NCBI GenBank assembly: GCA_913050035.1
Contig: CAJXAC010000019.1
Coordinates: forward strand, 1-37,710
DNA: 37,710 nt
From: an uncultured Gammaproteobacteria bacterium
GTDB lineage: Bacteria > Pseudomonadota > Gammaproteobacteria > Pseudomonadales > Azotimanducaceae
Reading direction: 5' to 3'
Made by a program: the position numbers and the translations under genes. Below, in pieces: positions 1 to 37,710 of this stretch. Under the pieces are notes generated by a model. It saw only the letters and a program-made list of their open reading frames with translations. It was not told the DNA's origin and ran no database searches. Positions within the stretch are counted from its first letter, which is position 1; every line of letters begins with the position of its first letter.

Positions 1-50
1 TTTTTCAGATTTAGATATATCAAGATCTTGTAAAAATGTTGTTTTTTCAG

Positions 51-68
51 TTTGTTCTATAGAACAAA
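51..68. promoter_or_regulatory. Perfect 18-bp palindrome, possible operator
   Basis: The sequence TTTGTTCTATAGAACAAA is its own reverse complement, with arms TTTGTTC and GAACAAA around TATA. A half-site TTTGTTCT recurs at 208-215, over the start of the weak frame at 209. Such symmetry is typical of a dimeric repressor site. The cognate regulator is not in the window, so the role is inferred. Confidence 0.35.
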
Positions 69-208
69 TGACACTATTTCTTTACAGCCTTCCACGTTCC
101 TCCGTATTGATAAGTGTTCGGATTTTGGGTTTTTACATCCATTAGGCATTCCTCGCACAGAAATGACCACACCATTTCCTGATACTTACACCTAAAAAGG
201 ACATTCTT

Positions 209-499
209 TTGTTCTTTACATCCGAAGCAGGTTTTTTCACGAGTTTTCATGACTTTAATAATACTGTATATATGTACAGCTTTCCAAGATATTTCGTTTC
301 ACCCAACCATGGACTTGTCGTTGGCGATAAAAGCGCCTCCCCATTTTTGATAGAAGAATTTTCTCAGTTAGATTATTTGATCGCACGTTTCCTTAATCTA
401 AACTTCGGGCGTAGAACGAAATGTGTAACGTGTAACCAATGTTTAAACCACGATTTCTTGACTTTTTCGGGTTATTTAAAAAGGACCAGGGAACTCTAA
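209..499 (+). CDS. Hypothetical small protein (doubtful)
   Basis: This open frame of 96 codons begins with TTG, preceded by AAAAAGGA about seven bases upstream, which is a good ribosome-binding site. The product has no family I recognise. It has a CVTCNQC cysteine pattern near residues 72-78, which could be a metal-binding knuckle or chance. There is no signal peptide or clear membrane segment. It lies in the AT-rich flank beside tRNA-Pro, so it could be a small island gene. It could equally be a random open frame, because AT-rich noncoding DNA surrounds it and its composition is not clearly coding. Confidence 0.25.
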   Translation: MFFTSEAGFFTSFHDFNNTVYMYSFPRYFVSPNHGLVVGDKSASPFLIEEFSQLDYLIARFLNLNFGRRTKCVTCNQCLNHDFLTFSGYLKRTREL

Positions 500-523
500 A
501 AATTATATAAATCAATGATTTAG

Positions 524-600
524 TGGTCGGAGTGAGAGGATTTGAACCTCCGGCCCCTACGTCCCGAACGTAGTGCTCTACCAAGCTGAGCTACACTCCG
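524..600 (-). tRNA. tRNA-Pro (anticodon CGG)
   Basis: On the minus strand a full 77-nt cloverleaf can be folded. The acceptor stem is CGGAGTG/CACTCCG, the D stem GCTC/GAGC, the anticodon stem CTACG/CGTAG with loop TTCGGGA, and the T arm GGAGG-TTCAAAT-CCTCT. The discriminator is A and the CCA end is encoded (TGG at 524-526 on the plus strand). The anticodon CGG reads CCG proline codons. The 3' end faces the AT-rich flank at 1-523. Confidence 0.97.
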
Positions 601-608
601 ATGGTCTC

Positions 609-637
609 AGTCTAGTTCCACGGCAATCGCATCGCAA
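609..637 (-). promoter_or_regulatory. Sigma-70 promoter of tRNA-Pro
   Basis: On the minus strand TTGCGA and TAGACT are separated by 17 bases. The predicted start lies a few bases before the mature tRNA 5' end at 600, as is usual for tRNA genes. Confidence 0.6.
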
Positions 638-747
638 TCATTGGTCTGGTGCTGTTGCTTCTAAACAATCTACATCAGTGGTATGGTGATGCGCTTGAGG
701 CGGTTATGTAAGCGACTTACCGCTAGCCAACTGACGGAGAGTTACAT

Positions 748-2112
748 ATGGCCATGCATAGTGATACCGGAAGTGCGGCGGCGTATTGGACATCACGCTT
801 CGCATTTCTGTTAGCGTCAGTGGGTTTTGCGGTGGGACTGGGCAACATTTGGCGTTTCCCCTATGTCACCGGTGAAAACGGTGGGGCCGCCTTTGTCTTG
901 GTCTATTTGGTATGCGTCTTTGCGATTGGTGTGCCGATTTTAATGGCGGAGTTGTTTATTGGTCGTCGTGGTGGCTCATCTCCTGCTGCGAGTATGCAAT
1001 CCGTCGCTGCTGCCAGCGGCCGTAGCCGTCGATGGGGTTGGGTGGGTTCGGCAAATCTGCTGGCCGCCTTCAGCATTATGGTGGCATACAGTGTGGTGTC
1101 AGGCTGGGTGTTGAGCTATCTGCTGCGCGCTCTTATGACCGGTTTTGTTGGGGTTGATGCCACGGCATCGCAGTCGGCTTTTAACGATTTACTAGCTGGC
1201 CCCTGGCAAATGCTTAGCTGGACTCTATTGGCACTGCTGCTGACCGGAGCGATCATTTATGCGGGGGTGCAAAAAGGTATTGAGCGCGCGGTCAAGGTGC
1301 TGATGCCGAGCCTTTTTGCACTCATGTTGCTGCTAGTGGGCTACAACATTGTGGTGGGCGGGTTTGCTGAGGCGGTAGATTATCTCTTTACCCCAGATTT
1401 CAGCAAAATCGATGCCTCTACCGGTTTGGCGGCGGTAGGCCAGGCCTTTTTCTCTATTGGTGTGGCGATGGCGGGCATGATGACCTTTGGTGCTTATTTA
1501 CCTAGTACGGTGTCGATTCCCCGCGCCGCGATCACGATAGCTCTGGCAGATACGTTGGTTGCCATATTGGCGGGTCTGGTCATCTTTCCGGCGGTATTTG
1601 CCAACGGCTTGGATCCAGCCAGTGGTCCGGGCCTTATCTTTCAGACGTTGCCGGTGGCGCTGGCGCAAATGCCTGGAGGCCATGTGGTCAGCATCATGTT
1701 TTTCTTGTTGCTATCGGTGGCGGCAATTACCTCGATGGTGGGGTTAATTGAGCCCTTGGTGCATCGGGCTCAAGAGCGTGGCTGGAGTAGGCATCGCAGC
1801 ACCGTAACGGTGGTGTTAGCCATTGCGATCTGCAGTGTGGTGAGCGTGCTTGGCTACAATGTGTGGTCTGGGGCTATACTCGGTGATTTTGATATCAACA
1901 CGTTGCTCGATCTCTTCGCGAACCAAATGTTGTTGCCGTTAGGGGGCTTATTTATTGCTCTGTTTGCGGGCTGGTTTGTTGCTCCGGACATAGCCCGACA
2001 AGAACTGAATTTAATCGAGGGTTCGGGCTGGATGGCCTGGCGAACGCTGATTCGCTGGCCTGTGCCAATAGCGATCGCGCTTATTTTTGTGGTCGGCGTA
2101 TCGAACCTATAG
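748..2112 (+). CDS. Sodium-dependent transporter, neurotransmitter:sodium symporter (SLC6) family
   Basis: This 454-residue inner-membrane protein probably imports an amino acid or related solute with sodium. The first membrane segment carries the family signature GLGNIWRFPYVTGENGGAAF (around residues 31-50), where the unwound helix binds sodium and substrate. About eleven or twelve hydrophobic segments follow, the usual layout of bacterial LeuT/MhsT-like members, and the length is normal. The ATG at 748 has CGGAGA about eight bases upstream. It stands alone and converges on ispB with only six bases between the stops. The substrate cannot be told from the sequence. Confidence 0.9.
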   Translation: MAMHSDTGSAAAYWTSRFAFLLASVGFAVGLGNIWRFPYVTGENGGAAFVLVYLVCVFAIGVPILMAELFIGRRGGSSPAASMQSVAAASGRSRRWGWVGSANLLAAFSIMVAYSVVSGWVLSYLLRALMTGFVGVDATASQSAFNDLLAGPWQMLSWTLLALLLTGAIIYAGVQKGIERAVKVLMPSLFALMLLLVGYNIVVGGFAEAVDYLFTPDFSKIDASTGLAAVGQAFFSIGVAMAGMMTFGAYLPSTVSIPRAAITIALADTLVAILAGLVIFPAVFANGLDPASGPGLIFQTLPVALAQMPGGHVVSIMFFLLLSVAAITSMVGLIEPLVHRAQERGWSRHRSTVTVVLAIAICSVVSVLGYNVWSGAILGDFDINTLLDLFANQMLLPLGGLFIALFAGWFVAPDIARQELNLIEGSGWMAWRTLIRWPVPIAIALIFVVGVSNL

Positions 2113-2118
2113 GTCGAC

Positions 2119-3159
2119 TTAGCCAAGTCGTGACAAGCTGTAGTGGCTAAGCTGAATAAGAGCCTGTTGGTAGTCGTTGCCAGGAATCTGATTCAAGTAC
2201 TGCAGCGCGGTCTCGATCTCTTGCTGCGCGCAAGTTTTGGTGTAGTCCAGTGCCCCGCATTGATCAACGACGCGTAAGATGTCGCCAAGCATGGCCACGT
2301 TTTTGCGTTCTACCGCGTCGCGCACGGCAGCTTGATCGGTGGCGTCTGCATTTTGCAACGCATAGATCAGCGGCAGGGTCAGCTTACCTTCGGCTAGGTC
2401 ATCACCGACGTTTTTACCCATGGATTCGCTATTGCCACGATAATCTAGCCAGTCGTCAAGCAGTTGGTAGGCCAGACCGAAGTGCAGGCCAAACCGACGC
2501 ATGGACTCGATGTGCCCTGCATCGATTTGAGAGACTTGTTGGCTCGCCAGTAGCGCCCCAGTATGGCTGGCGGCTTCGAACAGTAGGGCAGTTTTGCAGC
2601 GAATGACCTCGCGGTATTCGGCTTCATTTAAGTCGCAGTTACCGATATTGGTCAGCTGCATTACTTCGCCTTCAGCGATGGTATTAGTCGCACGGGAGAG
2701 TACCCCCATGATCTCCAGACTACCTAGATCCACCATTAACTGAAACGCGCGGCTGTAGAGAAAATCGCCAACTAACACGCTTGGTGCGTTACCCCACTTT
2801 TGGTTTGCAGTTGGTTTGCCCCGGCGCAGTCCAGAATGATCAACCACATCATCATGCAATAGCGTGGCGGTATGTAAGAACTCGATAATGGTGGCAAGTT
2901 TTACGTGTTGGTCGCCGGTATAGCCTAGGGCTTGACTGCTCAGCAGCACCATTAAAGGCCGCAAACGCTTGCCCCCGCTTTCGACGATATAGCTGCCGAT
3001 GTCCTCGACCATGGTGACGTCGGAGGTTAACTGCTCTGGGATTAGTTGATTAACTGCCCTGAATTCGCTCTGTACCAGACCGTAGACAGAGCCAAGATCG
3101 GCGATTGCATCGGCTGTGCGGCTTACCGTGGTCACGGCTGTTGCAGAATTCTGACTCAT
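2119..3159 (-). CDS. ispB: Octaprenyl diphosphate synthase (polyprenyl synthetase)
   Basis: The 346-residue trans-prenyltransferase condenses isopentenyl diphosphate units to make the quinone side chain. The first aspartate-rich motif reads LLHDDVVDHSGLRRGKPTAN and the second is QLLDDWLDYRG. Both bind the magnesium-diphosphate substrate. GGKRLRP near residues 58-64 is the conserved substrate-binding segment. The N-terminus is about 20 residues longer than E. coli IspB; an internal start is possible. Position supports the call: ispB lies divergently upstream of rplU-rpmA-obgE in many gammaproteobacteria. The product chain length (C40 versus C45) cannot be read from sequence. Confidence 0.93.
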   Translation of the reverse strand: MSQNSATAVTTVSRTADAIADLGSVYGLVQSEFRAVNQLIPEQLTSDVTMVEDIGSYIVESGGKRLRPLMVLLSSQALGYTGDQHVKLATIIEFLHTATLLHDDVVDHSGLRRGKPTANQKWGNAPSVLVGDFLYSRAFQLMVDLGSLEIMGVLSRATNTIAEGEVMQLTNIGNCDLNEAEYREVIRCKTALLFEAASHTGALLASQQVSQIDAGHIESMRRFGLHFGLAYQLLDDWLDYRGNSESMGKNVGDDLAEGKLTLPLIYALQNADATDQAAVRDAVERKNVAMLGDILRVVDQCGALDYTKTCAQQEIETALQYLNQIPGNDYQQALIQLSHYSLSRLG

Positions 3160-3244
3160 TAAGTTGAAATCTCTTTATTGGGTTCCAGTGCTATTCGCAT
3201 TGCAGCGGATGAACCCTACACTAGGCGCCGCTTGGAAGGGGGGC

Positions 3245-3250
3245 ATTATA
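3245..3250 (-). promoter_or_regulatory. Possible -10 element for ispB
   Basis: The minus strand reads TATAAT here, a perfect -10 hexamer about 85 bases upstream of the ispB start. No good -35 hexamer is found at 16-18 bases, so this is tentative. Confidence 0.3.
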
Positions 3251-3332
3251 GGCTGTGGTGGGTTGAATTGGCGAGTCACGATGACGTGATACCTCATGTT
3301 GCAATTGACTGTGTTGTAGCCGGCTCAGAGCG

Positions 3333-3361
3333 TTGTAATCGCTGGTTTTTGTCCGTAGAAT
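3333..3361 (+). promoter_or_regulatory. Sigma-70 promoter of rplU-rpmA
   Basis: TTGTAA at 3333-3338 and TAGAAT at 3356-3361 are spaced by exactly 17 bases. Transcription would start near 3368, giving a leader of about 100 bases before rplU. Confidence 0.6.
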
Positions 3362-3469
3362 GCAGCGCCTTTTACGGCAGGGCTAGGTGACACTGAGTTA
3401 CCTTTCAAGGCATCGAACAGGGATCTGTTGACTGCCCAAACGTCAGCAGTATGCGCTAGGAGTAATATA

Positions 3470-3784
3470 ATGTTTGCAGTGTTCCAAAGTGGTGGTAAAC
3501 AGCACCGCGTTTCCGAAGGTGACGTTGTAAAAGTTGAGTTAGTGGACGGTGAGCCTGGTGCGGAAGTGGTATTCGACCGGGTACTTATGGTTGCCGATGG
3601 CGATAACGTCAATGTTGGTGCGCCGTACGTTAACGAAGGCAAGGTCACCGCTGAGGTGTTGCGTATTGATCGTGCGAAGAAAGTGCGCATTATCAAATTT
3701 AAGCGGCGCAAAGATTATTTGAAGCGTCAAGGCCACAGACAGTGGTTCACCGAAGTGAAAATTACTGGCATTAGCGCGGCTTAA
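3470..3784 (+). CDS. rplU: 50S ribosomal protein L21
   Basis: The 104-residue protein has the L21 start [14 protein letters not shown] and the conserved C-terminal [14 protein letters not shown] segment that contacts 23S rRNA. I placed the start at the ATG at 3470 because AGGAG lies just upstream (3458-3462) and this gives the normal family length. An earlier in-frame start at 3428 would add 14 unconserved residues. It is the first gene of the rplU-rpmA transcript. Confidence 0.97.
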
Positions 3785-3847
3785 TCCCGACGCTGGTGGC
3801 AATAGGATAGAAGACGGCCATAGAGCCGAGAAACTCGAGAGAAGAAA

Positions 3848-4111
3848 ATGGCACATAAGAAAGCAGGCGGTAGTACTCGAAACGGTCGCGATTCTGAGTC
3901 GAAACGCCTTGGTGTGAAGAAATTTGGCGGCCAGAAAGTAGTGCCGGGTAATATCATTGTGCGGCAGCGTGGTACCAAGTTCCATCCGGGTGAAAACGTT
4001 GGCTGTGGCCGTGATCACACTTTGTTCGCGAAAGCCGAAGGGGAAGTTGTATTCTCAATCCGTGGCCGGCTGCGACGTAAAACCATCAGTGTGGTGCCAG
4101 CAGCCCAATAG
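3848..4111 (+). CDS. rpmA: 50S ribosomal protein L27
   Basis: The 87-residue protein begins [16 protein letters not shown]. This is the flexible N-terminus that reaches the peptidyl transferase centre. It continues with the family core [20 protein letters not shown]. The length matches the usual 85 residues. A purine-rich GAGAGAAGAAA precedes the ATG. It follows rplU and is closed by a strong terminator at 4171-4196. Confidence 0.97.
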
Positions 4112-4170
4112 GCGGCAACATTCAGCCTTGCACTCGTAAGTTGAGTCAAAGCAAGGTTTAATGAGTTCCG

Positions 4171-6561
<2,391 letters not shown>

Positions 6562-6567
6562 CGCGGA

Positions 6568-6840
6568 CTAGTCGGCGCTGCTGAGTGCTTTTACTTTCTT
6601 GGTAAGACGAGACTTATGACGAGCAGCCTGATTTTTGTGCATGATGCCCTTAGTAACCATTTTGTCGATCATGGGCAAAGCCTGAACCAAGGCGCCACCA
6701 GCGGTCTCAGCATCTTTGGCTTCTACCGCGCCAAGAACTCGCTTAATGTAGGTGCGCACGGTGGAGCGCTGGCTAGCGTTATGCGCACGACGTTTTTCAG
6801 ACTGACGGGCACGTTTCTTTGCTTGCGGACTGTTAGCCAA
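6568..6840 (-). CDS. rpsT: 30S ribosomal protein S20
   Basis: The 90-residue basic protein has the S20 start ANSPQAKKRARQSEKRRAHN and the helical-bundle core that binds 16S rRNA. The start codon is TTG (CAA at 6838-6840 on the plus strand), preceded by AGGAG. No ATG exists at the conserved N-terminus. E. coli rpsT also starts with UUG, which is linked to its autogenous control. The gene is convergent with proB and divergent from murJ, the usual location. Confidence 0.96.
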   Translation of the reverse strand: MANSPQAKKRARQSEKRRAHNASQRSTVRTYIKRVLGAVEAKDAETAGGALVQALPMIDKMVTKGIMHKNQAARHKSRLTKKVKALSSAD

Positions 6841-6875
6841 GGAGATCTCCTGAAGCGGCGAAAAAATGAGGCGGC

Positions 6876-6904
6876 AATATGCCGTTAGGGTGTACGGATG
6901 TCAA
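6876..6904 (-). promoter_or_regulatory. Sigma-70 promoter of rpsT
   Basis: On the minus strand TTGACA and CATATT are separated by exactly 17 bases. The -35 is a perfect consensus. Transcription would begin about 30 bases upstream of the TTG start. Confidence 0.7.
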
Positions 6905-6943
6905 CCGACGTATGCAGTTTATAGTCGGTCTTGAGATAAAAAC

Positions 6944-8533
6944 ATGAAATCACCGAAAACCGAAGATACCGCATCAGCGACCGATAATATGGCGCGTCAG
7001 GGTAGTGTTGTCGCCAGTATGACAATGTTGTCGCGTATCAGTGGCTTAGCTCGTGATGTGGTGCTGTCGTATTTGTTCGGAGCTTCGCAGATTGCGGACA
7101 TGTTTTTTGTTGCCTTCCGCATTCCTAATTTCTTTCGCCGGTTGTTTGCTGAAGGCGCTTTTAACCAAGCCTTTGTGCCAGTGCTAATGCAATATAAAGC
7201 AGCTGGCCAGGCTCAATTGTTAAGTTTTATTGCGTCGTTATCCGGCTTATTCGCGACGGCCCTGGCGCTCTTTGTCATCGCCGGAGTGCTTTTTGCCCCG
7301 GCCCTGACCGCGCTATTTGCTCCGGGATTCCTCGATCAGCCCGACGTCTATCGGCAGACTAGTGAACTGGTGCGCATCACCTTTCCCTATCTTGGACTGA
7401 TTTCTCTGACCGCTTATGCGGCAGCGTTGCTCAATGCCCATGGCTATTTTGCGTTGCCCGCGGTAACACCGGTATTACTGAATATATGTTTGATGCTGGC
7501 GGCCATGGTGGCAATTTTCGGTTGGGTGGACGCCCAGCCGGTAGTTATTGTTGCCTGGGGTGTGATGGTGGCGGGTATTGTGCAGTTACTCGTGCAATTA
7601 CCAACCCTCGGTCGCCTCGGACTGTTACCACGGCCGAATTTGAATACCAAGCAGGAAGGCGTTCGGCAGGTTGGCCAGCTGCTGTTACCGGCAGTATTTG
7701 CCGCATCAGTTGCGCAAATCAATGCTTTGGTGAATACGATCCTGGCGTCCACGCTGGTATCCGGCAGTATTGCTTGGCTGTATTACGCGGATCGACTGCT
7801 TGAGCTACCGGTAGGATTAGTGGCGGTAGCCTTGGGAACAGTAATCCTACCGCATCTCTCAAGTATGGTGGCGCGTAACGACCAGCAGCGTTTTAACGCG
7901 ACTCTAGATTGGGGATTGCACCTAGGTCTTATGCTGGCTTTACCTGCAGCTGTGGCCTTGTGGTTCCTCGCTGAGCCCTTGGTTGCGGTCATGTTTGCCA
8001 GTTTTGGTGGTGCTATGACGGCACACGATGTGGTTATGGCCGCCGCTGCATTAGAGATGTTTGCCCTGGCTTTGCCAGGATTTGTGTTAGTTAAAGTTTT
8101 ACAGCCTGCTTTTTTTGCCAATCAAGATACGCGCACACCCTTTCGTTATGCGGCTATTGCGGTTGCCGTTAACCTCGTTGCCAGTCTTGCAACCTTCAGT
8201 TGGATGGGCCACGTGGGCCTTGCCCTAGCCACGGCTCTATCCGCTTGGACTCAGGCACTGCTGTTATTTTATGGGCTTGCTGCTAAAGGTCGCTATCAGA
8301 TGGGCGGGCAATTGCTTGGTTGGTCTGTGCGGGCGTTGTTTTGTTCGATGTTATTGGCTGTGGGGCTATGGTATTTCTCGCCGCCGGACACCGAGTGGTT
8401 AACCATGTTACCGCTGGCGCGGGTGGGTTGGCTTGCGTTGATCGTCTTAGCGGGCCTGATGGGGTATGCAGTCGCACTATTTTTGTTTGGGTTGCGGCCC
8501 CATCATTTGCGCAATCACGGCGCGACTTTGTAA
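6944..8533 (+). CDS. murJ: Lipid II flippase MurJ (MviN)
   Basis: The 529-residue inner-membrane protein of the MOP exporter superfamily moves the peptidoglycan precursor lipid II across the membrane. The early segment SMTMLSRISGLARDVVLSYL and the following FRIPNFFRRLFAEGAFNQAF are family hallmarks; the latter includes the cytoplasmic-loop arginines needed in E. coli MurJ. About fourteen hydrophobic segments are present and the length is normal. The ATG at 6944 follows a weak GAGAT site. It lies upstream of ribF, as in Pseudomonas and E. coli relatives. Confidence 0.95.
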   Translation: MKSPKTEDTASATDNMARQGSVVASMTMLSRISGLARDVVLSYLFGASQIADMFFVAFRIPNFFRRLFAEGAFNQAFVPVLMQYKAAGQAQLLSFIASLSGLFATALALFVIAGVLFAPALTALFAPGFLDQPDVYRQTSELVRITFPYLGLISLTAYAAALLNAHGYFALPAVTPVLLNICLMLAAMVAIFGWVDAQPVVIVAWGVMVAGIVQLLVQLPTLGRLGLLPRPNLNTKQEGVRQVGQLLLPAVFAASVAQINALVNTILASTLVSGSIAWLYYADRLLELPVGLVAVALGTVILPHLSSMVARNDQQRFNATLDWGLHLGLMLALPAAVALWFLAEPLVAVMFASFGGAMTAHDVVMAAAALEMFALALPGFVLVKVLQPAFFANQDTRTPFRYAAIAVAVNLVASLATFSWMGHVGLALATALSAWTQALLLFYGLAAKGRYQMGGQLLGWSVRALFCSMLLAVGLWYFSPPDTEWLTMLPLARVGWLALIVLAGLMGYAVALFLFGLRPHHLRNHGATL

Positions 8534-8578
8534 CGAATCCTTCGCCTCCCAACGGCCAAATACGCCTATACTTGGCTT

Positions 8579-9517
8579 ATGGACATTATCTCTGGACTGC
8601 ACAATCTGCGGCCGCATCACAAGGGCTGTGTATTAACCATCGGCAACTTCGATGGGGTGCACCGTGGCCACCAGCAGTTGATTGAGCATCTGCGCTCTCA
8701 GTCACAGAGATTGCAATTGCCGACCATGCTAATGACCTTTGAGCCGCAGCCTCGGGAGTTTTTTGCCGGCGCTATGCTGCCGGCTCGACTAACGCGTTTT
8801 AGAGAAAAAGTGCATTTGCTTGAGCGTACTGGTTTGGATCGTTTGTTGTGCATGCCCTTTAATGAGCAAACTTCGCAGATTCCCGCGGAGTGGTTCGCTG
8901 AGGAATTTTTGACCGAGTTGGTGGATGCTCGTTATGTGGTCATCGGTGACGACTTTCGTTTTGGTCATGAGCGTAAGGGCGACTTTCAACTGTTGCAAAA
9001 TAGCGGCGCGCGCTTGGGCTACGAGGTTATTTCAGTCGATACAGTGTTGCAGGGTGGGGATCGTGTCAGCAGTACTCTGGTGCGCTCTACGCTGTCCGCG
9101 GGAGATTTTGGTAAAGCTGCTGAATTGTTAGGTCACGAATATTTCATTATGGGTCGAGTAGTCTATGGGCGTCAGCTAGGGCGTCAGCTAGGCGTGCCAA
9201 CGGCAAATGTGAAGCTGCAGCGTTACCGAGCGGCCCTAGAAGGGGTGTATTGCGTCACGGTTGATGGAGTGGCTGAGGACGGCCGCGCCCTCGAAGGCAT
9301 CGCAAACATTGGCGTACGACCCACCGTTGATGGCAAAGAGCCACTGCTAGAGGTCCATGTGTTCGATTTTTCTGGTGACCTTTACGGCCGCCGCATTCGG
9401 GTGACCTTTAAGCATAAGTTGCGTGACGAACAGGCCTTCGCATCGGTGGAATTATTAAAGCAACAGATCGATGCGGATTTGCTCAACGCGCGTCGCTGGT
9501 TTGCCGAATCTATTTGA
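8579..9517 (+). CDS. ribF: Bifunctional riboflavin kinase / FAD synthetase
   Basis: The 312-residue cytosolic enzyme makes FMN and then FAD from riboflavin. The N-terminal adenylyltransferase domain (about residues 1-180) contains TIGNFDGVHRGHQ. The C-terminal riboflavin kinase domain (about 185-310) contains GRQLGVPTANV and ANIGVRPTVDG. The gene begins 45 bases after murJ. In most relatives ileS follows directly, but here lspA begins only 19 bases after the ribF stop. Confidence 0.96.
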   Translation: MDIISGLHNLRPHHKGCVLTIGNFDGVHRGHQQLIEHLRSQSQRLQLPTMLMTFEPQPREFFAGAMLPARLTRFREKVHLLERTGLDRLLCMPFNEQTSQIPAEWFAEEFLTELVDARYVVIGDDFRFGHERKGDFQLLQNSGARLGYEVISVDTVLQGGDRVSSTLVRSTLSAGDFGKAAELLGHEYFIMGRVVYGRQLGRQLGVPTANVKLQRYRAALEGVYCVTVDGVAEDGRALEGIANIGVRPTVDGKEPLLEVHVFDFSGDLYGRRIRVTFKHKLRDEQAFASVELLKQQIDADLLNARRWFAESI

Positions 9518-9536
9518 CTGCTGGACATCTGATCTT

Positions 9537-10094
9537 ATGAGCGACCAAGCGCCGCAACAGGCAGAGCGAGATAGGGTCTCGAAAGCGCGTATCCAGGGGA
9601 ATTTGCTGCGTTGGATGCCTCTGGCTGTGGTGGTTGCTGGGTTAGACCAAGCCACGAAAGCCTGGGTGACGTCGCTACTGGTGCATGGTGAGCGTATTCA
9701 AGTGTTGCCATTTTTTGCTTGGGTGCGCTGGCACAACGAAGGCGCCGCATTTTCATTTTTGGCCTCGGCAGGAGGCTGGCAAAGATGGTTTTTCATCGTT
9801 TTGGCGCTGTTTTTTTCGGTTTATATCGTTTGGGAAATAGCGCGTTTGAGTGATCGTGAACGTAACCTTGGGTGGGTTTATGGGCTGATTTTAGGTGGCG
9901 CGGTGGGTAATGTGATTGATCGCATACTGCACGGGCACGTTGTGGACTTCGTGCTAGTGCATTATCAGCAGCACATTTTTCCGGCTTTTAATGTGGCCGA
10001 TTCAGCGCTCTTCTGCGGAGTGGTTTTGTGGGGCATTTTGCTGCTACAAGAATTTCGCAAAGATCGGGCGGATCGACGCAGCGCGTTTAAATAG
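9537..10094 (+). CDS. lspA: Lipoprotein signal peptidase (signal peptidase II)
   Basis: The 185-residue inner-membrane aspartyl protease removes the signal peptide from diacylglyceryl-prolipoproteins, such as the BamD encoded nearby. Four membrane segments are visible. The conserved boxes are LDQATKAW, HNEGAAFSFL, GGAVGNVIDR, GHVVDFVLVHY and FNVADSAL. The last two carry the catalytic aspartates. I chose the ATG at 9537, after the ribF stop. An in-frame ATG at 9471 lies inside ribF and would add 22 atypical residues. The ribosome-binding site is weak, suggesting coupling to ribF. Confidence 0.94.
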   Translation: MSDQAPQQAERDRVSKARIQGNLLRWMPLAVVVAGLDQATKAWVTSLLVHGERIQVLPFFAWVRWHNEGAAFSFLASAGGWQRWFFIVLALFFSVYIVWEIARLSDRERNLGWVYGLILGGAVGNVIDRILHGHVVDFVLVHYQQHIFPAFNVADSALFCGVVLWGILLLQEFRKDRADRRSAFK

Positions 10095-10153
10095 CGGGTA
10101 ATTCTTAGCCCGTTTGTATTGGCTGGTGACAATATAAGTAAGGAAATTATTGG

Positions 10154-10630
10154 ATGTCTGATTTGATCGCTTCTTCGGGGGCAGAGCCAAAGCAGCGGAT
10201 ACGCGAAGGATCTCGCATTACTTTGCATTTCGCCCTTTTATTACAATCGGGCGAGGAGATCGACACGACCCGGCGCGGCCAACCGGCGACCCTGACCTTG
10301 GGCGATGGTAATTTATTGCCTGGATTTGAAGCGGTGCTTATGGGTATGCAAGAAGGCGATGATGCACAGATTACCGTTGCTGCTGCAGATGCGTTTGGTG
10401 AGCGTAATCCGGCGAATGTTCAGGTCATGCCAAAGGACCGATTTACCGACTTTGGGCCAGACCAAACCCTTGAGCCGGGGTTGATGATTTCATTTCAAGC
10501 TGCCGATGGCGAATTGCCGGGGGTGGTTACTGACGTATACGCAGAAACCGTAAAAATCGATTTTAATCATCCCTTAAGCGGCAACGACATCGTCTTCGAT
10601 GTGTCGATTCTGAATGTCGACAACGCCTAG
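10154..10630 (+). CDS. fkpB: FKBP-type peptidyl-prolyl cis-trans isomerase FkpB (SlpA-like)
   Basis: The 158-residue cytosolic protein matches the SlyD/SlpA class of FKBPs. A short FKBP domain (GSRITLHFALLLQSGEEIDT, then GDGNLLPGFEAVLMGMQEGD) is interrupted by the insert-in-flap chaperone domain (about residues 75-125). The C-terminus has the FNHPLSGNDIVFDV strand. The ATG at 10154 has an AAGGAAA site upstream. It follows lspA as in Pseudomonas, where ispH comes next; here ispH is absent. Confidence 0.92.
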   Translation: MSDLIASSGAEPKQRIREGSRITLHFALLLQSGEEIDTTRRGQPATLTLGDGNLLPGFEAVLMGMQEGDDAQITVAAADAFGERNPANVQVMPKDRFTDFGPDQTLEPGLMISFQAADGELPGVVTDVYAETVKIDFNHPLSGNDIVFDVSILNVDNA

Positions 10631-10639
10631 TTTCGACAA

Positions 10640-11239
10640 CTAATCACACCGTAGTGCAATGCCTGCAGGATTTTCATGTATTCCATCCTGGTTGCGGTCG
10701 GGGGCCTTATATAGGCGGCCAGCGTAATTTAAAGTTATTTGGCGAGCGAGCTGTGGTTTAGGATCGCTGTTGCAGAACAAAAAATTGCCATTCTGCCAGT
10801 CCGTCAGTCCCTGGGTAGTGAAGCGTAGATAGGAACGGTTTCGAAAAGCGCGCCAGCGGATCGTCGCGTGGGCAAAGCCAGGGAGTTCCGCGACCATTTT
10901 ATCCTCTGCATCCAGTATGCGATTGCCATTGCGATCAGTGAAAGCCATGACCCCGCGATGCCAATTATTCCGCTTGCCGCAGCGCAGCTGATCTGACATA
11001 TCTTGGCGTTGCGTGCGGACAGGACAGACGATTACAGCAACTTGGTTAATCACCGCCGCGTTACGAGCGTTCAGCAGCAGGGTCATGAACGCGCCCTGCA
11101 GACCGTCCATATAGTGATTTTGCGACTGTCTTGTTACGCCATGTAGAGCGAATCCGCCCAACAGTAAAACGATGGACAAGACCACGAATAACTCTACAAG
11201 GGTGAAGCCTCGGATTCTTGCTAACGGTTGCATGCCCAT
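10640..11239 (-). CDS. GspH/FimT-like type IV pseudopilin
   Basis: The 199-residue protein has a short basic leader, then GFTLVELFVVLSIVLLLGG. This is the prepilin-peptidase recognition site (cleavage after the glycine of RG-FTLVE) and the hydrophobic pilin helix. The rest fits the GspH/FimT domain, with FTDRNGNRILDAED and DRNQDGIHE resembling calcium-binding loops and several cysteines that may pair. Starts at 11245 (GTG), 11239 and 11233 (ATG) are all possible; the ribosome-binding site is weak. It may prime a type IV pilus or a DNA-uptake fibre. In Pseudomonas, fimT/fimU lie in this same chromosomal slot with other minor pilins, which are missing here. Confidence 0.85.
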   Translation of the reverse strand: MGMQPLARIRGFTLVELFVVLSIVLLLGGFALHGVTRQSQNHYMDGLQGAFMTLLLNARNAAVINQVAVIVCPVRTQRQDMSDQLRCGKRNNWHRGVMAFTDRNGNRILDAEDKMVAELPGFAHATIRWRAFRNRSYLRFTTQGLTDWQNGNFLFCNSDPKPQLARQITLNYAGRLYKAPDRNQDGIHENPAGIALRCD

Positions 11240-11310
11240 AGGCACAACAGCCTAGGGACTTGTCGCTCCTATCGTCAGCGGCTCACGCGTATTATGACGC
11301 AAGGGACTGA

Positions 11311-12261
11311 CTATCCTTTCGGTGCGATAATAGTGATTGGCGCAGGCGCCTCTGGTCTGTCCAGTAAGCCAAGAGTCATGATGTTAGCCCACGATCGGTC
11401 CCTGTTGCGGATTCGCTCGGCTAGGACAAAGTTGCCAGCGTCGTCGAAATCCTCATATTCAGGGTGATTAAGCGCCAATACACGTAGGGCGCGATTGGCT
11501 TCGTCTTTTAGGTCGAGTTTCCAGTTACATTCGACCAGAGTCGCGAGTGCATCGTCCCGAGCCTCGCTATCAGGGTAGTTTTCTAAAACAAAGCGCGCCC
11601 TGTTGCTGGCTGCAATGTAGCCGCCGCGACGCATATAGAAGTCTGCAATAGCCAGTTCCGAGCGTGCTAGCACATTTCTTAGGTGGACCATGCGTTGTTG
11701 GGCATCGGGTGCATATTGGCTATCCGGAAAGCGGCTGAGGAATAAGCCGAAGTCTGCGTAAGCCTCGCGCAGCGGTGCCATGTCACGCCGGGCCGGATCC
11801 TGCGACAGCAGACTGTCAAGCAGGTTATTACTTTCTCGATAAGCCGAGAGTCCTTTCAGGTAATACGCGTAATCGACACTATCATGGCCAGGGTGCAAGC
11901 GAATGAATCGGTCTGCGCTCGAGCGTGCTCCTTCCAAGTCATAGGTCATGTAGCGGGCATAGATAAGTTCAAGTTGGGCTTGCTCAGCAAACTCGCCGAA
12001 GGGAAAGCGGGCTTCCAGTAATTCTAATTGCTCTATCGCTGCGGTGTGGTTTGAGCTGCGCAAAGATCTCTGTGCTCGGGCATAAACCTTTTGTTCAGTG
12101 GTCTCTATCGCTTCGATGTCGGGTTGTTCTTCGTCACCGAAAAATGGCATCCAACTGCAGGCGCCCAGGGTCGCGCACAAAATTGCGGTTGCTAAAAGTT
12201 GTCCTAGGGCTTTGTCAAAAAAAGCACCAGCGATTTTGTAATGGGTCATAAGGGTAGCCAT
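11311..12261 (-). CDS. bamD: Outer membrane protein assembly factor BamD
   Basis: This is a 316-residue outer-membrane lipoprotein of the BAM complex. The signal peptide ends in the lipobox LGAC, with the lipidated cysteine at residue 35 and serine at +2, which favours outer-membrane sorting. The mature part is built of TPR-like repeats. It includes the BamD hallmark RFPFGEFAEQAQLELIYARY and the later FLSRFPDSQYAPDAQQRM. It is longer than E. coli BamD (about 245) through C-terminal extension. The ATG at 12261 was used; the ATG at 12249 is also possible. It is divergent from rluD, the conserved arrangement. Confidence 0.93.
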   Translation of the reverse strand: MATLMTHYKIAGAFFDKALGQLLATAILCATLGACSWMPFFGDEEQPDIEAIETTEQKVYARAQRSLRSSNHTAAIEQLELLEARFPFGEFAEQAQLELIYARYMTYDLEGARSSADRFIRLHPGHDSVDYAYYLKGLSAYRESNNLLDSLLSQDPARRDMAPLREAYADFGLFLSRFPDSQYAPDAQQRMVHLRNVLARSELAIADFYMRRGGYIAASNRARFVLENYPDSEARDDALATLVECNWKLDLKDEANRALRVLALNHPEYEDFDDAGNFVLAERIRNRDRSWANIMTLGLLDRPEAPAPITIIAPKG

Positions 12262-12342
12262 GTGTGCGCACGAAGATTAGTAGAGGCCTGTCGGCGTCAT
12301 AAAGTCGCTATTTTTACCAAATTCGGTAGGGTTGCAAGCCTA

Positions 12343-13293
12343 ATGAGCCTGATTGAACAAAAATCTCAAATTCCTTTGACCCAAGGCGGGCAGCGCATCG
12401 ATAAAGTTGCTGCCGCTTTGTTTACGGATTTTTCTCGAGTCGAGCTAACAGGTTGGATCCAGCAGGGTGCCTTGACAGTTGATGGGGCAATAGTGAAACC
12501 CAAATATAAGGTTTTGGGTGGCGAATGGCTGCACCTGCGGGCGTCACAAAGCGATGATGAAATGTGGGAGCAGGCGGAAGACATTCCCCTAGACGTCATA
12601 TACGAAGACGAAGATCTGTTGTTGATCAATAAGCCGGTTGGACTCGTCGTGCACCCGGGCGCAGGAAATCGATCGGGTACATTGGTCAATGGTTTGCTTA
12701 ACTATCGGCCCGAGTTGAGTACGCTGCCACGGGCCGGTGTCGTGCACCGGCTAGACAAAGATACTAGCGGCATCATGGTGGTAGCCGCATCGCAACTTGC
12801 GTTGCGGGCCTTAGTAGATGGTATTCAGCAGCGGCAGGTACAGCGCAGTTACGTTGCCTTGTGTGAAGGTGTGATGATCGCCGGTCAGGATGTGGATCAG
12901 CCGATTGGCCGGGACCCCAAACACCGCACCAGACAGGCGGTGCGCGATGATGGTAAACCGGCGCTCAGCCATATTCGCGTGCGTGAACGCTATCGTGCCC
13001 ATTCGATGGTGGACGTGCGGTTGGCAACGGGTCGCACCCATCAAATTCGTGTGCATATGCAAAGTATCGGGTTCCCATTGGTTGGCGACAGTCAATACGG
13101 CTGGCGGCGGGTGGTGCCGCGCGGCGCGGATGCGACTATGGTCGCCACAATCCGGGACTTTTCCCGCCAGGCTTTACATGCGGCAAAGTTGCAGTTTCAG
13201 CACCCCCGTGGGGCCAAGCTCATGAGTTATAGTGCCCCGATGCCCCAGGATATTCTGCAACTGGCCCAGATGTTGGCTGACGATGCAGGTTGA
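12343..13293 (+). CDS. rluD: 23S rRNA pseudouridine synthase RluD
   Basis: The 316-residue enzyme makes the pseudouridines of helix 69 in 23S rRNA (positions 1911, 1915 and 1917 in E. coli). An N-terminal S4 domain (about residues 17-65) precedes the RluA-family catalytic domain. The active-site motif is HRLDKDTSGIMVVA, with the catalytic aspartate at residue 138, and ATGRTHQIRVHM follows. I chose the ATG at 12343, which gives a normal N-terminus. An upstream in-frame start at 12241 would run back over the bamD start. It overlaps pgeF by 11 bases. Confidence 0.94.
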   Translation: MSLIEQKSQIPLTQGGQRIDKVAAALFTDFSRVELTGWIQQGALTVDGAIVKPKYKVLGGEWLHLRASQSDDEMWEQAEDIPLDVIYEDEDLLLINKPVGLVVHPGAGNRSGTLVNGLLNYRPELSTLPRAGVVHRLDKDTSGIMVVAASQLALRALVDGIQQRQVQRSYVALCEGVMIAGQDVDQPIGRDPKHRTRQAVRDDGKPALSHIRVRERYRAHSMVDVRLATGRTHQIRVHMQSIGFPLVGDSQYGWRRVVPRGADATMVATIRDFSRQALHAAKLQFQHPRGAKLMSYSAPMPQDILQLAQMLADDAG

Positions 13294-14044
13294 TTACCCC
13301 AGTGTTGCCACGGTTTGGCCTGAGCCTCAGGCCAATGCCATTGGATTCACGACCACAAATCGGGGTTTGTCTGGCGGTGATGGCACTATGGCTGCAGTTG
13401 ACTTGGCGGGTGCGCGGAATCGTGAGGCCTTGGGTAAGGCATTAGCGCGTGCGAACCATGGGCAAAATGTCGCCATTCAATGGGTTCAGCAAACCCACGG
13501 TATAGCAAATGTCTATGCGTCTGTGGCAAGCACGCAGCAATTGCCAGTTGCCGACGCGGTATGGACTGATCAGCCTGGCATTGCCTTGGCCATCCAAACC
13601 GCAGATTGTGTGCCGGTTTTATTCGTACATCGCCAAGGTGCGCTTGTGGCGGCGGCACACGCCGGATGGCGGGGGCTGTTAGCTGGCGTTATTGAGGCCT
13701 TAGTTAGTAGTTTGCCTGTGGCACCGGCAGATCTGCAGGCCTGGATAGGACCATGTATCGGTGTCAGTTATTTTGAGGTTGGGCGTGATGTGTGGGCTGT
13801 TGTGCAAGATCAATGTCCACAGGCTGTGTTGCTGCATGCGCGCGATCCGGCAAAACGTATGGTGGATCTAGTGCGACTAACCCAGTGGCGTCTGCAGAGT
13901 TGCGGTGTCGTACAAATTGGCGCGGTGCAACGTTGTACCTATGCCGATGCTGCCTTCTATTCACACCGGCAGGCCACGGTAGAAAATGGCGTTGGCGCCA
14001 AGACTGGGCGCATGGCCAGTGTGGTTATGCTACAAGATCGCTAG
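13283..14044 (+). CDS. pgeF: Peptidoglycan editing factor PgeF (YfiH, laccase domain)
   Basis: The 253-residue protein belongs to the multicopper polyphenol oxidase/YfiH family. E. coli PgeF removes misincorporated L-serine from peptidoglycan precursors. The zinc ligands are visible as H72 in QQTHG, C109 in QTADCVPVLFV and H126 in AAHAGWRG, followed by IGPCIG. The ATG at 13283 overlaps the rluD stop by 11 bases, so translation is likely coupled. In Pseudomonas and E. coli clpB follows, but it does not here. Confidence 0.92.
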   Translation: MQVDYPSVATVWPEPQANAIGFTTTNRGLSGGDGTMAAVDLAGARNREALGKALARANHGQNVAIQWVQQTHGIANVYASVASTQQLPVADAVWTDQPGIALAIQTADCVPVLFVHRQGALVAAAHAGWRGLLAGVIEALVSSLPVAPADLQAWIGPCIGVSYFEVGRDVWAVVQDQCPQAVLLHARDPAKRMVDLVRLTQWRLQSCGVVQIGAVQRCTYADAAFYSHRQATVENGVGAKTGRMASVVMLQDR

Positions 14045-14062
14045 TTTGACGGAGCCGGAACA

Positions 14063-14091
14063 TTGACATAGGAGGGCGGAATCACAAGAAT
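14063..14091 (+). promoter_or_regulatory. Possible promoter of the ilv operon
   Basis: TTGACA at 14063-14068, a perfect -35, is followed after 17 bases by AAGAAT. It would give a leader of roughly 150 bases before ilvB. The leader contains complementary GCCGCCT (14128-14134) and AGGCGGC (14191-14197), plus a short GGCTG-GG-CAGCC hairpin (14106-14117). A 14-codon frame (14158-14202) in the leader lacks runs of branched-chain codons, so classical attenuation is not supported. Confidence 0.45.
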
Positions 14092-14245
14092 AGCCGCCCT
14101 TCGAAGGCTGGGCAGCCGATAGGTTAGGCCGCCTTCTTGAAATAAATCAAATAGTTAATGCGTACGAGCTACCGCATCAAGAACGCGCAGAGGCGGCGTT
14201 AGGGCGAACGGCAACAAAGAGCGGTTGCGAATTAGGAATATGAAC

Positions 14246-16015
14246 ATGACAGAACAACTGTCGGGCGGAGATATGTTGATCCGATCGTTGCAGGACGAAG
14301 GTGTTGAATACATCTTTGGGTATCCTGGTGGCTCAGCATTACACATCTATGACGCCATATTTCGGCAACAAAAAATCGAGCATATCCTAGTTCGTCATGA
14401 GCAGGCAGCAACTCATATGGCTGATGGGTATGCACGCTCTACCGGTCGTCCTGGTGTAGTTCTTGTTACCTCAGGTCCTGGTGCCACCAATGCCATTACG
14501 GGTATTGCTACGGCTTACATGGACAGCATTCCAATGGTAGTGATTTCCGGGCAGGTGCCCAGAGATTTGATTGGTACAGATGCGTTTCAAGAAACAGATA
14601 TGGTGGGAATATCGCGTCCGGTGGTGAAGCACAGTTTCTTAGTGCGAGATGCGGAAGAAATTCCCAGTGTAGTAAAAAAGGCCTTTCATATCGCCACGAC
14701 CGGCCGTCCTGGACCCGTTGTTATAGATGTGCCCAAGGATACGACGGACCCGTTTGAGCAATTTCCGTATGCTTACCCAGAGACCGTCAGCATGCGTTCC
14801 TATACGCCGGCTTTTGCTGGAGACCTGACGCAAATTGATCGCGCGGTAGCAGCGATGCTAGCAGCCAAAAAGCCAGTTTTTTATGTTGGTGGTGGTGTCA
14901 TTTTGGCCTCGGCTTGGGAACAACTGCGGACACTGGTTAATGCCTTAGGAGCGCCTGTAGCCTCGACCCTGATGGGACTTGGAGCCTTTCCGGGCACTGA
15001 TCCACTGAGCCTTGGTATGTTGGGCATGCACGGTACCTACGAAGCCAATATGGCCATGGACGGTGCGGATTTAGTCATAGCCCTAGGTGCGCGGTTTGAC
15101 GATCGGGTAACCAATAACCCGGAAAAATTCTCACCCAAGGCGACCATTATTCATATGGATGTCGATGCGGCTTCAATCAACAAAATTATTGATGCGCATA
15201 TCCCCTTGCTTGGTGATGGCAGCTGGGTTTTAGAACAATTGTCCGCGCGCCTTGCGCAAGCGCTACAGGATCAGGACGATGCAGCTGCGCAAGCGCGCGC
15301 CCAAGGCCTAGAAGTGTGGTGGCAACAGATCAATGAATGGCGTGCGGCTAATGGTCTAAATCACAATCTAAAAGCTCAAGCTGGCAAACCGATCTTGCCG
15401 CAACTGGCGATCCAGAGTTTGTACAAAGTCACCCAGGGTGAGGCATTTGTGTGTTCTGACGTCGGTCAGCATCAGATGTTCGCCGCCCAGTACTATCACT
15501 TTGACGAGCCGCGGCGTTGGATTAACTCTGGTGGGTTGGGCACCATGGGCTTTGGGCTGCCCTCAGCGATGGGGGTGCAGATGGGTAATCCCGAAGCAAC
15601 CGTGACCTGTGTGACCGGTGAAGGCTCGTTCATGATGAATATGCAAGAACTCTCAACTTGCCTGCAGTACGGCTTGCCGATCAAAATCATTAATCTTAAT
15701 AACCAAGCCTTGGGTATGGTGAAACAGTGGCAAGATATGCAGTACGGTGGTCGGCACTCCCAGAGCACCTACAGCGATTCTCTGCCGGACTTCAAGACCC
15801 TGGTCGAAGCCTTCGGCCATGTGGGCATCAAGGTAGCGGACGCAACAGAGCTTGATACGGCCATGACAGAGGCCTTCAGCGAAAAGAACAAAAACCGCTT
15901 GGTCTTTGTCGACGTTTGGGTCGATCCTCATGAGCACGTTTATCCCATGGCCATCAAAGGTGGCGCTATGCGGGACATGGTGCTGAGTAAGTCTACCGCG
16001 GCGGAGTCCAGCTAA
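14246..16015 (+). CDS. ilvB: Acetolactate synthase, large (catalytic) subunit
   Basis: The 589-residue thiamine-diphosphate enzyme makes acetolactate or acetohydroxybutyrate, the first common step to valine, leucine and isoleucine. The catalytic glutamate is E52 in [14 protein letters not shown]. The cofactor motif near the C-terminus runs from TGEGSFMMN to NLNN, with Glu in place of the usual Asp of GDG. RFDDRVT and [10 protein letters not shown] are also typical. The ATG at 14246 has AGGA at good distance; starts at 14240 (ATG) and 14225 (TTG) are alternatives. It could also be called ilvI. The small subunit overlaps by one base. Confidence 0.95.
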
Positions 16016-16497
16016 TGCGGCATATATTATCCGTCCTGTTGGAAAACGAAGCCGGTGCACTGTCGCGAGTGGTGGGCCTATTTGCTCAAAGAAACTACAA
16101 CATTGAGTCCTTAGCGGTGGCGCCTACCGAGGATACGACGCTGTCGCGTTTGACACTGACCACCCGCGGAGATGACAGCAAAATTCAGCAGATCATCAAG
16201 CAACTGAATAAACTGGTAGAAGTGGTGCGGGTTGAGAATCTGTGCGACGGCGATTACCTAGAACGTGAATTGCTATTAATTAAAGTGCGCGCCGAAGGCG
16301 AGGCACGTCAAGAAGTTAAGCGCACTGCAGATATTTTTCGCGGGCAAATTATCGATGTGACCGCAGAGACCTATACCATTCAATTGGTTGGGCCGAGTAA
16401 CAAATTAGACGCATTTATTCGCGCGATAGATGATGTAAGCATCTTGGAAGTAGTGCGCTCTGGTGTTTCAGGAATCAGTCGCGGTAGTGCGGACTGA
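16015..16497 (+). CDS. ilvH: Acetolactate synthase, small (regulatory) subunit
   Basis: The 160-residue protein stimulates the large subunit and confers valine feedback inhibition. It has an N-terminal ACT domain, beginning [20 protein letters not shown], with the effector-site LFAQRNYNIESL. A C-terminal ferredoxin-like domain follows, including ELLLIKV and GPSNKLDAFI. The length is typical. The ATG shares its A with the ilvB stop (TAATG), so translation is coupled. Confidence 0.95.
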   Translation: MRHILSVLLENEAGALSRVVGLFAQRNYNIESLAVAPTEDTTLSRLTLTTRGDDSKIQQIIKQLNKLVEVVRVENLCDGDYLERELLLIKVRAEGEARQEVKRTADIFRGQIIDVTAETYTIQLVGPSNKLDAFIRAIDDVSILEVVRSGVSGISRGSAD

Positions 16498-16604
16498 GGC
16501 GCTGAATAACTAAACGCCGACATAGCCACCCGGACGAAGAGCAATAACAGCAGCTAAACGAATCACCTGTTAGCACAGGTAAGTTAAAACAAACCGCTAA
16601 TTAA

Positions 16605-17636
<1,032 letters not shown>

Positions 17637-17653
17637 CTGCACCGAGGTGCATA

Positions 17654-18466
17654 GTGGCATCGAAAGATAAACAGCCGCTGCGAGCAATCACAGCAAATGA
17701 TCAGGACACCGGTTCCGACGAAGTAGAGCACGCCGATGCAGCGGATACATCACTGCGTCGAAAAGGCATCTTCCTATTGCCTAATGTGATCACTACCGGT
17801 GCCTTGTTTGCGGGCTTTTATGCCATCATCGCGGCGATGAACGGTGATTTTCTGCCGGCTGTTTTAGCGATCTTTATTGCCATGTTTTTGGATACGGCGG
17901 ACGGTCGAGTGGCTCGAATCACGATGTCTGAGAGCGCCTTTGGCGCTCAATATGACAGCCTCTCGGACATGGTGGCCTTCGGTGTGGCGCCGGCAGTGGT
18001 GGCGTTCTCCTGGGGCTTGTCCAGTCTGGGTCAGTTTGGCTGGGTCGCTACCTTTGTCTATATGGCCTGTGCCGCTCTGCGCTTGGCTCGGTTCAATACT
18101 GAAAGCGACAGCGCTAATTTCACTGGGTTGGCCAGTCCCTCGGCCGCCGGTTTGGTGACGTTCAGCATCTGGGTGGCATTGTCGAACGGCGTAGCGCAAC
18201 CGTCGTTGCTATTTGCCAGTGTTATGGCGGTAGTCACTGGGTTGGCGGGTCTGTTAATGGTCTCTAACTTTAGCTACTACTCGCCTAAGACTATTAATTT
18301 GCGTGAGCGAATTCCTTTCGTGACCTTAGTACTGATTGCTCTAGCGTTTGCAGTGGTAACGGTGGATCCGCCTGCGGTGTTGTTAACGTTGTGCGTCGCC
18401 TATTCGATTTCGGGTCCGCTAAAGGCCTTGTGGCGAAACTTGACGCAAAAAGGCTCAGAGCAGTAG
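17654..18466 (+). CDS. pssA: CDP-diacylglycerol-serine O-phosphatidyltransferase
   Basis: The 270-residue inner-membrane enzyme makes phosphatidylserine, the precursor of phosphatidylethanolamine. The CDP-alcohol phosphotransferase signature is complete: DTADGRVAR followed by GAQYDSLSD. About eight hydrophobic segments follow a hydrophilic N-terminus of some 35 residues. The start is GTG at 17654 with GAGG upstream, 17 bases after the ilvC stop. The ilvC-pssA order matches Pseudomonas. It is the small membrane type, unrelated to the phospholipase-D-like E. coli PssA. Confidence 0.93.
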   Translation: MASKDKQPLRAITANDQDTGSDEVEHADAADTSLRRKGIFLLPNVITTGALFAGFYAIIAAMNGDFLPAVLAIFIAMFLDTADGRVARITMSESAFGAQYDSLSDMVAFGVAPAVVAFSWGLSSLGQFGWVATFVYMACAALRLARFNTESDSANFTGLASPSAAGLVTFSIWVALSNGVAQPSLLFASVMAVVTGLAGLLMVSNFSYYSPKTINLRERIPFVTLVLIALAFAVVTVDPPAVLLTLCVAYSISGPLKALWRNLTQKGSEQ

Positions 18467-18514
18467 TCGCTTGATCCCTTGGATTGAGCGGTTGCACCCA
18501 TTCAGGAGCAAGCT

Positions 18515-19444
18515 ATGTTGATCCGAAAAAAAACTGATATTGCCAGTTCGGAAATAACCTCAGAAAGTGTCTATAAACAACGGCGGCGATTTTTAGGTCA
18601 GAGCACAGCGCTGATTGCGGGCGCAGGGTTGGGTCTAAATGCGCCGCGCAGCCGCGCCGGCCTACAAGAAGATGACGACATCACGCCAGAACGGATTGTT
18701 ACCCAATACAATAACTTTTATGAATTCGGCACTGATAAGTCTGATCCCTATGCCAACGCTGGCGCCTTAACCACGGATCCCTGGACGGTCGCGGTATCCG
18801 GCGAGGCGAAAAAAACCGGCGAGTTCGCGTTCGAGGATATTGTCAAAGGCCTAACCCCAGAAGAGCGAATCTATCGTTTTCGCTGTGTCGAGGCCTGGTC
18901 CATGGTTGTTCCTTGGATGGGTATTCCATTGAAGAATATTCTCCAGCAATTTGAGCCGACGGGCGATGCTAAGTATGTGGTGTTCAAGACATTGTATCGG
19001 CCTGAAGAAATGGTCGGACAGCGCTCCTTCTTTTCAAGCATTGACTGGCCCTACGTCGAGGGGTTGCGGATGGATGAGGCGTATCACCCATTGAGCATCA
19101 TGGCGGTTGGGTTATACGGTAAAGAGTTGCCTAATCAGAATGGTGCTCCGTGGCGACTCATGGTGCCGTGGAAATATGGCTTCAAGAGTATAAAGTCCAT
19201 CGTCAGTATTCACTTTAGTAAGCGTCAGCCAGTTAATACCTGGCAGGCGCTAGCCGCCCATGAATATGGGTTTTATGCCAATGTGAATCCGGCGGTAGAT
19301 CATCCGCGCTGGAGCCAAGCCAGCGAGCGGCGTCTGCCCAGCTCCATATTTGATCCGAACCGGCGGCCAACGTTGCCGTTTAATGGTTATGCTGAAGAAG
19401 TCGCTGACCTATATCGTGGCATGGATCTGCGCAAGTTCTACTGA
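18515..19444 (+). CDS. msrP: Methionine sulfoxide reductase catalytic subunit MsrP (YedY)
   Basis: The 309-residue periplasmic molybdoenzyme repairs oxidised methionines in envelope proteins. The twin-arginine signal is [18 protein letters not shown] (about residues 23-40). The molybdenum-ligand cysteine is C124 in [14 protein letters not shown], and [14 protein letters not shown] is also typical. An AGGAGC site precedes the ATG. It overlaps its membrane partner msrQ by one base. Its Mo-molybdopterin cofactor needs the pathway to which the moaB-like gene at 26909-27412 belongs. Confidence 0.95.
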
Positions 19445-20067
19445 TGAATGGCGCCAGCCTGCCGACGGCCCGCGGGCGTAAGACAATTTTGTGGATTGTG
19501 CTGTCTATGCCCTTGCTGTGGCTGGCGGCGTTAGTAATACAAGAGCTGAGGCAGCCTAATTCTGGGCTTGGCCCTGAACCCACCGAAGCGCTCTTGCATT
19601 ATCTTGGCGAATGGTCGCTGATATTGGTACTGCTGGCGTTTTCTGTTTCACCACTGAGACGTAGATTAGGTTGGGCTTGGCTCGGCCAGCACCGGCGGTT
19701 TGTTGGCCTATTCGCGTTCGCTTACGTTTGTTTGCATGTGCTTGTATATGCAGGCCTTTATGCCCAGTTTCAGCTTACCGAAGTGCTCGATGATTTTGTC
19801 CACAGACCATATATCACTGCAGGTATTGGGGCATTTATTGCTCTATCGTTGATGGCGTTAACCTCGACCCGTGGTTGGCGGTGGCGCCTCAAGGAGAACT
19901 GGCAGCGTCTGCATCGATTGATTTATGTCGCCAGTTTTTTGGCACTTGTGCATTTGTTGTGGCTACGCAAAGACCCGGGCCTGGCGGAGGCTATCTACCT
20001 GGCGATATTCGTCGTATTAATGGTTGAGCGGATGTTCTCGCTCTGGCAGCGGCGTCGTTCCACCTAG
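19444..20067 (+). CDS. msrQ: Heme-binding membrane subunit MsrQ (YedZ)
   Basis: The 207-residue inner-membrane b-type cytochrome passes electrons from the quinone pool or a flavin to MsrP. About six hydrophobic segments are visible. Histidines suited to heme ligation are conserved, in FAYVCLHVLVY and near WQRLHRLIYV and LALVHLLWL. It belongs to the ferric-reductase-like transmembrane family. The ATG at 19444 overlaps the msrP stop by one base, so the two are translated together. Confidence 0.93.
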   Translation: MNGASLPTARGRKTILWIVLSMPLLWLAALVIQELRQPNSGLGPEPTEALLHYLGEWSLILVLLAFSVSPLRRRLGWAWLGQHRRFVGLFAFAYVCLHVLVYAGLYAQFQLTEVLDDFVHRPYITAGIGAFIALSLMALTSTRGWRWRLKENWQRLHRLIYVASFLALVHLLWLRKDPGLAEAIYLAIFVVLMVERMFSLWQRRRST

Positions 20068-20131
20068 GTGTTGCTGTCCGTGGCCTGCTTGTCTGCGCTA
20101 ATATGCGGGTAAGCCAATAGCGATTAGCCAA

Positions 20132-20788
20132 GTGACGAAGAAAAGCCTGCAACTTACCCAACGACAAACGCGCATGCTCGCGGACATGGGTATTGATGTC
20201 TGGTATCCGCGTAAAGTGACTACCGCTGCTGCTAACCAGCAGCACCCAGCGGGGGTATCGTCCCAGCCCATTGCGGCAGCCGACTTGGCTTCTTTGAAGT
20301 CGACATTGGACCCAGCTCCGCTAATCGAAGCAACGCCCGCAGCGCAACCGGCGGCGTCGGAAGATGAGTCTAAGCGCCAGACTGTTGCGCCGATCCGGCT
20401 TTATCACCTGCATAACGAGGTTGGATTGCTGATATCCGCGGCGCCGTTATCAGGTCCAGTAGCCCAGTTCGCCGCAGATTTATTGTTAAGCCAGCGCTGG
20501 CGGCAGGGTGCCGCAACTAAGGCTAAACCAGAATTGAGCGAATTTAACTGGCCTCTGACAGATAATGTTGGCACCCCTGAGCGAGCATTACTCGCATTTA
20601 TGGATAAGTTCGGTGTTGGCGCCAAGGGTGGTCGAATACTATTTTGTACCGAAGCAACCCGTGCGCTGATTAACTCATGGGTGCCCTTATCCGACCAAAG
20701 CTATCTCTTGATTCCCGATTTGTCCGAGTTAATGCTCAGCGCAGATGCCAAACGACAATTCTGGGAGACCCTGAGCGGGCATAAGTGA
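20132..20788 (+). CDS. holD: Probable DNA polymerase III psi subunit (HolD-like)
   Basis: The 218-residue protein is weakly similar to HolD, which links the clamp loader to chi and single-strand-binding protein. The N-terminus TRMLADMGIDVWYPR resembles the chi-binding peptide of psi (a leucine-glutamine stretch, then GI-x-x-W). The C-terminus LLIPDLSELMLSADAKRQFW resembles the family end. Between them lies an Ala/Pro-rich linker (about residues 35-80), making it longer than E. coli HolD (137). Position supports the call: holD overlaps rimI in E. coli, and here the stop overlaps the rimI start by four bases. The start is GTG. Without synteny I would call it hypothetical. Confidence 0.6.
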   Translation: MTKKSLQLTQRQTRMLADMGIDVWYPRKVTTAAANQQHPAGVSSQPIAAADLASLKSTLDPAPLIEATPAAQPAASEDESKRQTVAPIRLYHLHNEVGLLISAAPLSGPVAQFAADLLLSQRWRQGAATKAKPELSEFNWPLTDNVGTPERALLAFMDKFGVGAKGGRILFCTEATRALINSWVPLSDQSYLLIPDLSELMLSADAKRQFWETLSGHK

Positions 20789-21243
20789 GTGTTGCTGAAA
20801 TCCAATTAAAGTCGCTGGTGCCAGAGCAAATCCCAGCGGTTATCGCATTGGAACAAGCCGTGACGGAATTTCCTTGGACGCAAAAAATGTACTTCGACAG
20901 CTTGGCCGGGGGATATTGGGGCGGCGGTTTGTGGCAAGGCTCGCGACTTGTTGGCGCGGCGGTAGTGAGCACTGGAGCAGGGGAATCGCATCTGTTGAAT
21001 ATGTGTGTTGCACTAGAGCACCAAGGCCAAGGTTATGGGAGGCTGTTGTTAGCTAGCGCTTGTCAGCAAGCTCATGACAAGGGCGCAGGGAAGATGTTTT
21101 TGGAAGTGCGCGCGGGCAATGGTCGGGCGCTCAGTCTCTATCAGTCTTTTGGTTTCGGGCAGATCGGAGTGCGTAAGGATTACTACCCTGGCGCCTTAGG
21201 TCGCGAAGATGCGATTTGCATGGCGCTAAATCTTCGCCAATAG
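20785..21243 (+). CDS. rimI: Ribosomal protein S18 alanine N-acetyltransferase
   Basis: The 152-residue GNAT enzyme acetylates the N-terminal alanine of ribosomal protein S18. The acetyl-CoA loop is seen in HQGQGYGRLLLASACQQA, and the C-terminal substrate region reads NGRALSLYQSFGFGQIGVRKDYYP, a typical RimI ending. The start is GTG at 20785, overlapping the upstream stop (GTGA), which indicates coupled translation. Length is normal (E. coli 148). Confidence 0.92.
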   Translation: MSVAEIQLKSLVPEQIPAVIALEQAVTEFPWTQKMYFDSLAGGYWGGGLWQGSRLVGAAVVSTGAGESHLLNMCVALEHQGQGYGRLLLASACQQAHDKGAGKMFLEVRAGNGRALSLYQSFGFGQIGVRKDYYPGALGREDAICMALNLRQ

Positions 21244-21313
21244 CTGTTGAACATTAGTACCGCAGACTAAAGCTCCGTATACTGCGCGGCTCTGCTGAAC
21301 AAAGCCTAATGCT

Positions 21314-22885
21314 GTGACCGATTCTGTAAGCGACCGGCGAACCTTCGCCATTATCTCTCACCCGGATGCGGGTAAGACCACGATGACTGAAAAGCTGCTG
21401 CTGTTTGGTGGTGCTATCAAGTTAGCGGGCACCGTAAAATCTAGAAAATCTGACCGCCACGCAACCTCAGATTGGATGACCATGGAGCAGGAGCGTGGTA
21501 TCTCGGTCACTACCTCGGTGATGCAATTTCCTTACGATCATCGAATGGTAAATTTGCTCGATACACCCGGTCATGAGGACTTTTCGGAAGATACTTATCG
21601 CACATTGACTGCCGTTGATTCGGCGCTGATGGTGATCGATGGCGCGAAGGGGGTTGAGCCGCGCACCATCAAATTGATGGAGGTATGCCGCTTGCGCGAT
21701 ACGCCCATCGTGACGTTCATCAACAAGTTGGATCGGGAAATACGCGATCCAATCGAGGTGCTTGATGAAATCGAAGACATCCTACAGATCCAATGCGCGC
21801 CGATGAATTGGCCGATTGATCGGGGTCAGAATTTCAAAGGCATCTACGATTTCGCCAACGATCAAATTGTTTGCTATGCCCAAGGTCATGGGCATCACGT
21901 GCACAATTTCCCGATAATAGAAGGATTAGACAGTGACGCCGCCCGGGCTTATTTGGGTGATGCCTATCAAGATTTCGTTGACGAGATTGAACTGGTGCAG
22001 GGTGCCAGCCACAGTTATGTCCAAGAGGACTTTGAATCCGCCACGCTGAGTCCTGTCTATTTTGGTACGGCGCTTGGCAACTTTGGCGTTAACCAAATGC
22101 TTGACGGTTTTGTTGACCTTGCGCCACCGCCGCAGCCGCGTGCCACCCAAGACCGGGAAGTACTGCCTGAAGAATCTAAGTTCAGTGGTTTCGTATTTAA
22201 GATTCAGGCTAACATGGATCCTAATCATCGAGACCGTATCGCGTTTTTGCGTATTTGCTCTGGCACCTATCGTCAGGGCATGAAAATGCGTCACCTGCGC
22301 CTTGGTAAGGACATTAAAGTCGCTGATGCGGTGACGTTTATGGCCGGCGATCGGGTACAAACCGAACTGGCCTTCGCTGGCGACATCATTGGTCTGCACA
22401 ATCACGGCACGATACAAATTGGTGATGCCTTCTCTGAGGGCGAGCAGCACCGATTTATTGGCATTCCTAATTTTGCCCCTGAATTGTTTCGGCGGGTGCG
22501 GGTTAAAGATCCGCTGCGTTCCAAACAATTGGAGAAAGGTATCCAGCAGTTGGCGGAAGAGGGCGCAACCCAAGTCTTCAAGCCACTGAGTAAGAACGAA
22601 CTTGTTGTCGGTGCTGTAGGGGTCCTGCAATTTGACTTGGTGGCGTTCCGACTGCGCGATGAGTACCGGGCTGAGTGCATCTGGGAGAACTCCTCCACCT
22701 ATACCGCTCGTTGGGTGCGCTGTGACGATGAGAAAATGCTCAATGACTTTCGCAATAAGAATCAAGACAATTTGGCCATGGATGGCGGCGGTTATTTGAC
22801 CTATCTGGCGACCAGCCGAGTTAATCTGCAGGTGGTAGAGGATCGCTGGCCGGATATCACCTTTAGTAAGACCCGCGAACACTGA
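21314..22885 (+). CDS. prfC: Peptide chain release factor 3
   Basis: The 523-residue translational GTPase recycles RF1 and RF2 from the ribosome. The P-loop is [29 protein letters not shown] and [12 protein letters not shown] form the switch region, [16 protein letters not shown] is G3 and NKLDRE is G4. Domains II and III follow to the C-terminus ITFSKTREH. The length matches E. coli (529). The start is GTG at 21314 with a weak ribosome-binding site, and an ATG start is absent at the conserved N-terminus. Confidence 0.96.
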
Positions 22886-22894
22886 TAACTTTTA

Positions 22895-23683
22895 ATGCCA
22901 ACAACTGATGAATTAAAGCAACGCCTGAAGGAAGCCGCGCAGCAGGAATGCGGCGAGTTTGCGATGGCGCTATTGGTTAGCGAAGTCATTGATCCGCAGA
23001 TCGAGGGCGAGAAGCTGCGGCAAAGTTTTATCGATTTATTGGCGCCAGTTGAACAAAGTGAGGCTGTCGACGTAACGCAGCTCTTGGCTTTTTTTCGGCA
23101 GTCCGGCTTTGCCAGTCGGCGTGCTGAACCCGCCGATTTAAGCCATAGCAATTTGCAATGGGTTATCGCGCAGCGCCAAGGATTACCTATAGCGGTGGCG
23201 TCAATAATCATCGAGGCGGGACGCCGCTACGGTCTCGCGGCACACGGTATTAATTTTCCTGGGCACTTTTTGGTTTCACTAGAACAGCAGATAGTGGATC
23301 CACTGTCCCTGCGCACCCTAGGTCTGCAGCAGTTGGGTGCAAAATTAACTGCGCAGCAGCAGCAAGAAATCATGCAGCCCACCCAAACAAGTGTATTCGG
23401 TTTACGCATGTTGAATAACGTCAAGATCCAATACGCGCAAGCGCAAAACTGGTTTGAAGTGTTAGACATTCTTGAGTGTCAGTTAATGGTGGAAACCGTA
23501 GATCAGTCTGCCCAGGCTGCTTTGCAGTTTGAGCGTGGTGAGTGCCTGCTGCAGATGGAACAGCCGCCGCGAGCACAACAGGCGTATATGACATGCTTAG
23601 AAATGTCGCCACCGCCAGCGCTAGCGCTGCAGGCTGAACAGCGTTTACAACAGCTGCGGCAACAACCAAAAATTCTGCACTAA
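22895..23683 (+). CDS. SirB1-family protein (transglutaminase-like, TPR)
   Basis: The 262-residue soluble protein has the transglutaminase-like core of the SirB1 group. The segment SNLQWVIAQRQGLPIAVASI is followed by GRRYGLAAHGINFPGHFLV, where histidine sits at the catalytic-like position, and the C-terminal quarter forms TPR-like helices (ALQFERGECLLQMEQPPRAQ). The usual cysteine of true transglutaminases is not evident at the matching site, so it may not be an active enzyme. The biochemical role of this family is unknown to me. It begins nine bases after prfC. Confidence 0.85.
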   Translation: MPTTDELKQRLKEAAQQECGEFAMALLVSEVIDPQIEGEKLRQSFIDLLAPVEQSEAVDVTQLLAFFRQSGFASRRAEPADLSHSNLQWVIAQRQGLPIAVASIIIEAGRRYGLAAHGINFPGHFLVSLEQQIVDPLSLRTLGLQQLGAKLTAQQQQEIMQPTQTSVFGLRMLNNVKIQYAQAQNWFEVLDILECQLMVETVDQSAQAALQFERGECLLQMEQPPRAQQAYMTCLEMSPPPALALQAEQRLQQLRQQPKILH

Positions 23684-23719
23684 GGGATAGCATCAACCCC
23701 TGAAAACTAGCGCCTTCGT

Positions 23720-25591
23720 TTAGCTCATATCCTCGTAGGGATTGGCTAGGTTCAGGTCGACCGGGTTAGGAAAGCCAGGTATGGCAATATGTTTGTCGTC
23801 CATGCCCAGTTCCTGGCCGTCTACTACCCCTTCACCAAATTGATAAATGGGCGCGACCGAACCATTGTCTGCATTGTCGTCGTAGTCTTGGGCCCGAGCG
23901 GCAACAGCTTCTTGCTTGCGCTGCAGTTCCAAGAATCGATCCTTGCCCCAGCGTTTTTGCAACATGCCTAGGGTATGTTGGGGCGATAAAAATAGCCCGG
24001 TGGCGTTATTGCCGCCGAAGCCCTTGGAGTTAACAAAGGCGCCGGGCTTGGCTGCGGGATCTATTTCTACATGCTGCATGGGTAGATGCAGCGCATCTTG
24101 ATGAACATCATCGGCGATATGGTCGATGGTGGTAATGCCCGGTACCCAACCGTCACGCCAAGCGCCAAGGATAGCCGCGAGCTGTTCGCCACCGGCGGGG
24201 GCCATAGAGTGGCCGACATAGCATTTAACGGCGCCAACTAGCCACTGCTCTAAACCAAATTGCTGGGCTACTTCATTCAGGATATGCGACTCAGTGACGC
24301 GGTTTTGCGGGGTGCCAGTGCCATGGGCCTGCATATAAGTACCGGTCCGAACGAGTTCTTCGCCGAGGATGGCGCGGGCGGAAGCCACAGCTTTCGCCAC
24401 GGTCAAGTAGTTGCCGATACCTGGACCGGGAATGGATTTTTTATATCCATCTGCATTGACGAAAACGTCGCCCACTGAACCCATGACTTGCGCACCGTGC
24501 TGCATAGCCAGTTCATCATCCATCAGCACGATCCAAACCGAAGCCTCGGCAACGGTAAATCCAGCATTGGAGGAAAAGGGTCTGCAGGCTCGGCGATTAT
24601 CGCAATGATCGCTGTTGTCCAGCTTCATCAGCTCTTCGTCTTCAGCCAGTGCCCCCATTACCCTATAGCCCTCAATGACATGAGGTTGAATGGGCGCCTC
24701 GGAGTTGCCAACGATTACGATGCGCTTATCGCCGCGCCGGATATCGTCCATGCCCCGTTTAACGTTGTACAGGAAGGTCGCGCAGGCGCCAATAATACCT
24801 GCGGTTTCGCCGACAGAGCCGAGTACATAGGCGTTAACAAAGTCGCCGGGCATTTCTGGTAGACCCAAGGCGACGTGCTTGGATGAGGGGCGTTTGCCGA
24901 TAACAGGGTTTTGCAGCAACCCGGAGTAACCGTCGGCGTCTAATTGCCCCATAGCAGAGCCGGAATACACTGCAAATTGATCCGGGGCGACCATGCTCTT
25001 GAGTTGTTCGACGCTAAACCCAGTAGAGCGCAGGGTGTCAGATGCGCCGTAAACCGCCATTTGTAGGCCGCGCGGATGATTGCGGCTGGCATATAATGCT
25101 GCAGGGTCAAAGCCTGTTGGTAATTGGCCCGCGCTGGTTACCTTCGAGGTGCGTAGTTCCGGTAGCAGTGCATTTAGGGGTGCATTGCAAACCACTTTGA
25201 CCTGATTATCTCCAATGTCGGTAACCGCCCAGTCTTCGGGTACTCGATTGGGCAATTGGCGTTTACCCGTCACAAAACTCAAGGTTTGACCTTCGGCCCC
25301 CGTCATCTTCAGTGCTGACTGCCAGAGCACGGATTCCGGGTCAAAGTTTTCGATTCGGCGAATTAGGGTATGGTCGCGAATTTGTGCCTTATCACTATCG
25401 GTTAAAGCTGCCGTATCGGCAAAGCCCATTAGTTCTGCCAAGCTTTTGTAGGTGCGTTGTTGCGCTGCCTCAGGCAAGGCATCAAGCACCAGGCGCCGAT
25501 ACGCATGATGGCCGCTGATTCTGCCGGCGGGATTTATGCCGCCGCAGCCGACGATCACTGGCAGCGGCGTGGTTTTACCGAGTGTGCTCAA
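23720..25591 (-). CDS. fabY: Beta-ketoacyl-ACP synthase FabY
   Basis: The 623-residue synthase resembles FabY of Pseudomonas, which starts fatty acid synthesis by condensing acetyl-CoA with malonyl-ACP in place of FabH. The thiolase-fold triad is visible: C270 in GIIGACATFLYN, H423 in QAHGTGTPQNRVTE and H461 in YVGHSMAPAGG. The long N-terminal region with KVTSAGQLPTGFDP and NHPRGLQM, and the tail with GFPNPVDLNLANPYEDM, set it apart from FabB/FabF (about 410 residues). The start is TTG with AAGGGA upstream. It follows the thiolase gene by 51 bases on the same strand, so they likely share a transcript. Confidence 0.88.
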   Translation of the reverse strand: MSTLGKTTPLPVIVGCGGINPAGRISGHHAYRRLVLDALPEAAQQRTYKSLAELMGFADTAALTDSDKAQIRDHTLIRRIENFDPESVLWQSALKMTGAEGQTLSFVTGKRQLPNRVPEDWAVTDIGDNQVKVVCNAPLNALLPELRTSKVTSAGQLPTGFDPAALYASRNHPRGLQMAVYGASDTLRSTGFSVEQLKSMVAPDQFAVYSGSAMGQLDADGYSGLLQNPVIGKRPSSKHVALGLPEMPGDFVNAYVLGSVGETAGIIGACATFLYNVKRGMDDIRRGDKRIVIVGNSEAPIQPHVIEGYRVMGALAEDEELMKLDNSDHCDNRRACRPFSSNAGFTVAEASVWIVLMDDELAMQHGAQVMGSVGDVFVNADGYKKSIPGPGIGNYLTVAKAVASARAILGEELVRTGTYMQAHGTGTPQNRVTESHILNEVAQQFGLEQWLVGAVKCYVGHSMAPAGGEQLAAILGAWRDGWVPGITTIDHIADDVHQDALHLPMQHVEIDPAAKPGAFVNSKGFGGNNATGLFLSPQHTLGMLQKRWGKDRFLELQRKQEAVAARAQDYDDNADNGSVAPIYQFGEGVVDGQELGMDDKHIAIPGFPNPVDLNLANPYEDMS

Positions 25592-25642
25592 AATAATCCC
25601 TTAGTGCTTACAGGGGGCCAATAGGGCGGGTTCGTGGATGCC

Positions 25643-26806
25643 CTAAAGCGTGCGCTCAAGGGCAATAGCAGTTGCCTCGCCACCGCCAATGCACAGTGCT
25701 GCGATGCCCCGCTGTTTGTGCTGGTTTTTCATGGCGTGAGCCAAAGTCACAATAAGGCGGCTGCCGGTCGAGCCAATTGGATGGCCTTGCGCGCATGCGC
25801 CTCCATGCACGTTGACCCGAGCCGGGTCCAGCCCAAGCTCTTGGGTAGTCAGCATGGTGACCATGGCAAAAGCCTCATTGATTTCAAACAGATCCACCGA
25901 TGCTAGATCCCAGCCAATCTTTTCCACGAGCTTTTGAATGGCACCTATAGGCGCTAGGGTGAACTCGCTGGGATGGATTGAATGGGTCGCGTGGCCAATG
26001 ATTTTCGCAAGAGGTTCGCGCCCATTCAGCGCATCACCGCTTGCCAGCACCAATGCGGATGCTCCATCGGAAATAGAGGATGCATTGGCCGCAGTGATCG
26101 TACCGTCCGCTTTGAACGCGGGCCGCAGTGTCGGTATCCGATCGATCTTTGCGCGCCCTGGTTGCTCATCGTCTGCCACCAGCGAGCCATTGATTTCTAT
26201 TGGCGCGATTTCGCTCGCAAGAGCGCGGTTTTCGATGGCGCTGCGCGCGCGGTTGACGGATTCAATCGCGTAAGCGTCCATGGCTTCGCGAGTGAGTTGG
26301 TGTTGATCAGCAGTATTTTGCGCGAACGATCCCATGGACCCGCCGGTTTCTGCGTCCTCGAGGCCATCGGTGAACAACGCGTCAAGCATTTGGCTGTGGC
26401 CCATGCGCAGCCCGGCACGGGCTTTGTCGACGAGAAAGGGCGCGTTGCTCATGCTTTCCATACCGCCGGCCACTACCGTGGCGGCGCTGCCTGCGCGGAT
26501 CAAATCTGTAGCCAGCATGGTGGCCTTCATGCCTGAACCGCAGACTTTATTGATCGTTGTAGCACCGCAGCTGTCTGGCAGTTCTGCCTGTCGCATAGCT
26601 TGCCGTGCCGGCGCTTGCTTAAGTCCGGCACTGACTACATTACCCATGATTACTTCATCGATTTCGGCGGCATCGACACTGGCCTGGCCGAGCGCTGCGG
26701 CGATGGCGTGAGCGCCAAGCTGTGGTGCCTTCTGGTTCGCCAATGCCCCCTGAAAACTGCCCACCGGTGTGCGCGCTGCGCCAACAATATAAACCTCTGA
26801 ACTCAC
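25643..26806 (-). CDS. Acetyl-CoA acetyltransferase / thiolase
   Basis: The 387-residue cytosolic thiolase joins or splits acyl-CoA chains, for example two acetyl-CoA to acetoacetyl-CoA. Catalytic residues are in place: C89 in NKVCGSGMKA, H342 in GHPIGSTGSR and C372 in CIGGGEA, with N310 in NEAFA. The length and the MESMSNAPF motif fit the biosynthetic-type PhaA/AtoB group. Direction and substrate are not fixed by sequence. The start is GTG with GAGGAG upstream. Its coupling to fabY hints at a role in supplying or regulating short acyl-CoA (inference). Confidence 0.92.
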   Translation of the reverse strand: MSSEVYIVGAARTPVGSFQGALANQKAPQLGAHAIAAALGQASVDAAEIDEVIMGNVVSAGLKQAPARQAMRQAELPDSCGATTINKVCGSGMKATMLATDLIRAGSAATVVAGGMESMSNAPFLVDKARAGLRMGHSQMLDALFTDGLEDAETGGSMGSFAQNTADQHQLTREAMDAYAIESVNRARSAIENRALASEIAPIEINGSLVADDEQPGRAKIDRIPTLRPAFKADGTITAANASSISDGASALVLASGDALNGREPLAKIIGHATHSIHPSEFTLAPIGAIQKLVEKIGWDLASVDLFEINEAFAMVTMLTTQELGLDPARVNVHGGACAQGHPIGSTGSRLIVTLAHAMKNQHKQRGIAALCIGGGEATAIALERTL

Positions 26807-26908
26807 AGTTGCTGCTCCTCGAAATTTGCATAGCAGATTACCACGGGAAAGACCTGATAGGCCAAGCCACTATGCCGCGATATGTGCCGTTAATAGCCTG
26901 CGTACACC

Positions 26909-27412
26909 CTAGCGCTCGGCAAAGCGCGGAATCAGCTCGGCAAAATTGCATGGTCGAAAATCAATATCTAATTGGTTATGCAAAATACTATTCCACCCGG
27001 TAGCCACAGCACCGGACGAACCGGGTAGGCTAAAAATGAGAGTGCCGTTAGCCAACCCACCCAAAGCCCTAGACTGGATTGTTGATGTGCCGATTTCGCT
27101 ATACGAGATTTGCCGAAATAATTCGCCAAAGCCCTCAATGTGCTTGTCGAAGAGTGGTGTCAATGCTTCAGGCGTACTATCGCGTCCGGTAAATCCAGTT
27201 CCTCCGGTCGTAACGATTACGTTTATGTCGTTATCGGCGATCCAACCAGAAACAACGGCGCGAATTGCATAGACATCATCTTTAACGATTTCGCGTGCGG
27301 CTATCTTATGGTCGTCGGCGAGCATAAAGTCGCGCAAAAGATCGCCGGACTTGTCGTCAGCAAGGGTTCGGGTGTCGGAAATGGTGAGAATGGCACAGAG
27401 CAGATTTGGCAT
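26909..27412 (-). CDS. moaB: Molybdenum cofactor biosynthesis protein MoaB
   Basis: The 167-residue protein has the MoaB/Mog molybdopterin-binding fold: ILTISDTRTLADDKSG, then VIVTTGGTGFTGRDSTPEAL, and the glycine-rich IFSLPGSSGAVATGW. In bacteria it is thought to adenylylate molybdopterin or assist a late step. I used the ATG at 27412; a TTG at 27430 would add six residues. No other moa or moe genes are near. A local client for the cofactor is MsrP at 18515-19444. It is divergent from the giant carboxylase gene. Confidence 0.9.
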   Translation of the reverse strand: MPNLLCAILTISDTRTLADDKSGDLLRDFMLADDHKIAAREIVKDDVYAIRAVVSGWIADNDINVIVTTGGTGFTGRDSTPEALTPLFDKHIEGFGELFRQISYSEIGTSTIQSRALGGLANGTLIFSLPGSSGAVATGWNSILHNQLDIDFRPCNFAELIPRFAER

Positions 27413-27478
27413 GGCTGTAATTGCGCTCAATTGGGCAAATGGCTAAAGTAGCGCAATTCTACACACAGTCTGAAACAC

Positions 27479-30400
27479 GTGGTCAAGCAGCTCATCGAAG
27501 GGGATCGGCTATTTTTTATTGCCGAGAGTCTCGCTAAGGATTTTTCACTTTTTCCTCAGGTCGCCCAGGAAGACCGGCCGGTTCCGGGATTGCTGTCCCA
27601 GCGCGACATTAATCGTCGCCAGGACGAGCTCCGGGAACTGAATATTGATGCCTACATCGAGGCGGTTGTCGTCCCTGCTGAGGATCAGGGTCGTATTGCC
27701 GCGCCGGTGATTATTCGCCAATTAGGTAGAGTCATCGAAGAGCATTCCGCAGGACCTTACTATCAGGCCGCGGTGCTGATGAACTTCGGTGCAGGGATCG
27801 AGCGTGAAGTAGGCTTTATCGCTCAGGACCGCACGGTTGAATTGGGCAGTTGGATGCCCGAACATCATTTGCGCGCAGCAGATTTTATTGACCGCTGTTC
27901 ATCTCGGGCAATGCCGATTGTCAGCTTTATGGACACGCCAGGGGCAGATCCACGAGAAGAAGCCAACGCTAACAATCAAGCCCACAGTATTTCTCGGCTA
28001 ATTGCCGAAATGAGCAATGTTGACGTCCCTAATGTCGGTCTCGTTTATGGTATCGGCTATTCCGGTGGCGCTATTCCATTGGCCGCGAGTAATGTCATTC
28101 TTTCATTGCGAGACGGGGTATTCAGCACCATCCAACCGGCGGGTTTGGCGAATATTGCGCGTCGTCTGAATCTATCGTGGCAGGAATGTGCCAAGTATGT
28201 GGGGGTATCGCCTTACGAGCTATATGCCCAGGGTAATATCGACGCCATTGTGGATTTCAGTCCCGCTGATGGCATAGAGCAACTTGAAAATCTGCGCTTG
28301 GCGCTGATTCACAGCATCATGAATGTTGAATCGCGGACCAAGGAATTTGTGGCGGAAAATCCATACATCATGGATCACTATCGCCAAAGTTTAATGCGCT
28401 ATCTAAAGCCTTCTGAGCAGTTGCAAGCAATGCAGAGCTCGGCATCGTTGGCGCTGACGCGCAACCCTACGGAATATTTGAATGTGTTTGGCGTGGCGTT
28501 CCGGTATCTGCGTTACCTGCAGGTGCGTAAGCGGATAAAAGCCACGAGTACCCAACAATATGGCCGCTTAGCAGAGCAAGAGGTGCCCTCGGGTGAGTTG
28601 CACACTCGTGCGGACCGCGAGCGTCGCCAGACCTTTTTGTATTGGCTGCAGGATCCGGATCGGGTGGTATACGACGAGTCATTATCAAAGGCTTGGCGGA
28701 ACTACCAAGATAAGCGTCAAGCGATGAATGATGAGCGCGGTCGTATTGCGCAAATGATCTTCGGTGAGCCCAAGCAGAACTACGAAAATGCCAGAGCAAA
28801 TCTGCTTTCCTCGGTGGGGGTGTTTTTATACAACCGCTGGAAGAAAGAGGCCCGGGGAAATCTAGAGGCGTTGCAGCAGTACCTGCAGGACGATGTATCG
28901 ACACGACAAATTCTGCAGGTTAGCGATATTGCTGATGCCACAGGCCTTTTGAATGCCATTATCAGCGACGCTGAGCTAAAAGCTTTGCTCTACGAACAGT
29001 TCTCCCATGAAGGTCGTAAGTTGCTGGACGCGGGCCTGGTAGAGGGCACAGTATCTGGCTTTGTTGCCAAGCAATTGGTGGCTGAACTGAATATGTTAAT
29101 TGCCAGTGGAGCACTGGCAGAAGCGGCCGGTGGAGCATCGATGGCCGCTAATAGGCGCTTTCTGAGTGAGCGTTTGCCATCTCACATACCGCCCCAAGTG
29201 GTGGGGGTGAAACCCGTCGTGCTTGCCGAGTTGTCGGTCTTAGACATCTTGCTGAATGAAGAGTTGCGTGCCGATTTTATTTTAGAATGCCAAAACCTGC
29301 TGCTCTTTGATTCCGTCTACGATGCCGTGATTGGCAGCCTGGATTCCATAGCGGCAGAAGCTCAAGCCAATCAGGCCCTATCTCAAGCGTCATTATCGCG
29401 CCTACTAGACCAAACTCTGGGGCAAGGCGCAGATGCCGGTGCGGCGCGGCAACGCCTGTTTGATTGGCATCAGCGGGTAATAAAGATGCCTAAGGGTGCA
29501 GACTTTTTCCGTGCGGTAGAAGAATGGAAAAAACTCAGTTTTGCGCATTTGGCGGACGCGTTATTTGTTGTTGTTACTCATGTATTCAGCGTTTTGACCC
29601 ATTCGTTGATTACCTCCGAGCGCGACGGCAAGACGTATCAGGGAAAGATTGCGCCGCGCAATATCGGGCGCCGCAAAGATTTCTGGAACCGTTTGGATAT
29701 GGCCTACAACGACCTGCAAATGCAGGACGTGTTGCGGGTAATTCGCAGCGATCGGCGCTTTACCTATAACGATATCATTGAGCAGTTCTTTGATCGCTGG
29801 GAGCCATGCTTCGACGATCTTTTGAGTTCGGACCCGTGCTCATTTCCGGGATTTCGCGTATCTATTGAAAGTGCGCTAAACAAAGGCTTGCCACCCTGCG
29901 GAGTAGTTACAGGCTTTGCTGATGTGAAGTCCTTGCCCCAGACACGGGTTGGTGTGGTGCTGTCAAATGTGCAGTTTCAAGCCGGTGCGTTTGATATGGC
30001 CAGTGCGGAAAAAGTCATCCGGCTGTTACTTGAGTGTGCAGAACAACACTTACCGGTGGTGTGTTTCATCTCGTCTGGAGGTATGCAGACCAAGGAGGGC
30101 GCAGGAGCACTGTTTTCAATGGCTGCTGTAAATGATCGCATTACCCGATTCGTTCGCGATCACGACCTACCGATAATCGTTTTTGGTTATGGCGATTGTA
30201 CTGGCGGTGCCCAGGCAAGTTTTGTAACCCATCCGCTGGTGCAGACCTATTACTGGTCAGGCACCAGTATGCCCTTTGCCGGGCAGATCGTTGTGCCCTC
30301 TAATCTGCCGTTGCGCTCGATTTTGTCGAATTATCTGTCGGCTAATGAAGGCTCGATGCAAGGCTTAGTGAAACACCCCTTTTATACCAACATCGATGAG

Positions 30401-32284
30401 TCGCTGCGCGGTGTTGATGCTGCAATTCCGGTGGCCGACGAAAGCGTAGAAGAAGTAATGACGCGGATTCTGCAGGGCCGCTTGGTGAATCAACGACCTG
30501 TAGTGGTTGCGCATCGACCGGTATATACCGACCGCGATCTAGTGCGCCCAGTGCGTAAGGTACTGATTCACGCCCGCGGGTGTACCGCGGCGAAGCTAAT
30601 TCGGATTGCCCAGCAGCAGGATATTCAAGTGATCTTGGTACAAAGCGACCCGGATATGGAGTCTGCCGCAGTTGATCAACTCACCGATAACGATACGTTA
30701 GTGTGTATTGGTGGCAACACGCCGGATGAAAGTTATTTGAACGCCCAGAGCGTGCTTAATGTGGCGGAGAATCAAGGTGCCGATAGCCTGCATCCAGGCA
30801 TCGGCTTTTTGTCGGAAAATTCGGGTTTTGCGGAGCTCGTTCGCTCCCACGGCATTAATTTTATCGGGCCGCCAGTAGCCAGCATGGAAACCATGGGCAA
30901 CAAGTCCAATGCCATCAATACCGCGTTGCGTTTGAATGTGCCGGTGGTTCCAGGCAGCCATGGAATTATGACCGATGCTGATCGTGCCGCCGAAGTCGCA
31001 GCCGAGATTGGCTACCCTATACTGATCAAGGCGGTACACGGCGGCGGTGGTAAAGGCATTCAAGTGGTAGAGAGCCCCAGCGAATTCCAGCAACTTTTCC
31101 ACCGCGTAGGTATTGAAGCGCGCAATGCATTCGGTAATGGTGACGTTTATCTTGAAAAATATGTAACGTCGCTGCGGCATATTGAAGCGCAATTGTTGCG
31201 TGATACTCATGGGCATACCCATGTATTGGGTATTCGAGACTGCAGTGTGCAGCGCGATAAACAAAAGGTAATTGAAGAATCAGCCTCAACCACTTTGCCT
31301 GAGCATTTGTTACAGGAAGTACTGCGCTCCACCGCGGATATCGCCAACGAGGTAGGTTATGTTGGGGCGGGCACCGTAGAGTTCATCTATGACTTAGCCG
31401 CTGATGCAGTCTATTTTATGGAGATGAATACCCGCTTACAGGTGGAGCATCCGGTCACCGAGTGGGTCAGTGGGGTGGACATTGTGGCTCAGCAGTTCCG
31501 CATCGCCGCTGGTGAATCCATTGCGGATCTTGCAGTACAAAATAACGGCTATGCGATGGAAGCGAGGATTAACGCTGAACGTATTTCCAAGCAAGGCGAT
31601 GGTGGCCTCGCGTTCCGTCCGCACCCCGGTAAGATCGAAGAGTGTCACTTTCCGCAAGAAGAGGGCGTTGAGATTATCGCCGCTGTTGGTCCGGGCAAGT
31701 TCATTTCTCCGTACTACGACAGCATGGTTGCGCAGATTATTGTCCACGCCGAGAGTCGCGACGCCGCGGCAGCAAAGCTTGCGGATTATCTGGGTCGCGT
31801 TAAATTGACCGGTATTTGTACAAATATTCCGCTGCTGCGGAAAATATTGGCTGACGAGGTTTTTCTGGCGGGCGTTTACGATACAAACTACTTGCCTGAG
31901 TTGCTGCAGCGTACAGACATTGACGGGCTTATTGAGGCTATAGAACTGGGGTCCGGAGCCGCCGACTCGGGGATTGATCTTGACAGTCTGCGCATTGAAG
32001 CAAGTGACGAGCTAAAGGTGCTGGCGCCGGCAACGGCAATTTTTTACAGCACGCCGTCGCCTTCGGAGCCTGAGTATGTGAGCGTAGGTGATGAGATCGC
32101 ACTGGATCATACATTGTGTCAGCTTGAGGCGATGAAGATATTTAGCCCGCTGTGTCTGGCAGACTTCAATGCCGACGGTGATCTATACGATCCATCAAAG
32201 CGTTATCAGGTCACGCGCATCAATATGAGCAATGGCCAGCAGGTCAACGTAGGCGACCTATTGTTTGTTGTGAAACCTGTTTAG
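27479..32284 (+). CDS. Single-chain biotin-dependent acyl-CoA carboxylase (CTalpha-CTbeta-BC-BCCP)
   Basis: The 1601-residue protein unites all parts of an acetyl-CoA-type carboxylase. Residues about 85-265 resemble AccA (VSFMDTPGADP, then GIGYSGGAIPLAASNVILSL). About 280-800 is a mostly helical insert of unknown fold. Residues 820-985 resemble AccD (FISSGGMQTKEGAGALFSM, then GDCTGGAQASF) but lack its zinc ribbon. Residues 1024-1480 are biotin carboxylase: ATP loop HGGGGKGIQVV, CSVQRDKQKVIEE, and MNTRLQVEHPVTE. Residues 1510-1600 are an AccB-like biotinyl domain with the thumb-like TPSPSEPE and biotin lysine K1553 in EAMKI. It likely makes malonyl-CoA or a related product; substrate unknown. 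The start is GTG with a weak binding site; a stop lies 30 bases upstream in frame. Its 3' end overlaps the convergent permease gene by four bases. Confidence 0.88.
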   Translation: MVKQLIEGDRLFFIAESLAKDFSLFPQVAQEDRPVPGLLSQRDINRRQDELRELNIDAYIEAVVVPAEDQGRIAAPVIIRQLGRVIEEHSAGPYYQAAVLMNFGAGIEREVGFIAQDRTVELGSWMPEHHLRAADFIDRCSSRAMPIVSFMDTPGADPREEANANNQAHSISRLIAEMSNVDVPNVGLVYGIGYSGGAIPLAASNVILSLRDGVFSTIQPAGLANIARRLNLSWQECAKYVGVSPYELYAQGNIDAIVDFSPADGIEQLENLRLALIHSIMNVESRTKEFVAENPYIMDHYRQSLMRYLKPSEQLQAMQSSASLALTRNPTEYLNVFGVAFRYLRYLQVRKRIKATSTQQYGRLAEQEVPSGELHTRADRERRQTFLYWLQDPDRVVYDESLSKAWRNYQDKRQAMNDERGRIAQMIFGEPKQNYENARANLLSSVGVFLYNRWKKEARGNLEALQQYLQDDVSTRQILQVSDIADATGLLNAIISDAELKALLYEQFSHEGRKLLDAGLVEGTVSGFVAKQLVAELNMLIASGALAEAAGGASMAANRRFLSERLPSHIPPQVVGVKPVVLAELSVLDILLNEELRADFILECQNLLLFDSVYDAVIGSLDSIAAEAQANQALSQASLSRLLDQTLGQGADAGAARQRLFDWHQRVIKMPKGADFFRAVEEWKKLSFAHLADALFVVVTHVFSVLTHSLITSERDGKTYQGKIAPRNIGRRKDFWNRLDMAYNDLQMQDVLRVIRSDRRFTYNDIIEQFFDRWEPCFDDLLSSDPCSFPGFRVSIESALNKGLPPCGVVTGFADVKSLPQTRVGVVLSNVQFQAGAFDMASAEKVIRLLLECAEQHLPVVCFISSGGMQTKEGAGALFSMAAVNDRITRFVRDHDLPIIVFGYGDCTGGAQASFVTHPLVQTYYWSGTSMPFAGQIVVPSNLPLRSILSNYLSANEGSMQGLVKHPFYTNIDESLRGVDAAIPVADESVEEVMTRILQGRLVNQRPVVVAHRPVYTDRDLVRPVRKVLIHARGCTAAKLIRIAQQQDIQVILVQSDPDMESAAVDQLTDNDTLVCIGGNTPDESYLNAQSVLNVAENQGADSLHPGIGFLSENSGFAELVRSHGINFIGPPVASMETMGNKSNAINTALRLNVPVVPGSHGIMTDADRAAEVAAEIGYPILIKAVHGGGGKGIQVVESPSEFQQLFHRVGIEARNAFGNGDVYLEKYVTSLRHIEAQLLRDTHGHTHVLGIRDCSVQRDKQKVIEESASTTLPEHLLQEVLRSTADIANEVGYVGAGTVEFIYDLAADAVYFMEMNTRLQVEHPVTEWVSGVDIVAQQFRIAAGESIADLAVQNNGYAMEARINAERISKQGDGGLAFRPHPGKIEECHFPQEEGVEIIAAVGPGKFISPYYDSMVAQIIVHAESRDAAAAKLADYLGRVKLTGICTNIPLLRKILADEVFLAGVYDTNYLPELLQRTDIDGLIEAIELGSGAADSGIDLDSLRIEASDELKVLAPATAIFYSTPSPSEPEYVSVGDEIALDHTLCQLEAMKIFSPLCLADFNADGDLYDPSKRYQVTRINMSNGQQVNVGDLLFVVKPV

Positions 32285-33027
32285 GCCATAAAACCAGCTG
32301 AGCGTATAAGTTGATAGCTGCCTTGCAGGATGCAGATCGTGCCAGTTGCTAAGATTATTTGCCCGCTAACCCGCTGAAAACGTTGATCATCCCAGCGTGC
32401 TAACAGCCATGTGCCTAGGCGTGTCCCTATTACCGCAGCGATCGCTGCCGCGAGAAATAACCAATTAGGTAGCGGCGTAGCAACGCTGATGATTGCGCCA
32501 TAATAAAAAATGCGTAGCAGGTGACCGATGGTTTGAGTGAGCGCTTTGTTTGCCACGACTGTTTGGCGGTCCAAGCCACTGTTGAGATAAAACAGATCCA
32601 ATAATGGGCCCGCAGCGCCTGCAAGTAACTGCGCAGAGGTAACGCTGAAACCGCAGATGATGTTGGATGCTGGGCGGGTAATATTGAGTGCGCTAGATTT
32701 GGGCTGTAGTCGCGCAAGCCACGGGAATAAACCCACCAAGATCAGCACCACGCTGGCCTCGGGGACGAATAGCAAGGTACTGAAGCCCGCGACTGCAACA
32801 CCTGCACCTAAGATGTAGCCCGGTAATAGCCGCCACATTAAATGCTTACGAAGAATCAGTGTGCGGGATCCGTTAGCGGTGAATTGCGTTATACCGTGCA
32901 AAACCATGGCGCTGCTCACGGGCAGTATGTTGACCAGCACCGCCATCAAAACCACGCCACCGGCCATGCCGACCAACCCAGATAAGAGGCTGGTCGCAAG
33001 GGCGCTGATGATAATGAGTCCATACAT
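32281..33027 (-). CDS. TauE/SafE-family sulfite or anion exporter permease
   Basis: The 248-residue inner-membrane protein has about eight hydrophobic segments arranged as two repeats, each starting with a glycine-rich helix (LLSGLVGMAGGVVLM and the later LLAGAAGPLLDLFYL). This is the layout of the TauE/SafE family, whose members move sulfite, sulfoacetate or other organic anions. The substrate cannot be inferred. The ATG at 33027 was used. It is divergent from a LysR-type regulator 86 bases away, which probably controls it, and its stop overlaps that of the giant carboxylase. Confidence 0.85.
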   Translation of the reverse strand: MYGLIIISALATSLLSGLVGMAGGVVLMAVLVNILPVSSAMVLHGITQFTANGSRTLILRKHLMWRLLPGYILGAGVAVAGFSTLLFVPEASVVLILVGLFPWLARLQPKSSALNITRPASNIICGFSVTSAQLLAGAAGPLLDLFYLNSGLDRQTVVANKALTQTIGHLLRIFYYGAIISVATPLPNWLFLAAAIAAVIGTRLGTWLLARWDDQRFQRVSGQIILATGTICILQGSYQLIRSAGFMA

Positions 33028-33113
33028 TAGAAAACAAAAGTACTGCTCAGTGGTTGCCTAATAAAGAGATTGTGCGGAATATGAATCATTCTAAAAACGA
33101 CTGATCCAGACAA

Positions 33114-33992
33114 ATGATTGAAAATTTAGAAACATTGGTGACGCTGTCTAAAACCGGCACGATGATGGAAGCCAGCACTGCTATGCGTATCTCCCAGTCT
33201 GCGGTGAGCAAGCGTATCGCGGCTCTGGAGCGTTATTACGACCGCGAACTGATAGAGCGGCATGGTCGTAGGGTAGTGCTTACCCACCACGGCACCCGCC
33301 TAGTCGAACGGGTGACGCCGCTACTGTCGGAATTGCGCAGTGTGTTTTTAGAAGATAACGCGTTGCGTAAGGGTAAGATTATTCTGGGCGTCTCCGAGGC
33401 GATCCTGGCCAGCTGGGGACCGCATTTTTTTGCGCAAATTCGGCAACGCCTGCCTGAGGTGGAGTTCGAGTTTCATGCCCAGCGCTCGCCAGTGGTTTTA
33501 GACCGTCTTCGATCGGGTGAATACATGGTAGGGATTTGCACCGGTAGCTCCGATGCTGATACAGATTTAGTGTCCGAGGTCATTCGTCACGAACCCATGG
33601 TCATAATCCCTTCGGGCCTGGAGCCTTTGAAATATAAACTGGGTAAACCCTTACAGGTGCTGACAATTGAGTCGCGCTCTGGTGCCTGGGGTTCTATTGA
33701 AGAAAACATGCAGCGGCTGAATCTCGACCGAGTGGTATCGTTAGAATCATTTTTTGCTGTAGCGCAAATGGCTCTGTCTGGTTTCGGTCATGGCTTGGTG
33801 CCTATCGGTGTGGCGCATACCCTCGGCATTGATGATAAGGCTCTAATAAAGTTACCGCGCAATCAAGCTGCGCGGCCAACCCTTACCCGGCCGGTGCGTT
33901 TCGTTGCGCGTAAGTCTATGTTCGCCCAAGCACTGGTGCGCAGTTTTTATGCCGAGGCATCACTCCATGCGGCCGCAATGGACAGTGATTGA
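33114..33992 (+). CDS. LysR-family transcriptional regulator
   Basis: The 292-residue protein has an N-terminal winged helix-turn-helix (about residues 2-60) with GTMMEASTAMRISQSAVSKRIAALE, the LysR signature. A substrate-binding domain (about 90-290) follows. It lies divergent from the TauE/SafE permease, the common arrangement for a regulator and its target, so it likely senses an anion handled by the permease (inference). There is no clear Shine-Dalgarno sequence before the ATG. A seven-codon frame at 33081-33104 precedes it in the leader. Confidence 0.9.
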   Translation: MIENLETLVTLSKTGTMMEASTAMRISQSAVSKRIAALERYYDRELIERHGRRVVLTHHGTRLVERVTPLLSELRSVFLEDNALRKGKIILGVSEAILASWGPHFFAQIRQRLPEVEFEFHAQRSPVVLDRLRSGEYMVGICTGSSDADTDLVSEVIRHEPMVIIPSGLEPLKYKLGKPLQVLTIESRSGAWGSIEENMQRLNLDRVVSLESFFAVAQMALSGFGHGLVPIGVAHTLGIDDKALIKLPRNQAARPTLTRPVRFVARKSMFAQALVRSFYAEASLHAAAMDSD

Positions 33993-34026
33993 CGACATAG
34001 CAGCGGCGAACGGCCGCGGCGAAATG

Positions 34027-35055
34027 CTAAGCAGCGGCGCGCGCGCGGCACAGATTAGCCAGTCCACGCACCCATAGGGGATCGGCGTTTAAGCACGGTA
34101 CCAGGTGGAAGGTTTCGCCGCCGGCGTCGAGAAATGTCTGGCGGCCCTGTATGCCAATCTCTTCCAATGTCTCTAAGTTGTCCACTACGAAGGCCGGCGA
34201 CGCGACCACCAAATGCTTAATGCCCTGACTAGGTAATGTTTCCAGAACTTGGTCAGTATACGGACTAAGCCAGGGCAGTGGTCCGAGCCGGGATTGAAAG
34301 CTGACGCTGTATTGATCTTCAGACAGACCAATATGCGCGGCGATATTCGTGGATGTGGCATACACCTGATGGCGATAGCAGGTGCTGTGTGCGGCAGAAG
34401 GTATGTTGCAGCAGCCCTCCTTCTGCAAACAGTGGTTGCTGGTTGGATCAGCTTTGCGCAGGTGTTGTTCCGGTAGGCCGTGGTAGCTCAACAGCAGATG
34501 GTCCCACTGATCGGGTAGGTTTTGTTTGATCAGTTCGCCCCAGGCTTGGCTATGCTCGTCGGCGGCGTAGAAGGGCGGCAATACAGAATGGCGCATGGAT
34601 TTAGGCAGGGCTTTTTCAACAGCATGCAGTGAAGTCGATACCGTTGAATCGGCATGTTGCGCGTACAACGGCACGACCACCACATGCTCGACGCCTTGGG
34701 CGGCCAGTTCGTCAACGCCGGATTGAATGCTTGGCTGGCCGTAGCGCATGCTCAGAGCAACGGGCGCTTGCAGTTCATTAGCGACTTCTTGGGCCAATTT
34801 TTGACTACCCGTTAATAACGGCGAACCGGCATCCGTCCATATCGATGCGTAAGCCTCAGCGCTCTTGTGCGGTCGAAACGGGAGTATGAATCCGTAAACG
34901 ATCAGGGCGCGAATGATCGTTGGTGCCGACAGCACGAACGGGTCCATTAGGAACTCGCCAAGATAGCGTCGCACATCAGCGACATCGGCAGAGTCAGGAG
35001 TGCCTAAATTAATCAGCAGAAAGCCGGTCTTGTCATTTGTATGAGCGTGCATCAT
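34027..35055 (-). CDS. hemH: Ferrochelatase
   Basis: The 342-residue enzyme inserts ferrous iron into protoporphyrin IX, the last step of heme synthesis. LLINLGTPDSADVADVRRYL is the family start. The metal-site histidine is H192 in LSYHGLPEQHL, and the acidic partner lies in VDNLETLEEI. SFQSRLGPLPWLSPYTD is also typical. Cysteines at 209, 215, 216 and 226 form an internal cluster like that of the [2Fe-2S] ferrochelatases. Two ATG codons in tandem begin the gene, with AGGCGA upstream. It is transcribed away from hisH. Confidence 0.94.
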   Translation of the reverse strand: MMHAHTNDKTGFLLINLGTPDSADVADVRRYLGEFLMDPFVLSAPTIIRALIVYGFILPFRPHKSAEAYASIWTDAGSPLLTGSQKLAQEVANELQAPVALSMRYGQPSIQSGVDELAAQGVEHVVVVPLYAQHADSTVSTSLHAVEKALPKSMRHSVLPPFYAADEHSQAWGELIKQNLPDQWDHLLLSYHGLPEQHLRKADPTSNHCLQKEGCCNIPSAAHSTCYRHQVYATSTNIAAHIGLSEDQYSVSFQSRLGPLPWLSPYTDQVLETLPSQGIKHLVVASPAFVVDNLETLEEIGIQGRQTFLDAGGETFHLVPCLNADPLWVRGLANLCRARAAA

Positions 35056-35163
35056 TCGCCTAGTTTTGCAGATTTATAGCAACAAAGACCCGGTAAATCG
35101 TGGCCCGGGTGTGGGAGACGCGATAGTATCTGCGCTCCCTTAGCCAAGCAACTGGACACAACC

Positions 35164-35781
35164 GTGACGCTAATTCTCGACTACGAAGCCGGCAACCTTG
35201 CGAGCGTAAAGCGCGCCTGCGCGCATGTCGGTATGGCAGCAGAATATTGTGCGGACCCGGACCAATTGCGGCGCGCAGAGCGAGTGATTTTTCCCGGGGT
35301 TGGTGCCGCAGGTAGTGCTATGCAAAGCCTTCGTGCACGTGGTTTGGACGAGGCTTTGCGGGAAGTGATCAACAGTGGTACGCCAGTGCTGGGAATTTGC
35401 CTAGGCATGCAGGTATCACTGACACACTCGGAGGAAAACGATACGGCGACGTTGGATTTGATCCCTGGCGTGGTTCGACGTTTTGCCTTTGACCAGCCGG
35501 ATCTAAAGGTGCCCCATATGGGTTGGAACGAAGTCCGCATTGTGCAAGAACATCCGGTATTGGCAGATATTCAACCCGGCGATGAATTTTATTTTGTGCA
35601 TAGTTATTTTCCTAAGCCCCAAGATAGCAAGGCGGTGCTTGCAGTCACTGACTATGAGGGCGACTTCACCTGTGCGATTGGCAAGGACAATTATATCGGC
35701 ACCCAATTCCATCCGGAGAAGAGTGCCCAGGTGGGCTTGCGGTTGCTGGCAAATTTCGCAACATGGAATGGCCAATGTTAA
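35164..35781 (+). CDS. hisH: Imidazole glycerol phosphate synthase, glutaminase subunit HisH
   Basis: The 205-residue class I glutamine amidotransferase supplies ammonia to HisF in histidine synthesis. The triad is C79 in GICLGMQ and H183 and E185 in QFHPEKS. The oxyanion strand [14 protein letters not shown] is normal. The start is GTG at 35164. The 3' end overlaps hisF by seven bases, giving coupled synthesis of the two subunits. hisA and hisB, which usually lie beside it, are absent here. Confidence 0.93.
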
Positions 35782-36551
35782 GTAAGCGTGTGATTGCCTG
35801 TTTAGATGTGCGCAACGGTAATTTGGCCAAGAGCGTTAAATTTGTCGATACCAAAGATATTGGCGACCCTGTGGCCAAGGCGCGTGAGTATTACCTAGAT
35901 GGCTTGGATGAACTGGTCTTTTATGACATCACAGCATCCAGCGATAAACGCAATATCATGTTGGATGTGGTCGAAGCCGTGGCCAGCGAGGTGTTTATTC
36001 CGCTGTCTGTAGGGGGTGGTGTGCGCAGCGTTGCAGACGCCACGGATTTACGTTTAGCCGGCGCAGAAAAAATCAATGTGAATTCTGCCGCTGTGCAGCG
36101 TCCAGAACTGATCAATGAATGTGCCGAGGCAATTGGTAATCAGAACATTGTGCTATCGATGGATGTTTTACGTACCGAGGTCAGTGCAGCATTGCCAAGC
36201 GGCTACCAAATTGTCATTAACGGGGGGCGCACGAACACCGGCAGAGATGCCTTGGCCTGGGCATTAGAAGGCGAGCAGAGAGGTGCCGGAGAACTTGTAG
36301 TGAATTCGATTGACGCAGACGGCACCAAGGACGGCTACGAACTTACGCTTACAGCGATGATTGCCAGAGCTGTGCGCATACCCGTAATCGCCTCCGGAGG
36401 CGCGGGTAAACCGGAGCATCTATATCAAGTTTTAACCGAAGGTGGTGCTGACGCGGCGCTTGTTGCGTCCATGGTGCATTACGGTGATTACACGGTGGGC
36501 GAACTCAAACGGTATCTGCATGACCGTGGTTTAAAGATTCGCCTAGGTTAG
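35775..36551 (+). CDS. hisF: Imidazole glycerol phosphate synthase, cyclase subunit HisF
   Basis: The 258-residue TIM barrel uses ammonia from HisH to close the imidazole ring. With the ATG at 35775 (GGA eight bases upstream) the catalytic aspartates fall exactly at D11 (ACLDVRNG) and D130 (LSMDVLR), and the conserved lysine at 19. That supports this start over the ATG at 35763. The phosphate-binding VGGGVRS and ASGGAG loops are intact. The wording ([47 protein letters not shown]) is closer to HisF proteins I associate with deltaproteobacteria than to E. coli HisF, so the pair may have been acquired. Confidence 0.92.
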
Positions 36552-36625
36552 CGCAACTCAAGAAGTGCAGAGGCCGACAAAACGGTGATTTTGCGAATCA
36601 ACAATGTAACTAAGGAACGAACCTA

Positions 36626-37591
36626 ATGAAGGCAATCCAAGTAGACGGTGAAGATTTGGTATGGGCGGATTTTGCGCCGTCTGATTGCACGGCAGGTGCC
36701 GTAAAGATTCGCGTCCACGCGACGGCCATCAATCGAGCAGATTTGTTGCAGCGCGCGGGAGGCTACCCGCCACCGCCAGGCGCCAGCCCGATAATGGGTC
36801 TAGAGTGCGCGGGCGAAGTTGTTGAAATTGGCGAGGGGGTGCAGCGTTGTAAGGTTGGCGATCATGTTTGCGCGCTGCTGGCGGGTGGAGGCTATGCGGA
36901 AGAAGTCATTGTTCCCGCAGGTCAGGTGCTCCCGGTGCCTAACGGCTTGAGTATGGTTGAAGCTGCCGCGATACCCGAAGTATTTGCAACCGCTTACCTT
37001 AATCTCTATATGGAAGGCGCTCTTCAGGCTGCGGAAAAAGTCATCGTGCATGCGGGTGCCAGTGGCGTTGGCACTGCGGCTATTCAACTCCTCGCGCAGA
37101 GCAATAATCCGGTTTTCGTCACTGTGGGTTCTGCTGCAAAGCTGCAAAACTGTATTGAGCTGGGTGCGGCAGCTGGGTCTGTACGACATGAAGGATCATT
37201 TGCCGACGCCGCTCGGCAATGGGCCGATGATGCTGGGGTTGATGTGATCCTCGATCCGGTGGGTGGCCAATACTTGATGGACAATTTGAATCTGCTTGGC
37301 CTTGGTGGTCGTTTGGTGCTTATCGGTTTGATGGGTGGTGCTGTAACAGAGATAAATTTGGCATTGTTGATGGGCAAGCGTGCGCGAGTGGTTGGATCAA
37401 CCTTACGCGCGCGGCCGATCAGCGAAAAGGCGGCTGTCATGGACCAACTGGCCAAGAACGTTTGGCCGGGCATCGAAAGTGGTGCGATTAAGCCGATTAT
37501 TGAGGCTGAATTCCCCATACAGCAGGTTGCTGAGGCCCATGCATTAATGGCGTCGAATAATACCGTCGGAAAGATTGTGCTGACCGTGTGA
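36626..37591 (+). CDS. NAD(P)H-quinone oxidoreductase, zinc-free MDR family
   Basis: The 321-residue cytosolic enzyme belongs to the medium-chain dehydrogenase superfamily, quinone oxidoreductase (PIG3-like) branch. The substrate region reads NRADLLQRAGGYPPPPGASP, the signature of this branch. The cofactor motif is VHAGASGVGTAAIQL (about residues 137-151). No structural or catalytic zinc cysteines are seen. It probably reduces quinones with NADPH. AAGGAACG precedes the ATG. In several gammaproteobacteria tpiA and secG follow such a gene, but the window ends 119 bases later. Confidence 0.9.
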   Translation: MKAIQVDGEDLVWADFAPSDCTAGAVKIRVHATAINRADLLQRAGGYPPPPGASPIMGLECAGEVVEIGEGVQRCKVGDHVCALLAGGGYAEEVIVPAGQVLPVPNGLSMVEAAAIPEVFATAYLNLYMEGALQAAEKVIVHAGASGVGTAAIQLLAQSNNPVFVTVGSAAKLQNCIELGAAAGSVRHEGSFADAARQWADDAGVDVILDPVGGQYLMDNLNLLGLGGRLVLIGLMGGAVTEINLALLMGKRARVVGSTLRARPISEKAAVMDQLAKNVWPGIESGAIKPIIEAEFPIQQVAEAHALMASNNTVGKIVLTV

Positions 37592-37648
37592 GCAACTGCC
37601 CAGGTTGATTTCTTAACCCTGTAAGGGTGATTTGCTGGCCGACATTGG

Positions 37649-37678
37649 TTTACGGATTCGGCAAGCTTGGGGTATATA
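37649..37678 (+). promoter_or_regulatory. Possible promoter for a gene beyond the right edge
   Basis: TTTACG at 37649-37654 and TATATA at 37673-37678 are spaced by 18 bases. The next gene lies outside the window, so this rests on the hexamers alone. Confidence 0.3.
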
Positions 37679-37710
37679 TCTAATACCGTGCACCGATCTA
37701 TGCCTGCTTA

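What the first reader, a model, noticed from the sequence alone, without database searches (positions are those of the whole stretch)
27479..32284. One polypeptide carries a whole acetyl-CoA-type carboxylase in the order A-D-C-B
Seen: AccA-like, AccD-like, AccC-like and AccB-like motifs lie in one 1601-residue frame, in that order. Known: bacterial acetyl-CoA carboxylase is normally four separate proteins. The single-chain acyl-CoA carboxylases I know begin with biotin carboxylase and end with the carboxyltransferase, and standard fused carboxyltransferases put the AccD-like half first. Inference: this is a distinct fusion that may work alone and differ in substrate, regulation or assembly.
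Basis: partly seen in the sequence, partly recalled or inferred. Interest (0 to 1): 0.85.

Follow-up and report, generated by a model that had tools for sequence, protein, structure and literature searches.

The report
Known single-chain acetyl-CoA carboxylase, AccS
One long protein carries all four parts of the enzyme that starts fatty-acid synthesis, in an unusual order; the order is real, but the same enzyme is already known from Shewanella, with genetics and a solved structure, so this is a new member of a known kind.

Summary
Window 27479-32284 (+) is one 1601-residue frame with a CT-alpha (AccA-like) part, a helical middle, a CT-beta (AccD-like) part, biotin carboxylase and biotin carrier, in that order.

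The claim of novelty does not hold. The best PDB match is the full-length "AccADCB" of Shewanella oneidensis, a cryo-EM holoenzyme dimer (9kkm, released 2025-11-19). A 2016 paper calls the gene accS (SO_0840); a 2024 paper reports a biotinylated protein, an activator (AccR), and rescue of low AccS by E. coli acc genes.

What I add is context. Of 30 genomes with the fusion, 27 lack stand-alone accA and accD over cut-off; of 20 without it, 19 have accA and 20 accD. In the window's genome and three relatives the old operon reads aroQ-accB-prmA: accC is gone, an orphan accB remains. The window protein is a longer form, with an extra 97-residue segment (472-568), and its gene faces moaB, not accR. 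Most likely it is this organism's housekeeping acetyl-CoA carboxylase.

The parts
27479..32284 (+). accS / AccADCB, single-chain acetyl-CoA carboxylase, 1601 aa
27728..28273 (+). CT-alpha (AccA-like) half, residues about 84-265; Gly-Gly at 196-197
   Evidence: Pfam ACCA 121-270; model; invariant columns
28274..29788 (+). long helical middle, residues about 266-770, no Pfam family at E 0.001
   Evidence: no family; helices
28892..29182 (+). segment 472-568 of the long form: 85-97 residues aligned in 7 of 14 relatives, at most 24 in the other 7; not aligned to 9kkm
29789..30373 (+). CT-beta (AccD-like) half, residues about 771-965; Gly-Gly at 909-910; no CxxC anywhere in the protein, so no AccD-type zinc ribbon
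   Evidence: NCBIfam accD 771-917; model
30551..31909 (+). biotin carboxylase (AccC-like), residues 1025-1477
32009..32281 (+). biotin carrier (AccB-like), residues 1511-1601; biotin lysine K1553 in EAMK
26909..27430 (-). moaB-like gene, divergent from accS, 48 bp from the GTG start (in Shewanella the LysR gene accR is the divergent neighbour)
   Evidence: Shewanella:
25643..26806 (-). thiolase, conserved neighbour in the family
23720..25591 (-). 623-aa atypical beta-ketoacyl-synthase-like protein, conserved neighbour in the family

Best explanation
This is AccS (AccADCB), the single-chain acetyl-CoA carboxylase known from Shewanella, here in a longer form from another gammaproteobacterial family. 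It most likely makes the cell's malonyl-CoA. The BC part uses ATP and bicarbonate to carboxylate biotin on K1553 of the C-terminal carrier; the carrier then swings to the CT site formed by the N-terminal AccA-like and central AccD-like parts, where acetyl-CoA becomes malonyl-CoA. Shown here: the domains, the conserved residues, the absence of stand-alone accA/accD in most genomes that have it, and the fold match to the S. oneidensis holoenzyme. Inferred: the catalysis, acetyl-CoA as substrate, and a dimer like 9kkm.
For: Match to 9kkm_A over residues 8-471 and 569-1601 (1699.7 bits). Foldseek top hit 9kkm_A, 'holoenzyme dimer from Shewanella oneidensis, mutant E1238A': TM 0.79 over 1003 columns, 46% identity. 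Position 1238 of the equally long S. algicola protein is the glutamate that is E1323 here (that it is the residue changed in 9kkm is inferred). Active-site positions invariant in 15 of 15. Stand-alone accA and accD over cut-off in 3 of 30 genomes with the fusion, against 19 of 20 and 20 of 20 without it; counting only the 24 of the 30 that are at least 90% complete and at most 5% contaminated, still 3 of 24. The window's genome has neither over cut-off. The 34 fusion BC domains form one side of a branch, support 100/100, apart from 32 AccC rows and 3 other BC rows. Published: the growth defect of S. oneidensis with low AccS is made good by E. coli acc genes, and AccS is biotinylated.
Against: No enzyme assay of this protein. 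The AccD half and the carrier score below family cut-offs. Three genomes (G374, G414, G167) carry the fusion beside a complete separate accABCD, so in some lineages it is not the only enzyme. The window's genome is 91.67% complete in 120 contigs, so absence there is weaker than in its six family relatives, which are 97-100% complete. Six of the 30 genomes with the fusion are less complete (65-89%; one of them also 6% contaminated), whereas the 20 without it are 94-100% complete.
Confidence: 0.93

Rival explanations
1. An acyl-CoA carboxylase of the same make-up that prefers propionyl-CoA or longer acyl-CoA, as a catabolic or specialised enzyme.
For: Domain families alone do not fix the substrate. 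In G374 and G414 a divergent relative (38 and 40% identity) lies in a cluster with FabA, ketosynthase and FabV genes, in genomes that also have accABCD.
Against: 27 of 30 genomes with the fusion lack accA and accD over cut-off. The window's genome has other biotin carboxylases and carboxyltransferases that could serve other substrates (their PCC/MCC nature is inferred), among them a conventional BC-BCCP-CT chain. E. coli acc genes make up for low AccS in S. oneidensis.
Confidence: 0.04
2. The window's organism still has a normal AccA/AccB/AccC/AccD enzyme, lost from the assembly, and the fusion is an extra copy.
For: accB is still present and the assembly is 91.67% complete. One Shewanella (L155) has the fusion and, beside aroQ-accB, an accC frame; three of the 30 genomes have full sets.
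Against: In the window's genome accC is missing from within the stretch aroQ-accB-prmA, with accB overlapping prmA; the same order occurs in G404, G543 and G497, each 99% complete, and none of the four has an accC over cut-off. accA and accD are below cut-off in 7 of 7 family members tested, the window's genome included.
Confidence: 0.02

Closest known systems
AccS / AccADCB of Shewanella oneidensis (SO_0840; PDB 9kkm, 9w4a)
   Same: Same four parts in the same order, aligned over residues 8-471 and 569-1601, same fold over the CT and middle part; S. oneidensis is also reported to lack AccABCD and to keep an additional AccB, SO_0511.
   Different: 1601 aa against 1517 aa; extra segment 472-568; the divergent neighbour is moaB, not the LysR activator accR; the LysR gene at 33114-33992 is only 19% identical, over 146 residues, to the LysR divergent from the S. 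algicola fusion.
Four-subunit bacterial acetyl-CoA carboxylase (E. coli AccA, AccB, AccC, AccD)
   Same: Homologous parts and, by inference, the same two half-reactions.
   Different: One chain; no CxxC in 15 of 15 sequences, so no AccD zinc ribbon (the ribbon is recalled from E. coli); BC domains form a group apart from AccC.
BC-first single-chain acyl-CoA carboxylases (BC-BCCP-CT; PDB 5fif is the CT domain of one; their order is recalled)
   Same: All activities in one chain.
   Different: Opposite order. The window's genome also holds one of these (1119 aa, L168:9060-12419).

Membership tests
AccS / AccADCB single-chain acetyl-CoA carboxylase | CT-alpha, CT-beta, BC, BCCP in that order in one chain | tested here: met
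   AccD and BCCP matches are below family cut-offs
AccS / AccADCB single-chain acetyl-CoA carboxylase | Homology to S. oneidensis AccADCB along the whole chain, helical middle included | tested here: met
   (residues 8-471 and 569-1601 aligned; 472-568 not)
AccS / AccADCB single-chain acetyl-CoA carboxylase | BC domain groups with those of Shewanella fusions, apart from AccC | tested here: met
   34 fusion rows, 100/100, all 200 bootstrap trees; the tree carries warnings about four long rows, all outside the fusion group
AccS / AccADCB single-chain acetyl-CoA carboxylase | Biotin lysine and biotin-carboxylase active-site residues present | tested here: met
   (roles recalled)
AccS / AccADCB single-chain acetyl-CoA carboxylase | Makes malonyl-CoA from acetyl-CoA | not testable with these tools
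   needs an assay
AccS / AccADCB single-chain acetyl-CoA carboxylase | Divergent accR (LysR) next to the gene; reported as conserved in Shewanella, a genomic habit rather than a defining feature | tested here: not met
   moaB is the divergent neighbour; the window's LysR is 19% identical over 146 residues to the Shewanella one
Four-subunit acetyl-CoA carboxylase | Separate AccA and AccD over family cut-off | tested here: not met
   (controls ring in 12 of 14 named genomes, over the cut-off in 7 and 6)
BC-first single-chain acyl-CoA carboxylase | BC at the N-terminus, CT at the C-terminus | tested here: not met

The most novel reading that the evidence does not exclude
In this family the fusion and the orphan AccB work together. 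AccB, kept in the old operon place after accC was lost and with its biotin lysine intact in 4 of 4 family members in which it was found (G000, G404, G543, G497; it was not found over cut-off in the other 3 tested), could serve as a second carrier or a biotin-level sensor for the single-chain enzyme, while the extra helical segment 472-568 changes assembly or control compared with the Shewanella dimer.
Probability: 0.1. Interest if true: 0.45.

Novelty: new member of a known kind. Interest (0 to 1): 0.25.

Why it matters
It supports the view that a third layout of acetyl-CoA carboxylase, with the carboxyltransferase first, is the main enzyme in several gammaproteobacterial families besides Shewanella. 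The partly dismantled accBC operon shows a stage in the replacement of a four-gene essential enzyme by one gene. For this protein itself the news is modest, because the Shewanella enzyme already has genetics and a structure.

Tried and rejected
A new architecture: rejected because of PDB 9kkm and the AccS papers.

A missed frameshift or a chance joining of neighbouring genes: rejected; the frame is open throughout and 15 sequences of 1510-1661 aa align over their length.

Regulation by the window's LysR gene as AccR: not supported.

Spread outside Gammaproteobacteria: the phylum survey found 6 of 398 genomes, all six in the window's class (it does not tell how many of the 398 lie outside that class). 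Loci labelled Verrucomicrobia, Desulfuromonadales and Acidobacteria (L078, L082, L083) exist, but are contigs of metagenome bins and may be mis-binned; L083 holds only the BC-carrier end and L082's open frame around the BC part has only 746 codons. I did not settle this.

Paper searches that found no paper on the cryo-EM structure: '9kkm' and 'acetyl-CoA carboxylase' + 'holoenzyme' + 'Shewanella' + 'cryo-EM structure', from 2023. The library lacks most subscription journals and all bioRxiv preprints, so a paper may exist. each listed one paper (PMC12014800, PMC3199775, PMC10269507), none opened.

I did not test whether the orphan AccB is under selection, did not fold the BC and carrier parts, and did not look for accA, accC or accD in the named Shewanella genomes (only accB).

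Full report
What is there. Window 27479-32284 on the + strand is a single open frame of 1601 codons with a GTG start. Pfam finds the AccA-type carboxyltransferase at residues 121-270, the three biotin-carboxylase domains between 1025 and 1473, and a sub-threshold biotin carrier. NCBIfam adds an AccD-type match at 771-917 and a BCCP match at 1511-1599, both below the families' own cut-offs. The AccD match recurs inside the fusion frame in 30 of 30 genomes with the fusion, E 2.2e-14 to 1.1e-6. A model of residues 1-1025 from a 15-sequence alignment (mean pLDDT 77.5, parts of 907-954 under 50) alternates strands and helices at about 84-258 and 771-965, with helices between. The order A-D-C-B is therefore correct.

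It is already known. A sequence search of the PDB gives 9kkm_A, "Acetyl-CoA carboxylase multifunctional enzyme AccADCB", 1517 aa, at 1699.7 bits, aligned over residues 8-471 and 569-1601. Foldseek gives the same entry first, with a title that begins [quoted passage not shown], released 2025-11-19, TM 0.79 over 1003 columns and 46% identity; the next eight rows are AccA/AccD-type carboxyltransferases (the listing does not say which half of the model they match). The S. algicola fusion, also 1517 aa, aligns to 9kkm over residues 1-1516; its residue 1238 is the glutamate that is E1323 here. Passages of PMC4793157 (2016) state that S. oneidensis lacks AccABCD homologues, that one gene, accS (SO_0840, 1517 aa), replaces them, and that an extra AccB (SO_0511) exists. 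The abstract, outline and passages of PMC11602165 (2024) describe the activator AccR, biotinylation of AccS at about 170 kDa, correction by E. coli acc genes of the growth defect caused by low AccS, the unusual domain order, and the accR-accS arrangement in Shewanella and in Motilimonas, Parashewanella and two further named genera. [quoted passage not shown] One sentence of PMC9803151 lists "accADCB" in Berkiella, which may mean four genes.

Distribution. A match at E <= 1e-150 was found in 6 of 369 genomes of the class, 25 of 194 of the order and 6 of 398 of the phylum, all six in the window's class; each count includes the window's own genome. The order matches include seven genomes of the window's family, its own among them; no same-family genome is among the non-matching rows shown, but 149 non-matching rows were not shown.

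Replacement of the four-gene enzyme. I compared 30 genomes with the fusion (25, five more) with 20 without it. In 26 of the 30 the open frame has more than 1500 codons; in G384, G427, G455 and G509 it is shorter or split between contigs, so the whole order was not seen there. The 20 without were 17 of the 20 non-matching same-order genomes shown (I left out G370, G379 and G389, 75-89% complete) and three. Stand-alone accA over cut-off: 3 of 30 with the fusion, 19 of 20 without; the twentieth, G380, scores 318.6 against 319.3 and starts at base 5 of its contig. accD: 3 of 30 and 20 of 20. Among the 24 of 30 that are at least 90% complete and at most 5% contaminated, both counts are 3 of 24. accB: 7 of 30 and 19 of 20. 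accC: 5 of 30 and 19 of 20; two of the five (G439, G403) just pass, and those genomes have no stand-alone accB over cut-off. G386, among those without the fusion, lacks both accB and accC over cut-off. The three exceptions with complete sets are G374, G414 and G167. Against my reading, these three show that the fusion can coexist with the four-gene enzyme. The family searches were controlled on 14 named genomes; accA and accD rang in 12, over the cut-off in 7 and 6.

A dismantled operon. In the window's genome the order is aroQ-accB-prmA, with accB overlapping prmA and no accC (aroQ and prmA were recognised from the translations, not by a domain call; the usual order aroQ-accB-accC-prmA is recalled). 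The same holds in G404, G543 and G497 and in the named bin of locus L074 (L157). An uncultured Shewanella keeps an accC frame behind aroQ-accB beside its fusion, read up to the end of the locus. In S. abyssi an SDR-like gene, not accC, follows accB, and the biotin lysine reads threonine. S. algicola has no accB match at E <= 1e-12. Of 7 AccB rows aligned, one of them the row still beside accC, 6 have the biotin lysine. In G440, G469 and G521 of the same family no accB passes the cut-off. That an extra AccB exists in S. oneidensis was already in print.

Origin and variants. In a tree of 69 BC domains the 34 fusion rows form one side of a branch (100/100, all 200 bootstrap trees) on a stem of 1.4 changes per column, apart from 32 AccC and 3 other BC rows. 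The 69 rows are a subset of 132 hits: I dropped second copies of the same locus, one further fusion row (L032), and part of the AccC rows. The AccC rows hold one gammaproteobacterial sequence at most that I know of (L155), and the program warned of four long rows (L002, L003, L004, L155), all outside the fusion group. One origin of the BC part is supported; the root is not known. Two length forms exist: residues 472-568 are matched by 85-97 residues in 7 of 14 relatives and by at most 24 in the other 7. No CxxC pair occurs in any of 15 sequences, so the AccD zinc ribbon, recalled from E. coli, is absent.

Neighbourhood. The gene faces moaB. Among the family loci scanned, a ketosynthase-like gene of about 620 codons was found near the fusion in 5 of 5 (window, L044, L046, L047, L048), a thiolase in 4 of 4 (window, L044, L046, L048) and MoaB in 4 of 4 (window, L046, L047, L048). 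In Shewanella the divergent gene is a LysR regulator. The window's LysR gene lies downstream, beyond a TauE-type gene, and is not close to it. [quoted passage not shown] I did not test whether the window's LysR is that one.

Verdict. A sound observation; the enzyme is a new, longer member of a known kind, most likely the housekeeping acetyl-CoA carboxylase.

Noticed in passing
L014:596-2392 (G000:C2); L161, L162, L163, L157: Orphan accB kept between aroQ and prmA after loss of accC; biotin motif intact in these five.
   Followed up: partly
L156:1498-1956 (Shewanella abyssi): accB without accC beside it, whose biotin-attachment lysine is threonine, as if decaying or reused.
   Followed up: no
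L056:1418-12130 and L057:4636-14947 (G374, G414): A divergent AccADCB sits in a cluster with FabA, ketosynthase and FabV genes, with acyltransferase and AraC-type regulator genes close by, in genomes that also have accABCD: perhaps a second, self-supplied fatty-acid pathway.
   Followed up: partly
L168:9060-12419 (G000:C11): The window's genome also encodes a conventional BC-BCCP-CT single-chain carboxylase of 1119 aa.
   Followed up: partly
window 23720-25591 (-): 623-aa atypical ketosynthase-like protein, conserved beside a thiolase and moaB in the family; far below the FabF cut-offs.
   Followed up: no
L078, L082, L083: Fusion genes on contigs of bins labelled Verrucomicrobia, Desulfuromonadales and Acidobacteria: transfer or mis-binning.
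   Followed up: no
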